Under the pieces are notes generated by a model. The model was not told the DNA's origin, searched no databases, and saw nothing but the letters and a program-made list of their open reading frames with translations. The translations under genes and the position numbers were made by a program. Shown piece by piece: positions 1-64,000 of a DNA stretch of 64,000 bases (position 1 is its first letter; each line of letters begins with the position of its first letter). The DNA is from Candidatus Magnetocorallium paracelense (GTDB taxonomy: Bacteria; Nitrospirota; Thermodesulfovibrionia; Thermodesulfovibrionales; Magnetobacteriaceae), in NCBI GenBank assembly GCA_029001845.1, contig JAREWP010000077.1, positions 1 to 64,000 of the forward strand. Direction: 5' to 3'.

Positions 1-502
1 CTTCCGTTACTTCCATATTGCTTCCGTTGTCCCCGGAATCGTCATTGACACCCCAAAAATTCCCGATCTCGTCGTCCTGCAGCCCGTCTCCCGTGCCTGC
101 TTCGATAAGTAAGAAAGCCTGACCGTTTTCACCCATTGGAGCCGAAACTTCAAGGTCAGCCGAGTAACTGCCGTCGATCACATCCTCTCCGGTCTCATTG
201 TCATCGTTACCGGATGTACCCTGGCCGATCATGGTAATACCGCCGCCGATTTCTATGTTCCCCACGACATTGGGAATGACGCTTCCCAGCCTGTCGACTT
301 TCTCTTCTATTTGAGATACCTTATTCTCGATAGAGTCCTCACTCTTTAATTCGGACATCACTTCGTCATACTCCGACTGGGTGATAATGCCTTTCTTTAA
401 AAGAATTTTCATTATAACGTCCGCTTCCGATGAAAAAGAGAGAGAAGCTGTTGAAACAAATAAAAAAACAGATAATAAAAAAATAATAGTTCTCTTATAC
501 AC
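1..502 (-). CDS. Porin-like outer-membrane protein, N-terminal part (cut by window start)
   Basis: Reading the minus strand from a GTG at 502, directly after an AGGAGG ribosome site, gives an open frame running off the window edge. Residues 1-25 form a signal peptide (YKRTIIFLLSVFLFVSTA). Next comes a short helical segment with a LLKKGIITQSEYDEVM motif, the SHOCT-like stretch often found at the start of bacterial porins, then a coiled-coil-like SIENKVSQIEEKVDRL. After that the chain is Gly/Asn/Asp rich (NIEIGGGITMIGQG) and looks like early barrel strands. I infer an OprB-like or related outer-membrane porin; substrate unknown. Only about 167 residues are visible, so the family call rests on architecture. 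Confidence 0.6.
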   Translation of the reverse strand, partial: MYKRTIIFLLSVFLFVSTASLSFSSEADVIMKILLKKGIITQSEYDEVMSELKSEDSIENKVSQIEEKVDRLGSVIPNVVGNIEIGGGITMIGQGTSGNDDNETGEDVIDGSYSADLEVSAPMGENGQAFLLIEAGTGDGLQDDEIGNFWGVNDDSGDNGSNMEVTE

Positions 503-756
503 TAAAACCTCCTGAATGATTCAAAATTAACTGCCAACGCAGCTGCTTTTCATTATAATTTCGCTTTGGGTCGAGTCGGAAAAAGAATGATGAGCTATAA
601 AAAAACAAAAAACCAGATTCATTCTCACCCTCTGTTCCCTCTATTTTTTGTGGGGCGGGTTGCGATAACCCGCCCTACAGGGGGATTAGAAAGATAGGGA
701 TTCGAAATCCTCTGGCTTTAAATATGTCCTCGCAGGACTAATAAAATGACTTGTTA

Positions 757-936
757 TTAGAAGGTGAGTTCCTTTTCTCTGATCACCTCCTTTCCTATAT
801 TTTGCATATGCTTACACTTGGGACACTTAATCTCTATGTACCTCACCTCTCCCTTCATTAAGAGGCGGCCGCACTTTTTACACCTTACATCTTTCATATC
901 TTTTCCATCTTCTTCCGAGGTAAACGGGATATCCAT
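757..936 (-). CDS. Small zinc-ribbon protein, Com-like
   Basis: A 59-residue frame contains CKKCGRLLMKG, then a short beta segment (VRYIEIKC) and KCPKCKHM: two CxxC knuckles about 20 residues apart. This is the layout of the Mu-phage Com translational regulator family, a zinc ribbon that binds RNA in Mu. The ATG at 936 gives 59 residues but has no clear ribosome site; an ATG at residue 14 preceded by GGAAAAG is an alternative. No other Mu-like gene is in view, so it is either a domesticated small regulator or a leftover. A longer plus-strand frame over the same bases lacks any recognisable motif and is rejected. Confidence 0.6.
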   Translation of the reverse strand: MDIPFTSEEDGKDMKDVRCKKCGRLLMKGEVRYIEIKCPKCKHMQNIGKEVIREKELTF

Positions 937-1057
937 AGTTAAAAATGTGAAAATTCAGCGCCTTGATAATGCAGACAGGATTACAGGATGCCATGAACAG
1001 AACAATAACTTAGTTAATCTCTCTATCCGGTCTGAATCTTTTATTTCAATAAAAAAA

Positions 1058-1193
1058 AATTTAGCAGTCAGCCATCAGCTTTTTAATTGCAACACTTTAC
1101 GGTTCAAAATAGATTCACCCGTAAGGTGATGTTATTATTGGCATAATATCAATTCTTTCCTTAGCTAAAGGCTAACCGCTGACTGCTGTTTTA
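1058..1193. repeat. Dispersed AACAGC repeat, copy 1
   Basis: About 136 bases with imperfect inverted ends (left TTAGCAGTCAGCCATCAGC, right GCTGACTGCTGTTTTA) and an inner conserved block (ATTCACCC, GTAAGGTGA, TTGGCATAA, TCAATTCTTTCCTTAGCT). The same block recurs at 5322-5436 (right end lost) and 31619-31762, so this is a small non-coding mobile repeat. Confidence 0.7.
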
Positions 1194-1249
1194 GGAGCAA
1201 ATGAAAGAAAATGAAATTCTATTTCAATTAAATAGCAAAAAAATATTAT

Positions 1250-1681
1250 CTACTTAAAACAATCATTGCAGATTCCATATAAAGACATATTATGATCCAC
1301 CAATACAAAACCGTACTTTGCAGCAATACTTTCCTGCAATTCCTCAATCTGGCTGTCTACTATTTCAATGGTTTTCTTGCAGTGCATACAGATCAGATGA
1401 TCATGGTGGATATGACAACATTTATGTTCATATCTGACAATTCTGTCTCCAAAATCCACCTCACGGGCAATGTCGGACTCAACAAGCAATTTTAAAGTCC
1501 TGTAAACGGTTGTCTGCCCAATGGATTTATCCTTTTTCTTGACAATCTCATAGAGTTCTTCGTGGGTAAGATGCTTTTCTGTCTTCAAAAAGGTTTCAAG
1601 AATCAAATTTCGCTGGTGGGTGGCTTTAAGATTCTTTTTGGACAAATATTGTTCGAATACTGCTTTTGCCTGCTTCTGCAT
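1250..1681 (-). CDS. fur: Fur-family metal-responsive transcriptional repressor
   Basis: A 143-residue protein of normal Fur length. Residues 1-85 are the winged helix (ATHQRNLILETFL, HLTHEELYEIV, GQTTVYRTLKLLVESDIA). The dimerisation/metal domain follows, with HHDHLICMHCKKTIEI and the C-terminal CNDC pair that in the family forms a structural zinc site. Fur, PerR and Zur share this architecture; the HHDH core and two CxxC pairs fit Fur or PerR and I cannot separate them. It is monocistronic, divergent from the chemoreceptor, and upstream of it lies an A+T-rich region with no Fur box I could recognise. Likely role: metal- or peroxide-dependent repression. Confidence 0.85.
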   Translation of the reverse strand: MQKQAKAVFEQYLSKKNLKATHQRNLILETFLKTEKHLTHEELYEIVKKKDKSIGQTTVYRTLKLLVESDIAREVDFGDRIVRYEHKCCHIHHDHLICMHCKKTIEIVDSQIEELQESIAAKYGFVLVDHNMSLYGICNDCFK

Positions 1682-1920
1682 AACATAAACTGTTCGATGA
1701 AATTAAATTTCAATTTCGGCTATTATACAGACATAAAAATCGTTGTGTCAACAGGTATTGTCTTTTTTATAAAAAAAATCCTGTAAAGAAATGAAAAAAT
1801 TCAAGAAAAGCAGAGAAATTCGATGCTTTGTCAAGTATAACTCAAATATATAAACGCTTTATAAGGACTTTATGCTCACAAACTACCGGTTAAATTTAAC
1901 GCCTTCGGCGGATGTCTTTA

Positions 1921-1998
1921 AATGTAGCCGCAGGCTTCAGCCTGCGCCCGGGTTCAGCTGACCAACGGTTCACGCAGGCTTTAGCCTGCGGCTACATT
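1921..1998. repeat. Large palindrome, CAGGCT/AGCCTG type
   Basis: Two 26-base arms (1921-1946 and 1973-1998) are almost perfect reverse complements around a 26-base spacer; the repeated core is GCAGGCTT(C/T)AGCCTGC, itself palindromic. It lies in the 540-base gap between fur and the chemoreceptor gene. It is a REP-type extragenic element; the rest of the gap is A+T-rich and shows no gene. Confidence 0.75.
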
Positions 1999-2222
1999 TA
2001 TTGCTTATAGCTTACAAACAGGCATAATCACAAATTATGTTATAATTTGAAACTTCACTGTATTTATTATAACCTTCAGAGAATTCAAAGAAACAAAGTA
2101 AACTTATGGACGCATTCAGAATCTGTTTATAAATAAATCTCCTACCCCCCGGATTTTTAAAGAGGAAATATTTTAAGGATTATTTATTCACAGGGAGACG
2201 CCAATTTGTAAGGAGGCCGGAT

Positions 2223-3716
2223 ATGAAAGGACTAACCCTATGGTATCGCCTGCATAAAACACTGACTTCTGTTAAAACGAAGATAATTATTATTTTGGGG
2301 CTTTTCTCACTATTTATGGTAATTGTTATCGGTGCTGCATTCTATGTCTCTGAATTGCAATCGGCAGACGCCAAAGTAATCGATATTGCAGGGCGTCAGA
2401 GGATGTTAACACAGAAAATGACTAAGGAGGCTTATTTCTTTCTTACTCTTCTTGAAGTCTCCGAAGAGGAGTTAACAAAGACGAGAAGTAATCTGGCGGA
2501 ATCTGTATTGCTTTTTGACGCCACCATAAAGGCGCTGAAAAACGGCGGGACTGTTTTGGGAACGGATGGAAAAGAGACCCTGTTGCCTGAAAGCAGTAAC
2601 GAAGTGAAAATTCAATTGGAAAAGACCTATGAGATGTGGGTTTCATTTAAATCATCTCTGGAGATTATAACGGACCAGAATGTCGATATCGGTTCCGATC
2701 GATTTTATAATGCCGTAAAGGATGTGTGGGAAAATAATATTCAAATTTTAAATGAATCGAACAAAGCCGTCATATTGCTGGAAAAAGAGTCAGAGAAAAA
2801 GTCCAAAATGCTTAAAACCGTTCAGCTCTCTACACTGCTTCTGACTCTGCTGTGTGCAATCATCGCATTTATTTCCGGTAAAAAATTTATAATCAATCCG
2901 ATTCATCGTTCAATAATCGATATTACTTCTGCTTCCAGTGAAATAGCCTCTACAGCGACAGAGCATGCACAGATTGTCAGTCAACAGGTGTCCGCCGTAA
3001 ATGAGACAACTGTCACTATGGATGAATTGAAGGCGTCTTCTTTACAATCCGTTGAGCAGGCTGAAGCTGCGGCGTCAAATGCTGCAAATGCATTGGAACT
3101 ATCGGAAAAAGGCATCGCCGCTCTGGATCAAACATTTCAGGGCATTACTCAACTAAAAGATAAAGTTTCCGATATCGCTCGTAATATTTCCAATTTAAGC
3201 GAACAAACCGGCCGGATCGCAGAGATTGCAAACATGGTAACTGATTTTGCAAGGGAAACAAAAATGCTGGCAATGAACGCATCCGTCGAAGCTGTTCGCG
3301 CAGGTGAATATGGAAAGGGATTTAGCGTCGTGTCACAGGAAATACGCACGCTTGCCGATGAAAGCAAAAAGTCTGCAATTCTTATCAACGAACTTATAGA
3401 GAGTATCAATAAAGCAACATTACACACTGTCATGTCCGCAGAGGAGGGAAGTAAAGCATCGGACAGAGGATTACAACTTATCATGAAAAGTAAAGATTTA
3501 TTCAACGATGCTGTTTCTTCAGTGAATAATGTGTCAACCAATTCCATGCAGATTTCCATGAATTTAGAGCAGCAGACAAAGGCAGTCATACAGGTTGTCG
3601 AAGCAATGAACTCCATCCATGACAGTACAAAGGAGACATCCGCCGGAGCGGACCTGACAAAAAAGGGAATCGAAAAATTAAACGAGGTAGCCCATGACCT
3701 TAAGGAAATGGTGTAA
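2223..3716 (+). CDS. Methyl-accepting chemotaxis protein with PilJ-type sensor domain
   Basis: 497 residues. Membrane segment 1 is at about 19-45, followed by an extracytoplasmic domain with AGRQRMLTQKMTKEAYF, the signature of the type IV pili methyl-accepting (PilJ/NarX-like) domain. Membrane segment 2 is near 203-224. The cytoplasmic part is a long helical hairpin whose tip reads ETKMLAMNASVEAVRAGEYG followed by FSVVSQEIRTLADESKKSA, the CheA/CheW contact region. No HAMP domain is obvious. The start is fixed by AAGGAGG eight bases upstream. A periplasmic binding protein gene follows after 25 bases and may deliver ligand to it. In the family such domains sense nitrate or small anions, or act on pili; the ligand here is unknown. 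Confidence 0.88.
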   Translation: MKGLTLWYRLHKTLTSVKTKIIIILGLFSLFMVIVIGAAFYVSELQSADAKVIDIAGRQRMLTQKMTKEAYFFLTLLEVSEEELTKTRSNLAESVLLFDATIKALKNGGTVLGTDGKETLLPESSNEVKIQLEKTYEMWVSFKSSLEIITDQNVDIGSDRFYNAVKDVWENNIQILNESNKAVILLEKESEKKSKMLKTVQLSTLLLTLLCAIIAFISGKKFIINPIHRSIIDITSASSEIASTATEHAQIVSQQVSAVNETTVTMDELKASSLQSVEQAEAAASNAANALELSEKGIAALDQTFQGITQLKDKVSDIARNISNLSEQTGRIAEIANMVTDFARETKMLAMNASVEAVRAGEYGKGFSVVSQEIRTLADESKKSAILINELIESINKATLHTVMSAEEGSKASDRGLQLIMKSKDLFNDAVSSVNNVSTNSMQISMNLEQQTKAVIQVVEAMNSIHDSTKETSAGADLTKKGIEKLNEVAHDLKEMV

Positions 3717-3741
3717 TAATTAATAATAACGAGGAGGAAGA

Positions 3742-4503
3742 ATGATAAAGAGACTTTTTTTATATACCCTTTTCAGTATATTTGTAACGTTTTTATATAT
3801 TCATCCTGTTTTGGCTGAAACGATTAAAATGTCAGGTTCGACTACAGTTCAGAAGAGGATTTTTGAACCTGCCGGTAAAGCGATAAAAGAAAAAACAGGT
3901 TATGGCGTCACAATAAAAGGTATCGGCTCGGGAGGTGGTTTCAAAGAACTGACTCAGGGAAAGGTAGATGCTTCCATCGCATCCAGTCCTTTGACTTTGC
4001 TTTTACAAAAGATCGGTCTTGATGACAATGGTACCTATATGGAACATATAATAACCAAAGATGTGATTGTACCGGTCGTCCATCTGTCAAATCCGGTATC
4101 AATGCTTTCATGGCATGAGCTTTCCCATATAAACAGCGGGAAAATCGTTAACTGGAAGGAAGTGGGCGGGCCTGACCTGGAAATAACGGTCATTACTTCC
4201 CATGGCGGTTCCGCTACAAGGGCTGTGTTTCAAAAAATGGTTATGAATGGAAGCCCCTATGTGAAAAGCGCACGGAAAGTAAAATCCACGAGACAGGAAA
4301 TTACTCTTGTGGCGCGTTTTAAAGGCGGCATCGGCGCCGTATCTGAAGGATTTGTAAAACTCAACCCGGGAAAGGTAAAAGTGATAAAAACAGATGAAAT
4401 ATCACGTCCTTTAAGCATAATAACAAAGGGAAAACCTTCCCCTCAAGTTCAGGCTGTCATTAATTTTTTAATGAGCCCCGAAGCCGTGGAATACTTCAGG
4501 TAA
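3742..4503 (+). CDS. PstS-like periplasmic substrate-binding protein
   Basis: 253 residues with a signal peptide (MIKRLFLYTLFSIFVTFLYI, cleavage near VLAE). The first strand after it, IKMSGSTTVQKRIFEP, plus GSGGGFKELTQGKVDASIAS, HGGSATRAVF and the C-terminal PQVQAVINFLMSPEAVEYF match the PBP-like superfamily containing phosphate-binding PstS. No ABC permease or ATPase genes are nearby. It directly follows the PilJ-type chemoreceptor (25-base gap with GAGGAGG), so I infer a chemosensory co-receptor rather than an uptake component. Phosphate is the family default ligand, but molybdate, tungstate or another oxyanion is possible. Confidence 0.8.
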   Translation: MIKRLFLYTLFSIFVTFLYIHPVLAETIKMSGSTTVQKRIFEPAGKAIKEKTGYGVTIKGIGSGGGFKELTQGKVDASIASSPLTLLLQKIGLDDNGTYMEHIITKDVIVPVVHLSNPVSMLSWHELSHINSGKIVNWKEVGGPDLEITVITSHGGSATRAVFQKMVMNGSPYVKSARKVKSTRQEITLVARFKGGIGAVSEGFVKLNPGKVKVIKTDEISRPLSIITKGKPSPQVQAVINFLMSPEAVEYFR

Positions 4504-4508
4504 ATAAC

Positions 4509-4575
4509 TAAAAAACAGCAATTAGCGATCAGCTGTCAGCATTCAGCCAGAGATTGCTGTTGATAGTGTTTTGAA
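4509..4575. repeat. Short degenerate AACAGC repeat
   Basis: Reads AAAAACAGCAATTAGC at one end and GATTGCTGTTGATAGTGTTT at the other, a short inverted-end relative of the AACAGC repeats. It follows the binding-protein gene and could fold as a hairpin in the transcript. Confidence 0.4.
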
Positions 4576-4650
4576 GGAGTGGCGGATACCATCAAAATCT
4601 AAATTTGTTATTGATGCCTAAATGTCATTAACTTACAACACATAACTACA

Positions 4651-5187
4651 ATGGTAATTATATTGATTGGCCCCAGCGGTTGTGGAAAAACCACTGTCGG
4701 TTTGTTATTGGCAAAAAAACTAGCATGGAATTTTTATGATGCTGATAACTTTCATTCTCCTCAAAATGTGGAAAAAATGAGATCCGGTATTCCGTTATCC
4801 GATCGAGACAGAGAACCCTGGCTATTGGACCTGGCATCCCAAATTGAAAACTGGAATCAATCCGGTGCAAATTCGATCCTTGCTTGTTCAGCACTAAAAT
4901 CGGAATACCGGAAGATGCTGTGGGTTGACCAAAAAACTGTGTTCACTGTCTACCTGAAAGGTGATATATCGTTGCTCGCTGATCGTATGCAAAAAAGAAC
5001 AGGTCACTATATGAAGTTTGATCTATTGCAGAGCCAGGTGAATACCTTTGAAGAACCTGAAGATGGATTCACAGTCCACATTGATCAAACGCCGGAACAG
5101 ATCGTTGAAAATATCATTTCACTATTTAGTTTCAACCTAAAAGTGACAATTAGGTCGAGGACCGAGGGTGTAAAAGCAAGTGCTTAG
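4651..5187 (+). CDS. gntK: Gluconokinase (GntK type) with repeat-derived C-terminus
   Basis: 178 residues. Walker A is IGPSGCGKTTVG at about 6-17. The family motifs FYDADNFHSPQNVEKM, G.PLSDRDREPWL, ACSALKSEYRK, and RTGHYMKFDLLQSQ with FEEPEDG are in canonical order, matching ATP-dependent D-gluconate 6-phosphorylation (EC 2.7.1.12). The natural family C-terminus would end near QIVENIISLF. Here the last 17 residues (NLKVTIRSRTEGVKASA) are read out of a MITE beginning at 5134, so the stop codon belongs to the element. No gluconate permease or Entner-Doudoroff gene lies beside it, and no clear ribosome site precedes the ATG. The kinase core is intact, so activity is likely. Confidence 0.85.
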   Translation: MVIILIGPSGCGKTTVGLLLAKKLAWNFYDADNFHSPQNVEKMRSGIPLSDRDREPWLLDLASQIENWNQSGANSILACSALKSEYRKMLWVDQKTVFTVYLKGDISLLADRMQKRTGHYMKFDLLQSQVNTFEEPEDGFTVHIDQTPEQIVENIISLFSFNLKVTIRSRTEGVKASA

Positions 5188-5315
5188 GCAAGGAGGCAAG
5201 GCGATTTAGGCGCAGGCGTAGCAGAGCTGCGTTGAGCACTAAATCGGTGAAGTCCGACGCAGCATAAGTGATTGATTTTACAGTAGAATCCCGATCTAAT
5301 TGTCACTTTTAGGTT
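5134..5315. repeat. MITE with 20-base perfect terminal inverted repeats
   Basis: The left end AACCTAAAAGTGACAATTAG at 5134-5153 is the exact reverse complement of the right end CTAATTGTCACTTTTAGGTT at 5296-5315. The interior contains a further partial inverted repeat (AAGTGCTTAGGC, GAGCACTAAATC) and no gene. A decayed right end of the same family lies at 14975-15028. Confidence 0.8.
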
Positions 5316-5321
5316 CAATAC

Positions 5322-5436
5322 AAAAACAGCATTTAGCTGTCAGCTCTTTAATTGAAACACTTTAGGGTCAAAACAGATTCACCCATAAGGTGAAGCTTAT
5401 TTTGGCAAACATCAATTCTTTAATTCTTTCCTTAAT
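5322..5436. repeat. Dispersed AACAGC repeat, copy 2 (right end missing)
   Basis: AAAAACAGCATTTAGCTGTC starts seven bases after the MITE. The conserved core (CACTTTAGGG, ATTCACCCATAAGGTGAAGC, TTGGCAAACATCAATTCTTT) matches the other copies, but the right-hand inverted end is missing. Confidence 0.65.
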
Positions 5437-5490
5437 TCTTCAGACCAGGTTTGATTTTTATTAATTCCCTCTTTTTCGTTCATTCCCATC

Positions 5491-5520
5491 TTGACATAGT
5501 CTGCTTTGAAATGTTAATTA
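5491..5520 (+). promoter_or_regulatory. Possible sigma-70 promoter of the rnf operon
   Basis: A perfect -35 hexamer TTGACA at 5491-5496 is followed 17 bases later by TTAATT and overlapping TAATTA/TTATAC as weak -10 candidates, about 85 bases before rnfC. The -35 is good and the -10 poor, so this is only a candidate. Confidence 0.35.
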
Positions 5521-5606
5521 TACAGTTCATTAAATTCTATTCTTCCTTTCTTCAAATCTTAGAAAAAATCAAACACTCTTATTAAGTGAAAAAGGAAACG
5601 TAAGTA

Positions 5607-6914
5607 ATGAGTTTACTGACATTTCAAGGCGGTATTCACCCGCCTGAAAGTAAAGAACTTGCTGAAAATGCAAGTATCAGGGAAGCCAAAATTCCTCCTC
5701 GTGTGATTATTCAGTTAAGCCAGCATATAGGAGCTCCCTGTAAATCGCTTGTAGAAATCGGACAGGATGTAAAGATCGGAGAACAGATAGGAAATCCCGA
5801 AGGATTTGTTTCCGCTCCGGTTCACTCCTCCGTTTCCGGCAAAGTCAGCGCTATCGGGACATTTCCCGCTCCAAATGGCAAAATGATACCTTCTGTCGTT
5901 ATCGAAAACAACGGGGCCGACGAAGAGGTCTCGCTAGAAGAGGATGCAGATTACTTTTCAAAGTCTCCGGAAGAGTTAAAAGAGAGAATAAAAAAGGCCG
6001 GAATCGTCGGTATGGGAGGCGCTGCTTTTCCTACTCACGTAAAGTTATCTCCGCCTAAAGAAAAGCCTGTAGATGCGGTAATTATAAACGGCGCCGAATG
6101 CGAACCCTACCTGACATCCGATCACAGAGTGATGGTAGAGCATCCGGAAGAAGTCATCGCGGGACTTAAAATATTAATGAAAGTGCTCGGCGTAAATAAG
6201 GGGTATGTAGGCGTAGAGAGCAACAAACCGAATGCAATCGAAAAGATGGAAAGAGCAGCTTCCGGAGAGAATAATATACAAGTGCTCACATTGCAGGTAA
6301 AATATCCTCAAGGCGCAGAAAAAATGTTGATAAAGGCCATAATGGACAGAGAGGTTCCGGCAGGCGGTTTACCAATGGACATTGGCGTTGTGGTGCAAAA
6401 TGTAGGAACGGCTTATGCCATATATGAAGCGTGTAGGTTTAAAAAGCCTGTTATAGACAGAGTCGTAAGCATAACAGGAAGAGGAATCACCACCCCTTCC
6501 AACCTCAGAGTGAGAATAGGAACTTCCCTTGGCCTGTTAATAGAGGAATGCGGCGGTTTTAAAGGTGATGCAGTAAAAATTATCTCAGGCGGGCCGATGA
6601 TGGGTTTTGCCGTTTACAGCCTTGACGTACCGGTAACGAAGGGCACTTCGGGAATTGTAGTAATGAACGGGGACGAAGCCGTGCATACGGAAAAGTTCGG
6701 CCCCTGTATCCGGTGCGGTCGCTGCATAGACGCCTGCCCGATGGGCCTGATGCCTACAATGCTGAGTCTTTATTCTGAAAGGGAGATTTTTGAGGACTGT
6801 AAGGAATATAACCTTTTCGACTGTTTTGAATGCGGATCGTGCACCTATGTCTGCCCTGCAAAGAGACCTATCGTTCAGCAGATCAGGCTGGCGAAATCAC
6901 AGGTTAAACCCTGA
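5607..6914 (+). CDS. rnfC: Rnf complex subunit C (NADH-binding, two 4Fe-4S)
   Basis: 435 residues, the compact form of RnfC. The N-terminal barrel-sandwich segment (CKSLVEIGQDVKIGEQIG, FVSAPVHSSVSGKVSAIG) is followed by the NADH/FMN-binding fold with GIVGMGGAAFPTHVKLSPP and INGAECEPYLTSDHR. A SLBB-like stretch leads to two 4Fe-4S motifs, CIRCGRCIDACP and CFECGSCTYVCP, at about 370-420. It is the peripheral subunit that exchanges electrons with NAD. It is the first gene of rnfCDGEAB, the order seen in many anaerobes. The start ATG follows GGAAACG, a weak ribosome site. Confidence 0.95.
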   Translation: MSLLTFQGGIHPPESKELAENASIREAKIPPRVIIQLSQHIGAPCKSLVEIGQDVKIGEQIGNPEGFVSAPVHSSVSGKVSAIGTFPAPNGKMIPSVVIENNGADEEVSLEEDADYFSKSPEELKERIKKAGIVGMGGAAFPTHVKLSPPKEKPVDAVIINGAECEPYLTSDHRVMVEHPEEVIAGLKILMKVLGVNKGYVGVESNKPNAIEKMERAASGENNIQVLTLQVKYPQGAEKMLIKAIMDREVPAGGLPMDIGVVVQNVGTAYAIYEACRFKKPVIDRVVSITGRGITTPSNLRVRIGTSLGLLIEECGGFKGDAVKIISGGPMMGFAVYSLDVPVTKGTSGIVVMNGDEAVHTEKFGPCIRCGRCIDACPMGLMPTMLSLYSEREIFEDCKEYNLFDCFECGSCTYVCPAKRPIVQQIRLAKSQVKP

Positions 6915-7010
6915 CCCGGCAAGCAGGGACCAAAATCGATTTAAAGCATAGGACAACAGGCAGAAGGCATAAGTAAAAAGAATATTATTCTGTAAAGGGA
7001 GCATAGAGTC

Positions 7011-8021
7011 ATGGCAATGACGAAAAGAGAACAGGACCTGCTCATATCCGTAAGCCCCCATATAAGGACCGACGAGACAATAGGTCGCATTATGTGGACA
7101 GTCAGCCTAAGTCTGCTGCCTGCTTTTATGATGGGCGTCTATTTTTTCGGCCCAAGGGCTGTCTATATAACGGCTCTTTGTATCGCAGCATCCATGTTTA
7201 GCGAATGGATGGTTCAGAAAATGACAAACAAAGACATTGCCCTCAGAGACGGCAGCGCCTTTTTGACAGGTTTGCTGCTGGGGATGAATATGCCTGCAAC
7301 GGCGCCCTTTTATATTCCCCTTGTAAGTTCATTCATGGCCGTCGCTATAACCAAACAACTCTTCGGAGGTCTCGGTTTCAATATATTTAATCCCGCCCTT
7401 CTGGGCCGCGCTTTTGCACTGATCACATGGCCGCGCGCCATGACGACATGGATGGAGCCTTCCGCCGCCTTAACGGGAATCGATGTAAAGACAACAGCAA
7501 CTCCCCTGGGAGTGCTGAAAGAAGAGGGGATGGAGAAACTACTTGCCGAATTCGGAGACAAAATGAATCTTTACAGTGAACTCCTGATAGGCCACAGGGC
7601 CGGAAGTCTGGGAGAGACGTCAGTGATTGCTCTTTTAATCGGCGGTCTTTTTCTCATTTACAAAAGATATATATCCTGGCATATCCCTCTCTCATACCTT
7701 GTTACGGTAGGTGTGCTGGCCTGGATATTCGGAGGTAAAGAGGGACTCTTTACAGGAGACCCCATTGTTCATCTTCTTAGCGGCGGATTAATACTTGGCG
7801 CCTTTTTTATGGCGACCGATTATGTAACATGCCCTTCGATCAGAAAGGGACAGATCGTATTTGGCATTGGCTGCGGATTTCTTACCATATTGATAAGACT
7901 AAAAGCAGGATATCCGGAAGGAGTAATGTTCGCCGTACTGCTGATGAACTGTTTCTCACCTCTTATTGACAGGAGTATGAAATCCAAAGTCTTCGGAGCG
8001 AAAAAGGAGGTAAAGGCATGA
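7011..8021 (+). CDS. rnfD: Rnf complex subunit D (covalent FMN)
   Basis: 336-residue polytopic membrane protein of the NqrB/RnfD family. The motif TTATPLGVLKEE near residue 160-170 contains the Thr that in this family carries FMN through a phosphoester bond. The characteristic GGLGFNIFNPALLGRAF loop and the late ATDYVTCPSIRKGQIVFG segment are present. It forms part of the ion-translocating membrane core. GGGAGCA precedes the ATG at 7011; an ATG two codons later is also possible. It overlaps rnfG by four bases (ATGA), which suggests translational coupling. Confidence 0.95.
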   Translation: MAMTKREQDLLISVSPHIRTDETIGRIMWTVSLSLLPAFMMGVYFFGPRAVYITALCIAASMFSEWMVQKMTNKDIALRDGSAFLTGLLLGMNMPATAPFYIPLVSSFMAVAITKQLFGGLGFNIFNPALLGRAFALITWPRAMTTWMEPSAALTGIDVKTTATPLGVLKEEGMEKLLAEFGDKMNLYSELLIGHRAGSLGETSVIALLIGGLFLIYKRYISWHIPLSYLVTVGVLAWIFGGKEGLFTGDPIVHLLSGGLILGAFFMATDYVTCPSIRKGQIVFGIGCGFLTILIRLKAGYPEGVMFAVLLMNCFSPLIDRSMKSKVFGAKKEVKA

Positions 8022-8605
8022 CCTTCAAAGATATAATGAAAATAACCTTTAACCTCGTTGTACTCTATATTGTAGGCGGCCTGCTCCTGGCAACGGTTTA
8101 TTCCAAGACATCACCTATAATATTCAGACTAAATGAAGAGGAGAAACAGGAAGCCCTGAGGCAGATGATGCCTGAGGCTGAGCTCAACGAGAAGCTTGGT
8201 GATTGGGAGATACATGAAAAGCATGCCGAATACTATGCCGCTAAAAAAGGAGAAGAGACATTGGGTTACATCGTTCAGACATTCGGAAAGGGGTATTCCA
8301 GTTATATAAACATACTCTTTTCCGTTAATTCAGATTTTAAAATACAAAAAATCGATATACTCCATCATGCCGAAACGCCGGGACTTGGAGACGAAATCGA
8401 ATTCGATTCCTTCAAGAATCTCTTTATCGGCAAAGGTGTGGAGCAGATGAAAGTCGATAAAATGGAGCCCACAGACAATATTCTGGCAATAACAGGAGCC
8501 ACCATATCTACCAGGGCCGTTGCCGAAGACGGCATAAAAAACGGTCTCATATTTTTAAAGAGCGCCCTGGAAGGAGGACAGACCCATGGAGCATCATCAC
8601 ACTAA
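8018..8605 (+). CDS. rnfG: Rnf complex subunit G (covalent FMN, periplasmic)
   Basis: 195 residues with one N-terminal membrane anchor (about 10-30) and an extracytoplasmic FMN-binding domain. HHAETPGLGDEIEF and the flavinylation motif ITGATISTRAV near residues 155-165 are both present; the Thr of TGATIST accepts FMN. The subunit passes electrons across the periplasmic side between RnfD and RnfA/E. It overlaps rnfD at its start and rnfE at its end by 20 bases. The C-terminal tail GGQTHGASSH is slightly His-rich. Confidence 0.94.
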   Translation: MTFKDIMKITFNLVVLYIVGGLLLATVYSKTSPIIFRLNEEEKQEALRQMMPEAELNEKLGDWEIHEKHAEYYAAKKGEETLGYIVQTFGKGYSSYINILFSVNSDFKIQKIDILHHAETPGLGDEIEFDSFKNLFIGKGVEQMKVDKMEPTDNILAITGATISTRAVAEDGIKNGLIFLKSALEGGQTHGASSH

Positions 8606-9230
8606 CGATGAGAAGATAAATTACGGACAACTGATTATTAACGGCATATTTAAGGAAAACACCATCTTCAGGCTTGTAATCAGTCTTTGTCCCGCAATTG
8701 CAGTCACCAGCAATGTGAGAAACGGTTTTCTCCTGGGAGTTGCCGTTGTATTTGTTCAGGTAATGGTTAACTCAACAGTCTCTCTTTTAAGAAATTTTAT
8801 CCACCCAAGGATTAGAATTCCCATATTTATGCTTGTCATTTCAGGATGGGTAACGGTTGTGGATATGCTTATGGCGGCCTTTGCCAGGGGAGCATACAAA
8901 GAGATAGGTCTTTACATTCAGATAATCGTTGCTTTTGCATCGATCCTTGCAAGGGCTGAGGTCTTTGCCAGCAAAAACAGGATAATACCCTCATTTTTTG
9001 ACGGACTGGGATCTAGTCTCGGATTTTTAGTGGCCCTCGTAACAATCAGCTTTTTCAGAGAGCTTCTGGGCAAGGGTTCTCTTTGCGGAATCTCCATACT
9101 CGATGCAAAGCCAATGCTTATTATGATCCTTCCTGCCGGCGGCTTCCTGGTGACAGGATTACTTATGGGATTCTTTAACTGGATAGACATGAGGTTCTAC
9201 GGAGGTAAGGGCGCAGGAGGCGCAGGATAA
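8586..9230 (+). CDS. rnfE: Rnf complex subunit E, lacking one conserved cysteine
   Basis: 214-residue membrane subunit of the NqrD/RnfE family with about six helices. The first cluster motif SLCPAIAVTSNVRNG is intact. The usual second motif of the family is NC(A/I)xLGRAEAFASKN; here it reads AFASILARAEVFASKN, so the Asn-Cys pair is Phe-Ala. In Rnf/Nqr complexes the four cysteines of subunits A and E hold a 2Fe-2S or Fe centre in the membrane, so one ligand seems absent. A GSLCG at about residue 160 provides a different Cys. The start overlaps the end of rnfG and follows GGAAGGAGG, which supports the ATG at 8586. Confidence 0.92.
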   Translation: MEHHHTNDEKINYGQLIINGIFKENTIFRLVISLCPAIAVTSNVRNGFLLGVAVVFVQVMVNSTVSLLRNFIHPRIRIPIFMLVISGWVTVVDMLMAAFARGAYKEIGLYIQIIVAFASILARAEVFASKNRIIPSFFDGLGSSLGFLVALVTISFFRELLGKGSLCGISILDAKPMLIMILPAGGFLVTGLLMGFFNWIDMRFYGGKGAGGAG

Positions 9231-9327
9231 CGGGCTTTGGTGTTTTTGGTCAATTACCGGATTCATTAATTTAACATTCCCAATTGAATGTTATAGATTA
9301 ATTTACAATAAAAACAGGAGAAAGACA

Positions 9328-9921
9328 ATGGACAGCGAATTTACGAAATTATTCGAGCTTTTTATAGCCGCTTCGGTGATAAACAATTTTGTCTTTACCC
9401 GCTTTCTGGGACTATGCATCTTTTTCGGAGTTTCAAAGAAGATGGAAACAGCCATCGGCATGAGTATAACCTTTACTGCCGTTATGGTAGTCTCGGCGGC
9501 GCTGAGCTGGCTGGTTTTTAATTATATAATGATTCCGCTGGAAATAACGTTCCTGAAAATCGTTATCTTCATAGGTATTGTGGCCGCCTTTGTTCAGGCC
9601 TCTGATACGGTCATGAGAAAAGTAAGTCCGGGACTTTATTATAAACTGGGCGTGTATCTGGCTTTGATATCCACAAACTGTATCATCATAGCAGTTCCTC
9701 TTATAAACGCAGGAGAAAAATACAATTTTATAGAAAGTCTCACATTCGGTGTCGGATCGGGTATAGGATTCGCTCTGGCTTTGATAATTATGGCAAGTAT
9801 CCGGGAAAAGCTTGAGTTGGCGGACGTGCCGAGACCTTTTAGGGGAATGCCCATCGCATGGGTAACAACAGCCCTTATAGCCTTGGCTTTTACAGGCTTT
9901 TCAGGATTAATAACTCTATAG
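9328..9921 (+). CDS. rnfA: Rnf complex subunit A
   Basis: 197 residues with six predicted membrane helices, NqrE/RnfA family. NNFVFTRFLGLCIFFGVSKK (Cys near 27) and ISTNCIIIAVPLIN (Cys near 116) carry both conserved cysteines that ligate the intramembrane iron-sulfur centre with RnfE. The 97-base gap after rnfE holds no gene; AACAGGAG precedes the start. The A/E pair forms the inverted-topology electron conduit and, with RnfD, the ion path. Confidence 0.94.
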   Translation: MDSEFTKLFELFIAASVINNFVFTRFLGLCIFFGVSKKMETAIGMSITFTAVMVVSAALSWLVFNYIMIPLEITFLKIVIFIGIVAAFVQASDTVMRKVSPGLYYKLGVYLALISTNCIIIAVPLINAGEKYNFIESLTFGVGSGIGFALALIIMASIREKLELADVPRPFRGMPIAWVTTALIALAFTGFSGLITL

Positions 9922-9983
9922 TTACAGTCACTTAGGGTCATCACAACCTATTTCTGACCTGACCCTTAATCCGGAGAATAAAA

Positions 9984-11162
9984 ATGGAAGCAGCAAGATT
10001 CATCAGTGACATTATTCAGATAGTAAGCGCCATAGACTGGTCTAATATAATATCTGATATTCCTCTTCCCAAAGCAGGCGTCGGAGGGGGTATTGACGCC
10101 AAAGAGAGTGTTGATATCATTGCCACCATTAAATATACATTTATTTTTGTATTCGGCGTCGGCGCTCTGTTCGGAATGGGACTTGCCTTTGCAGCAAAAA
10201 AATTCTCCGTTAAAAAAGACCCGAGAGTAGAACAGGTAGTCAGCGTGCTGGCCAGCGCTCACTGTGGCGCATGCGGATACCCGGGATGCGAACAGTATGC
10301 GGAAGCAGTTGTCACCGATCCTGCCGTTTCGCCAAATCTTTGTACTCCCGGGGGCGACAAAGCCGCTGAAATGGTAGCTCTGATTACAGGGAAAAAAGCA
10401 GAGGCCAGAGAGCCTCTCTTTTCACGGATTATGTGCCAGGGCGACTGGAAAAAGAGCGTAAAAAGATTTAAATATGAAGGCGTGCAGGATTGCAGAGCTT
10501 CAGTATTGGCCGGAGGTGGAGATAAAGCCTGTATATACGGTTGTCTTGGATTCGGTACATGCATGAAGGCCTGTCCCTTTGACGCCATTTATATGAATGA
10601 AGAAAACCTGCCTGTTGTCGATATTGTAAAATGCACGGGTTGCGCTGTTTGCGAGCAAGTTTGTCCGAAAAAAGTGATAGAAATCATACCTGCCGGAAAA
10701 GCCGTGCTTGTTGCCTGTCATTCCAAGGATAAAGGTGCTGATACGAGAAAGAGCTGCCAAATCGGATGTATAGCATGCGGAATGTGCATTAAGATATGTC
10801 CCTTTGAAGCGCCTTACATCGATAACAACTCGGCAGTAATCGATTTAAAAAAATGCAGAGTATGCGGTCTCTGCGTACGTAAATGCCCTACCAAAGCGAT
10901 TGTGGATTTTATACCTGACAGACCAAAGGCCTTTGTCATTGAGGATAAGTGCATAGGTTGTAATATGTGTATGAAAGTGTGTCCCGTTAATGCAGCAGAA
11001 GGAGAATTGAAAAAGAAGCATACAATAGATAAATCGAAATGCATAGGCTGCGGTATTTGCACAGCCCGGTGTCCGAAGCAGGCTATTGACGGTACATTTA
11101 ACGCTCTTGAGGTATTTGCAAAAGCCGAAGAGAAGCAGGCTGCGAAGAAAGCGGCAGCCTGA
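9984..11162 (+). CDS. rnfB: Rnf complex subunit B with extended ferredoxin region
   Basis: 392 residues, longer than the proteobacterial form of about 190 residues and than many clostridial forms. A membrane helix lies near 50-72, then the special Fe-S motif HCGACGYPGCEQYAEAV, then a train of 4Fe-4S motifs: CLGFGTCMKACP, CTGCAVCEQVCP, CIACGMCIKICP, CRVCGLCVRKCP, CIGCNMCMKVCP and CIGCGICTARCP. That makes about seven cluster-binding groups, six in the ferredoxin part. This is the ferredoxin-side entry subunit of Rnf. The Lys/Ala-rich tail (EEKQAAKKAAA) is typical of the long forms. GGAGAATAAAA precedes the ATG. Confidence 0.94.
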   Translation: MEAARFISDIIQIVSAIDWSNIISDIPLPKAGVGGGIDAKESVDIIATIKYTFIFVFGVGALFGMGLAFAAKKFSVKKDPRVEQVVSVLASAHCGACGYPGCEQYAEAVVTDPAVSPNLCTPGGDKAAEMVALITGKKAEAREPLFSRIMCQGDWKKSVKRFKYEGVQDCRASVLAGGGDKACIYGCLGFGTCMKACPFDAIYMNEENLPVVDIVKCTGCAVCEQVCPKKVIEIIPAGKAVLVACHSKDKGADTRKSCQIGCIACGMCIKICPFEAPYIDNNSAVIDLKKCRVCGLCVRKCPTKAIVDFIPDRPKAFVIEDKCIGCNMCMKVCPVNAAEGELKKKHTIDKSKCIGCGICTARCPKQAIDGTFNALEVFAKAEEKQAAKKAAA

Positions 11163-11480
11163 TTTTTTCATTGATATATACTGTCTAAATAGTATATAAT
11201 TCCCTCTGACAGCACACTCCGACTATAATTGTCCCTCTGTCGGGTAGTTTCAATCTTTAAAACCTCTGATTCACAAAACAATATAACGAATTAAAGGGAG
11301 AAGGCGCCACCTGTCCCTGTTAAATCTGAATATCCTGTTTCATTCCACATTCTCGGATACTACCCTCTTTAGTCAAAGAGTCTGTGATCCCTTGGTAAAG
11401 GCAGTAAAGGCGCCTAAATTGAAAATTACAATTCATGTTTTTGCGCTGTAACTTTAAATTTCTCGGGAGGAAATAATAGA
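11163..11480 (+). other. 318-base leader region before nrdJ
   Basis: No gene. GGGTAGTTTC near 11240 can pair with GATACTACCC near 11355 (one mismatch), and GGCGCC occurs twice (about 11302 and 11407), so the stretch may fold into a long-range stem enclosing about 100 bases. No cobalamin box or NrdR box could be recognised. GGGAGG before 11481 is the ribosome site. Confidence 0.35.
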
Positions 11481-13724
11481 ATGAGAACGATAGACAAAAT
11501 AAATCTCATGCCGAATTCGGTCAAGGTCCTTGAAAAACGTTATCTTAAAAAGGACGAACAGGGAAAAGTCATTGAAACGCCACACGACCTTTTTACGAGG
11601 ATTTCAAAGAGCATTGCTGCTGCGGATATGAACTACGGTAAGAGCCTGTCTGAGGTGGAGAGCCTTGAAAACGATTTCTACAACCTTATAACTTCTCTGG
11701 ATTTCCTTCCCAACAGCCCGACAATAATGAACGCAGGCAGAAGACTGGGGCAATTAAGCGCTTGCTTTGTTTTACCTGTCGAGGACTCAATGGAAAGTAT
11801 TTTTGAAGCTGTTAAAAACGCCGCTCTTATTCATAAATCAGGCGGCGGTACAGGATTCAGCTTCTCCAGGCTGAGGCCGGGCAGCGATATTGTCGGTTCC
11901 ACAAAGGGCATATCCTCAGGGCCGATATCATTTATGACTGTTTTTGACACGGCAACGGAAGCGGTCAAACAGGGTGGAACCAGAAGGGGCGCAAATATGG
12001 CGATCCTGAGAATCGATCATCCCGATATACTTCACTTCATAAAATGTAAGGACAACAACGAGAAACTTAATAATTTTAATATCTCAGTCGCCCTTACCGA
12101 ACATTTCATGTCTGCAGTCGAACATGACGAAGACTATGAACTGATTAATCCCAGAAGCGGTAAAGTGATTAAAAGACTTTCCGCAAGATATGTTTATAAT
12201 TTAATAGTCGATCAGGCATGGAGTAACGGAGAACCGGGAATCGTGTTTCTCGACAGAATAAACGAATCCAACCCGACTCCTCACATAGGAGAAGTCGAAT
12301 CCACCAATCCCTGTGGAGAACAACCTCTCCTTCCTTACGAATCATGCAATCTCGGTTCTATAAACCTTTCCAGAATGGTGAAAGAGTCGAAAGACTCAGG
12401 AACCTTAGATATAGACTGGGACAGGCTGAGAAGCACTACCCGGAAGGCTGTTCATTTTTTGGATAATGTCATAGATGTCAACAGATATCCCCTGGAAACG
12501 ATCAGGGATATGACCAGAGCCAACAGAAAGATAGGTCTCGGTGTGATGGGATGGGCGGATATGCTTATCCGTATCGGTGTTCCTTATAACTCGGAGAGAG
12601 CCCTGCAATATGCAGAAGATGTGATGGGTTTCATACAGGCAGAGGGCAGAAACGCCTCTGAATTCCTTGCCGAAGAGAGAGGCGCCTTTCCAAATTATAA
12701 ATCCAGTATCTATGACGGCAAAAGAAGATTAAGAAACGCTACGATTACAACAATCGCTCCCACAGGCAGTCTTTCCATTATTGCTTCCTGTTCATCGGGC
12801 ATAGAACCGATTTTCGCTGTCTCCTATATAAAAACCGTTATGGAAGGAACAAAGCTGATAGAGGTAAATCCCTATTTTGAAAGGGCTGCAAAATCGAGAG
12901 GAATTTTTACAAGAGAGCTGATGGAACGGATTTCCGAATCCTCCTCTATAAAGGGATTTAAAGAGATCCCCGACGATTTGAAGGACATTTTCGTCACAGC
13001 CCACGATATAACTCCCGACGATCACATCAGAATGCAGGCCGCCTTTCAAAAACATGTGGATAATGCTGTATCCAAGACCGTCAATTTTCCAAGAACGGCG
13101 ACTACCGAAGATGTGGCGAAAGTATATAATCTTGCCTATAAGCTTGGATGTAAGGGTGTAACGGTGTACAGAGACGGGTCCAGAGACGAGCAGGTGCTGT
13201 CCGTAAAAACCGACGACAAGTCGTCCGGGACAATTCAGCTTCAGGACGGACATAAAAAGATAACACCCCGGGACAGACCGGATTTAATAAAAGGAACAAC
13301 CCAGGTAATGGGAACCGGTTGCGGTCCGCTCTATGTTACTGTGAATGAAGATGAAAACGGCCAGCCCTTCGAGGTTTTCAACCATATCGGAAAGGCCGGA
13401 GGATGTGCTGCAAGCCAGTCTGAGGCGATAGGAAGACTGGTGTCTCTCGCTCTGAGATCCAATCTGGCCCCTGAAGAAATCGTGAAACAGCTAAAGGGCA
13501 TTTCCTGTCACCAGCCTGCCTGGGCGAACGGCGGAAAGATACTCTCCTGCGCAGATGCTATCGCCAAAGCAGTAGAGCAGTACGGCGCCGGAAATAAAGG
13601 CGGTAATGGCAAGATGAAAAATGAAATCATGAGGATGGGCGCCTGCCCGGAATGCGGAGGCGCTGTCGAACATGAAGGCGGTTGCGCAGTATGCCACAAC
13701 TGCGGCTTTACTAAGTGCGGGTAA
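11481..13724 (+). CDS. nrdJ: Adenosylcobalamin-dependent (class II) ribonucleotide reductase
   Basis: 747 residues. An N-terminal cap leads into the ten-stranded barrel: LSACFVLPVEDSMESIF with the redox Cys, KSGGGTGFSFSRLRPGSD, GGTRRGANMAIL, the finger-loop NPCGEQPLLPYESCNLGSIN containing the thiyl-radical Cys and catalytic Glu, and IAPTGSLSIIASCSSGIEP. The C-terminus has a zinc ribbon CPECGGAVEHEGGC..CHNCG. It reduces ribonucleotides with B12 and needs no oxygen or radical-activating partner, which suits an anaerobe. GGGAGG precedes the ATG. A strong terminator follows, so it is probably transcribed alone. Confidence 0.95.
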   Translation: MRTIDKINLMPNSVKVLEKRYLKKDEQGKVIETPHDLFTRISKSIAAADMNYGKSLSEVESLENDFYNLITSLDFLPNSPTIMNAGRRLGQLSACFVLPVEDSMESIFEAVKNAALIHKSGGGTGFSFSRLRPGSDIVGSTKGISSGPISFMTVFDTATEAVKQGGTRRGANMAILRIDHPDILHFIKCKDNNEKLNNFNISVALTEHFMSAVEHDEDYELINPRSGKVIKRLSARYVYNLIVDQAWSNGEPGIVFLDRINESNPTPHIGEVESTNPCGEQPLLPYESCNLGSINLSRMVKESKDSGTLDIDWDRLRSTTRKAVHFLDNVIDVNRYPLETIRDMTRANRKIGLGVMGWADMLIRIGVPYNSERALQYAEDVMGFIQAEGRNASEFLAEERGAFPNYKSSIYDGKRRLRNATITTIAPTGSLSIIASCSSGIEPIFAVSYIKTVMEGTKLIEVNPYFERAAKSRGIFTRELMERISESSSIKGFKEIPDDLKDIFVTAHDITPDDHIRMQAAFQKHVDNAVSKTVNFPRTATTEDVAKVYNLAYKLGCKGVTVYRDGSRDEQVLSVKTDDKSSGTIQLQDGHKKITPRDRPDLIKGTTQVMGTGCGPLYVTVNEDENGQPFEVFNHIGKAGGCAASQSEAIGRLVSLALRSNLAPEEIVKQLKGISCHQPAWANGGKILSCADAIAKAVEQYGAGNKGGNGKMKNEIMRMGACPECGGAVEHEGGCAVCHNCGFTKCG

Positions 13725-13794
13725 AAAAACGTCAAAACAAACAACCATCTTAACCTTTCTCCAATGCAACTGTATGCCTGCCGGAATAATCTTT

Positions 13795-13843
13795 AGATGA
13801 ATTTCGAATTCCTAAATTAAGAATTCGAAATTCATCTTTTTTT
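13795..13843 (+). terminator. Rho-independent terminator after nrdJ
   Basis: A perfect 17-base stem (AGATGAATTTCGAATTC against GAATTCGAAATTCATCT) with a 9-base loop CTAAATTAA, followed by a run of seven T. It lies 70 bases after the nrdJ stop. Confidence 0.85.
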
Positions 13844-13917
13844 CTATAGTTTTCCTTTGAACCGTCCGATATAATATCTAAATTACAGAACTATGAGACA
13901 CAAGGAGGTGTGACATA

Positions 13918-14703
13918 GTGAATATACAAACTTTATTCAACGACAACCAGTTTATGGGTCTCCAACATTATCACATGGATGTGAGGGAGACAAGGTCAGC
14001 GGAAATTGCCTTTCAGACTCACGAGGGTGACGTAGTCAACCTCTCTTTCAGCAGCAGCAACTCTATTGCCGGCGACGTTTACAAACAAAGTGTCGGTAAT
14101 GAAGGTACTTACCAGGGATTCTCTCTCGTAGCAAGAGCGGCCTCAAAATACTCATTGTCAATCAATGGGGAATTGAACGAAGAGGAGCTTGCAGCTATCG
14201 AAAAATTCGCCTCAAAGATTACACCTATCGCTCGAGAATTCTTTTCAAGCGAAGAGGCTCGGGGAGGCGATTTAGCCAACTCCATGATTGAATCTCACAG
14301 TGCAATTCAGGAAGCAAGCGTCAAGCTTGAGCAGACGATCAAGCAGACTTTCTCCAAGAGCACGAACCAAAGTCAGAGCCACAGGCCTGACAACGGCTCT
14401 CAGGAAGGAGATGCAACAGGTCAGCCCGAGATACGCAACACAGGCGCCCTGATCAATTCCGTAGTGGATACTGTCTTTATGAACGAGGTTTCCAAAACCA
14501 AAGAAGTAGATGTTACTCGAACTACTTTAAGGGAATTGTTGGAAACTTTTCATGAGATGATTGGTGAGATACTGGTTGCAAACAGAGAAAGAGAGAATGT
14601 CGCCGTAGTCCCGGAGACATCCGCCGAAAAGTCTGACAATGAGTCTGCCCGAGATTCTGACAAAGAGTCTGAAGGTAACGTAAACACCACTGTTGAGGAA
14701 TAG
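13918..14703 (+). CDS. Conserved-looking protein of unknown function
   Basis: 261 residues starting at GTG after an ideal AAGGAGGTG site. The N-terminal 65 residues look like beta strands (ETRSAEIAFQTHEGDVVNLSFS). A segment FSLSINGELNEEELAAIEKF-like (actual SLSINGELNEEELAAIEKFA) and a helical middle follow, resembling proteins annotated only by DUF numbers in anaerobes. The tail is low-complexity and acidic (SDNESARDSDKESEGN). No signal peptide and no membrane segment. It sits alone between the nrdJ terminator and a MITE remnant. Real gene, function unknown. Confidence 0.7.
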   Translation: MNIQTLFNDNQFMGLQHYHMDVRETRSAEIAFQTHEGDVVNLSFSSSNSIAGDVYKQSVGNEGTYQGFSLVARAASKYSLSINGELNEEELAAIEKFASKITPIAREFFSSEEARGGDLANSMIESHSAIQEASVKLEQTIKQTFSKSTNQSQSHRPDNGSQEGDATGQPEIRNTGALINSVVDTVFMNEVSKTKEVDVTRTTLRELLETFHEMIGEILVANRERENVAVVPETSAEKSDNESARDSDKESEGNVNTTVEE

Positions 14704-14974
14704 ACCTTAACATGGATTTTGAGATTTACGGCACTTGTTCTCTTTCAACATTAACGCTGTCATTGTGCGAAAGCGCAGGTTGAAAAGCTTTACAAAAAAT
14801 CTTCGCTTTCGCTTAAATGACTTTTAACCATTCACAACGATCGGAGCCCGACACATCGATTCTTCCTTCCGAATGCTCACTCATTTCCTAAATGAGCTAA
14901 ACGGCGGCTATGGAAAAACCATACCGATTCGTCCGGTGTTTAACGTCACTTTATCAAAAGACTAATAACATCCG

Positions 14975-15028
14975 TCATAAGTGATTGATTTTTGCAGCTG
15001 AATCCTGATCTAATCGTTACTTTTATGT
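14975..15028. repeat. Decayed right end of the 5134-5315 MITE family
   Basis: CATAAGTGATTGATTTT, then GAATCC.GATCTAAT.GT.ACTTTTA, follows the right part of the 5134-5315 element (CATAAGTGATTGATTTTACA, GAATCCCGATCTAATTGTCA). The left end is missing. The preceding 14704-14974 stretch shows a few small inverted repeats (GTGCGAAAGCGCA) and no gene. Confidence 0.6.
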
Positions 15029-15123
15029 ATAATAATAAAGAGAATATTAACGGAATGTCGCAGATCAAGGAAGGTATTGAAACACTGAACGAAACGACCC
15101 GAATGCTAAGGAAAATTCTATAA
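15025..15123 (+). CDS. Possible 32-residue peptide upstream of the radical SAM gene
   Basis: ATG to TAA, 32 codons: MYNNKENINGMSQIKEGIET, then LNETTRMLRKIL; it ends two bases before the next gene. It has no Cys and no ribosome site, and its first codons lie on the MITE remnant. Tight coupling to a radical SAM gene is the only reason to list it. It may be a remnant of the 5' end of a longer gene, or simply leader sequence. Confidence 0.25.
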   Translation: MYNNKENINGMSQIKEGIETLNETTRMLRKIL

Positions 15124-15125
15124 AT

Positions 15126-16547
15126 ATGAAAAGACCGCGCAATATTGACAATTTCTTCGATTTTTCAAAGGGGAAGATTATGGTTAATCTTACTAACAGG
15201 TGTAATTTAAAATGCCTGATGTGTCTGGCGGCGGAAGAGGAACACACCTTTACTCTCTCCAGAGAAAAAGCCCTGGAAATTGCCGCTTTTGCAATAGAAA
15301 ACAGATTTCCAAGATTCGAAATATCGGGAGGAGAGAGCCTTATGCTCGATTATACAACGGAGTTGATCGAGGAACTGGCAGGGAAAACGGAGCACATACA
15401 GATAATCACAAATGGCGTCTTTTTAACCAATAATACGATAAACGCACTAAAAGATATTCCCGGCCTTCACGTAGTCGTTTCGATACATGGAGTTGGAACT
15501 ACCCATGACAATATTGTCGGGAAAAGCGGTTCATTTGAAAAAGCTGACAAAGCAGTCAGACAAATGGCGGACTTAAATATGCGATTTTCCATTAATTCCG
15601 TTATTCAGAAGAAAAACTACCGTCAGGTTTATAAAATATACGATTACTTCTCAGATTTACCCTATAACGGCCATTCTCTTACTCCTGTGGAGCCCTGGTT
15701 TGACAATCTTTTAATCCCCCATGAAGACACCGATTGGGTCTTGAATCAGCTCGGAAAAATAGAGAGGTCGTCAAAGGCGAAAAAAAAAAATTTGGTATGT
15801 CGTACAGAATCATTTTCAAAGTATCATGGCTGTACTTTTGCTGATAAAGAAAAAGAGAGAGAAAGACTTTTTTTACATCCCGGTTTTTTATGCTCAGTGC
15901 CCAGACACCTGATTGTCATAAACAATAATGGTGATGTTTTTCCCTGCTATCACCATAAATGGAAAGACTATAAAGTAAACCTTAATCTCGATAAAGGGCG
16001 TTCTATTGAAGACATCGTATATTCCGACAACTATAAAAATATGATAATGAGTGCTACAGGCCTCTTCGGATGCCTGGGCTGTAACACATACTGTTACACG
16101 TGGGACAAGGATTTTGACAGAAAAATCAATAATCCTGATCCCATAGATAAGACAATAACGGAGTTTGTCGAATATTCGAAAAGGGAAGTGAACTCACTGT
16201 GCGTCTCTATGCTCCCGGGCTACGAAGTATTGCGAAGGGGAGTGGAGAAAGCTTTTGGCGCGCAAATATTTATATGGGGAGCAGGTAAGGGTGGAATAAG
16301 GACATTTGATTTGCTGGCTGCCATAGGAAAGAGTGTTTTCGGTTTTATAGACAGCAATGAAAATGTATGGGGCGACAGATTAAGAGATGTTCCCGTCCTC
16401 TCGCCTGCTGTGCTAAACGAATATAAAGAAAAGGGCATCCCCCTTTTTGTTGTCATCGGCTCCGTTCATTCTGAGGAGATCGCTTCGACTCTGAAGGAAA
16501 GAGGATTCAGGGAGAGTATCGATTATTGCACAAATCCCTTAATCTGA
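15126..16547 (+). CDS. Radical SAM/SPASM protein with C-terminal Rossmann-like domain
   Basis: 473 residues. The radical SAM domain opens with VNLTNRCNLKCLMCLAAEE (CxxxCxxC at about 25-33), then ISGGESLM for SAM binding and IQIITNGVFL. A SPASM-type region carries auxiliary-cluster cysteines: FLCSVPRHLIVINNNGDVFP, CYHH, and CLGCNTYCYTWDKD. After about residue 370 a separate fold begins: IFIWGAGKGGIRTFDLL, VFGFIDSNENVWGDRL, PVLSPAVLNEYKEKGIP, LFVVIGS. This looks like the N-terminal nucleotide/sugar-binding half of PglD-like acyltransferases, or the C-terminal domain of some sugar methyltransferases. The fusion suggests modification of a sugar-nucleotide or peptide; the substrate is unknown. AAGGAAAA precedes the start. 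Confidence 0.85.
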   Translation: MKRPRNIDNFFDFSKGKIMVNLTNRCNLKCLMCLAAEEEHTFTLSREKALEIAAFAIENRFPRFEISGGESLMLDYTTELIEELAGKTEHIQIITNGVFLTNNTINALKDIPGLHVVVSIHGVGTTHDNIVGKSGSFEKADKAVRQMADLNMRFSINSVIQKKNYRQVYKIYDYFSDLPYNGHSLTPVEPWFDNLLIPHEDTDWVLNQLGKIERSSKAKKKNLVCRTESFSKYHGCTFADKEKERERLFLHPGFLCSVPRHLIVINNNGDVFPCYHHKWKDYKVNLNLDKGRSIEDIVYSDNYKNMIMSATGLFGCLGCNTYCYTWDKDFDRKINNPDPIDKTITEFVEYSKREVNSLCVSMLPGYEVLRRGVEKAFGAQIFIWGAGKGGIRTFDLLAAIGKSVFGFIDSNENVWGDRLRDVPVLSPAVLNEYKEKGIPLFVVIGSVHSEEIASTLKERGFRESIDYCTNPLI

Positions 16548-17085
16548 AAACAGCACTTGAAAAGAAGCAAACCTTTTACCGCTCATCTGCCAAATTTCAG
16601 AGCACCTGACCTTAAGGAAAATAATTTGATACCGATTCATCCAAAAATAAAATCATACAACACCGTCATTCCGGAGAAAACCGGAATCCACTTCACTGCA
16701 ACAAGGGACTGGTTCATGATTTGTTGTTCAAAAAACGCCTTGATTCCGGCTTTCGCTCGAATCCTACCATTATAAAAAAACAGCGACTTTAACTGAATAC
16801 TCACAATAATTTTACAACACCTGATTCCGGCGCTTTTAAGTCATTGTTTTATCTGTCAGATTTCTCCTGCGTGCAATCATAAAAATATAATTTTCTCTCT
16901 CAACATCATAAAAAAGAAAAAAATAACTATGCAAGTATTGAAATAAATAAAATATTTATGGCACTATATGCGCTGACAGAGGTAATTCAATAAAATAATA
17001 TGAATTTGTTAAAAATTATATCATTTTTGTAAAATAATTACCTTTAATATTTTACTTCACTAACTTTAATATTTTATTTCATTAC
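16548..17085. other. 538-base intergenic region with repeats
   Basis: No convincing gene. Positions 16666-16766 hold a dispersed type of repeat with GTCATTCCGGAGAAAACCGG and TTGATTCCGGCTTTCG arms. The rest is strongly A+T-rich. Just before the decarboxylase gene, two near-identical 22-base units follow each other (about 17039-17084, core CTTTAATATTTTA.TTCA), which could be operator half-sites or a slippage product. Confidence 0.5.
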
Positions 17086-17418
17086 ATGGAGGGACTTATG
17101 GAAGAAATAGTACGGGAACTTAATACTTTAATCGAGGAAAACGGCTGGCAGAGTAATTTTGACAAAGCTGTCAAAATGGCTCAAGATCATGAAATTTACA
17201 ACTTTCCGGAGCTTCAGAAGTGGAACGATTACAGGGGTTATCTCGAATGGCTTAACCATCTGGTGCATTGGGCGCCGAGAGAGCGCGGAGATACACGATT
17301 TGTCTATGACAAAATTACGGAATTCTACTTTATCCTGGATCAGGAGCCGGTAAAAAAGCTTCAAAGTCCTATAACTCCGGGAGGTTGCAGTCAGGAATTG
17401 ACTCCCCTGTCAAAGTGA
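17086..17418 (+). CDS. Phosphatidylserine decarboxylase-like enzyme, N-terminal part (before in-frame TGA)
   Basis: 110 residues; the ATG at 17098 (MEEIVRELNTLIEENGW) after ATGGAGGGACTT is the likelier start. It matches the N-terminal extension (PSDC-type) of a subgroup of phosphatidylserine decarboxylases: EWLNHLVHWAPRERGDTRFV, then YDKITEFYFILDQE. It stops at TGA 17416-17418, and the next frame (from 17422) continues in the same reading phase with the catalytic domain. The two were one gene: a single-codon interruption separates LTPLSK from IVKFAKSWGSYLD. Either a nonsense mutation, a sequence error, or two separate chains. Confidence 0.75.
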   Translation: MEGLMEEIVRELNTLIEENGWQSNFDKAVKMAQDHEIYNFPELQKWNDYRGYLEWLNHLVHWAPRERGDTRFVYDKITEFYFILDQEPVKKLQSPITPGGCSQELTPLSK

Positions 17419-17421
17419 ATC

Positions 17422-18267
17422 GTGAAGTTTGCAAAATCATGGGGTTCTTACCTCGATACGACCGATTCGGCAAAACATATCAGGACCTTTAAAGACGATC
17501 CTGTCTTTAATTGGGACGAATACATGCCCCCTCCGGCAAGTTACCTGCCTGAAGACGATTATAAAGCCTATAGAACATTCAATCAGTTTTTCGCGCGTCA
17601 TACAAAACCGGGAATGCGGCCTATCGCGGGACTGACAGACAACAGTATCGTTGTTTCTCCTGCTGATTCAACCTTTGTAGGGTGGTGGCAAATCAGCGAG
17701 AAATCTAAGATCTATGTTGAGCAAAATAAGCTCAATGTCAAAGGCATCCAGTGGAGCATTCATCAACTGCTTGAAGGCAGCGATTATGCAGATCGCTTTA
17801 AGGGAGGCATCTTCACGCACAGCTTTCTCAATACATTCGATTATCATCGCTGGCACACGCCGGTGCAGGGCAAGGTTTTAGAGGCGCGAGTGATTCAGGG
17901 GCAGGCTTTTCTCGATGTTAAAGTAAAAAAAGCAAAAGTAGACGGTAAGAAAGTTCATGCACTGAATGCCCTGGACGGCACGGGATACCAATTTCTTCAA
18001 ACCCGTGGTCTCGTTATAATTGATTCCCCTATAGGCCTGGTAGCCTGTCTGCCAATGGGAATGGCTCAGGTTTCGTCAGTCGTCCTTACGGCGGAACCGG
18101 GAGTAACTCTCCACAAAGGAGAAGAACTGGGGTACTTTCAGTTCGGCGGTTCAGACTTTGTTATGGTCTTTGAAAGATCGAGCAATATCAACCTGACTGC
18201 TCAGCCAAACGTACACTATCAACAAGGAACTGCAATAGGAACAGCCTATCCCTATGGAATGAAGTAA
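17422..18267 (+). CDS. Phosphatidylserine decarboxylase-like enzyme, catalytic part (after in-frame TGA)
   Basis: 281 residues in the same phase as 17086-17418. It contains FNQFFARHTKPGMRPIAG, VVSPADSTFVGWW, GGIFTHSFLNTFDYHRWHTP (the catalytic His region), LVACLPMGMAQVSSVVLTAE and YFQFGGSDFVMVFERSSN, where GGS is the expected self-cleavage site creating the pyruvoyl group. The family converts phosphatidylserine or a related amino acid substrate by decarboxylation; this PSDC-type subgroup includes soluble amino acid decarboxylases, so the substrate is open. The GTG at 17422 has no ribosome site, which argues that independent translation would be poor. It lies 27 bases before the octaheme cytochrome gene, suggesting one transcript. 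Confidence 0.8.
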   Translation: MKFAKSWGSYLDTTDSAKHIRTFKDDPVFNWDEYMPPPASYLPEDDYKAYRTFNQFFARHTKPGMRPIAGLTDNSIVVSPADSTFVGWWQISEKSKIYVEQNKLNVKGIQWSIHQLLEGSDYADRFKGGIFTHSFLNTFDYHRWHTPVQGKVLEARVIQGQAFLDVKVKKAKVDGKKVHALNALDGTGYQFLQTRGLVIIDSPIGLVACLPMGMAQVSSVVLTAEPGVTLHKGEELGYFQFGGSDFVMVFERSSNINLTAQPNVHYQQGTAIGTAYPYGMK

Positions 18268-18315
18268 AAGAGGGGTGTTACTTTATTTCCGGCAATGCCG
18301 GGTCAGGATGCAAAT

Positions 18316-19737
18316 ATGAAAAATTGTAATTTATTACTTTTGATTTTAGCTTTTTCTTTTATTTTTTTACTTTATTTTTTCATGCCGGCCACGGCTCAGG
18401 CGGAACCCGGCGGTCAATGCATCGTGTGCCACAGCCGGGAGGATACAATGCCCGGCCTGTATAAGGAATATCTTAGCAGCAAACATTCTAAAGAGGGCAT
18501 TACCTGCATAGACTGCCACGGCGCCGTAAAAGGGAGCCCATCGGCATTTAAACACTACAACGAATTTATTTCTATCATCGTATCGCCGAATAAATGTAAG
18601 CGTTGCCATGAAATAGAGGTTTTACAGTTCAATGAATCAGCCCACTACAGGGCTCGTGAACTTGTAACAAAAGGATTTGGAGCCTATTTTCTCAATCACA
18701 TTGCAGGATCGCCGCATTTTAGGGAGAATCGCTTAAAAGAAGCTCCCGGAACAAACGGGTGCCTCAGATGCCATGGCTCGGACATTAGAATGAATCCGAA
18801 AAAACCGGGGCACCCCACTCCGGACACCTGGCCCAACTCCGGTATTGGCCGAAAAAACCCTGACGGTTCAACAGGCAATTGCGCAGCCTGCCATGAAAGG
18901 CACGAGTTTTCCATAGCACAGGCAAGGCGACCTGAAAGCTGCGCCAATTGTCACAATCGTGAAGGCGGGGACCCTCAGTACGAAGCATATACTACATCGA
19001 GGCACGGAAAGACTTACTATTCGGAAACAGATCAAATGAATCTCAATTCCGAGGAGTGGATTGCAGGTAAAGACTATTTCGCCGCCCCTACATGCGCTAC
19101 CTGCCATATGTCGGCAACCATTAACATGAAGGCCACGCACAATATTAACGAGCGGTTGGACTGGAATACACTCTTACAACATACGAACGCGCTGGCTGTT
19201 AAAGAAAAATGCGGTCTTCCTTTCGATATCGACTACGATCAACCAAAAGTCAAATCGGAACGACGGGCGAATATGGAAAATGTATGCCTTGCCTGCCACT
19301 CCTCAATTTTTACAAATAATTTCTTTGACCAATACATAAGCGAAGTCGAATACTTCAAAGAAAAAAGACTCGTTCCCGGTAAACAACTTTTCCTTGCGGC
19401 AACGAAAGTATATGAGGCTGTCGAAGGCGATGGGTATCAATTTTTCACACACTCTCTCGATTATACCTGGTGGGGTATGTGCAACGGAAACACAAAGGCT
19501 GCGCACAGCGGAGCGGCGATGATGTCTCCCGGACTTGTAGAACAGGGAAACGGCGATGTCGCCTCGGCATGGTACACAGGATTTATCCCTCAGGTTTACG
19601 GGCTTATGAAAGAGTATGAGGGCGATAAAGACGTTGGAGAGGAAGTAAAAAAAGCCGTTAAAGAGCTTAAAAGGGTGTACCATAAGTTAAAGAAGGAACC
19701 TTTATACGGGCCTTGGCCTTATTTCAAGGAAGAGTAG
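18316..19737 (+). CDS. Octaheme c-type cytochrome, hydroxylamine oxidoreductase-like
   Basis: Signal peptide MKNCNLLLLILAFSFIFLLY to ATAQA, then eight CxxCH haem motifs: CIVCH, CIDCH, CKRCH, CLRCH, CAACH, CANCH, CATCH and CLACH. The spacing and the length (about 473 residues from this start) suit the octaheme HAO/octaheme nitrite reductase superfamily; the C-terminal part is helical and haem-free (WWGMCNGNTKAAHSG, AWYTGFIPQVYG). The family oxidises hydroxylamine or reduces nitrite/hydroxylamine in the periplasm. I could not decide whether the cross-linking Tyr that marks oxidative HAO is present. An upstream ATG at 18295 would add seven residues; 18316 gives a cleaner signal peptide and follows AGGA. 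Confidence 0.85.
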   Translation: MKNCNLLLLILAFSFIFLLYFFMPATAQAEPGGQCIVCHSREDTMPGLYKEYLSSKHSKEGITCIDCHGAVKGSPSAFKHYNEFISIIVSPNKCKRCHEIEVLQFNESAHYRARELVTKGFGAYFLNHIAGSPHFRENRLKEAPGTNGCLRCHGSDIRMNPKKPGHPTPDTWPNSGIGRKNPDGSTGNCAACHERHEFSIAQARRPESCANCHNREGGDPQYEAYTTSRHGKTYYSETDQMNLNSEEWIAGKDYFAAPTCATCHMSATINMKATHNINERLDWNTLLQHTNALAVKEKCGLPFDIDYDQPKVKSERRANMENVCLACHSSIFTNNFFDQYISEVEYFKEKRLVPGKQLFLAATKVYEAVEGDGYQFFTHSLDYTWWGMCNGNTKAAHSGAAMMSPGLVEQGNGDVASAWYTGFIPQVYGLMKEYEGDKDVGEEVKKAVKELKRVYHKLKKEPLYGPWPYFKEE

Positions 19738-19776
19738 ATCTACTCCGTCATCTTTCTCTATAGGCGCGGATTCAGG

Positions 19777-19880
19777 TTAAGCTGCTTAAGCCTTACTCCC
19801 TCTCCCCCTTTGAAGGGGGAGAGGGTTGGGGTGAGGGGGTACGATATAGTACTCGATAGGGTAACGTTTCTCCACCATCG
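19777..19880 (+). repeat. Dispersed CTCTCCCCC repeat, left bracket of the accessory island
   Basis: A small hairpin CTCTCCCCCTTTGAAGGGGG, then GGGTTGGGGTGAGGGGG, followed by a specific flank ACTCGATAGGGTAACG.TTCTCC. The same hairpin and the same flank occur inverted at 29309-29420. At 19926-19960 a second hairpin (GGGGCAGACACACAGGTCTG) resembles the REP units further on. Confidence 0.75.
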
Positions 19881-20036
19881 CCCCGGCCGGCGTCCGTGTT
19901 GGCCGATACGCTTGCTCATTCGCCACCGCCGGGGCAGACACACAGGTCTGCCCCTACATTTTATTTATGACTCGCAAACCCGCATAAAATTAATGAAAAT
20001 TCCTGTGCATTGAAGTTACAACAAAAGGAGTAAAAA

Positions 20037-21488
20037 ATGAAAAAAGATAAAGACATTGTTATGCAGTTTCCCGCTAATCCCGGTTGTTCTCAATGGATTA
20101 CACCCAATGTAAAAAGCTACGCCGGATTGGCGCCTTCCTCAAAACCCGATAGTTTTATAAGAGGTGAACCAGATAGTGAAGAGAATCTCTTTTACTGGTT
20201 TTTTGAGTGCCAAAAATGCAAAGACGAAGATGATGTTACAAATTATCCCCTTACCATCTGGCTAAACGGCGGCCCCGGCGGTCCTTCCACTTACGGACTT
20301 CTCCAGGAAAACGGCCCCTATCTGATGAAAGACGAGGAAAAAGGCGTAATTGTCGAAAACCCCTTTTCATGGAATACTGAAATGCATCTCCTCTATTGGG
20401 ATCAGCCTTATTGGACAGGTTACAGCTATGCATATAAAAACGGTAAGAAGTTGTATGCAAAAAGTGAAGCTCAATTAAGCACTGCTCTCTATTACGCCAT
20501 GGAATATTTCTACGAACAACATCCCCAGTACAGAGAATGCGATCTTTATATTACAGGTGAAAGTTATGCAGGTAAGTACATACCCAATATTGCCTTGAAA
20601 TTTTTAGAGATGAACGATAAAAGAGCAGGAAAACCGATCAACCTGAAGGGAATTGCCCTGGGAGACGGCTGGATGTATCCTGCTATTCAGGTTGCAGGTC
20701 AACTGTCATACGCCTTTGAAATGGGTTTCCTCGATAGGAGGCAATTTAATTACCTGAAAGAGATGAACGATCAATTATTAAAACTAATTGAGAAAGAAGA
20801 TTGGAAAAACGGGTTTAAACTGTGCGCAAAAATCGATAGTTTAATGCTCAAATGCGGAGGCAATCCGGAAATCTACGATGTCAGACGATGGACTTCCCCG
20901 CCTGATTATCTAAACGCCTATTTTGACACGGTAGAAGTAAAAAAAGCCTTAAATGTAAGCCCTTCGGCCATATGGTATTCAGCAGACGATACAGGACCTG
21001 TCCCGGAAAACCTTGTAGACGATAATTTAACCTCTGTTGTCAAAATATTGCATGAGCTGTTAATGAAAGAGACAACGAAGGGAGACCTCCTGCGTATCCT
21101 ATTCTATACAGGAAATTTCGACATGGCCTGTGGGTTCACCGGCACAGAGGAGATCCTCTGGAAATGGATATGGGATCCCGATGGTAATGATGAGATTGGA
21201 CGCCGTTATAGAGAGATGAGAGTAAAATGGCATAAACTCCACCGTCGCGTATGGGGATACAAAGACGATTATAAGAAAACCTATGGCTTTGTAAAGGAAC
21301 TGGACAATTTGATGCAGGTAGTTATCCCTAATTCAGGCCATATGGTTCCCATAAGCCAACCGGAGATATCGCGTGAGATGATATATAACTTTATTTTTAA
21401 GGGGAGTTTTCCGGGTTACGATCCGTTAGACTGCGATTTGCCGTATAAATGGGAGGAGGATGACTGCAAAGAGTCGAGAATCTCCTGA
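20037..21488 (+). CDS. Serine carboxypeptidase (peptidase family S10)
   Basis: 483 residues. Family landmarks: WLNGGPGGPSTYGLLQENGP (oxyanion region; most members have GPGCSS), LLYWDQPYWTGYSYAY, LYITGESYAGKYIPNIAL with the nucleophile Ser, FYTGNFDMACGFTGTEE with the catalytic Asp, and PNSGHMVPISQPE with the catalytic His. All three catalytic residues are present. Family enzymes cleave C-terminal residues at acid pH and are usually lysosomal or secreted eukaryotic proteins. Here no signal peptide is visible, so the protein appears cytosolic. AAAAGGAG precedes the ATG. It lies inside the repeat-bracketed island and has no enzyme partner, which fits acquisition by transfer. Confidence 0.85.
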   Translation: MKKDKDIVMQFPANPGCSQWITPNVKSYAGLAPSSKPDSFIRGEPDSEENLFYWFFECQKCKDEDDVTNYPLTIWLNGGPGGPSTYGLLQENGPYLMKDEEKGVIVENPFSWNTEMHLLYWDQPYWTGYSYAYKNGKKLYAKSEAQLSTALYYAMEYFYEQHPQYRECDLYITGESYAGKYIPNIALKFLEMNDKRAGKPINLKGIALGDGWMYPAIQVAGQLSYAFEMGFLDRRQFNYLKEMNDQLLKLIEKEDWKNGFKLCAKIDSLMLKCGGNPEIYDVRRWTSPPDYLNAYFDTVEVKKALNVSPSAIWYSADDTGPVPENLVDDNLTSVVKILHELLMKETTKGDLLRILFYTGNFDMACGFTGTEEILWKWIWDPDGNDEIGRRYREMRVKWHKLHRRVWGYKDDYKKTYGFVKELDNLMQVVIPNSGHMVPISQPEISREMIYNFIFKGSFPGYDPLDCDLPYKWEEDDCKESRIS

Positions 21489-21519
21489 AATATTTGTTTC
21501 CATCTATAATCCATAGATT

Positions 21520-21706
21520 GTAGGGGCAGACCTATGTGTCTGCCCCACTACGGTACGCCCCGACAAAGGCGTATCATGTGCGGTATCCGGGAAACACACA
21601 TAACGGTTCATCAACACAAATGTGACGGGGTCGAAAACAGGGTGGGGCGAACAGGTGGAATGGTGTCGAAAACGCGAATGGGGCGAACACACAGGTTCGC
21701 CCCTAC
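21520..21706. repeat. REP composite unit 1
   Basis: About 187 bases bounded by two hairpins: GTAGGGGCAGACC.ATGTG.CTGCCCC at the left and GGGGCGAACACACAGGTTCG CCCCTAC at the right. The middle (GGCGTATCATGT, GGGAAACACACATA, TTCATCAACAC) recurs in units 3 and 4. It lies between the carboxypeptidase and the transposase gene. Confidence 0.8.
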
Positions 21707-21743
21707 GATGGGGAAAAGGATTTAACATAAATTTTGCCAGACA

Positions 21744-22406
21744 ATGAAATATAATCGTAACATCTATAATCGTTGTTCCATCAGATTGAAAAATTATGAT
21801 TATTCTCAACAGGGATTCTATTTCCCCACAATATGCACACAGGATCGATTAAACCTGTTTGGTGAAATTGTTGATGAAAAAATGGCGCTCAATGACGCCG
21901 GGCAAATGGTTGAAAAATGGTATCTCGAATTGAAAAACAAATTCCTTGACATCAAACTTCACGATTACATAATCATGCCAAATCACATCCATTTTATCAT
22001 TCAAAACCTAGGGGCAGACCTGAGTGTCCGCCCTGACAATTCGGGAAGATATACAAAGGATCGTGATGAATACACGTCAGGGGCAAACAAATATGTACAG
22101 GGTATGGATAAACACGAACGAAGCCGGTGCGAACAGGCGGAATGGTGTCTAAAACACGAGTGGGGCGAACACACAGGTTCGCCCCTACAGAGTATTGTCC
22201 AATGGTTCAAGACAATGACCACAAACGAATATATACGTAGGGCAAAACAATATGGGTGGCAGCCGTTCCCCGGCAAATTGTGGCAGCGAAATTATTACGA
22301 ACATATCGTACGCAATGAAACATCATATTTAAAACTATCGGAATATATTATGAACAATCCGTTGAATTGGAAAGAAGACGATTATTATGATTCACAAAAT
22401 CAATAA
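21744..22406 (+). CDS. REP-associated tyrosine transposase (RAYT, Y1/HUH type)
   Basis: 220 residues. NYDYSQQGFYFPTICTQDR is the family start, IIMPNHIHFIIQN holds the HUH metal site, and the end WQRNYYEHIVRNETSYLKL, SEYIMNNPLNWKED carries the active Tyr region. Such enzymes mobilise REP hairpins. A complete in-frame REP composite unit (22009-22188) sits inside the gene and encodes about 60 residues (GADLSVRPDN to GEHTGSPLQ) between the HUH and Tyr parts; the family tolerates variable inserts here. No clear ribosome site. The flanks are four composite units plus a decayed second 3' copy. Confidence 0.85.
   Translation: MKYNRNIYNRCSIRLKNYDYSQQGFYFPTICTQDRLNLFGEIVDEKMALNDAGQMVEKWYLELKNKFLDIKLHDYIIMPNHIHFIIQNLGADLSVRPDNSGRYTKDRDEYTSGANKYVQGMDKHERSRCEQAEWCLKHEWGEHTGSPLQSIVQWFKTMTTNEYIRRAKQYGWQPFPGKLWQRNYYEHIVRNETSYLKLSEYIMNNPLNWKEDDYYDSQNQ
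22009..22188. repeat. REP composite unit 2, inside the RAYT gene
   Basis: Begins TAGGGGCAGACCTGAGTGTC and ends GCGAACACACAGGTTCGCCC plus CTAC. Its length of 180 bases is a multiple of three, so it is read through without a stop as part of the transposase. Confidence 0.75.
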
Positions 22407-22411
22407 ATCAT

Positions 22412-22598
22412 GTAGGGGCAGACCTATGTGTCTGCCCCACTACGGTACGGCCCGACAAAGGCGTATCATGTACGGTATATGGGAAACACACATACGTTTC
22501 ATCAATACAAATGTAATGTAGGCAAATCAAGGGGCGGTGCGGACAGGCGGGACGGTGTCGAAAGCGCGTGTGGGGCGAACACACAGGTACGCCCCTAC
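22412..22598. repeat. REP composite unit 3
   Basis: 187-base unit with the same left and right hairpins as unit 1. It starts six bases after the transposase stop codon and is followed by a second, decayed copy of the transposase 3' end. Confidence 0.8.
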
Positions 22599-22716
22599 AA
22601 AATATTGTGCAATGTCTCAAAACAATAACCACATATTAAAAAATTATCGGAATATCTAAATAGCAATCCGTTGAATTGGAAAGAAGACGATTGCTATGAT
22701 TCACATTATCAAAAAA
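22599..22716 (+). pseudogene. Decayed second copy of the RAYT 3' end
   Basis: AATATTGTGCAATG.CTCAAAACAATAACCACA matches the transposase stretch encoding SIVQWFKTMTTNEY. After a deletion of roughly 90 bases, KLSEYLNSNPLNWKEDD CYDS follows, matching KLSEYIMNNPLNWKEDDYYD of the intact gene. So unit 2 plus the gene end was duplicated in tandem as unit 3 plus this remnant. Confidence 0.75.
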
Positions 22717-22720
22717 TTAT

Positions 22721-22907
22721 GTAGGGGCAGACCTATGTGTCTGCCCCACTGCGGTACGGCCCTATAAAGGCGTATCATGTACGGCATCCGGGAAACACAC
22801 ATAGGGTTCATCAACACTAATGTGACGGAGGCGAATCAAGGGGGGGGGCGAACAGACGAGACGGCGTCGAAAACGCGTGTGGGGCGAACACACAGGTTCG
22901 CCCCTAC
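22721..22907. repeat. REP composite unit 4
   Basis: 187-base unit with both hairpins, highly similar to units 1 and 3. It ends 110 bases before the membrane NTPase system. Confidence 0.8.
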
Positions 22908-23015
22908 AATGGGAAAAAAAATGATATAACATAGACTTATAAAACAATTAGGTAGATAGTAACTTTTTATTAATTAGTGAGTAAGAGGTTTCTATCGGAT
23001 AGGAGATTAAAAATC

Positions 23016-24212
23016 ATGTTTAATTATATTCCTTTTGTATTGGTTGTAAATTTAATTTTATTTATAATAATTGTTATATGGGCAACCAAAGTAAAAAATA
23101 AAACACCTAAGTGGCCAGAACCTACAGAAGGACGTATTAAATTTTCTTGGTTTAAATCATATTTTTTTTATTCCATTGCATTTGCTTGTTGTATAGTGTG
23201 CATTCTAACAGGAGTAGATGAGAGCAATATTGTTTTAAAGGATTCTTATCACGAAGAATCAAAATCCATTAGCAATTTAAATGATAATCTATCACAGCTA
23301 ATGAAGGAGCTGAAGAATTTTCAAAATGAAAATATATCAAAAATAAGAGAAGTCAATGATGAGTTATTGGAAAATCTCAATAAAAAGATCAACATAGAAG
23401 AGCACAAAGATGACACAGCTATTAATATATATTCTTTAGAGAAACGAGTGAAGAGGATATTCGTGCCTTATGAAAGAGATGATGTTAAAGAAGATGAATT
23501 CGATAAAGCCATTTATTATATAAAAAATCGATTCCTTGATGAGCTTAAAGTTATAGACAATCACACATTGGCTCAATCTCTTGCAGACAAATATAAAGCC
23601 TTACTTGATGATGCTGAAAAACATTTAGCAGGTATTCTTGAAAAAAAGATTAAAACAATAGAGACACTTATCTATCAGCGTAAAACTTTTAGAAATATGA
23701 CTATTCTAAAACTGATTTTTATCAATTTTCCATTAATTTTAGGCGGCTTAATAGGTATTGGAATAATCATTTATTCTATAACAAGGGATATAAGAGAGGA
23801 AAAAAGTATAAATAAAGAGATAGGTAAGCGAAAGTCTGATCAGTTACTATCTCTTCTTGACTATTATTTTAAGTATAGTTGTATTGATTCTAAGGCATTG
23901 GAGGACTTGAGGATATTTATAAATTCTTTAAATGATTTATCTGGCTTTCGATCAATTGCCTATATTCAGACAAGAATAACTGTTTTACTTAATGAAGATA
24001 GTGAATCATTGTCTGAGATTATGAAAGAACGTCTTAAAGAAGTACGTAGAATGATTGACGACAATAGACATATATTTGAAAAATTTGAGACTCTTAAAAA
24101 AGACTATGACAGGAAGCTTAAAAGCATAATAGATAATATAAAGCCTATTAAAGAGGATGATGTAGTTAATAAAAAATTAAAAGACTATATTGATCTCCTT
24201 ACTCAACAATAA
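23016..24212 (+). CDS. Coiled-coil membrane protein, partner of the large NTPase
   Basis: 398 residues from the ATG at 23016, chosen because ATAGGAGA lies about ten bases upstream; a GTG at 22977 would add 13 residues without a ribosome site. Membrane segments: about 5-25 (VLVVNLILFIIIVIWA), 47-68 (SYFFYSIAFACCIVCILTG) and 237-258 (INFPLILGGLIGIGIIIYSI). Between the second and third, and after the third, the chain is long charged helix with coiled-coil character (SISNLNDNLSQLMKELKNFQ). No enzymatic motif. The stop lies six bases before the NTPase start, so the two are co-transcribed and probably form one membrane complex. A+T content is visibly higher than in the core genes. No family recognised. 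Confidence 0.8.
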   Translation: MFNYIPFVLVVNLILFIIIVIWATKVKNKTPKWPEPTEGRIKFSWFKSYFFYSIAFACCIVCILTGVDESNIVLKDSYHEESKSISNLNDNLSQLMKELKNFQNENISKIREVNDELLENLNKKINIEEHKDDTAINIYSLEKRVKRIFVPYERDDVKEDEFDKAIYYIKNRFLDELKVIDNHTLAQSLADKYKALLDDAEKHLAGILEKKIKTIETLIYQRKTFRNMTILKLIFINFPLILGGLIGIGIIIYSITRDIREEKSINKEIGKRKSDQLLSLLDYYFKYSCIDSKALEDLRIFINSLNDLSGFRSIAYIQTRITVLLNEDSESLSEIMKERLKEVRRMIDDNRHIFEKFETLKKDYDRKLKSIIDNIKPIKEDDVVNKKLKDYIDLLTQQ

Positions 24213-24218
24213 ACAACC

Positions 24219-27200
24219 ATGAAAACTAATAACAATCCGACATTAGATTACTCATCAAAGATAAAGAACATCCTTATCGAGCTTCATGGCTATACTTTTT
24301 TTCACAGTCCCTCAGAAATCGATAACATTGATAAGAGATTTATCGGGCGCAAAGATATTATAGAAAAACTAAAGGCTATATTGACAGATGACGAGACGAG
24401 GTCGGGCTCATATCTGATAGCCAGTTATCGTGGGATGGGCAAGTCAAGTTTTGTAAGCAAAACAATCTCAGAGGTTATTTCATCAAAAAGCAGATCAAGG
24501 ATTTTTTCTCGTTTTTTCAGAATATTGTTACTTTTAATCCTTCTCCCTTTTTTGCAGGTTTTTAATGACCAGACAGAATTCGTCTCATTTGGAATACCTT
24601 GCTCTGTATTTATTCTCTCCTTTTTTTGGTTAGTAATATCGGATCACCATGTCCCGGATCTAAAAAAAGGCTTTTTAGCAAAATCTTCATATTATGCTTC
24701 AATTTCATTAAGAACATTATTGATTGAAAGAGGTGGCATATCAGCCCATAGATTCAGACGATTCGTTCAGGACTTCTATATTCTTTCTATTATACAAATA
24801 ATTGCTCTTATACTCTTCAGCATTACAGATATAGATTCTTTTTCATTCAGAGCCATCGTCTATTTATTTATATTTATATTTTATATACTTATCACTATTT
24901 TTATTAATGAATTGATTGATGCAAAAATAACATCTCTAACAGTAGTGAAGGAGAGCCCTGATTCAATTACATATTTATCGTCGGTTGCAAAAAGAGTTTT
25001 ATCAAAGATATTAAGATACCTGAACTACTCACATCGTGACTGTATAAAAATGAATCTGGGATATGATGACTTGAGAGAAATCGATGTCTTGAGACTCATT
25101 GCCAGAAATATATTGCAGAAATATCAAGAAAAAACCAGCTTTTCTTTTTCATTTCCGGATATGTCAAGCAAAGTCATCAAATTTATACTGCTGTTTTTTT
25201 TGACATCATTTATCTATTACAGCGAGACGATATATAACATTAATCAGGCTTTTAAAGAAACAATTGGTATAACAGATTATTTTCCCAGTCAGAATAGTAA
25301 TGAAAGGAAAAAGCTTATAAAATTTCTTAAGAGAGAAAACACACGGGAAAATCAAGACTTTATTGAAGATTATATCAATGGACAGAGAATTAATAACGAT
25401 GAGCATCCCCCTTTAAAGGTTCTTGCGAGATATTTTGATTTATCTATTTTTACAGCCTATTATAAGCTAATTAACAATATTCCACTTGTAGAAAGCTTTA
25501 AGGAACTGAAATATAATCAGGTAGAACACTACTTTTATAAGAATACAGTCAAATTCAATAACAATTTTATGCTTATCCCTGGTCACATCGACTATTTGGT
25601 GATATTCTATTTCCTGCTCTTTTATATGAGTGCAGGTTTTGTTTTTAGATATCGATTGTTCGGAATTATTACTAATGGGGGTATACTTAAGAAGTTAAAG
25701 TATTTAAATGATTTAATAGATGCTGAGGTAATAAGCGATGATAGCAGGAATATAAATGCGGCAACGTCATCCTATTTTAGAGTCGGCCTTTTTAGTAAAA
25801 AGCAAAAGAACTATCCAAGAGCGGATATTCGTGAAATTGAAAAGCAGTTAATTGAGATATTGAACGATATGGACAGTCTTCCTTTTTTCCTAAGAAGACC
25901 GGAATTTATCTTCATTTTTGATGAGCTGGATAAAATTGAACCCAGAAAATCATCTAAAAATAATGATGCAGCAAAAGACAGTGATCCTGACGAAGAGGAA
26001 CTCTTTTTCTCCACAGAGGGCGCAAGAAGAAGACAGCATACTATTCTGAAACTTCTCTCAAACCTAAAATATCTCTTTACTACAGCCAAATCAAAGTTTT
26101 TATTCATTGCCGGACGAGAGCTGTATGATCTTACGCTTGCAGATGTTTCGGACAGAGATTTTTTTGTCGGTAGTTTCTTTAACGATGTAATCTATGTTGA
26201 CAGCTTTTTAACAGACTCTTCTGATGAAAAATTGGCGGATATTACCAGCATGGCTGAGATGTATGTATGTAATTTTATTTTGCCCTACAAATATCGAAAG
26301 GAAGGGTGCTCACTAAAAGTATATAACAAATACCTGAAGGAATACTTTTCTAAAGAGGAAGATCAGTATTTCGCCAAAGAAAAGAGGAAAAAGATAATCT
26401 TTTGTCTTCAGAATTTTATCACATACCTGACCTACAGAAGCACCGGGTCTCCTAAGAAACTGACACGTTTTTTTGAAGATTATATTGTTAAGAGAGACAA
26501 AGAAGAACTTAAGGACTCTTTGAGAAACCTCCGTGTAGGTTGGAGCTCCAATAGTCTTTACTTATGTTTTGAGCATCATGACCAATATACATTTGGGCAA
26601 ATAACCTATCTTGCAAATCCCTTAGTCTTTTCGATTAACAGAGCGATTAAAGACTTTGGTGATAAGTTGAGAGTGTCGACCACTTTTCTTGTGGACCATA
26701 TATATAAATTTCATGGTTTCGGCTTTTCTTGGCAAAACCTGGAATTAACGCCTGAAGTTGTGGACATTAATAAATCGCCCCAATTAAGAGAAGTCATCGA
26801 AAACATAATGAATTTTCTGTCGAAAACCCATATTCAGGAGATATTTAACGGACTTTACAGATATAAGTTTTCACAAGTAATAGTTGAGGAAATATCTTAT
26901 CTGTCAAAAATATCTGAAAAGGAGTCTGCTGCCTTTAATTTTACTCTCGATGAATCTTTAATGATCGACCGTCACTATAAAAAACAACTAAAGCATCTCA
27001 ATTCAATATACAAAGATGAAAAGGGAAATGAAAAGAGTAATAACCTGAAATCTTCAATCGTATATACTCATCTGATACTGGGGGATCTCTATTTTTATGA
27101 TGAAAAATATAATGACGCGATTATAGAGTATTTGGAAGCAACTAAAAATCTCCCCATTAAGCATGATGAGTCTAACAATCTTCTAATATTGATTATACTT

Positions 27201-29192
27201 AGCAGATTAAAGCTTGGATTCGCCTATGAGAAGAACAAAGATTATAAATCAGCTTTAATTGTATATGGAGAAATTTCAGGTTTTGTATTTTCAATCTTTA
27301 AGGACAAGAAAGAGGCGTTTATTAGAAAAAATAATATTAAAAATTTACGTGGCTTGGATCAGTTTGAATATTTTTGTAATTATTCCTCATTTGAAAGTAT
27401 ACGACTTTTATATCAACCACTTTTGGCTAAGTTTCATGTTATAGAGAAGAGCAAACTAGGAGGTATTACATGGAAAGAAATAAATGAAATCGAAAAAGAG
27501 ACTAAACTTATAATAAAGATTATAGATCCACATGACAGGCCTTTAATAGAATCGGAGATACTGAATAAAATTGGAGATATCTTATATTATAAAGGCAGCA
27601 GATTATCAGATTTTGATTGGGAGGTGTACTGTTGTGGAGCTTCTGAAGATGTCTTGTGCTTTCCTAACAAGTTAATTCTGGAAAATATTAAGAATAAGGT
27701 TAATAAGTATGATTCCAGAGTACCCTGTGCTGCATGCCTTCATTATATGAAGGCTTTTAAAATCGTGTGCCATGATTATTTTGAAATTCCCTTTGAGAAG
27801 TTGAATAACAGAATCATCCTTTCTCTCTTTAAAAAACTCGAAGTTATTCATACTAACCTGCATATTCCACAAAAATCAATTCTTATTAAGAGTGTGGGGA
27901 ATCTGTTGTCAGATATTGGAGATACATTCCTGTCATGTACACTTGACGATGAGGATTTGCAAAAGAACGGCTTTCTTGATCTGTTTCTTGATATTGTAGA
28001 TGAGGAGTCTTATGGTAAAAAGGCGGATATGATTGAGAGATATATTGAGAATCCAAAAATAAATCGGAAAAGTTTAAATAAAATTGAAGAGGTTTTTTTA
28101 TATTATTATCTATCCGCAATATTTTATCAGCACGCCAGTGAACTGAATGAAAGCTCCTTCCAGATTTTGAAAATTCTTTATACTATCAGAGGTTGTATAG
28201 GGCAAAATTTAAAAGTAGAAACCATGACAGAAGAGATTGTGAATAGAATAGGGAGTACTATTGTCAAAAGGGCGCTAAGGGGATATTATAGGACATACGA
28301 TAACATTAGCAGAAATGAAATAAAAAAATTCGAAAGTATATTTGACGATATAAAACAAAAGGACTTTTTAAATAATATATCTCTGAGTTCAGATTATAGG
28401 GAGGTTATTGCTACATACAACGATATCAGATTAAGATCAAAGAAAATAGAGCTTTCAATGAGTACTACTTTTACTTCACCATATCTGAATGTTAATAATA
28501 TGTATAACAGAGTGCTTGAGCTCAGATTCAAAACCGATCTTAATTTAAGATTTTTTGAGCAGCTGGGATTTGATTCTTTGGATGAAAAAATGGGGATAAC
28601 TCGATTTGTATCGCTTTTTCATGGTCAAAATCGGAAGATCAAAAAGATATTCGGCAAGGAGTTCGATGCGAGAGCGGCAATGGAATATCTAATAACGGAC
28701 TCAATCTACTGTTTACATGAGCTTATTAAGATTCGTCTAATCTTCAATATAACTTATAATATAAATAACTATGTTATTGCCAAAATTCACTTTGATCTCT
28801 CTATATGGTGCTCTTATTATTATGCTTATTGCAATTTAAGCGAAGAAGATGATAAAAGTAGGATTACCGAGTTGCTTACTTCACTGATCGGCTCTGACAG
28901 TATGGACACAATCGATGAATACTATCATCTTGAAAAGGCCTTAGAACACAGCTATGCTGAGTTAGAGACTCACAGCGAAGGCAGGACATACAGAAATATG
29001 ATAGAAAAGATGTATTACCTGAATGATGACTTTAACGATAATTTATACCATTTTTTCGCCGGCATGGACAGATATAGGATTAACTCAGGCAGGATAAATA
29101 AAATAATTAAAGAGGTGAAAGAAAAGCTAAAGGATTCTAAGCTATATGATGTGCAGCCATATTTGGATGTAAAGCGTGAGGGCTTATCGTAG
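24219..29192 (+). CDS. Giant membrane-embedded AAA-like NTPase with TPR-like C-terminus
   Basis: 1657 residues. It opens with RFIGRKDIIEKLKAIL, the N-terminal signature of AAA_16/STAND-like ATPases, then a P-loop SYRGMGKSSFVSK (65-80, with Ser in place of the first Gly). Six hydrophobic segments follow (about 101-118, 122-141, 187-203, 209-231, 318-340, 457-478), then Walker B FIFIFDELDKIE (563-574), and a sensor-2-like RSTGSPKKLTRFFEDY near 740-756. From about 950 the chain is helical and includes a TPR-like ILGDLYFYDEKYNDAIIEYL. Membrane helices inserted between Walker A and B recall KAP NTPases, but the N-terminal motif is AAA_16-like. I infer a membrane sensor or defence NTPase; the function is not established. 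Confidence 0.8.
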   Translation: MKTNNNPTLDYSSKIKNILIELHGYTFFHSPSEIDNIDKRFIGRKDIIEKLKAILTDDETRSGSYLIASYRGMGKSSFVSKTISEVISSKSRSRIFSRFFRILLLLILLPFLQVFNDQTEFVSFGIPCSVFILSFFWLVISDHHVPDLKKGFLAKSSYYASISLRTLLIERGGISAHRFRRFVQDFYILSIIQIIALILFSITDIDSFSFRAIVYLFIFIFYILITIFINELIDAKITSLTVVKESPDSITYLSSVAKRVLSKILRYLNYSHRDCIKMNLGYDDLREIDVLRLIARNILQKYQEKTSFSFSFPDMSSKVIKFILLFFLTSFIYYSETIYNINQAFKETIGITDYFPSQNSNERKKLIKFLKRENTRENQDFIEDYINGQRINNDEHPPLKVLARYFDLSIFTAYYKLINNIPLVESFKELKYNQVEHYFYKNTVKFNNNFMLIPGHIDYLVIFYFLLFYMSAGFVFRYRLFGIITNGGILKKLKYLNDLIDAEVISDDSRNINAATSSYFRVGLFSKKQKNYPRADIREIEKQLIEILNDMDSLPFFLRRPEFIFIFDELDKIEPRKSSKNNDAAKDSDPDEEELFFSTEGARRRQHTILKLLSNLKYLFTTAKSKFLFIAGRELYDLTLADVSDRDFFVGSFFNDVIYVDSFLTDSSDEKLADITSMAEMYVCNFILPYKYRKEGCSLKVYNKYLKEYFSKEEDQYFAKEKRKKIIFCLQNFITYLTYRSTGSPKKLTRFFEDYIVKRDKEELKDSLRNLRVGWSSNSLYLCFEHHDQYTFGQITYLANPLVFSINRAIKDFGDKLRVSTTFLVDHIYKFHGFGFSWQNLELTPEVVDINKSPQLREVIENIMNFLSKTHIQEIFNGLYRYKFSQVIVEEISYLSKISEKESAAFNFTLDESLMIDRHYKKQLKHLNSIYKDEKGNEKSNNLKSSIVYTHLILGDLYFYDEKYNDAIIEYLEATKNLPIKHDESNNLLILIILSRLKLGFAYEKNKDYKSALIVYGEISGFVFSIFKDKKEAFIRKNNIKNLRGLDQFEYFCNYSSFESIRLLYQPLLAKFHVIEKSKLGGITWKEINEIEKETKLIIKIIDPHDRPLIESEILNKIGDILYYKGSRLSDFDWEVYCCGASEDVLCFPNKLILENIKNKVNKYDSRVPCAACLHYMKAFKIVCHDYFEIPFEKLNNRIILSLFKKLEVIHTNLHIPQKSILIKSVGNLLSDIGDTFLSCTLDDEDLQKNGFLDLFLDIVDEESYGKKADMIERYIENPKINRKSLNKIEEVFLYYYLSAIFYQHASELNESSFQILKILYTIRGCIGQNLKVETMTEEIVNRIGSTIVKRALRGYYRTYDNISRNEIKKFESIFDDIKQKDFLNNISLSSDYREVIATYNDIRLRSKKIELSMSTTFTSPYLNVNNMYNRVLELRFKTDLNLRFFEQLGFDSLDEKMGITRFVSLFHGQNRKIKKIFGKEFDARAAMEYLITDSIYCLHELIKIRLIFNITYNINNYVIAKIHFDLSIWCSYYYAYCNLSEEDDKSRITELLTSLIGSDSMDTIDEYYHLEKALEHSYAELETHSEGRTYRNMIEKMYYLNDDFNDNLYHFFAGMDRYRINSGRINKIIKEVKEKLKDSKLYDVQPYLDVKREGLS

Positions 29193-29261
29193 TACCTAAC
29201 CCGGCACAGTCGGAACCATAGAGGGTTTGATTTAACACTCGGGAATTTCGAAGAAATTCCT

Positions 29262-29420
29262 TTCAAGTCTCCTCTCTCCTTGAGGGGAGAGGATTAAGGT
29301 GAGGGGTGACGGTGGAGAAGCGTTACCCTATCGAGTACCTACCGCACCCCCTCACCCCAACCCTCTCCCCCTTCAAAGGGGGAGAGGGAGTTAAAGAAAT
29401 GTTGCTGTTAGAAGCAGCTT
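29262..29420 (-). repeat. Inverted copy of the 19777-19880 repeat, right bracket of the island
   Basis: Reverse complement of the left bracket: CTCTCCCCC.TTCAAAGGGGG hairpin, CCCCCTCACCCCAACCC, then GGAGAAGCGTTACCCTATCG. Homology extends to GAAGCAGCTTAAC at 29410. A second related hairpin (CTCCTTGAGGGGAG) at 29270-29290 follows the NTPase gene. Confidence 0.75.
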
Positions 29421-29494
29421 AACTTGTTACTGTTATCTGTATTTGTAAAAAGAGATATTTAATGTAATTAAACACAAAGGAGGAGCTTAGAGTT

Positions 29495-30607
29495 ATGATT
29501 ATAGGTATCCCAAAAGAAATAAAAACTCATGAATATCGGGTGGGTATTGTTCCTTCAGGAGTCATCGAATTAGTTAAACGAGGACATCAGGTGTTAGTTG
29601 AGGAAGATGCCGGAAAAGGTAGCGGAATTGGCAATGGGGAATATGAAGAGGCAGGCGGCAGGATTAGTGATTCTGAAACAATTTTTAATGAATCCGATAT
29701 GTTGATAAAAGTAAAAGAACCGCAGAGATCGGAACTTCATTTATTAAGAGAAGACCAGATTTTATACACATATCTCCATCTTGCTCCGGATCCTGAACTA
29801 ACAAAAGCTCTTGTTGAGAGAAAAATTATCGGAATAGCATACGAGACCATTCAGCTTGCCGACGGCTCTTTGCCTCTATTAGTTCCGATGAGTGAAGTGG
29901 CCGGCAGAATGTCAGTACAGGTAGGCGCCAGATGTTTGGAAAAAGAGTATGGCGGATATGGTGTTTTGTTAGGCGGAGTTCCCGGTGTTGAGAGGGCAAC
30001 AGTGACAATTATAGGCGGTGGTGTCGTTGGAATAAATGCAGCTAAAATTGCTGTTGGAATGGGAGCAAATGTTATTATTCTCGATACAAATTTAAAAAGA
30101 CTGGCATATATCGACGATATTTTCGGTACTTCTGTTATAACTCTCATGTCTAACCATATTAATATAAAAGAGTCTATTCGTCGAGCCGATCTTGTTATAG
30201 GCGCATTGCTTATTCCTGGCTCAAAAACTCCAAGAGTAATTACAAAAGAGATGCTGTTATTAATGAAGGAGGGCTCTGTTATTGTCGATGTCTCTGTAGA
30301 TCAGGGAGGCTGCATTGAAACCACTACGCCGACAACCCATGATGATCCGACTTTCATTGTTAATGGAGTGGTTCATTATTGTGTCGCTAATATGCCCGGC
30401 GCCGTACCCAGGACATCGACTTTTGCATTAACCAATTCAACCATGCCATATGCATATATGTTGGCGGACAGTGGCGTAACTAGGGATATTTTGCAAAATG
30501 AGGCACTGATTAAAGGTATAAATGTGTATAAAGGCAAGGTAACTTATAAATCAGTTGCTGAAGAATTAAACTATGATTATTATCCATTTCAGGATGTTAT
30601 AAAGTAA
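29495..30607 (+). CDS. ald: Alanine dehydrogenase
   Basis: 370 residues, the normal length. MIIGIPKEIKTHEYRVGIVP opens the family, KVKEPQRSE and YLHLAPDPELT carry the substrate-binding Lys and catalytic His, and VTIIGGGVVGINAAKIAVGM is the NAD fold. VDVSVDQGGCIETTTPTTH and CVANMPGAVPRTSTFALTNS complete the signature. It interconverts L-alanine and pyruvate with NAD and ammonia. AAAGGAGGAG precedes the ATG. No neighbour in the pathway; it stands alone after the repeat-bracketed island. Confidence 0.95.
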   Translation: MIIGIPKEIKTHEYRVGIVPSGVIELVKRGHQVLVEEDAGKGSGIGNGEYEEAGGRISDSETIFNESDMLIKVKEPQRSELHLLREDQILYTYLHLAPDPELTKALVERKIIGIAYETIQLADGSLPLLVPMSEVAGRMSVQVGARCLEKEYGGYGVLLGGVPGVERATVTIIGGGVVGINAAKIAVGMGANVIILDTNLKRLAYIDDIFGTSVITLMSNHINIKESIRRADLVIGALLIPGSKTPRVITKEMLLLMKEGSVIVDVSVDQGGCIETTTPTTHDDPTFIVNGVVHYCVANMPGAVPRTSTFALTNSTMPYAYMLADSGVTRDILQNEALIKGINVYKGKVTYKSVAEELNYDYYPFQDVIK

Positions 30608-30910
30608 TCATTCACCTAATAAAAGAGATTTAGACGATATTAACAGGATTAACAAGATTTTTTAGTCTGTTAATCAAGGAAAGAATTCGTTAAGTCAATA
30701 GTAACATAGCATAGGTCGACCAACTTTTTTAATGCTCTTTGCTGAATAATTACATCGAATTATTATTTATAAACGAATCTGGTGATAATGGATTTTCAAT
30801 GGGAAGAATGGAATTTTTATTCTGGTCGGTATTTCTACTGAAACTTGCCATTGGAAAAACTTTTTTTGGGAAATAAAGAGTTGAGGAAGAAAATTGCACA
30901 GAAAAATGGA
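30608..30910. other. 303-base intergenic stretch
   Basis: No gene. ATTAACAGGATTAACAAGAT at 30639-30660 and AGTCTGTTAATC form a weak inverted repeat with a T-run between, which may end the ald transcript. The rest is unremarkable A+T-rich sequence. Confidence 0.4.
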
Positions 30911-31553
30911 TCAACTCTTCTCTCCCTCTACCCCGTCCAACCCCATTTTTATAGCGTATTTAACCAGATTGGCCGAACCATGAATATCCAGCTTTTGCAT
31001 AATTCTTGCCCTGTGAGTATCGACCGTTCTTTTACTGATAAAGAGCTTATCGGCAATCTCTCTGTTTCTCATCCCCTTTGTAATAAGACTCAGGATTTCT
31101 TTTTCCCTTTTCGTAAGTACGCACTCCTTTTGTTCGTTTCTGTTCATGTAATCCAACATATCTGCTGCAATAAGCGGGCTTATATACCTTCCGCCTGCAA
31201 CGACTGTTCTGATTGCATAAAGAAGCTCGTGAAAGAGGTTATCCTTCAATACATCCACCGGCCCCTGCTTTTATGGCCTTACAGGCAGTCTCTGCATTCT
31301 TATGGACAGTGAGTATAATGGCCTTTGTATGGATTCCTCTTTGGGAGACATTGGCGGCAACTTCTATACCATTTATTTCAGGCATTGAAATATCCATAAT
31401 TGCAATGTCCGGTATTTGCTTGTTAATAAAAGCAATAGCCTCTCTACCATTGGAAACCTCGCCTTCTATCGAAAAGTCATCAACTGAATTACAAAGAAAA
31501 AAAACCCCCTCTCTGGCTATAGCGTGATCGTCTGCAATTAAGATTCTGATCAT
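30911..31553 (-). pseudogene. NarL/LuxR-type response regulator, frameshifted
   Basis: The receiver domain (31553 down to about 31240) is complete: ILIADDHAIAREGV with the acid pocket, IAIMDISMPEINGIEV with the phosphoacceptor Asp, ILTVHKNAETACKAIKAGA. The frame then ends in CIEG-stop. The output domain continues in another phase from 31258: DVLKDNLFHELLYAIRTVVA, LTKREKEILSLITKGMRNRE, IADKLFISKRTVDTHRARIM. Removing one base from the GGCCGGTGG stretch near 31245 restores one 213-residue protein (AGAVDVLKDN). No histidine kinase is adjacent. A real inactivation and a sequence error are both possible. Confidence 0.8.
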
Positions 31554-31618
31554 AAATCGTTCTCCCTTTAAAAATTTAAGAATTACTTATTAATACAGTG
31601 ACACTTTATATCAATCTA

Positions 31619-31762
31619 AAAACAGCATTTAGCTGTCAGCTTTTTAATTGCAACACTTTATGCTTCAAAACACATTCACCCATAAGGTGAAGCTTATTAT
31701 TGGCATAACATCAATTCTTTCCTTAGCTGAAGGCTGACCGCTGATAGCTGACTGCTGTTTTT
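31619..31762. repeat. Dispersed AACAGC repeat, copy 3 (most complete)
   Basis: Left end AAAACAGCATTTAGCTGTCA, right end TAGCTGACTGCTGTTTTT, imperfect inverted repeats. The inner block (CATTCACCCATAAGGTGAAG, CATCAATTCTTTCCTTAGCT) is shared with copies 1 and 2. The remaining gap to 32112 is extremely A+T-rich and shows no gene. Confidence 0.7.
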
Positions 31763-32112
31763 AGGATCAATCGCTATTCATGCATGAGACATCAGGCATA
31801 AGAAAAATACAACCTTATGCCTTGTGCCTGTTGCCTTATGTCTAAAATGACTTAATTTAAATAAACTGTTATTATATTAAAAGATAAAGTTAAAAATTAA
31901 CATAATTAATTATATAAAAATAACTATTATTTAAAATAAAAATATTATTATTCACAATTTATTATTATAACTATTTTAATAATTAAAAAAATGTATTTAC
32001 CCATGGTAAAAAAACTAAAAAACAGCTCATGCTTGATGTTTAACTCTTTTATTTGTTATTGTATCTTTTTCACTCCTAGCGTGAGCTTGACATTGTTTTT
32101 ATGGAGGTTTGA

Positions 32113-33163
32113 ATGATAGACGATATAAAAAAATTCCTTGTCGCCGTCTCTGTCAACCTGGCGTCGCACTTTTTAACTTCTCCGCTCGTTAAAGATATAG
32201 ACGAGAAGGTCCTTCAAGAGGCATGTAAAGAGGGAATCGATCGATTTGTCAGGTCATTTTATCCTGACCATATCGACTCCGACTATATTCGCGCCCTTTT
32301 GGAGAACAAAGAAGTTACAGCCATACTCCTTGAAATGACCCTGGATTCTTCCAGAACTTCGGAAACGGGCAGACTCAGGAATACCATAGACAAGACAGGC
32401 GTCGATGTAGAAACTATCGAAGGATTCGACATTAAAAAGGCCTCCCTCTCTTTTAGCGAAGGATTTTGGTCGAAGGCTGATCATTCGATTGCTTTATTAC
32501 AACCTCGCCTGGAAAAAGAGGAACTGGATCATTTGAAAGGCAATCCTGTAGATCCCGAATCTTTGAAAGAGGAGTACTTCGCCTATATCCGGGGAAAATT
32601 CGACGGTGTCTCCTTTAGCGGGTTGAGCGAAAAACTGCTCTCCTATCCGCTGACAGACATCTATACAACGCTCTCTCTTTCAAAAGATACTTCCAGAGAA
32701 AAAATGAATCCCTATAAACAGATAGAAAAGCCGGAATCCGACGGCGGGACGATCAAGGATTTTTCTGCTCTACCGGAATCGAATTACTCTGTAATTACAG
32801 GAGGGCCGGGGGGCCGGTAAAAGTACGATCCTTAAATATATCGCCCTCGCTTTTGCAGACGGTGAAGGTGTGAAGAGGCTGAAGATTAAGGACGCTCTCA
32901 TACCGATACTCCTTCCGGTTTCCGCATTTGCAGAGGAGTGCAAGAGGCCGGGAGTATCCTCCTGTTCGCTTAGGAGTTTTATTCCCGAATATTTTATAAA
33001 CGAAAGTTTACCCGATCTCTCTCAACTTTTTGAAGAGACCCTGAAAAACAAAAAGGCCATCCTCCTTCTGGACGGTCTCGATGAGGTGGCTGACGAAGGG
33101 GAGAGAAAGAGGATGATTTCCAAAAGGCGGAGATATTCGCCAGGGCCATGGAAACCGCAATAG
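32113..33163 (+). pseudogene. NACHT-type NTPase remnant, frameshifted and truncated
   Basis: The first 235 codons encode a helical N-terminal domain (IDDIKKFLVAVSVNLASHFL) ending SVITGGPGGR-stop. Dropping one G from the run of six at about 32806-32811 gives TGGPGAGKSTILKYIALAFA, a perfect P-loop. The second frame (from 32870) continues to FEETLKNKKAILLLDGLDEV and ADEGERKRM, the NACHT Walker B. The NTPase domain then ends abruptly near 33120, where the sequence joins a coiled-coil gene in another phase. Everything downstream of Walker B is missing. NACHT proteins are STAND NTPases, several of which act in phage defence. GGAGG before 32113 supports the start. Confidence 0.75.
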
Positions 33164-33465
33164 ACGCCATCGAAAAGAAAGCGGAAGAGACGATCGTCGA
33201 TAAAAAAGATCATATAAAGATCGAGCTCAAGGAAGAACTCAGGAACGAGCTTGTAACGAGAGAGATATTTGAAGAGAGATTCAATTTAGTGGATGAGAGG
33301 TTTAAGAGCCTTGGAAAAGAGATCGACGTAAGATTTAATGAGATGAATGAAAAATTCAAGGGACTGAACTTCAAATTAAATATCTTTATAGCCATTGCCT
33401 TAATAGCTCTTACATTCGCGAACCCCACCTTTATAAAACTCATTGAGAAGTTATTTAGAATATGA
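33148..33465 (+). CDS. Coiled-coil protein with C-terminal membrane anchor (DUF1640-like)
   Basis: 105 residues, mostly charged helix (IKIELKEELRNELVTREIFE, ERFNLVDERFKSLGKEIDV) and one membrane segment at the end (LNIFIAIALIALTFANPTFI). The same phase is open upstream to about 33115 (DDFQKAEIFARAM), so the 5' end has been lost at the junction with the NACHT remnant and the ATG used here may be internal. It is paralogous to the gene at 62857 (shared ELVTR.IF.ER). Function unknown. Confidence 0.55.
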   Translation: METAIDAIEKKAEETIVDKKDHIKIELKEELRNELVTREIFEERFNLVDERFKSLGKEIDVRFNEMNEKFKGLNFKLNIFIAIALIALTFANPTFIKLIEKLFRI

Positions 33466-33597
33466 GGAATACTAAGTCATATTTTTCTTTGATTTTTAAG
33501 TAAAGAAAATTTTTAAACATCCGATAAAGAACCTATCAACCACATAATCCAAATGGCAGCAGGAAGCTGTCAGGCATGGTTTTACAAGGAGGTAACA

Positions 33598-33678
33598 ATG
33601 TCATATCCCAAAAGCATATCACTTAATCTACTCATTAATTTCGAAAAAATTCTACTAATCCCTCGTAACAGTTCGTGA
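33598..33678 (+). CDS. Possible 26-residue small protein
   Basis: MSYPKSISLNLLINFEKILL then IPRNSS, preceded by an excellent ribosome site (AAGGAGGTAACAATG). No homology recognised. It may be the intact start of a gene disrupted downstream, or a true small ORF. The 33466-34005 gap otherwise shows only A+T-rich sequence and the hairpin at 33857. Confidence 0.35.
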   Translation: MSYPKSISLNLLINFEKILLIPRNSS

Positions 33679-33856
33679 AATCTGAAATTGTTCTGATTGT
33701 TTAGAACATTTATATACAATATAGGCAAGCTACCTTGCCCCGCCCCTTACGGAGCAAGATAGATTACATAGATTGTCAAACAGAATTTGTGTGCTTTTGA
33801 AAAACCTGTTACCCTTTTTGTAAACCCCTAACCAAAACCCTGTTACCCTAACAAAA

Positions 33857-33896
33857 GGCGGGAGAGAGTGACGGCTCCCGCCGACCTCCCTTTTTT
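33857..33896 (+). terminator. Possible terminator hairpin
   Basis: GGCGGGAG pairs with CTCCCGCC around a 10-base loop; a T-run (CCTCCCTTTTTTC) follows after a gap of about eight bases. The distance to the T-run weakens the call. Confidence 0.35.
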
Positions 33897-34005
33897 CTTT
33901 TGTAAGTTAAATCATGCTCTAAAAAGTCACAATATTTTTTCAACTTATGCCTGTTGCCTTATGTCTTGCATTACCTTTAGCAACTACTTATCGGGTTATA
34001 TTACT

Positions 34006-34689
34006 CTACCTTCTCCTGTCGTCAAACCTGATATATCTCTCCCACTTTAACAGAAGCTCCCTGGTAGCCCATAAATCTCCGGCGCAGTATCTGGCTATCT
34101 CATCATATCTGCCGGCCTTAAAGAGCTCTTTTACATCATAGCCTGTTATACCTTCGGACTTCGGGCTCTTAATACCCAGTGTTCTGCACCAGATATCAAG
34201 ATTGAATTTTTTCCTGAAAGCCCCGAAAAAAGAGAGCCTGTCAAAAAGATCGAGATGTTCGTCATAATAACGATTCGGCATCAAATCACGCGTAGGAGCC
34301 ACTTCGTGAACAGCACTGCGAACTAATAAAAAAGGGCAGTCAAAAGCTCTCCCATTAAAAGTTACAAACTGTTTATACTTATCGATAGTTTGCCAGAAAT
34401 CTACTAAAATATCCTTTTCCGAACCGGATTTAAAAATTATGCCATCTTCTTCAACTTCCGGAACGTGTTCATCACCACACTGAAAGTAGACGGCTCCCTT
34501 CTTTGTATCAGGATTGAGAAGCCCGATTGCAATTATCTCACCTGTATGGGGGTAAAAAGATAGGCTCTCTTTGACACTTATAACATCTTCTTCCGTTTCT
34601 GTCCATTTCAACAAATAATCCTGAATTTCAGGCTCAAGGGATTCAAAATCCTGCCCGGCTGTCTCAATATCGAAAATAATACGTGACAT
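34006..34689 (-). CDS. Predicted 3'-5' exonuclease, PolB exonuclease-like (DEDD)
   Basis: 227 residues with an RNase H-like fold. IIFDIETAG gives the first D and E, FVTFNGRAFDCPFLLVR the second acidic motif, and DEIARYCAGDLWATRELLLK the third with the downstream Asp. The GITGYDVKELFKAGRYDEIA segment matches the family of stand-alone proteins related to the exonuclease domain of family B polymerases. Likely role: single-strand DNA trimming or repair in the cytoplasm. It is isolated, 360 bases from ctpA, with a repeat element in between. The ATG at 34689 is preceded by GGAGTTAAATTGAGG-like purine-rich sequence. Confidence 0.8.
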   Translation of the reverse strand: MSRIIFDIETAGQDFESLEPEIQDYLLKWTETEEDVISVKESLSFYPHTGEIIAIGLLNPDTKKGAVYFQCGDEHVPEVEEDGIIFKSGSEKDILVDFWQTIDKYKQFVTFNGRAFDCPFLLVRSAVHEVAPTRDLMPNRYYDEHLDLFDRLSFFGAFRKKFNLDIWCRTLGIKSPKSEGITGYDVKELFKAGRYDEIARYCAGDLWATRELLLKWERYIRFDDRRR

Positions 34690-35048
34690 ATAACCTCAAT
34701 TTAACTCCTTTATAAAATCTCTGTTTTCACATTCTAAAAAACATACATAAATTGTGCCTGAAAAAACGCATGTTTCATCATACAGTCTTCAGCCTATACA
34801 CCTCAGAAAAAGATTCAAATAGAACGCAGATTTACAGGATTAGCAGGATTTTTTTATTTAACCTAATCCGACAAGCTGTCATTAAATAGGGTTGCCGGTA
34901 AAGGCAACAGGGATAAGTAAAAAATATTGTCGTCCTTTTGCACAGAATATTTTTCCTTAAGTTACTAATCTGCGTAAATCCCGAAAATCTGCGTCATCTG
35001 CGCTCTATTTTTTGCATTTTAAAATATAGTTACAAAAAAACACCATAA
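34690..35048. repeat. Inverted-end repeat between exonuclease and ctpA
   Basis: Near 34816 AAATAGAACGCAGATTTACA, and near 34970-35015 the reverse arrangement (GCGTAAATCCCGAAAATCTG, GCGCTCTATTTTT). The two ends are imperfect inverted copies enclosing about 200 bases with GGATTAGCAGGATTTTTTT. No gene. It resembles widespread ACGCAGATT-type intergenic repeats. Confidence 0.5.
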
Positions 35049-36380
35049 TCAGGCGGCGTCTGGCAGAGCCTTTATTATCTTCCAGGTTTTGAGCACCTCA
35101 ATGGCCCTTCGAAGCTGTGAATCCTCTTCCTCTTTGACTTCGAATGGAATCAGCTCTTTATCATCACTATTATCGTCCGTTTTATCGACAGGTTTTTCGC
35201 CATCCTCTGTTTCCTCATTCTCTAAATGACCTTTAAGGTCCTTCTCTCTGATGACTGAAAGTAAATTTTCATTGTCACCTTTCGGTTCCAGTTTAACGAG
35301 TATATCCGGAGTGATTCCGGTACTCTGTATGGAAACACCTGACGGCGTATAGTATATAGCTGTAGTCAGCCTCAGACCTGCTCCTTCGCTCAAAGGCAGA
35401 ATGCTCTGTACCGATCCTTTACCAAAGGTGCTTGTACCAACAAGAAGCGCTCTTTTCCAGTCCTTCAGAGCTCCCGATACGATTTCCGATGCGCTTGCGC
35501 TTCCCTGATTGATTAAAACGACGAGGGGTAAATTTTCGGTCACATCGTCTTCCTGTGTATGAAACTCAGTCTTATCGCCGGTCCTTCCTTTAATGTACAC
35601 AACCAGTTTATTTGGAGGAAGGAAGTAATCGGAAACACTGACTGCCGCGTGTAACAGACCTCCGGGATTGTTCCTGAGATCAAGTATTAAAGAATCCACA
35701 CCATCCTCTTTAAGGGCTTCAATAGCATTGCCAAGATCCTTCTCCGTTCTTTCCTGAAATTGTAAAATCTTAATATAACCAATAGATTCTTCGATTACTT
35801 TATGCTTAACGCTTTTTACTTTTATTATATCCCTTGTTATCGTAAAATTCCTGGTCTCTTTCCAACCCTCCCTGATAATCGTTATGGTCACATCTGTGCC
35901 TTTTTGACCTCTCATTTTATGCACGGCCTCCATTAACGTCATATCCTTTGTCTGTTCGCCTTCCACTTCCAGAATTTTATCGCCGGCTTTTATACCGGCT
36001 CTGAAAGCAGGCGTATCCTCTATCGGAGCAATAACGGTTAAAATACCTTTTTTAATTCCTATCTGTATACCCAGCCCGCCGAACTCACCCTTTGTATCCA
36101 CCTGCATCTCTTTATAAATATCGGGTGTCATAAAACTTGAATGAGGATCCAAAGAATTCACCATGCCCCTGGCGGCTCCATAGATTAGTTCTTTTATTTC
36201 CACTTCTTCAACATAATTCTTTTTAATAATACTCAGTACCTCTGTAAAAATCTTCAATTCCTGATAGATAGCCTCTTCTGCTATAACGGTATTGACCGCC
36301 CATCTACCCAATACTACTACCGAAATTGACAGAGATAAAATAAATGACCACATAAAAAACTTTTTTACTGTTCTATACAT
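35049..36380 (-). CDS. ctpA: C-terminal processing protease, S41 family
   Basis: 443 residues. An N-terminal membrane anchor (FMWSFILSLSISVVVLGRWA) is followed by LKIFTEVLSIIKKNYVEEVE and LIYGAARGMVNSLDPHSSF, then a PDZ domain (GGLGIQIGIKKGILTVIAPI to GDKILEVEG). The protease core has LILDLRNNPGGLL, the nucleophile in GSASASEIVSGAL and the general-base Lys in GTSTFGKGSVQSI. It degrades periplasmic proteins with apolar C-termini, often acting on cell-wall hydrolases. An acidic linker (TEDGEKPVDKTDDNSDDK) precedes the C-terminus. It is the last gene of hisD-ftsE-ftsX-envC-ctpA, 41 bases after envC. Confidence 0.93.
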   Translation of the reverse strand: MYRTVKKFFMWSFILSLSISVVVLGRWAVNTVIAEEAIYQELKIFTEVLSIIKKNYVEEVEIKELIYGAARGMVNSLDPHSSFMTPDIYKEMQVDTKGEFGGLGIQIGIKKGILTVIAPIEDTPAFRAGIKAGDKILEVEGEQTKDMTLMEAVHKMRGQKGTDVTITIIREGWKETRNFTITRDIIKVKSVKHKVIEESIGYIKILQFQERTEKDLGNAIEALKEDGVDSLILDLRNNPGGLLHAAVSVSDYFLPPNKLVVYIKGRTGDKTEFHTQEDDVTENLPLVVLINQGSASASEIVSGALKDWKRALLVGTSTFGKGSVQSILPLSEGAGLRLTTAIYYTPSGVSIQSTGITPDILVKLEPKGDNENLLSVIREKDLKGHLENEETEDGEKPVDKTDDNSDDKELIPFEVKEEEDSQLRRAIEVLKTWKIIKALPDAA

Positions 36381-36421
36381 TGACTCTATCCTCCATTATT
36401 GGTTTGTTAATCTCATAATAA

Positions 36422-37549
36422 TCAATTCTGCTTCACTAACCATCTTGCCGGGTTTATCGGCTTTCCTTTATATCTCACTTCAAAATAGATTCCCTTGCCA
36501 TTTAATGTAGTCGATTTTCCGGATTTACCTAAAATATCGCTCATCTTTATAACGTCTCCTGTCTTGGAAACGATTTTGCTCAAATTGGCGTAAACCGTAT
36601 GATACCCCTCTCCGTGGTTTATAATTACTACCTTACCAAGTCCCTTAAATAACTCGGCGAATACAACTTTTCCTTGATAAACAGCCTTTACGTTTTCATC
36701 TTTTTTTGTACTTATATAAATACCGTTTCTGAAAACCGGTGTTTTAAAACGCGGATCTTTATGAGTACCGTATGGTATGGCCAGCCTGCCGTCAACCGGC
36801 CAGTGAAGTTTACCCTTCATCTTATAGAAGTTCCTGCCTTTGAAAATGACACTTCTCTTATCCCTTGCGATCAGCTCCTTTATTTTTGACGACGTTTCAT
36901 TCAGGTCTTTGAGCATGGCGGAATAAAGCATCTGTTTCTTTTTAACCGATAAAAGGAGATAATCTTTCTCTTTTCTCTTTTTATGGAGAGTTTTCTCAGT
37001 TGACTTAAATTTAGCAGTCTTTGACTTTAAATCGCTTTGAAGATCGCTTAATTCCTTCTCTTTTTTTGAAAGAGCATTCAAAACATCTTTATATTTAATG
37101 ATCTTTTCATATTCATGCTCTGAAATTTTGGTAAGATATCTGTTTAAACGTAATAACTGAAAGAAATCTTCGGAATTTACGATAATCATTAATCTGTCGA
37201 TCATGTTTCCGTATTTCTGCATTGCTCTCAATTTTCCCTTTAGACTCGATCTTTGTCCCTGTAAAGCCTTATCAATAGATATAAGTTCGCTCTTTACGGA
37301 TTGAATTTTGTTTTTAATCGTTCCTAACTCTCTTTTTTGCCTTTTAATTTTTTTATTAATCTTATTGAGCTCTTTCTCTACCTTATCGATGTCGTCGACA
37401 ATAGTCGTCTCTTTTTTTTTGGCCTTTCTTAACTTATCTTTATTTAACTCGATCTCTTTTTGAATCTTTAAATATTTTGCCTTCGATGTTTCCGCAATCG
37501 CCGATGAATGAACTAAAAGAAGCAGAATTGTCAGTGCAATTATTTTCAT
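36422..37549 (-). CDS. envC: EnvC-like murein hydrolase activator (coiled coil plus degenerate LytM)
   Basis: 375 residues with a signal peptide (MKIIALTILLLLVHSSAIAE), about 200 residues of coiled coil (KEKELSDLQSDLKSKTAKFK), and a C-terminal LytM/M23 domain: RNGIYISTKKDENVKAVYQG, VVIINHGEGYHTVYANL, KGIYFEVRYKGKPINPARWL. In active M23 enzymes the first motif has HxGxD and the last HLHFE; here they read NGIYIS and GIYFE, so zinc ligands are missing. This is the state of EnvC, which activates amidases instead of cutting. It lies two bases after ftsX, the genetic partner that controls EnvC through ATP hydrolysis. Confidence 0.85.
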   Translation of the reverse strand: MKIIALTILLLLVHSSAIAETSKAKYLKIQKEIELNKDKLRKAKKKETTIVDDIDKVEKELNKINKKIKRQKRELGTIKNKIQSVKSELISIDKALQGQRSSLKGKLRAMQKYGNMIDRLMIIVNSEDFFQLLRLNRYLTKISEHEYEKIIKYKDVLNALSKKEKELSDLQSDLKSKTAKFKSTEKTLHKKRKEKDYLLLSVKKKQMLYSAMLKDLNETSSKIKELIARDKRSVIFKGRNFYKMKGKLHWPVDGRLAIPYGTHKDPRFKTPVFRNGIYISTKKDENVKAVYQGKVVFAELFKGLGKVVIINHGEGYHTVYANLSKIVSKTGDVIKMSDILGKSGKSTTLNGKGIYFEVRYKGKPINPARWLVKQN

Positions 37550-37551
37550 TA

Positions 37552-38418
37552 TCAGTATTTGAGCTTACCAATGGCAAAGGCGGCTCCAGGCAGGCCTAAA
37601 ACAGATCCGAAAAGAGGTAGTGTATAGATATAATGTAAGGGCACATCGATAAAAGAAAGAACAGGAACTACCATGATCAATCTTTGAATTATAAAGTAAT
37701 AAACTCCAAAAAACATCATAGCGGCAAATATTCCGCCGAATAATCCGATTAATAAACCTTCAAAAAGAAATGGCATTCTTATAAAAACCTTTGAAGCCCC
37801 CAGTAATTTAAATACTTCTATCTCTTCCTTATGTCTGTAAAAGAGTATCTTCACTGTACTGTAAGAGATAAAGAGTATAGCAAAGAAAAAAACCGCGCCA
37901 ACTGTAAAACCCAATACTCTCAAAGCATCTTTTAATGAGTAAACGGACTCCATAATGCTTCCTCCGTACTCTATATCGCTGATTCCTTGAACGGCTTTTA
38001 GTTCATTCAGGAAACTTTTAACAGACTCAACTGGAAAATCTCCCTCTTTCAGTTTGACATCTATCGATGAAAACAACGGATTTTCGTCAATACCTTCCAA
38101 AATATAACCTGCCTCACCAAGAGTAACCTTCAGCTCGTTCAGGGCCTCTTTCTTTGAAATTCTTCTGATGCTTTTGACGAGTTCGTGAGATTTTATTATT
38201 TTCTCAATATTATTAATTTCCACTTCATCTGCTGAATCGTTAAGATAAACCATTACAGTTAATTTTTCGGGAAGTCTTTTTGACAACATCTCAACATTAT
38301 AAATAACCATAAAAACGGAAAAAAGAATAAAAAGACCTGTTGCAATAGAAATTACGGAAAGAATATTAATCCATTTCTCGTTTTTTATACTCTGAATGGC
38401 AAGCCTGAATGAAAACAT
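37552..38418 (-). CDS. ftsX: Cell-division ABC permease FtsX
   Basis: 288 residues. Membrane helix 1 is at about 20-45 (ILSVISIATGLFILFSVFMV), followed by a periplasmic loop of about 120 residues (KLTVMVYLNDSADEVEINNI, VQGISDIEYG) that in the family binds EnvC-type activators. Three C-terminal helices (LGFTVGAVFFFAILFISYST, LLIGLFGGIFAAMMFFGVYY and the last near 262-285) complete the fold. The start codon overlaps the ftsE stop by one base. FtsX with FtsE switches peptidoglycan hydrolysis on at the septum. Confidence 0.92.
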   Translation of the reverse strand: MFSFRLAIQSIKNEKWINILSVISIATGLFILFSVFMVIYNVEMLSKRLPEKLTVMVYLNDSADEVEINNIEKIIKSHELVKSIRRISKKEALNELKVTLGEAGYILEGIDENPLFSSIDVKLKEGDFPVESVKSFLNELKAVQGISDIEYGGSIMESVYSLKDALRVLGFTVGAVFFFAILFISYSTVKILFYRHKEEIEVFKLLGASKVFIRMPFLFEGLLIGLFGGIFAAMMFFGVYYFIIQRLIMVVPVLSFIDVPLHYIYTLPLFGSVLGLPGAAFAIGKLKY

Positions 38419-39080
38419 CAGCCCCTTTCCTCTCTTACGATATTACCGTTATCAAGATAAAAAACCCTTTTCCCTGTATTTAAAAAAAGATTTCTGTTAT
38501 GAGTGGCTATGAGAATTGTAGTTCCCTTAGCGTTTATTTCTTTAAATAATCTCATTATTCCCTCTTCATTATCAATATCGAGATTTCCTGTCGGTTCGTC
38601 AGCCAACATTAAAGAGGGTTCACCAATCACGGCTCGTGCAAAAGTTATTCTCTGCTGCTCTCCACCGGACAATTCAAGAGGGTAACTGTCCGATTTATGT
38701 CTGAGGTTAACCATTTTCAGTACTGAAAAAACCTTTTCCCTTATGTCGCTCTCGGGAAAACCTCTTATCCTGAGGGCCAAAGCAACATTATCGAATACCG
38801 TTCTGTTGGAGAGAAGCTTAAAGTCCTGAAAAACAAAACCGATATTTCTTCTTAAAAATGGAATGCTCGATTCCTTCAGGTGGGAGATATCAAAGCCTGC
38901 AACCGAAATATAGCCTTCATCCGGTTTTTCGGCCATATAAATCAGTTTTAAAAGAGTAGACTTACCGGCCCCGCTGGAACCGGCCAGAAATACCATTTCA
39001 CCTTTATTAATATTTAAGGTTATACTTCTAAGTGCTTTTAAGTTTTTATAATATTTTGAAACGTTTTCCAGCTTTACCAT
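38418..39080 (-). CDS. ftsE: Cell-division ABC ATPase FtsE
   Basis: 220 residues, the normal length. Walker A is [18 protein letters not shown], the Q-loop [19 protein letters not shown], the ABC signature [15 protein letters not shown], Walker [13 protein letters not shown], and the H-loop [11 protein letters not shown]. It forms the FtsEX complex with the next gene, which it overlaps by one base. Its start lies three bases after the hisD stop. Confidence 0.95.
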
Positions 39081-39083
39081 TTG

Positions 39084-40370
39084 TCAGTTATCGAAGGAAT
39101 CCAGCCTTACTCTGATAGAATTCCCGTGAGCCTCGAGACCTTCTATATCGGCAATATGTTTTACGGACTCGGCAATATCGAAAAAACCCTCTTTAGAAAA
39201 ATGAAGGAGACTGGACCTTTTAATAAAATCGTACACACCAAGGGGAGAAAAAAATCTGGCCGTACCCCCTGTAGGCAGAACATGGTTGGGACCAGCCGAA
39301 TAATCGCCCAGCGGTTCAGGCGTCCATTCACCGACAAATACGGCCCCTGCGTTTTTTACGAGATGTAACATACTCATAGGATCGAAAATCATTATTTCGA
39401 GATGTTCGGGAGCAACGAGATTGGAATAATCGAATGCACTGTGTATGTCTTTACTTAAAATCAAGGCGCCGTAATTATCAAGAGATTTTGAGGCAATATC
39501 CACTCTTTTCAGTAACCTGAGCTGTCTTTCCAACTCTTTTTTTACTGAATGAATCAGTTCTTCTGAAGGAGTTATCAATATGGACGAAGCCATCTCGTCA
39601 TGCTCGGCCTGACTAAGCATATCGGCGGCAACAAATGAAGGATTTGAAGAAGAATCGGCAATTATCAATATTTCCGAAGGACCGGCGATCATATCTATAT
39701 CCACCTCTCCAAAAACCTCTCTTTTTGCCATGGCTACATATATATTGCCGGGACCTACGATTTTATCGACTTTATTAATACTCTCCGTCCCGTAAGCCAG
39801 AGCCGCAACTGCCTGAGCGCCCCCTATTGTGTATACTTCATCGATTCCAAGCATTTCGACGGCAGCCATTACATATGGGTTAATCTCGCCGCCCGGGGTT
39901 GGGACGCATAATGCTATCTCTTTCACCCCTGCTACCTGCGCGGGAATAACATTCATTAATACAGTCGACGGATAGGCTGCGCTTCCGCCTGGAACATATA
40001 CACCTGCTCTTTCCAAGGGTCTGATAATCTGACCGGTCACCGCTCCGTCTTTCTCGAGCATCCATGTCTCCTCTTTCTGATTCTCGTGAAATCTTACAAT
40101 ACGCTCTTTGGAAATAAGGAGAGATTTCCTGAACGATTCATCTACATTTTTTGCCGATTCTTTAATTTTACTCTCAGACAGCCTCAAACTTTCCAATTCG
40201 ACATTATCGAACCTCTTTGTATATTTCTTAAGGGCGCTGTCGCCCATTAATTTAACCTCGTCTATTATTTCCGTGACTATTCTCGTTATTTCTTTGTCAC
40301 TGCCGGTAGCCCTCTTTTTAAGAAGGCTTAAAAAATCTTCAAATCGAACTTGATCCCTTATTATTCTCAA
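39084..40370 (-). CDS. hisD: Histidinol dehydrogenase
   Basis: 428 residues. Characteristic motifs are VYVPGGSAAYPSTVLMNVIP, GAQAVAALAYGTESI, KIVGPGNIYVAMAKREVFG, DMIAGPSEILIIADS, SQAEHDEMASSILIT with catalytic Glu-His, APEHLEIM, and PNHVLPTGGTARFFSPLGVY. It catalyses the last two oxidation steps of histidine synthesis. It leads the ftsEX-envC-ctpA operon and is the only his gene visible, so histidine genes are dispersed in this genome. AAAAGGAGCAG precedes the ATG at 40370. Confidence 0.95.
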   Translation of the reverse strand: MRIIRDQVRFEDFLSLLKKRATGSDKEITRIVTEIIDEVKLMGDSALKKYTKRFDNVELESLRLSESKIKESAKNVDESFRKSLLISKERIVRFHENQKEETWMLEKDGAVTGQIIRPLERAGVYVPGGSAAYPSTVLMNVIPAQVAGVKEIALCVPTPGGEINPYVMAAVEMLGIDEVYTIGGAQAVAALAYGTESINKVDKIVGPGNIYVAMAKREVFGEVDIDMIAGPSEILIIADSSSNPSFVAADMLSQAEHDEMASSILITPSEELIHSVKKELERQLRLLKRVDIASKSLDNYGALILSKDIHSAFDYSNLVAPEHLEIMIFDPMSMLHLVKNAGAVFVGEWTPEPLGDYSAGPNHVLPTGGTARFFSPLGVYDFIKRSSLLHFSKEGFFDIAESVKHIADIEGLEAHGNSIRVRLDSFDN

Positions 40371-40534
40371 AATAATATCTGCTCCTTTTGTTGACCTTAG
40401 AAAATCGAAATACAGTTTAAATTATATAGGTTAGATTATAATACTACTATGTTAAAAATGTATGCAAGTTTCAGGTGTTGGGTAATGACTGCGGGACAGT
40501 AAAGGAAGAGGAATATGAGAAGTAAAAGAATTTA

Positions 40535-40610
<76 letters not shown>

Positions 40611-40641
40611 ACATCCATATTTAACAATTTTCTTAAATTAT

Positions 40642-42237
40642 ATGTCAAGTATGAAAATATCTGTAATAACCGTTTTTTTAAAAAAATACCGGTACTCAAT
40701 TTTATCGGGAGTGCTCCTTCTGCTATGTTTCCCCGGTTTTAATCTCTCCTTTATTGCCTGGTTTGCCCTTGTACCCTTTCTTTTTTCGATTTTAACAAGT
40801 AACAATCGAATTTTTGCACTTAAATCCGGTTTATTGACAGGGACAATTTTGTTTTTCGGAACACAGTACTGGATATATCATTCAATCAACCATTTCGGTA
40901 ATATCCCCTTTGTATCGAGCATTTCAATTGTCCTTTTATTATCTCTCTATCAGGGATTCTATATTGCTCTATTCGGTTTTCTCACGCAAATATACTATGG
41001 AAAACATAGATCAAAGGCTTTACTGCTCACTCCTTTTCTCTGGTCGGGACTTGAATATATTAAGAGCTTCCTCTTTACCGGCTTTCCATGGACTCTGCTC
41101 GGACACAGCCAGTTTACGTTTCTCCATATCATTCAAATAGTCGACATTACCGGCGTATACGGTATATCGTTCCTTATTCTTTTTTCAAATACAGTGATTA
41201 CTGAAGTTCTTTTGTACTTCTCTTATTTGTGGGGGAGAGAGAAATGTTCGGCTTTGGAAATTAAAACCATAAAGGGACATGTAATTATCTTATTCATCAT
41301 CTTCTTTGTGGTATTAACCTATGGCGGAATCAGATTAAATTCCTGTTCACAAAGCGGAGACAGGATAAAAATAAGCATCATTCAGGGAAATATCGAGCAG
41401 AACAGGAAATGGAATAAACAATATAAGGAAGAGGTTGTTGAAATATATAAATCTCTGACAATGGAAGCTTTAAAGGAGGGTCCCCGTTTAGTAGTGTGGC
41501 CTGAAACGTCACTACCCTTTTTTTTCGGCACAGAGAAGGATTATACCGGGGATTTAAGGGATTTCCAAAAAAAAACCGATAGTTATTTACTTTTTGGGAC
41601 CGTATTAATTAAAGAGAGTCCTGACAGAAGAGCCCTGGTTACAAATAGTTCGATACTACTCTCATCTAATGGAAAAACAGTATATAATTATGATAAAATA
41701 CATTTAGTCCCTTTCGGTGAATACGTTCCCTTTAGGAAACTCTTCTTTTTTATCAATAAAATTGTTGAATCCATTGGGGATTTTGCGCCTGGCACGAATA
41801 CTTCTCCTGCCGACACCAAAATCGGAAAATTCGCCGTCCCTGTTTGCTATGAAATAATCTTTCCCCGGCTGGTCGGAAGTTTCTATAAAAATGGCGGAGA
41901 CTTTATGGTTAATATAACCAATGACGCATGGTTTGGAAAGACTAATGGACCTCATCAGCATTTTATTATCTCAATCTTCAGAGCCATTGAGAACAGAAAG
42001 CCTCTTATAAGGGCGGCAAATACGGGAATATCGGGATTCGTAGATACAAAGGGAAGAATTATCGCCAATACAGGATTATTCGAAAGAAAGGTATTGACCT
42101 GTGAAATAGTAAAAAATAACGAGATTACCATATATACATCATATGGTGACGTTTTTGCCCAAATTTGCAATATATTAAACGTATTTTTTCTCTTTTACCT
42201 GTTTTTGACAAGGCGAAAAGAGAATTATCGAAAATAA
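40642..42237 (+). CDS. lnt: Apolipoprotein N-acyltransferase
   Basis: 531 residues. Six or more N-terminal membrane helices (LCFPGFNLSFIAWFALVPFL onward) precede a periplasmic nitrilase-fold domain: IQGNIEQNRKW, VVWPETSLPFFF with the catalytic Glu, YNYDKIHLVPFGEYVPF with the Lys, FAVPVCYEIIFP with the Cys. A final helix (FAQICNILNVFFLFYLFL) ends the protein. It adds the third acyl chain to lipoproteins, evidence of an outer-membrane lipoprotein pathway. The start could be 40642 or the second ATG at 40651; neither has a clear ribosome site. Confidence 0.92.
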   Translation: MSSMKISVITVFLKKYRYSILSGVLLLLCFPGFNLSFIAWFALVPFLFSILTSNNRIFALKSGLLTGTILFFGTQYWIYHSINHFGNIPFVSSISIVLLLSLYQGFYIALFGFLTQIYYGKHRSKALLLTPFLWSGLEYIKSFLFTGFPWTLLGHSQFTFLHIIQIVDITGVYGISFLILFSNTVITEVLLYFSYLWGREKCSALEIKTIKGHVIILFIIFFVVLTYGGIRLNSCSQSGDRIKISIIQGNIEQNRKWNKQYKEEVVEIYKSLTMEALKEGPRLVVWPETSLPFFFGTEKDYTGDLRDFQKKTDSYLLFGTVLIKESPDRRALVTNSSILLSSNGKTVYNYDKIHLVPFGEYVPFRKLFFFINKIVESIGDFAPGTNTSPADTKIGKFAVPVCYEIIFPRLVGSFYKNGGDFMVNITNDAWFGKTNGPHQHFIISIFRAIENRKPLIRAANTGISGFVDTKGRIIANTGLFERKVLTCEIVKNNEITIYTSYGDVFAQICNILNVFFLFYLFLTRRKENYRK

Positions 42238-42261
42238 AGAAACAAGCAGGAGGTCGAAATA

Positions 42262-43372
42262 ATGCTTCTATATGAAGAACTAAACGAGAAAATCAAAAAA
42301 TTAACGGAAAAGACGGATGAATTACGAGGTTATCTTTGAAATAGACAATCTTAAAAAGGAGGTTCTGGAAATAGACAATGAAGCGCAGAAAAAAGAAGTC
42401 TGGTCTTCATATGAAAAGTTCAATAAGCTCAAAAAAAGAAAAAATAATATTGAAAATATTATAAAATCCTTTGACAGCGTCAGGGAAAATGTTTTATACC
42501 TGAGCGACTCCATTTCGATACTGAAAGAGGAAGGAGGAGAGCTTTTTGTCGAAGAAATTAAGGATAAATTAAAGACGACAGAGAAAAACATAGATAATCT
42601 CGAAATAAAACACCTCTTTTCAAACGAACTGGACAGTCAAAATGTTATTTTAGAGATACATCCAGGGGCCGGAGGTACGGAGAGTCAGGATTGGGCTCAA
42701 ATGTTGATGAGAATGTATTTGAGATGGGCTGAATCTAACGGATACAATGCTGAAATCATGGACCTTCTTTCAGGAGACGAAGCCGGAATAAAGAGCGCCA
42801 CTGTAATCGTATCCGGTTCTTATCCCTATGGTTACCTCAAATCGGAGAGAGGCGTACATAGACTTGTAAGGATTTCTCCCTATGATTCGAATAACAGAAG
42901 ACACACTTCTTTCGCCGCTGTTCTTGTCTATCCCGAGGTAGAGGACGATATTAAAATCGATATAAACGACGATGATATAAGAATAGACACCTTCAGGGCC
43001 TCCGGCGCCGGAGGTCAACATGTTAATAAAGTCTCTTCAGCGGTTCGTATTACTCACCGTCCTACGGGAATAGTGGTATCCTGTCAGAATGAGAGATCTC
43101 AACACAAAAATAAAGAACGTGCTTTTAAAATACTGAAGTCCCGTCTTTATGATTTAAAAATAATGGAACATGAGAAGAAAATGGATGGAATAATAGGTGA
43201 TAAAATGGAAATACAGTGGGGCAGTCAAATCAGATCCTATGTGCTCCATCCTTACAGAATGGTAAAGGACAGGAGAACAGGTTATGAATCAGGTAATGTA
43301 GACGCTGTTCTCGATGGTGAACTTGATAACTTTATCAGAGAGTATTTGCTTTTAAAAACAGATTTCGATTGA
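42262..43372 (+). CDS. prfB: Peptide chain release factor 2, with programmed +1 frameshift
   Basis: Translation starts at 42262 after CAGGAGG and runs 25 codons ([20 protein letters not shown], then LRGYL) to TGA 42337-42339. A +1 shift at CTTTGA continues in the long frame with [20 protein letters not shown] to 43372. Domain landmarks: the stop-codon recognition loop [14 protein letters not shown], where the usual RF2 tripeptide SPF is SPY, and [20 protein letters not shown] with the GGQ hydrolysis motif. It releases peptides at UGA and UAA. A simple ORF call from 42317 would miss the true N-terminus. It lies between lnt and dnaA. Confidence 0.94.
42325..42340 (+). promoter_or_regulatory. 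RF2 programmed frameshift site
   Basis: CGAGGTTATCTTTGAA: an internal ribosome-site-like GAGG just upstream of CTT TGA, the classical arrangement (SD-like element, CUU slippery codon, UGA stop). Low RF2 lets ribosomes slip to UUU and make the full protein. Confidence 0.9.
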
Positions 43373-43709
43373 TGATTCAATGACATTAATTTAAGGAACA
43401 AAGCATCTTCCACACTATCTATACTTGATTACTATTAATTACTATTATTTTTATAAAAAACTAGTCGTATTAGTAGTGGCTGATAATTTGTTGAAAAACG
43501 GCATAACAATTTGATTTTAAAATGTTTTTCTTATTTATATCTTATTAGTAACCTGAGCTGTTATAATGATTTTTAACAAGATTCGGTCGTTTTTATAGAA
43601 AAGCCGTTTTTTTTACAAATAAGTAACATACGGGTTTTAAAGGTTAAACAATTTTTCTCTGAGTTATTAACATTTGTTAATAAATTGTAAGTAAACAGGT
43701 AGATAAATT
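43373..43709 (+). promoter_or_regulatory. Region upstream of dnaA with DnaA-box-like palindrome
   Basis: 337 bases, very A+T-rich. Near 43378-43412 lies a fragment of the ATTAA.TTAAGGA repeat family (see 63437). Just before dnaA, TTATTAACA at 43664-43672 and TGTTAATAA at 43675-43683 are exact inverted copies with a 2-base spacer; each differs from the DnaA box TTATCCACA at two positions. Probable autoregulatory or origin-associated sites. Confidence 0.45.
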
Positions 43710-45041
43710 ATGGATTTAGAAGCAATTTGGAAGAAAACTCTTTCAGCTATAGAAGGAAACGTAGGTAATTCTACATTCGATTTGTGGTTTAAGCCTATAA
43801 AACTCATAAAGCTCACAGACGATAAGGCGGTTTTATCCATTCCAAACAGGTTTTTTAAGGAATGGTTAGAAGATAATTATCCTCTTCTGATAAATGAGAC
43901 ACTTGAAAATTTTACCTCCAAAAAGGTAAGTGTCAACTACAAGGTGGAGCAGAGACAGGCGCCTGCAATAAAGAAAAAGGACGAACTACTTGAATCCAGA
44001 AAACAGAAGCTCGCCAAACAGGGCATATATCTTAACCCTAAATATACTTTCGATAATTTTTTGGTAGGGCCCAGTAATCAATTCGCCCATGCAGCAGCTC
44101 TTGCTGTATGTTCGGCCCCGGGTAAGTCCTATAATCCTCTTTTCATTTACGGAGACGTCGGTCTTGGAAAGACTCATTTAATAAGTGCGATAGGAAACAG
44201 AATATTCGACTTAAATCAAGATATTTCCGTAATCTATGTTTCTTCCGAGCAGTTCACCAACGAGGTTGTCGCAGCTATACGTCACGGCAAAATGGAATCG
44301 TTAAAGGAGAGATACAGAAATGTAGACATTCTCCTCCTTGATGACGTTCAGTTTATTGCAAACAAAATACAGACTCAGGAGGAGTTTTTTCATACCTTTA
44401 ATGCTTTGTACGAAAGACAAAAGCAAATAGTCATTTCAAGCGACAGGCCTCCCAAAGAGATAAGCGAAATAACGGACAGACTTAAGTCACGCTTTACGAT
44501 GGGACTTATAGCAGACATTCAATCTCCTTCCCTGGAGTTAAAGACTGCAATTTTACATAAAAAGGCCGAAAACGAGAAAATAAGCATACCTGACGATGTG
44601 GCTTTTTATCTGGCTTCCAGAATACGATCCAATATACGAGAACTCGAGGGGTGCCTGATAAAACTCGCTGCTCACTCCGTGCTTATCGGCAGTCCAATAA
44701 ATCTCGATATGGCGAAGCATATTCTTAAAGATGTTTTTTATGACGATACAAAACCGATTACAGTCGATTATATACAAAAAGTTGTAAGTACATATTATGG
44801 AATCAAGGTATCCGACATAAAGGCAAAGAAGAGGACCAAAGAGGTAACCATACCCAGACAGGCGGCCATGTATATCTCCAAAAAGCTTACCGATCTTTCT
44901 CTCAGCGATATAGGCAACTCCTTTGGAGGAAAGGACCATGCTACCGTTATCTATGCCTGTAAGCAGATAGAGTCCAGACTGGAAAGTGATGAGTCCTTTG
45001 GCAGGATTATCGATCAGTTAATTAATAAAATAAAGACCTAG
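43710..45041 (+). CDS. dnaA: Chromosomal replication initiator DnaA
   Basis: 443 residues. Domain I starts with LEAIWKKTLSAIEGNVGNST and the linker is short (about 80-95). The AAA+ domain opens with YTFDNFLVGPSNQFAHAAAL, Walker A FIYGDVGLGKTHLISAIG, Walker B DILLLDDVQFI and sensor motif SSDRPPKEI. The C-terminal DNA-binding helix-turn-helix ends in SDIGNSFGGKDHATVIYACK. It melts the origin and opens the replication block dnaA-dnaN-gyrB-gyrA. CAGGTAG precedes the ATG. Confidence 0.96.
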   Translation: MDLEAIWKKTLSAIEGNVGNSTFDLWFKPIKLIKLTDDKAVLSIPNRFFKEWLEDNYPLLINETLENFTSKKVSVNYKVEQRQAPAIKKKDELLESRKQKLAKQGIYLNPKYTFDNFLVGPSNQFAHAAALAVCSAPGKSYNPLFIYGDVGLGKTHLISAIGNRIFDLNQDISVIYVSSEQFTNEVVAAIRHGKMESLKERYRNVDILLLDDVQFIANKIQTQEEFFHTFNALYERQKQIVISSDRPPKEISEITDRLKSRFTMGLIADIQSPSLELKTAILHKKAENEKISIPDDVAFYLASRIRSNIRELEGCLIKLAAHSVLIGSPINLDMAKHILKDVFYDDTKPITVDYIQKVVSTYYGIKVSDIKAKKRTKEVTIPRQAAMYISKKLTDLSLSDIGNSFGGKDHATVIYACKQIESRLESDESFGRIIDQLINKIKT

Positions 45042-45371
45042 AACGGAAAAATTGACAATTTTCGATTAATGATTGTCAATTAATAGTTGTTTCTACTTTG
45101 TCACATTATGATTGGGAAGCGACTAAGGACAGGCGTCCCGCCTGTCCTTATATTGATAAACATTGCTTTTTGAGTAATTTGACATAGTAGAATTATGAAA
45201 GCTCCTGTTTTTTTAGCGCTTCTGCTTTTTTATTGTAATGTTGACAATATTTTAAAATTAAGTCGAAAAAATATTACCTTTTAACGTATAATTATAGTTC
45301 AAAGTTTTTAAGGAAACGTAACCTGTGGTTATGTTGTTAAGTTTTTCTGCATACTTCTAAAGGAGGCAGTG
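45042..45371 (+). other. dnaA-dnaN intergenic region, candidate origin segment
   Basis: 330 bases, A+T-rich. A hairpin AAGGACAGGCGTCCCGCCTG(TCCTT) at about 45126-45150 is a REP-type palindrome. TTGACA appears at 45241 and a good -10 TATAAT at 45287-45292, but at unsuitable spacing from each other. TGTGGTTAT at about 45325 resembles a DnaA box (two mismatches to TGTGGATAA). AGGAGG at 45361-45366 is the dnaN ribosome site. Confidence 0.45.
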
Positions 45372-46478
45372 ATGAAAATAAAGGTTTCAAGGGAAGAGTT
45401 GCAAAAAAAACTGGCCGATATACAAAATATTGTCGAAAAAAAGACTACAATGCCGATTTTAAGTAATTTCCTGATGGAGATAGGAGATGAAGGCAGTAAA
45501 ATATATGCCACTGATCTTGAAACCGCAATTAAAGAACCTCTTTCTATATTACATACCGATGAATCCTGTATTTTATGTTTACCGGCAAGAAAATTATATG
45601 AAATATCCAGAGAAGTGGGAGATGATATTATTATTGAAAGCGACGAAACGGAATGGGTCCGTTTGAAATCCGGTAAAAGCAGTTTTAGAATAGCCACGAC
45701 CAATCCCGACGATTATCCGCAATGGCCTTTTTTACAGGATAAAAGGCGCATTTCGATAAATTCTTCTTTGCTCCTTTCAATGATAGAAAAAACCCTCTAC
45801 TGCGCCGGAGAAAACGATAACAGATATGCTCTTAACGGTCTTTTACTGCACCTTAAAGGCGAGAGTAATGTGATAGTTCTTGTCGGTACGGACGGTCACA
45901 GACTGGCTTTCGTCAATCTGCCTATGGAACTCGATTTTGACGATGAATTGAAAATAATAATACCAAGGAAAGCCATAACCGAGTTAAAGAGATTTTTAGC
46001 GGCCCTGGACGAAGACATTATATTCGAGATCGAGAAGAATCATATCATGTTTTATATAGGCGAGAAGGAGTTTCTTACAAAACTTATTGAAGGCACCTAT
46101 CCAAACTATGAGCAGGTTATACCAAAGGGTAACGATAAAAATCTGATAATAAACAGAGAAGAATTCATGAAAGTGCTGAGAAGAGTATCGGTTATGAGCA
46201 AGGAAAGCAGCCATGCCGTTATGTTCGATGTAAATAACGGAGAGCTTACCGTTACCGCTACAGATCCCGAAATAGGAGAGGCCAGCGACAGAATGGATGT
46301 TACATTTGAGAGCGATTCCATAACATTGGGTTTTAATTCCAAATACATACTTGATGTACTAAGTTCAATGAAAACGGAAAATATTATTTTCGAGATACTG
46401 GACACTATAAACCCGACATTGTTAAAAGAAGAGGGAAATGACGACTATAAATGCGTAATAATGCCAATGAGGACATAA
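45372..46478 (+). CDS. dnaN: DNA polymerase III beta subunit (sliding clamp)
   Basis: 368 residues in three tandem clamp folds. It starts MKIKVSREELQKKLADIQNI and contains EKKTTMPILSNFLMEIGDEG, the family hinge ALNGLLLHLKGESNVIVLVG, TDGHRLAF, and the C-terminal VIMPMRT that closes the clamp and contributes to the peptide-binding pocket. The start is the ATG at 45372, five bases after AGGAGG; the GTG at 45369 is too close to it. Confidence 0.96.
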   Translation: MKIKVSREELQKKLADIQNIVEKKTTMPILSNFLMEIGDEGSKIYATDLETAIKEPLSILHTDESCILCLPARKLYEISREVGDDIIIESDETEWVRLKSGKSSFRIATTNPDDYPQWPFLQDKRRISINSSLLLSMIEKTLYCAGENDNRYALNGLLLHLKGESNVIVLVGTDGHRLAFVNLPMELDFDDELKIIIPRKAITELKRFLAALDEDIIFEIEKNHIMFYIGEKEFLTKLIEGTYPNYEQVIPKGNDKNLIINREEFMKVLRRVSVMSKESSHAVMFDVNNGELTVTATDPEIGEASDRMDVTFESDSITLGFNSKYILDVLSSMKTENIIFEILDTINPTLLKEEGNDDYKCVIMPMRT

Positions 46479-46479
46479 T

Positions 46480-48957
<2,478 letters not shown>

Positions 48958-49083
48958 GGTTTATTACCAATTGTTAATTAAGGGATTGAGGAATTCTTTG
49001 TATGCGGCCATTATCAAAATTACCGTAACAGTTTTATCAATTCCTTAATTCGTAATTCCTTAATTTTTATTTAATTAGTTTTT

Positions 49084-51489
49084 ATGTCAGAGCTGTTAAA
49101 TATAGAAGAAGAGATGAAGGTCAGCTATCTCGATTACGCAATGAGCGTAATCATTGGCAGGGCCCTTCCGGAAGTGAGAGACGGTTTAAAACCGGTACAG
49201 AGAAGGATTATGTATGCCATGTTCAGAGAAGGTCTGGCTTCCAACAGGAGATACTCGAAATGCGCAGGCGTGGTAGGCGAGGTTTTGAAGAAGTATCATC
49301 CCCACGGGGACAGTGCTGTATACGACGCCATGGTGAGAATGGCCCAGGATTTCAACATGAGATATCCCCTTGTTGACGGTCAGGGTAATTTTGGTTCGAT
49401 GGACGGAGATCCTGCCGCTGCCTACAGATATACGGAAGCGAGACTTGCCAAAATAGCCGAAGAGCTATTACGTGATATAGATAAAAATACAGTCGATTTT
49501 ATTCCCAATTTCGATGAAACCACGGAAGAGCCGGTTGTTTTGCCTTCAAGAATTCCAAACCTCCTTATAGACGGGGCTTCCGGTATTGCAGTGGGCATGG
49601 CTACCAACATTCCTCCTCACAATATCTCCGAAGTTATAGACGGATTGGTTTTTTTAAACGATAACCCCGAAGCCAATATAAGCGAAATAATGGAATATAT
49701 CACGGGACCGGACTTTCCTACAGGCGGAATAATTTACGGTTTACAGGGTATTGTGGAGGCTTACACCTACGGCAGGGGCCACATTAAGGTTCGGGCCAAG
49801 GCGAAAATCGAGCAGAGGCAAAAGGGAGGAGACAGTATCATCATTACCGAACTTCCCTATCAGGTAAATAAAGCGAAACTCATAGAAAAGATAGCCCAAC
49901 TGGTAAGAGAGAAAAAAATCGAAGGCATTTCAGACCTCAGAGACGAATCGGATAAAGAGGGCATCAGAGTAGTTATCGAATTGAAAAAAGACGAAGTTTC
50001 CCATGTGATACTGAATAATCTTTATAAGCACACACAAATGGAAGTAACCTTTGGAATAATCATGCTTGCTCTGGCTGGAGGACAGCCTCATGTTATGAAT
50101 TTAAAGAGACTCCTTACTTATTTCCTCCAACACCGCAGAGAAGTTGTAATAAGACGAACCAGATTCGATTTGAAAAAAGCCGAGGAGAGAGCTCATATTC
50201 TTGAGGGCCTTAAGATAGCTCTTGATCACCTTGATGCAATTATAGCGCTAATAAGAAAGTCCAAGAATCCTGAGGAGGCGAAAAAAGGGTTAATGGAGAA
50301 TTATCCCCTTACGGACCGACAGGCCCAGGCTATTCTGGATATGAGACTACAGAGACTTACCGGTCTTGAGAGAGAAAAGATAGTCAATGAATATAATGAG
50401 TTGATTAAAGAGATTGAAAGACTAAAATCCATATTGGCAAGCGATGCGCTCATATCTCAGATAATAAAAGAGGAGTTGCTCGAGATCAAGGAAAATTACG
50501 GCGATGAGCGAAGGACCGATATTATAGCGGATATTCAGGATATATCGATCGAAGATTTGATTACCGAAGAGGAGATGGTGATAACCATTTCCCATAACGG
50601 ATATATTAAAAGAAATCCTCTGTCCGAATACAGAAACCAGAGACGCGGCGGTAAAGGTATGACAGGAATGGAGACAAGGGAAGAGGATTATGTGGAGCAG
50701 ATTTTTATCGGCTCTACTCACGATTACATGCTTTTCTTTTCAAATCTGGGAAGACTCTACCAGTTGAAAATATATCAGATTCCCGAATATGGCAGAGCTG
50801 CGAAGGGAAAGGCGATTATTAATCTCCTCAATCTTCAAAAAGGCGAAAGAGTGGCTACCGCTCTTCCTGTTCGCGGTTTTGAAGACGGTTTTTTAATGAT
50901 GTTTACGAGAAAGGGTATTGTAAAGAAATCGGCTTTAAAGGAATTCAGCAACCCAAGGGGTAAAGGGATTATTTCCATCATAATAGACGACGATGACGAG
51001 CTGATTGCAGTAAGAAGAACGAATGGAGAAAACGATGTAATTATTGGTACGAGATTCGGTTTTGCCATTCGTTTTAATGAGCAGGATGTAAGACAGATGG
51101 GAAGAAGTACAAGAGGCGTGATCGGAATCAGATTAAAGGAAGGCGACGAGGTTGTGTCCGCCGAGTGTGTAGAGGAAAAAACAACTCTCTTTACGGTAAC
51201 GGAAAACGGTTTCGGTAAAAGGACAAAGGTGGAGGAGTACAATACGCAAAACAGGGGAGGTCTCGGTGTAATTTCCATAAAAGTAACTGAAAAGGGAGGT
51301 AAGGCGGTAGGCCTTTTACAGGTAAGAGACGAAGACGAAATTATGCTGATTACCTATACAGGTAAGCTTATCAGAACGCCTGCCCAAAATATCTCCATAA
51401 TCGGAAGAAACACACAGGGCGTAAAAATCATGGATATCGAACCAAGCAACAAAATCGTCGATATAGGAAGAATAGCCGAGAAGGGGTAG
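49084..51489 (+). CDS. gyrA: DNA gyrase subunit A
   Basis: 801 residues. The breakage-reunion domain carries [39 protein letters not shown] and the catalytic Tyr in [18 protein letters not shown]. The C-terminal beta-pinwheel has the GyrA box QRRGGKGM, marking a true gyrase rather than topoisomerase IV. The TAG stop shares its last base with the GTG start of the RuBisCO-like gene, so the two are translationally coupled. Confidence 0.96.
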
Positions 51490-53072
51490 TGACCGACAGA
51501 CTTGGAATTACCTGCCATATTAAGTGTCCCAAAGAAATAAGTATTGAAAAAGTAAGCAGGGAAATCGCCCTTGAACAGACCGTCGAGCTCCCGGATGCTC
51601 TTGTCAAATCGCAATATATTAACGATCAAATCATCGGCTCCGTTTCAGATATTCTTGTTCTTGACGAAAGCAGGAACCTTTTCAAAGTAGTAATTCACTA
51701 CAATCCCGAGATTACGGGATTCACGATTCCGCAGTTTCTTAACCTCCTCTATGGAAATATTTCAATAAAAAATTTTATTAAGATAACGAATATAGATTTT
51801 CCTGCCCTTTTTTTAAAAAGATTTAAGGGACCTCGATACGGCATCGTCGGCATAAGAAATCTCACAGGTGTTTACGGCAGACCACTTCTGTCAACTGCTC
51901 TAAAGCCCATGGGTTCTTCGCCCGCCGAGCTTGCCGCCATGACAGAGGCTTTTGCAAGAGGCGGGGGTGACATTATAAAGGACGACCACGGGTTGGTGGA
52001 TCACTCCTTCTGTACATTCAAAGAGAGGGTAAGCAGATGTCAGGAAGCCGCTGACAGGGCTAATGCTGCAACCGGATTTCATACGCTCTATTTCCCCAAT
52101 ATCACAGACTCAATCGAACTTATGGAAGAGAGGGTGGAATTTGCAATCGGCCATGGCGTTTCGGGCATTCTTATGTCACCTTTTTTAACGGGGCCCGATT
52201 ATATGCGATATATATCGGATAAATACAATATCGTTGTCATGGCTCATCCCGCTTTTACAGGCGCCAATTTTAGTAATCCCTGCCATGGAATGACTCCGGC
52301 AGTACTTTTGGGAACCATATTTCGTCTCTCAGGCGCGGATATCTCTATTTACCCGAATACAGGCGGCAGGTTTTCATTTACTACAGAGGAATGCATAGAA
52401 CTGAATAACCGCCTTAGAGAACCTTTGGGAGAGTTGAAACCCGCCTTTCCCTCACCTGCAGGAGGTATGAATATATCGGATATCGATAAATTCGCCTCTT
52501 TATATGGAGAGGACATCATTTACCTTATAGGGGGCGCACTTCACGGTTACTCCGATAATTTAACAGAGTCGGTAAAGGCTTTTATGGAACGTATAAAAAA
52601 GGGATTTAGCGAATATCGTAAAGATCCCGATTTATCTGACTTTTCCTCCTGCGAAGTGCCTGTTAATAAATCGATTAAAGAAATTGTCGAGTATTTGCCT
52701 TTTTTAAGCGATTATAGATGGAAGGGACGAAGTTTTGAGGCATATAAGGACGATGAATCGCTTGAATTCAGAAAGATATCGAGACAGGAGCTTATCGGTA
52801 AATTCGGTGAAAAAACGGCCTTTGATCTAAGATACTTTCAGATTGAAACAGGCGGATATTCGAGCCTTGAAAAACATATACACGAACATGTAATAATATG
52901 CCTCAGAGGCGATGGAATAGTTGTAAACGGAGATTTAGAGATCAAACTGAAGCCCTTCGATATCGCCTATGTGCCACCTATGCGTGTTCATCAGTTGCTT
53001 AATCGATCTGAAGAACCATTCGGGTTCCTGTGCATCGTGGATCATGAACGTGACAGGCCGATGTGGCCTTAG
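51489..53072 (+). CDS. RuBisCO-like protein fused to a C-terminal cupin
   Basis: 527 residues from a GTG after GAGAAGGGG. The N-terminal domain has IALEQTVELPDALVKS; the barrel has STALKPMGSSPAELAAMTEA and GGGDIIKDDHGLVDHSF, equivalent to the RuBisCO activation site KDDE with Glu replaced by His. SPAGGMNISDIDKF and IGGALHGYSDN match later phosphate-site strands. The loop-6 Lys is absent (YPNTGGRFSFT). So this is a form IV RuBisCO-like protein, not a carboxylase by this evidence. From about residue 420 a cupin follows: SLEKHIHEHVIICLRGDGIV and PFDIAYVPPMRVHQLLN with metal-binding His residues. Reaction unknown; relatives act as enolases, isomerases or decarboxylases on sugar-like acids. Confidence 0.82.
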   Translation: MTDRLGITCHIKCPKEISIEKVSREIALEQTVELPDALVKSQYINDQIIGSVSDILVLDESRNLFKVVIHYNPEITGFTIPQFLNLLYGNISIKNFIKITNIDFPALFLKRFKGPRYGIVGIRNLTGVYGRPLLSTALKPMGSSPAELAAMTEAFARGGGDIIKDDHGLVDHSFCTFKERVSRCQEAADRANAATGFHTLYFPNITDSIELMEERVEFAIGHGVSGILMSPFLTGPDYMRYISDKYNIVVMAHPAFTGANFSNPCHGMTPAVLLGTIFRLSGADISIYPNTGGRFSFTTEECIELNNRLREPLGELKPAFPSPAGGMNISDIDKFASLYGEDIIYLIGGALHGYSDNLTESVKAFMERIKKGFSEYRKDPDLSDFSSCEVPVNKSIKEIVEYLPFLSDYRWKGRSFEAYKDDESLEFRKISRQELIGKFGEKTAFDLRYFQIETGGYSSLEKHIHEHVIICLRGDGIVVNGDLEIKLKPFDIAYVPPMRVHQLLNRSEEPFGFLCIVDHERDRPMWP

Positions 53073-53116
53073 TCGCTTTAAAATGAAATTGAGCGCAAAA
53101 AAAAAAGCACTAAAAA

Positions 53117-53564
53117 ATGTTATCAAATATTGCTATAAATGATAGAACCGAGGTCAAAGAGCTGATTAAAGATGTATTAAACATCAATCCTCATATCCTT
53201 TTCGCTTACTTCCATGGTTCGTTTATCACTAACACTCAGTTTCCAAATGACATAGATATCTTCATATACACAAAACCAATAGAGAATATTTATTTATTTC
53301 AAGTCGATTTAAAGATTAAGACCTCTGAGACGCTTATTCCAAAGGGATATGACATCCCCCCCTGACAATCTTGATATAAGAATCATGAACGACGACGCCC
53401 CCTATGATGTTGTAATTGACGTTTTGGACCAGGGGGAATTAATTCTGGACAAGGCGCCTGATATTAGAACCGGCTTCATAGAGCATATATCGAATCAATA
53501 CAGGATCAATCAGATCGTCTTATTTGAATTCACCAAAGAGGCTCGTCGAGGATTGGACATATGA
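53117..53564 (+). pseudogene. MNT-type nucleotidyltransferase, frameshifted at a C-run
   Basis: Frame 1 encodes LFAYFHGSFITNTQFPNDID IFIY, the GS...DxD nucleotidyltransferase motif of minimal (MNT) enzymes, and stops in GYDIPP-TGA. Frame 2 continues PPDNLDIRIMNDDAPYDVVI, DVLDQGELIL to 53564. Removing one C from the seven-C run at about 53356-53362 joins them into a protein of about 148 residues. MNT proteins usually antagonise a HEPN toxin; none is present, and the 3' side runs into a fragment of another toxin-antitoxin gene. Phase-variable tract, decay or sequencing error are all possible. Confidence 0.7.
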
Positions 53565-53728
53565 AAGCTGATAATGTTTTTACAGAGAAATATAATAAAA
53601 ACAATTTTAAAAAGGCTCTAAAAGAAATCAGATCATTCACAGTAAAGTCTACTGTAGATTTTGAGAACAGGATGAAAGAACTTTGCAGGCAGTCAGGTGT
53701 AGCCAACTTAGGGTCTGTGCAAGAATAA
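53561..53728 (+). pseudogene. Fragment of the HigA-ImmA gene
   Basis: 55 codons starting MKADNVFTEKYNKNNFKKAL are almost identical to an internal part of the intact gene at 60867-61973: about 140 bases with only five differences that I counted. It begins over the last codons of the nucleotidyltransferase and diverges after QSGVA. It is clearly a recent partial duplication from 8 kb away. Confidence 0.8.
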
Positions 53729-54435
53729 ATTACCCTCTTTGCATTTCATACTCATACCGGCTTCGACTGAATTTCAATCGCAAAATGCTCAAAAGAGCTC
53801 TGCTATTCCTCTTGAAAGATTTAGTGAACATTTTACCAGGTTACTTATTGACGCCTTAGTTTTTTACAATTTTCTTAAGTTTCGCACCCCAAATATGTGA
53901 AAAAGGCAGAGCAGGCAAGCATTAAATCATAATGAAAAGTAAGTAAAGGATCTCAATCTCATGGTATAATAAGTCATCAAAAATAACTGTGAAAAGTAGT
54001 CATTAAGTTCTAGCAATTTATAGACCAAAATAAGAAAAAAATCTATATTATCTTAAATTTAAATGAGACCAAACAAGATTAAGAGCTTAAGTGCTTATCC
54101 TGGTTATAAAGCATTCTAAAATTTAAATTTCAAGTTGACATAGCCTCGTTTTTTTATATATCTTTCTTATGTCATTAGAGTTGTAAACCGAAATTTACAA
54201 GTTTTCTTTTTTAATTTTCTTTTTATTAATTTTTATTGATTTTGCCATTACGACTGCCAACTTAAGCAATAAGTAGTTGTTACTAATCAAAACTCTTTTT
54301 AATCTGACACTCTTTAACGCTGCTCCATAAGGTTGTTAAAGCACAACTTCTTATTAGACAAGGGAGGTGATACAGAAACAGTTCAGACTCAAACTTCTTA
54401 CTTAAAAAAATTAAAATCTAACAGGGGGTAATACA
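53729..54435. other. 707-base intergenic region
   Basis: A+T-rich. An open stretch at about 53748-53910 reads IPLERFSEHFTRLLIDALVF then YNFLKFRTPNM, perhaps a decayed gene, but nothing is recognisable. GGGAGGTGATAC at 54363 lies 70 bases before the next gene in its leader, and GGGGGTAATAC is that gene's ribosome site. Confidence 0.4.
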
Positions 54436-55458
54436 ATGAAAAGGAATTTAGTTATTTCAGTACTTGTACTGGCATTAGTTGCATTTTTTAGTGTTAACAC
54501 CGCAAGCACAGAGGAGCCCGATCTTTCGGGAGTCGCCTATATTCAGGGGCATGGCGGACATATTGCAGTGGTCGATCTTAAGACAGGCGCATCAGCAAGA
54601 TATGTACATGAAAAGCCCTCAGACGCTCTGACCTTATCAAAGGACGGTAACACAATTTATATCTTCTCTCTGGACGGTAATTCAAGGGAGTTGGATATAA
54701 AGACCGGCAGCATGACAGAGTGGAAGAAACTCGGTAAAAAGCACTGCGGTTCCAACATAGCACCTGACGGTACTATCTGGGTCTCTGATATGAAAGACGG
54801 TAAAGTATATGTATACGATCCCAAAACAAAAAAGCTTGTAGACAGCTTTCCTGTGAGTAAATCCATTTGTGGAATCAGCTTCTCTCCTGACGGCAAGTCA
54901 GCTTATATCTCGGATATGCCAGGTGGTTTTGTAAATGTTGTCGATGTAAAAACCAAAAAAGTCGTTGGTAAATTTGAAGGCGCCGGTGATTTTATTCATC
55001 GTCACAGGGTAACACCTGACGGCAAGGAACTCTGGCAGTCAGATGGCAGAGAGCTTAAGGGTGGAAAGCCTTTTGGCGTAGGTTATGCGGAAGAAGGCGG
55101 AGCACCTGGTATGGTCAGGATTATGGACACAAAAACCGGCAAACTCAAGGACTCCCTCTACATCGGCGGAAATCCTCATGACGTAGAATTTTCGCCTGAC
55201 GGTAAATACGCTATCGTTGCATCGAGACAGCTTCCCGAACCTGATGACAGCGCTTTACTGGTTGTAGACACAGCGACAAAGAGAGTATTAAAGTCCTATT
55301 CGGCATGTAAGAGCTGCCACGGTGCTCTTGCAGTAGAAATTCCTGACGAAAAAGACAACGGCAAGCCTTTCCTCTGCGCCGTACAGATTAACTGGAATCA
55401 GAGTGAAATACCGGCTTCCGCAGAAGACACAGCCGGATTGGTTGAAAAGGCAAAATAG
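54436..55458 (+). CDS. Exported YVTN-type beta-propeller with a haem c motif
   Basis: 340 residues with a signal peptide (MKRNLVISVLVLALVAFFSV). About six blades repeat the pattern PDGK.AYISD or VVDxKTKKVV (CGISFSPDGKSAYISDMPGG, GNPHDVEFSPDGKYAIVASR). Near the C-terminus SACKSCHGALAVE contains a CxxCH haem c motif, unusual for a YVTN propeller; clustered His (HGGHIAVVD, FIHRHRV) could serve as further ligands. NirF/NirN-like and cytochrome cd1 propellers are the nearest architectural relatives that I know. Likely a periplasmic redox or haem-handling protein. Strong ribosome site, own leader and strong terminator, so a single-gene transcript, possibly well expressed. Confidence 0.8.
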   Translation: MKRNLVISVLVLALVAFFSVNTASTEEPDLSGVAYIQGHGGHIAVVDLKTGASARYVHEKPSDALTLSKDGNTIYIFSLDGNSRELDIKTGSMTEWKKLGKKHCGSNIAPDGTIWVSDMKDGKVYVYDPKTKKLVDSFPVSKSICGISFSPDGKSAYISDMPGGFVNVVDVKTKKVVGKFEGAGDFIHRHRVTPDGKELWQSDGRELKGGKPFGVGYAEEGGAPGMVRIMDTKTGKLKDSLYIGGNPHDVEFSPDGKYAIVASRQLPEPDDSALLVVDTATKRVLKSYSACKSCHGALAVEIPDEKDNGKPFLCAVQINWNQSEIPASAEDTAGLVEKAK

Positions 55459-55499
55459 AGTTTTCATCTCAACTATCGTTTTTTACTGTTGCACGAATA

Positions 55500-55533
55500 A
55501 AGCCTCGGCCTTAATGGCCGAGGCTTTTTATTT
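55500..55533 (+). terminator. Rho-independent terminator of the beta-propeller gene
   Basis: AGCCTCGGCC, loop TTAAT, GGCCGAGGCT, then TTTTATTT: a perfect 10-base G+C-rich stem with a T-run. Confidence 0.92.
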
Positions 55534-55653
55534 GTAATTGTCAGGGGCAGATGGGCCGCAGGTTGAATTAAAAACAATTTCAACTGTTCACAGGCAATGA
55601 AAAGCCTTTGATTGCGATGCACGATTTACTAGTTCATAATATTACTTTCTCCA

Positions 55654-57489
55654 TTGAAATTGAAGAGATTAATTCTATACAGCATTATAATATTATTACT
55701 CTTGTTCCTTTCGGGATGTGCATCTATTGGCGATTCCGATTATGGTTCCTGGGACAGTTACCGCTTCGCCGATATCTCGGACCCAATCCCTTTTCTCGAT
55801 ACAGGCGGACACAGAGGAAGGATTAATGATATTGTTGTCTCTAATGACGGCAGATACATCGTTTCTGCGTCCAATGACGGAACAGTGCGTGTTCTGAACA
55901 GCAAAACTTTAAAAGAAATAAAAAAAATAGCGTTTATCAGACCCGATATAACCGGAGGAATGGTCTATTCCGTAGCGCTCAGCCCCGATGAACACGATAT
56001 CGCCCTGGGCGGACTTCTGGAACATGGCTTGGGAGAGACCGGCAACAATATATTCATCTTCGATTTTGAAAGCGGCGAGCTTCACGGTTTGCTGAAATCC
56101 CACGAAGATGTTGTAAACGATCTTATTTACAGTAAAGACGGCAGATTTCTGGTATCCGCTTCAGCAGACAGTACCGTAAAGGTTTGGAATGTGGTTAACG
56201 ATTATGAATTACTGCACACTTTCAAAGAGCATAGAGAGAGTGTAAACGAAATTGCCGTATTTACTGTCGGAGACGATTACTACATTGTATCCGGCGGATC
56301 GGATGGAAGAATTTTCATCTACTCATTGGCTGAGAGACGTGTGTTAAAATCCATACGACAAAGCGGTGGAATCAGATTTATTGCTCTTAGTGACTCATAC
56401 ATTGCAGGAACGGAAGGCAATGAAAAGACTATAAATATTTATGATCACACCCTGAACCTCCTGTCAAAGATAAACACGGACTCTGTCCCTGCCGGTCTTG
56501 AATTTTCCAATGACGGTAAGCTGCTGCTAAGCTGTTTTGCTTCTCCGCCGTCGAGCTGTATTATTTACGATGTGGAAAACGATTTCCAAGTGGTAAGCAA
56601 ATTTAACGAACATAACAATCTCACTATAGCAGGGGCATTTGCAGATACCCAAAAAGTAGTAACCGGAGGCGGAAATGGTTTTGATATTTATGCATGGAAT
56701 GCCTTTAACGGAGATGTTACAGGATACTCCTCAGGCCAGGGCAATGCTGTATGGGCTGTAGCGACTATGGACAATAAGATCGCTTTTGGTTCCGTTCCAA
56801 TGGAACATGTCAACGAAAAAGCGCCTTTACGCAAGGTCTTTGATATGGAATCGCAGGAAATATACAATATTGAAGATGACTCCCTTTTTAAAAGGATCGA
56901 AACAGTTTTCGGGGATTATTCCCTGGATCACAGTGCATGTTCGGACCATAAAGGAACCGGCTCGATTCTGGAAATTAGAAGGAGCGGTGAAGTAGTTCAG
57001 TCCATTATTCGTAACAACTCTACAGGACTTATGCATTATACATATGGATTTAATAAAGAGGGATTGATTATATCCGGAGGAAGCGATGGTTACTTAACCG
57101 TTTATGATCGAAAAGGAAATGAGATCGCATCTTTGATCGGGCACAAAGGAGACATTCTCAGTCTTGCTCTGTCAGGAGACCGCCTTATATCAGGGAGCTC
57201 GGATAAGACGATTAAGTTGTGGGATCTCAGCGCTTTAAAATATTCGTCTAAGGGCGCGACTTATGAACTATTTCCTGAAATGACAATATTCGTAACTCAG
57301 AACAACGATTGGCTTGTATGGAACGAAAATGGTCTTTTTAGTGCTTCAGAGGGAGGCAAAAAATATATCGACTTCCGGACATCATACGGGCCGGCCGGGA
57401 TTAGCAAGTCTATTATTCCCTTTGGCGATATATATGAAGAATTTTGGCTCCACCGTTTTTGGTGCGGTGAGGGGATGTGCAAAAGATAA
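55654..57489 (+). CDS. WD40-repeat lipoprotein
   Basis: 611 residues if read from the TTG at 55654; a second TTG follows at 55660. The signal sequence LILYSIIILLLLFLSGC ends in a lipobox LSGC, so the protein is probably anchored by lipid. WD40-type repeats include GHRGRINDIVVSNDGRYIVS, SHEDVVNDLIYSKDGRFLVS, and GHKGDILSLALSGDRLISGS followed by SDKTIKLWDL. Such propellers act as interaction platforms; the partner is unknown. It does not share a transcript with the preceding propeller because of the terminator. No good ribosome site precedes the start, and it converges on the dehydrogenase gene. Confidence 0.75.
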   Translation: MKLKRLILYSIIILLLLFLSGCASIGDSDYGSWDSYRFADISDPIPFLDTGGHRGRINDIVVSNDGRYIVSASNDGTVRVLNSKTLKEIKKIAFIRPDITGGMVYSVALSPDEHDIALGGLLEHGLGETGNNIFIFDFESGELHGLLKSHEDVVNDLIYSKDGRFLVSASADSTVKVWNVVNDYELLHTFKEHRESVNEIAVFTVGDDYYIVSGGSDGRIFIYSLAERRVLKSIRQSGGIRFIALSDSYIAGTEGNEKTINIYDHTLNLLSKINTDSVPAGLEFSNDGKLLLSCFASPPSSCIIYDVENDFQVVSKFNEHNNLTIAGAFADTQKVVTGGGNGFDIYAWNAFNGDVTGYSSGQGNAVWAVATMDNKIAFGSVPMEHVNEKAPLRKVFDMESQEIYNIEDDSLFKRIETVFGDYSLDHSACSDHKGTGSILEIRRSGEVVQSIIRNNSTGLMHYTYGFNKEGLIISGGSDGYLTVYDRKGNEIASLIGHKGDILSLALSGDRLISGSSDKTIKLWDLSALKYSSKGATYELFPEMTIFVTQNNDWLVWNENGLFSASEGGKKYIDFRTSYGPAGISKSIIPFGDIYEEFWLHRFWCGEGMCKR

Positions 57490-57598
57490 ATTTCTGCTGA
57501 CAGGGGCCGGTTTAAAATTAATGATTTCTGTTATTCCTTTATAAGAGAAACCAGACAAAACATGAGGTTGTACGGCAGCACCCTGTCAACACTTTTAT

Positions 57599-58786
57599 TT
57601 ACACCCCTGCTCTTCGGAGCAGAATTTCCTTAATGTCATCTTTCTCAAGATGTACTGCATTATCTTTGCTTCCCGTTTTTTGCACTATTCTCTCAACATC
57701 TGCAGATGTTACTCCATAATCGCTCAATAAAGGCAGGTTAAGAGAGTTCGTCCACTCTTCTATTCTTTCGATCAGCAGACTGCATGCATCGTATGCCGAC
57801 AGATTGCTCTTTCCGGCTACCAGTCTTCCAATATCAGCGTACTTCTCCAATGCAGGGCCTCTGTCACTCTCTTTTTCCTTTAACCGATCGATATTTGTCT
57901 TCGTAGCCGAACCTACCAATGTACCGCATACAACACCGTGTGGTATATCGAAAAAGCCCCCCAAAACGGATGCAAATCCATGGACTACGCCAAGTCCGGC
58001 ATTAGCTAAAGTTATGCCGGACATTAAAGAAGCATAAGCAAGGGAAGCTCTTTTTTCAACATTTCCACACTCTGTCGTGCATAAAGGAATCAGACTCTCT
58101 TTTAGGGCATTGATTCCGGAGTAAGCCAGCGAATCGGTGACAGGTGAAGATTTTGGAGAAACATAAGATTCCAGCAATTGTGTAAAAGCATCCATTCCAC
58201 AAGCCGCTGTTATTGACGGAGGGCATGAAATCGCAAGCTCCGGGTCGACAACGGCAATGTCGGGAACAAGATTTTCATGTCTGAGAGATTTTTTAAAACC
58301 ACTATCACCTGTACGGCTTAAAACTGCATTCTTTGTTGCCTCGCTCCCTGTTCCGGCTGTCGTAGGAACGGCAATAAAGGGAACTTTCATGCCGCTGTGG
58401 GTTTTTGTACCAACGCCTTCCAGATAATCAAGCACCGATTCCTTATGAGGCAGCATTGCAGAGATCGCCTTACCTGCATCTATCGCACTTCCTCCTCCCA
58501 CCGCCGCCAATACATCAATATTTCTGTCGGCAAACTCTGTCACAGCCTGATCTACAAGCTCTGGCGAAGGTTCTCCGTTGACTGTAAAGGAATAAGTTTC
58601 AACAGCAAACTCCTTAAGCGATTTTGTCAGTTCGCTCCATCTCTCGGACTCCCTAAATGATTTCGCCCCTGTCACCAGCAAAACTCTCCTGCCTTTTTCC
58701 GATATAATTTTTCCAAGAGTTTTAGATACGCCTTGTCCAAAGTTGATCTTAGGCGCCCTTGCGAATATAAAGTCAGGTATTACCAT
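57599..58786 (-). CDS. Iron-containing alcohol dehydrogenase
   Basis: 395 residues. FGQGVSKTLGKIISEKGRRV and LAAVGGGSAIDAGKAISAML form the NAD(P) site, PFIAVPTTAGTGSEATKNAV the conserved loop, AACGMDAFTQLLESYVSP and VVHGFASVLGGFFDIPHGVV the metal region. In the classical enzymes the metal is held by Asp and three His; here the first His position is Gln (MDAFTQ), as in some subgroups related to maleylacetate reductases. Substrate unknown. It overlaps the ABM gene upstream by seven bases, so the two form an operon. Confidence 0.88.
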   Translation of the reverse strand: MVIPDFIFARAPKINFGQGVSKTLGKIISEKGRRVLLVTGAKSFRESERWSELTKSLKEFAVETYSFTVNGEPSPELVDQAVTEFADRNIDVLAAVGGGSAIDAGKAISAMLPHKESVLDYLEGVGTKTHSGMKVPFIAVPTTAGTGSEATKNAVLSRTGDSGFKKSLRHENLVPDIAVVDPELAISCPPSITAACGMDAFTQLLESYVSPKSSPVTDSLAYSGINALKESLIPLCTTECGNVEKRASLAYASLMSGITLANAGLGVVHGFASVLGGFFDIPHGVVCGTLVGSATKTNIDRLKEKESDRGPALEKYADIGRLVAGKSNLSAYDACSLLIERIEEWTNSLNLPLLSDYGVTSADVERIVQKTGSKDNAVHLEKDDIKEILLRRAGV

Positions 58787-59088
58787 TTGCTTCTGTCCTT
58801 TGGAGAAATGACTGTATGAGGCACTCCCTCACGAGGTTTCGCCATCCATGAAGCGACTGTTTCTTTCCATTCAAGGTAGTGAGCCGTCTCCTTATGGGCG
58901 TCTACAGCCTCTTTAGACTCAAAAGCCTCATAAAGCATAAATCTTGTCGCGTCATTTGAGCATTGCAGGAAATCGAATCTGATATTCCCCTTTTCCTGCA
59001 ATGAACCGTTATGATTTTTTATCGTTGCTTCGATAAAATCATCGATATGCTCTTCTTTTACATAGACCGTTACACTGGTGACTATCAT
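58780..59088 (-). CDS. ABM-domain (antibiotic biosynthesis monooxygenase-like) protein
   Basis: 102 residues from the ATG at 59088, chosen because AAAAAGGAGG lies 11 bases upstream; an earlier ATG at 59118 would place the ribosome site inside the gene. Features: VTSVTVYVKEEHIDDFIEAT, LQCSNDATRFMLYEAFES, KEAVDAHKETAHYLEWKETV. This is the dimeric ferredoxin-like ABM fold seen in YgiN and LsrG, which act on quinols or the AI-2 signal. Its operon with an iron alcohol dehydrogenase suggests a shared small-molecule pathway. Confidence 0.85.
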   Translation of the reverse strand: MIVTSVTVYVKEEHIDDFIEATIKNHNGSLQEKGNIRFDFLQCSNDATRFMLYEAFESKEAVDAHKETAHYLEWKETVASWMAKPREGVPHTVISPKDRSKW

Positions 59089-59158
59089 GTCTCGGAATCC
59101 TCCTTTTTTTTGATACAAATATATGATATAATATTTTAGTTGTTAATTTATAGTATAA

Positions 59159-59602
59159 ATGAAGATTATCGCTCAAAACAGGAAGGCCTTTCACGACTAT
59201 CACATAGAAGAGAAGATAGAAGCCGGTATAAGCTTGAAAGGTACTGAGGTTAAATCAATAAAAGAGGGAAAGGTAAATCTGAAAGAGAGTTATGTAACTA
59301 TCAAAGACTATGAAGCATTGCTGTTGAATTGTCATGTCAGCCATTATAGCCATGGCAATATAATGAACCACGAGCCTGTAAGAGCAAGGAAGCTCCTGTT
59401 GCACAAACGAGAGATATCGAAGCTCCATGGCAAGATCAGGGAGAAGGGATATACACTGATTCCTCTAAAGGTCTATCTCAAAGGTCCCTACATAAAAGCC
59501 GAGATAGGCATAGCCAAGGGAAAGAGGGTCTATGAAAAAAGAGAGCGAATTAAAGAGAGGGAGGCAGACAGAGAAATAGAGCGTGCAATGAAACCGAGAT
59601 GA
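59159..59602 (+). CDS. smpB: SsrA-binding protein SmpB
   Basis: 147 residues. MKIIAQNRKAFHDYHIEEKI, EAGISLKGTEVKSIKEGKVN, ALLLNCHVSHYSHGNIMNHE, RARKLLLHKREISKLHGKI and the basic tail KRVYEKRERIKEREADREIE are all diagnostic. It binds tmRNA and rescues stalled ribosomes. Its partner RNA is encoded about 100 bases downstream. Nothing like a ribosome site precedes the ATG, and the divergent promoter region is only about 70 bases, so the message may be nearly leaderless. Confidence 0.95.
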   Translation: MKIIAQNRKAFHDYHIEEKIEAGISLKGTEVKSIKEGKVNLKESYVTIKDYEALLLNCHVSHYSHGNIMNHEPVRARKLLLHKREISKLHGKIREKGYTLIPLKVYLKGPYIKAEIGIAKGKRVYEKRERIKEREADREIERAMKPR

Positions 59603-59706
59603 AATTTATTTTCTACTAGTGTTTAGCCCTATAATTATGAATAGTTAACCGGTATAATTTTTCTAACACACAATATTATTATAATAACATCATATATTTA
59701 ATAAAG

Positions 59707-60052
59707 GGGGGCGTATGGATTCGACGGGGGTTGCGAGATTTAGGTTGCATGTCGTGGTTCCGTCACCACGTTAAAAGGCGGGCAAACATATAATTGCCAA
59801 CGATGAATTGGCCCTCGCTGCTTAGATAAAAGTAGCGCGCTGCTTCGGAAATGCCTGTTATTCGAAGTTAGCGTCATAATACAGGCTGGCAGAGGATGAT
59901 GTCCTTAAACCCTCTGTGAGATTTAAGGAATAGAGTTATAAGGAGCCTGTTAGTCGGCGCCCTATATCTTGAACTTTAAAAGACTGACTAAGCATGTAGT
60001 GGCCTGAATGTAGTGCTTTCGGACGCGGGTTCGATTCCCGCCGCCTCCACCA
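59707..60052 (+). ncRNA. ssrA: Transfer-messenger RNA (tmRNA)
   Basis: The 5' end GGGGGCGTATGGATTCGACG and the 3' end GGTTCGATTCCCGCCGCCTC plus CACCA pair as the tRNA-like domain (GGGGGCG with CGCCTCC, one G-U), with encoded CCA. The tag frame ends ANDELALAA followed by TAG at about 59804-59827, preceded in phase by codons for AGKHII. A hairpin CGTGGTTCCGTCACCACG lies just before the tag, and the remaining interior should contain pseudoknots. It is adjacent to smpB. Confidence 0.93.
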
Positions 60053-60098
60053 TCATTTTCCCTTTAAAATCAATAACTTAGCTTCTTTTAAAGTAAGT

Positions 60099-60201
60099 TC
60101 TCAAAAAGTTGAGGTCTTTGAAAAAGACCCCCCTCACCCTAACCCTCTCCCCTGGGGGAGAGGATTGAGGTGAGGGGGAGAATTACCTCAACTTTTTGAG
60201 A
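60099..60201. repeat. Nested palindrome: 17-base inverted ends around a CTCTCCCC hairpin
   Basis: TCTCAAAAAGTTGAGGT (60099-60115) and ACCTCAACTTTTTGAGA (60185-60201) are exact reverse complements. Inside is CCCTCACCCTAACCCTCTCC, CCTGGGGG AGAGG, GAGGTGAGGGGG, the same hairpin class as at 19795 and 29380. Confidence 0.75.
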
Positions 60202-60304
60202 TGTTGCCTTTTAAACCCTCAAAAAACCGTGGACAGACTATTTTAGTGAATGGTTTTGATACTTTATAAAGCACACCCTATAATTGTATCAGAATAATAC
60301 AACA

Positions 60305-60454
60305 GTGCAACATAAAAAACTTAAAGCAACAAAACCCCGCCTCCCGAAAGAAGCTCTCGATTTACTCAGAAAGGCAAAACCTCAGACCTCGAAAAAGGGC
60401 AAGAGGGGATATGACCGGAAGAGGGACAAGGATGTTTCCATATTTTCAGAATAA
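60305..60454 (+). CDS. Possible small basic protein
   Basis: 49 residues from GTG: QHKKLKATKPRLPKEALDLL, RKAKPQTSKKGKRGYDRKRD, KDVSIFSE. Very Lys/Arg-rich with a regular composition that suggests real coding, but no ribosome site and no family recognised. The following stretch to 60866 shows no gene I can name. Confidence 0.35.
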   Translation: MQHKKLKATKPRLPKEALDLLRKAKPQTSKKGKRGYDRKRDKDVSIFSE

Positions 60455-60866
60455 TGCCAAAATGAAAATTCGGCTATTATTGTTTTCAGCCCTGAAAGTA
60501 TGAAATACTGCTATACAAGGCAAACGCTCCAAGCCTCACTTATGATCAAGATCACTTGATTTCTGTGAAGCTATGGATCATTCTCTATTGCTACATTTTC
60601 AGCATTGGTCATGGCTTCTGAGGATGAATTTCCACAGGCGACAGCTATAGCCATAACTTTTGTGGTCATTCCTTCATACCATGCGATAATCTACATCTAT
60701 CCATCCCGATCCCGGATTTTTAAACGAATGAGATGAGAAGCTCTGCTCTCCATATACCGTAATACCACTATTCCACTTCACCGATAGCGCGTCTTGTAAA
60801 TATTAGGAAGGGAAAATGAAGTGAAGCTCATAATTTATCAGAAAAGCTGATATAGGAATTGATTTG

Positions 60867-61973
60867 CTAAGTAGAAATGTTGCTTTCACTTAAATCGAAC
60901 TTTCTTTTTAAATTATTTAAGTAGCTGTGTTTGATTTTTTTGTCATGCTGTAGTCTCCCAACAACAATGCCGGGAGCTATATTAATTTTCTTTGCAAAAG
61001 ACTTTACCGAATGCTCTGTAAATTTTCCTGTCTCTATAAAATTTTTATATTCATCTTCATTTATTAGAAAATTTGCCGCAAATTGATTAGCCTGTTTTTC
61101 GTCAGCGGTTATTTCCATCTTCCTTTCATCAAGGAAACGTTCTTTCTTCCCGTGTAAGAGAATATGAGCAGCTTCATGAAAAAAAGTAAACCAGAAATGA
61201 TCATCTGATTTGTGTCGTAAACTCAATATAATTAGAGCCTTATCTTTAGAAAGCCATTGAGTAGCACCGCTTAAATGTGTTTTAGGAAGTTCTGCGACAA
61301 ATAATAAGGCTACGCCTGACTGTCTACAAAGTTCTTTCATCCTGTTCTCAAAATCTACAGGGGACTTTACTGTGAATGATCTGATTTCTTTTAGAGCCTT
61401 TTTAAAATTGTTTTTATTATATTTCTCTGTAAAAACATTATCAGCTTTCATATGTCCAACCCTCAACCATGCAGTGACGGATTCAGGCGCACTTGTAAAT
61501 GAAGCCGATTTTTTAAAAGCTACTTCCATTGATTGGAACTCTTTTTCCCAAGCATCAACAGAACCTACACCCAAAAAATTAAGTAATTTTTCAACACAAT
61601 CTGCTTCATCTACAGGTTTTTCAATAATTCCTCTTTTAATAAGCTTTGTAATAGGGAAACTTTTAGCCCATGATGACTTTTTTTTAAGTTCTTCACGAGC
61701 CTTTGTTTTTGCTTCATGCAAACGGTAGAAGGACTCTAAGTTATTCCAAACAGATGCAGAAACCCCAAGCACTCTTTCCAGTTGTATTGCAGTTGCCGGA
61801 TTAATTGGGGCTTTCCCGCTTATAATATGACTTATTGTTTTCTCTGACAAGCTACAACGTTTTGCCAGCTCTGCCTTTTTTATTCCGCGAGCTTGCAGAG
61901 TTTCCTCCAATATTTCACCGGGATAAACAAAATAATCAGGATTGAATTGATTTATTTGATCTATATATTTCAT
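60867..61973 (-). CDS. HigA-type antitoxin fused to an ImmA/IrrE metallopeptidase
   Basis: 368 residues. The XRE helix-turn-helix at about 15-70 reads GEILEETLQARGIKKAELAK, then CSLSEKTISHIISGKAPINP, the HigA/VapI style. The C-terminal half has FTFFHEAAHILLHGKKE, the HExxH zinc motif, followed by EKQANQFAANFLI with the third ligand region, as in ImmA/IrrE proteases that cleave repressors. The start overlaps the higB stop by one base. Together they form a toxin-antitoxin operon whose antitoxin may carry its own protease. A near-identical internal fragment lies at 53561. Confidence 0.88.
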   Translation of the reverse strand: MKYIDQINQFNPDYFVYPGEILEETLQARGIKKAELAKRCSLSEKTISHIISGKAPINPATAIQLERVLGVSASVWNNLESFYRLHEAKTKAREELKKKSSWAKSFPITKLIKRGIIEKPVDEADCVEKLLNFLGVGSVDAWEKEFQSMEVAFKKSASFTSAPESVTAWLRVGHMKADNVFTEKYNKNNFKKALKEIRSFTVKSPVDFENRMKELCRQSGVALLFVAELPKTHLSGATQWLSKDKALIILSLRHKSDDHFWFTFFHEAAHILLHGKKERFLDERKMEITADEKQANQFAANFLINEDEYKNFIETGKFTEHSVKSFAKKINIAPGIVVGRLQHDKKIKHSYLNNLKRKFDLSESNIST

Positions 61974-62308
61974 TAGTGATAATCTATAACGCCTAAAATC
62001 TTTATACTGTCAACTTTAGTTAAAATAATCCCTTTGTCGTCATCGTAAGGCAAAGGATTATGATTTGGTATAAAGACCAGTCTGTAATTTGAAATTAAAT
62101 CTACAGCGAATTCATTCTTTCTTGAACCTGATAACTCGTGCCTTCTTTCAGGGGGGAGATGTGAAACATCGGCTAAAGTGGGTGCTGCTTTTAGTACCAT
62201 CATGCGCCGCTTTATGGCGCATCCTCTTACCTTGCCGTATTCTTTTATTAGCTCCCTCTCCGAATTAAATGTTCTCTCTAATTTCTTTGTCTTAAAGGTT
62301 ATATTCAT
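61973..62308 (-). CDS. higB: HigB/RelE-family toxin
   Basis: 111 residues: MNITFKTKKLERTFNSEREL, GKVRGCAIKRRMMVLKAAPT, LPPERRHELSGSRKNEFAVD and NYRLVFIPNHNPLP. The order toxin-antitoxin and the one-base overlap are typical of higBA. In the family, HigB is a ribosome-dependent mRNA endonuclease. The sequence is longer than the minimal HigB by about 15 residues but has no obvious extra domain. Confidence 0.85.
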   Translation of the reverse strand: MNITFKTKKLERTFNSERELIKEYGKVRGCAIKRRMMVLKAAPTLADVSHLPPERRHELSGSRKNEFAVDLISNYRLVFIPNHNPLPYDDDKGIILTKVDSIKILGVIDYH

Positions 62309-62469
62309 AATTATAATTTATCTTTACCAATTTAGTAAAGAGTTTTTCGTCAGTCTAACATAATAGTTTCATGAATGTAAACAATCAATACAATAAGAAA
62401 GATGATATTGTTTAAATAATATCGTGATATTATCAGCGGGATGCAGAGGTTTTATTAGTTCAAATTTCA

Positions 62470-62702
62470 TTAGGACTTTAATCTGACAAATGATGATTGA
62501 TCTGTGTACCCTAAGACTCCTGCTATGTCTGTCATAAGTCCATACACTTTATCAAAGATTTTCAATGTCTTAAATCCACACTCTTCACCTGCCCTGATCA
62601 TCTCTTATTGGATGTTTTAAGGTCAATTTCACTGATATAATCAGTTACAATTGTTTTGTCCTCAAGCAGAATTCCCTCTTGTAAATACGTTAAGTTTTTC
62701 AT
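62470..62702 (-). pseudogene. Decayed gene of unknown function
   Basis: From an ATG at 62702 preceded by TTGGAGGTAAA, the frame reads MKNLTYLQEGILLEDKTIVT, DYISEIDLKTSNKR and stops. The next phase continues EMIRAGEECGFKTLKIFDKV, YGLMTDIAGVLGYTDQSSFV RLKS to a stop at 62470. One frameshift separates the halves. The ribosome site shows it was once translated. No family recognised with certainty. Confidence 0.45.
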
Positions 62703-62705
62703 TTT

Positions 62706-62869
62706 ACCTCCAAGATAAGGAAGCCGCAGAAATGCTTAAAGTATCTGAGCCTACTATCTGGAGGCTTTTAAAAGAAGGTAAACTACGCATTCCATCATGC
62801 TGCCGAATATATCTATTGTGTTGTGTTTATGACCATGTGCAATATATAATAAAGTCATGGCAGTTATAA
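62706..62869 (+). pseudogene. Remnant of an excisionase-type helix-turn-helix gene
   Basis: DKEAAEMLKVSEPTIWRLLK EGKLRI is a good helix_turn_helix_17 (MerR/Xis-like) core, but the 5' end collides with the minus-strand gene and after RIPSCC the typical ending is lost. Confidence 0.5.
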
Positions 62870-63195
62870 CCATACCAAGGGCATTAAGTGACAAGCTCGG
62901 CGAAGAGGCAACAGACGCCCTTGTTGATGTAATTAATAAGATTGAGCCTGATAACGGGAAAATAAAGGCCGAACTTACCAAAGAGCTTGTAACCAGGGAT
63001 ATATTCGATGAAAGAATGAAATCCCTTGAGAGTAAAATAGAGTCCTTTGTTACCAAAGCCGAGTTCTTGGAAGAGAGTGGTAAAACGAATGAAAGAATAA
63101 CCAGAGTTGAAGGAGAACTCAAGCTCATGCGCTGGATGATGGGCATTATAATTGCCGGAGTTGTCTCTCTTATTATGAAAGCATTCTTCATGTAA
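62857..63195 (+). CDS. Coiled-coil protein with C-terminal membrane anchor (DUF1640-like)
   Basis: 112 residues: AVITIPRALSDKLGEEATDA LVDVINKIEP, then a coiled coil KAELTKELVTRDIFDERMKS, LESKIESFVTKAEF, and a final membrane segment MMGIIIAGVVSLIMKAFFM. The opening and architecture suit the small coiled-coil/TM family often found in multiple copies in anaerobes. It is paralogous to 33148-33465. No strong ribosome site. Function unknown. Confidence 0.7.
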   Translation: MAVITIPRALSDKLGEEATDALVDVINKIEPDNGKIKAELTKELVTRDIFDERMKSLESKIESFVTKAEFLEESGKTNERITRVEGELKLMRWMMGIIIAGVVSLIMKAFFM

Positions 63196-63243
63196 TATTC
63201 CTCAATAAAGTCCTTTTTTTTAACCTTTGCTAAATCTGCTGCA

Positions 63244-63432
63244 ATGTCACAGATAGAAATCTTTCAGAAGATACTTAAAGGCAAAACAAAATTAATCAAT
63301 CTCAAGGTTAGTCCTGTTTTATTACAAATGATCGATGAGACTATAAGTAGTGATGATGAGGTGTCCAGCAGAACTGAGCTCATAGAAAGATGCTTGTTAA
63401 AATACTTAGAAGGAAAGGTAAATTATAAATAG
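63244..63432 (+). CDS. Ribbon-helix-helix (CopG-like) protein
   Basis: 62 residues: KLINLKVSPVLLQMIDETIS provides a beta strand then helix, and VSSRTELIERCLLKYLEGKV the second helix with the SRTELI turn, the ribbon-helix-helix layout of Arc/MetJ/CopG regulators. No toxin follows. It may be an orphan antitoxin or a small regulator. No clear ribosome site. Confidence 0.65.
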   Translation: MSQIEIFQKILKGKTKLINLKVSPVLLQMIDETISSDDEVSSRTELIERCLLKYLEGKVNYK

Positions 63433-63436
63433 ATAA

Positions 63437-63571
63437 TCAATGTCATTAACTTAAGGAGCAAAGCACCTTTCGCCTTCAGCGGCTAAACTCGAAGGCTCCG
63501 CTTCGCTGCGCCTTCTCAGACATGACCCGCTTCCGTCGGAAGGTGCTTCACCCCTTAAGTTAATGGTATTG
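63437..63571. repeat. MITE-like element with about 30-base inverted ends
   Basis: The left end AATGTCATTAACTTAAGGAG then CAAAGCACCTT is matched by the right end AAGGTGCTTCACCCCTTAAG then TTAATGGTATT (about 26 of 31 positions as reverse complement). The middle is G+C-rich (GAAGGCTCCGCTTCGCTGCG) with no gene. Half copies are seen at about 4622 (TGTCATTAACTTA) and 43378 (ATGACATTAATTTAAGGAAC). Confidence 0.7.
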
Positions 63572-63579
63572 AATAGATA

Positions 63580-63725
63580 ATGGAAAAATTCTATACTGTC
63601 AAGGAAGTGGCAGAAATATTAAGAGCTGCCAGATCAACAATTTATACTCATATGAAAAGAGGAGAATTAACACCTTACTCGAAAAGGCTATAGAAGACTT
63701 GCTAAAGAAATACGAAAAGAAATAA
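63580..63725 (+). pseudogene. Excisionase-type helix-turn-helix gene, frameshifted
   Basis: MEKFYTVKEVAEILRAARST IYTHMKRGELTPY is a clean helix_turn_helix_17 start, then a stop after SKRL. In the next phase the normal family ending EKAIEDLLKKYEKK-stop follows at once. A small deletion or frameshift removed the middle. Confidence 0.65.
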
Positions 63726-63766
63726 CCACACCATTAATTATAAAGGGGGCCATTGAGGAGCCAAGA

Positions 63767-64000
63767 ATGAAACTTTTTCTATTACTTATAACAATCCTGT
63801 TCATATCCTGCACACAGAGCGAAGAACCCGGAACACCTCCGGCAAATACTCTAACGGAACCGATAATGAAAGTCAGGGAGATCGGCGCACGTGAGAACCT
63901 GAGATCGATCAATAAAGCGATAAAAACATTTCACGCAGGCAATGGGAGATACCCGGAGAGCTTAGAGGAGCTGGCTGAAAAGATGATGTTAGATATAGAT
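63767..64000 (+). CDS. Lipoprotein, N-terminal part (cut by window end)
   Basis: 78 codons visible. The signal MKLFLLLITILFISC ends in a lipobox (FISC). Then a flexible TQSEEPGTPPANTLTEP and a helical segment RENLRSINKAIKTFHAGNGR YPESLEELAE, which resembles the conserved helix-turn (NGRYPESLEEL) of type II secretion pseudopilin-like domains. GAGGAG precedes the ATG. The family cannot be fixed from this fragment. Confidence 0.65.
   Translation, partial: MKLFLLLITILFISCTQSEEPGTPPANTLTEPIMKVREIGARENLRSINKAIKTFHAGNGRYPESLEELAEKMMLDID

Follow-up and report, generated by a model that had tools for sequence, protein, structure and literature searches.

KAP NTPases are recognised by membrane helices inserted between their Walker motifs. 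The STAND immune proteins known so far are for the most part soluble and hand their signal on to an effector that is fused to them or recruited, and the RdrA and ORC/Cdc6 systems have no membrane helices and act with different partners. AAA_16/STAND ATPases with TPR tails (MalT, Avs and NLR-like proteins) share the order NTPase, lid and TPR solenoid with the protein described here, which differs from them in that two membrane inserts interrupt its P-loop domain and no N-terminal effector domain is found; its Walker-B half, furthermore, has no detectable similarity to AAA_16. The KAP proteins PifA, QatA and Tmn have in common with it the segments between Walker A and Walker B and a D[DE]LD[RK] Walker B; in contrast to them, it has an arrangement of 4+2 hydrophobic segments, a long TPR tail and no match to KAP, PifA or QatA profiles. 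Tmn, compared here through its published description, is an NTPase of the KAP family that carries two unusual transmembrane domains and whose mechanism is unexplored (PMC11846954). We are confident, as regards both family and architecture, in placing the large protein studied here among signal-transducing ATPases of AAA_16 (STAND/ORC) type that are embedded in the membrane and form a rare, as yet unnamed family. For this family, which is real whether its membrane NTPase is classed as STAND/AAA_16 or as KAP-like, a defence role is probable.

The window, a stretch of 64,000 nucleotides from the host genome G000 of a magnetotactic-type bacterium (6.0 Mb in 103 contigs; family Magnetobacteriaceae, Nitrospirota), carries two closely spaced open reading frames on the forward strand. 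The small gene, delineated by open reading frame and hydropathy, spans 23016..24212 and encodes 398 amino acids. It starts at ATG 23016, preceded by AGGAG within a likely ribosome-binding site (AGGAGA, 23001..23006, forward strand); an alternative GTG start at 22977 would extend the product to 411 amino acids. Six bases separate the end of the small gene at 24212 from the ATG of the large NTPase gene at 24219 (24219..29192, 1657 amino acids). No ribosome-binding site is evident for the large gene itself, whose translation is probably coupled to that of the small gene. G+C content is 28% in the small gene and 33% in the large gene, compared to 40% in the remaining window.

The large protein begins with about 38 residues in which searches for family matches found no effector or adaptor domain, followed by an AAA_16-like Walker-A half (RFIGRKDIIEKL...SYRGMGKSS; residues 39-92, 24333..24494, by profile match and alignment) with the P-loop SYRGMGKSS at residues 69-77. 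The P-loop first glycine is Ser69 in the window protein and Gly in all homologues covering that position; this substitution might impair ATP binding and the function of the window copy. Hydropathy places a first membrane insert of four hydrophobic segments (about 99-117, 121-139, 186-204 and 210-228) at residues about 93-230 (24495..24908). A conserved strand and helix of the P-loop domain (RDCIKMNL...EIDVLRLIARNI) follow at residues about 268-308 (25020..25142, model and alignment), ahead of a second insert formed by segments 5 and 6 (residues 320-338 and 452-470, 25176..25628, hydropathy and alignment). Beyond the inserts, the alignment locates Walker B FIFIFDELDKIEP, which contains FDELDK, at residues 563-575 (25905..25943) and a sensor-2/lid-like motif, RSTGSPKKL, at residues 740-748 (26436..26462); between these lies a sensor-1-like strand, KFLFIAGRELY (residues 626-636, 26094..26126, model and alignment). 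A C-terminal all-helical TPR-like region, placed by Pfam and model, extends from about residue 950 to residue 1657 (27066..29192). No recognisable effector domain was found in the large protein. All of these features lie on the forward strand.

The P-loop, FIFIFDELDKIE and RSTGSPKKL of the window protein align in the homologues, and hydropathy averaged over eight homologues resolves six segments and no more, each of them between the Walker motifs. Pairwise conservation in the family alignment is about 0.5-0.76 around the P-loop, Walker B and sensor blocks, and the last 180 residues of the C-terminal region are among the better conserved parts of the protein. The loop between segments 5 and 6 has a conservation of 0.02-0.07 over much of its length and varies from 88 to 313 amino acids among homologues. 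The P-loop domain is thus split by two inserts, and because each insert has an even number of segments (4 and 2) both P-loop halves are on one side of the membrane; the segment 5-6 loop would therefore face outward.

AlphaFold prediction of residues 1-1024 was poor (mean pLDDT 42), and its best fold matches were RADAR RdrA (8hra, Z 6.2, rmsd 7.6), tied with ORC (6.2), then TnsC (5.7) and also CED-4, all at Z <=6.2. The ORC/Cdc6-type AAA+ proteins and RdrA are thus the best, if weak, fold relatives predicted for the NTPase core; a KAP chain is not named among the matches listed for this model, which carries no weight. The C-terminal model (mean pLDDT 53) consists of helices only and best matches LGN (Z 11.4), kinesin light chain (11.2) and MalT domain III (9.1). 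Given these pLDDT values, the fold matches of both models are weak and serve as hints only. Together with a TPR_2 match in the window protein (Pfam, E 8e-4, below cut-off), weak models and profiles identify the C-terminus as a predicted TPR-like solenoid. A preliminary description of the DNA had listed two tightly spaced frames, a P-loop, about six hydrophobic segments between Walker A and B, a Walker B, RSTGSPKKL, a TPR-like C-terminus and a partner with three membrane segments, and each of these was recovered.

The same description had proposed an AAA_16/STAND-like start and an undescribed system. The window protein itself scores 16.7 bits against AAA_16 (PF13191), for which the gathering cut-off is 32.6 bits; four homologous loci reach that cut-off (G001:C98, 37.1; G007:C4, 34.9; G010:C77, 34.0; G010:C120, 32.6), which supports the first proposal. 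In profile-profile comparison the Walker-A half aligns with AAA_16 at E 1.5e-9 and with KAP profiles, too, at E 5e-7, while the Walker-B half has a significant match to neither. We read the NTPase as an AAA_16/STAND/ORC-type domain carrying KAP-like membrane inserts. Membrane segments inserted within the NTPase domain, here 4+2 and conserved, are a KAP trait, and an NTPase followed by superstructure-forming repeats (TPR_2 match; Z 9-11 in the low-confidence model) is a STAND trait. If the family were a strongly diverged KAP branch, on the side of PifA, QatA and Tmn and acting in KAP-like phage exclusion at the membrane, this would account for the position of the inserts, for the similarity of DELDKIEP at Walker B to the KAP motif DDLDR-PE and for that of GSPKKLTRFFE to the KAP motif xPRxIKRF. 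However, at E 1e-3 the window gene is missing from the hits of a PF07693 (KAP) search in its genome, and only one of eight family members matches this profile (E 0.0065). The PADLOC PifA and QatA models match none of the eight, even at E 10, whereas seven true KAPs from the same phylum, run as a positive control, all match PifA and/or QatA, with best hits from about 3e-19 (weakest) to 5e-140 (strongest). We therefore regard a KAP assignment as unlikely. No NCBIfam or PADLOC model (E 1) matches the large protein, which by profile lies outside the characterised KAP families and so does appear undescribed.

Eleven gene loci encode members of the family. Two are in G000 (C2 and C9) and nine in other genomes, with one locus each in G001 (split across two contigs), G007 (Magnetobacterium casense), G010, G014, Roseivirga FE80, G308 (split), G468, G743 and G1056; fragments occur at G000:C12, G005, G010:C77 and G1058, those in G000, G005 and G010 being remnants within Magnetobacteriaceae. 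The taxonomic range comprises Magnetobacteriaceae (Nitrospirota) and Bacteroidota. Within Magnetobacteriaceae, homologues are 34-42% identical over the full length, and identity falls to as little as 28% in Bacteroidota; because of this full-length identity the 1657-codon frame is, judged by comparison, not a chance frame. No member occurs in the other 293 of the 296 genomes sampled in the phylum, in three genomes of genus g3 that are complete or nearly so, or in about 99% of the Bacteroidota sampled. In the tree the Magnetobacteriaceae copies form one group (96/97), and a deep split separates the two copies from G000. The Bacteroidota members were detected by alignment-based scanning; the window protein as a direct, single-sequence query was negative against plasmids, phages, PDB sequences and genome contigs, and the family profile had no match among PDB sequences. 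We reject a magnetosome function because the family has a member in Roseivirga, a genus that is not known to be magnetotactic.

The small protein has hydrophobic segments at residues 5-23, 49-67 and 234-252, a predicted extracytoplasmic helical domain at about 68-230 and a charged helical C-terminus. It has no Pfam, NCBIfam or PADLOC family match, only weak, sub-threshold matches to CHASE3/TarH and, against PDB sequences, coiled-coil matches at chance level. No relative of it was found in plasmids, IMG/VR or 19 Magnetobacteriaceae genomes. A membrane/coiled-coil partner is present at two of the 11 loci, both in G000. The second, beside the C9 copy (L020 5970-7109), ends 4 nt inside the start of the NTPase gene and consists of a membrane segment, a helical domain, a further membrane segment and a helical tail; it has no relative among the other family genomes searched. 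The two partners share a layout but have hardly any sequence similarity (z 2.5 in a comparison with block shuffles, of which 9/500 scored as well). Most homologues of the large protein stand alone, and no gene beside them resembles either G000 partner. Pairing with a small protein is therefore local to the G000 lineage, since partners occur in G000 only and lack relatives elsewhere in the genomes searched. The two-gene system originally proposed thus holds as a real pair in the window and does not extend to the family, most of whose members have no small-gene partner.

We examined the neighbourhoods of the relatives for links to defence, a role the preliminary description had suggested as possible. 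Divergent type I restriction (HsdM) genes lie about 200 bp from the start of the Roseivirga copy, and the same stretch holds two DNA methylases, PDC-S26 and Septu PtuA (E 2e-92) and PtuB (E 6e-76). In G468 (Bacteroidota), PycC (E 5e-108) lies about 5 kb upstream of the family gene on the same strand, and PycTM (E 6e-23) lies beyond an IS. Septu and Pycsar occur at the loci of two homologues as separate systems, and the large protein is not a component of either. In G014 (Magnetobacteriaceae) the family gene is situated between genes that we take, from reading of the sequence, to be a DUF1848-like gene and purL. Its sister genome G002 has flanks that are 91-92% identical and lacks the family gene: on the left side, similarity breaks off at L021 3262, some 35 bp before reaching the gene's stop codon, and a stretch of 130-140 bp from the gene's upstream region is kept, 5.6 kb away from purL. 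The 5.6-kb slot in between encodes a type IIG restriction enzyme (E 1e-272) together with an OLD-type ATPase resembling AriA/GajA, and past the left flank, on the other contig, there is a weak TIR-effector match. Weak defence-gene matches accompany the G308 copy as well. Defence genes are clearly co-located at Roseivirga, at G468 and at the G014/G002 slot, as a raw observation rather than a statistical enrichment; apart from the weak G308 matches, no defence genes were seen nearby in the window, at G743, at G1056 or at the M. casense-type and remaining loci. The suggested link is hence visible at relatives' loci, and because of the location of these genes we lean, with modest confidence, towards a conflict or phage-defence role for the family.

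Two further explanations would place the family outside host defence. In one, the protein serves large free-living bacteria as a signalling ATPase in envelope stress or development and is fed by the small protein as a periplasmic receptor. The small protein is indeed laid out like a bitopic receptor and has the weak CHASE3/TarH matches given above, and many family loci sit among housekeeping genes. The patchy presence within a genus, the remnants, the replacement of the family gene by restriction genes in the same slot and the defence-rich sites in two Bacteroidota nevertheless argue against it, as does the receptor-like partner missing at 9 of the 11 loci; we find it improbable. The other explanation, a mobile-element or selfish maintenance function such as superinfection exclusion by an integrated element, draws on the RAYT-like transposase and REP-like repeats directly upstream of the window pair and on the low G+C of every locus. 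Against it, 72,556 plasmids, 50,697 phage records and IMG/VR contigs contain no relative of the large protein, an alignment-based viral scan found no family members, and no integrase or element boundary is visible at the window locus, making such a function highly improbable. Of the mobile A+T-rich island proposed earlier, the composition is confirmed, whereas its mobility is conjectural in the window, where the flanks are genes of housekeeping type. A+T-richness, moreover, characterises the family at each of its loci.

The reading we favour is a membrane-embedded STAND-like switch that probably serves in abortive-infection defence. In the mechanism proposed, the catalytic and TPR parts would all be cytoplasmic, and the outward-facing segment 5-6 loop would form a fast-evolving surface for sensing or specificity. 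The TPR region may bind an infection-related or target protein, upon which ATP-bound protomers could oligomerise and the bundled membrane helices damage the membrane, so that infection is aborted. As a whole, a membrane-embedded STAND/AAA_16 switch in defence with this mechanism is a plausible proposal that we rate a little below an even chance; membrane damage as the means of action is offered more tentatively. It is doubtful, and put forward as a suggestion, that the design of membrane helices within a P-loop switch arose independently in the AAA_16/STAND/ORC branch and not in KAP, yielding an NLR-like immune switch that is its own membrane effector and uses the hypervariable outer loop as a recognition surface. 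If true, a membrane-built STAND/AAA_16 switch would suggest that sensor and membrane effector can be one protein, and it would stand as a counterpart independent of Tmn and other KAP defence proteins; being missed by the NCBIfam and PADLOC profiles, the family would therefore escape current defence annotation. The small upstream protein of G000, going by its layout, would act as a coiled-coil co-sensor or adaptor that spans the envelope and is co-produced with the switch, with most relatives operating without one. Alternatively, the effector may be locally encoded, as could be the case in G308, where a patatin-like phospholipase gene lies about 64 bp upstream of the family gene on the same strand.

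The gene pair is immediately preceded on its 5' side by a transposase and repeat region (window 21439-22953). The IS200-like Y1 transposase ORF (21744-22406, PF01797) is flanked by REP-like repeats, which also occur within it; the region contains three copies of a 270-nt repeat as well as four copies of TAGGGGCAGACCTATGTGTCTGCCC, the latter with inverted partners. It looks like a RAYT accompanied by its own repeats.

In the large protein of the window, the first glycine of Walker A is replaced by Ser69 (24423-24425), a substitution found in this copy only. In the M. casense homologue the frame runs on into a segment (positions 12682-13785 of stretch L018) that matches PF07821, the alpha-amylase C-terminal domain, at E 4e-9; this segment is a lineage-specific fusion or read-on. 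An isolated C-terminal piece of the family is located elsewhere in the host genome (G000:C12, L023 2497-3102), with 181 residues at 51% identity. Small ORFs adjoin this fragment, and are read from their sequences as putatively toxin-antitoxin-like.

In G002, which lacks the family gene and is a sister genome of a carrier, the insert adjoining purL (L114 1620-6584) carries a type IIG restriction enzyme and an OLD/GajA-like ATPase, and its junction beside purL is base-precise. The purL-adjoining slot is apparently a defence hotspot in Magnetobacteriaceae.

Among the other window genes, 20037-21488 encodes a serine carboxypeptidase S10 (E 3e-81), with multihaem cytochrome c and phosphatidylserine decarboxylase genes located upstream. 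A radical SAM/SPASM protein (15126-16547) has a weak hit, at E 9e-16, to models of prokaryotic viperins; this most likely reflects generic radical-SAM similarity.
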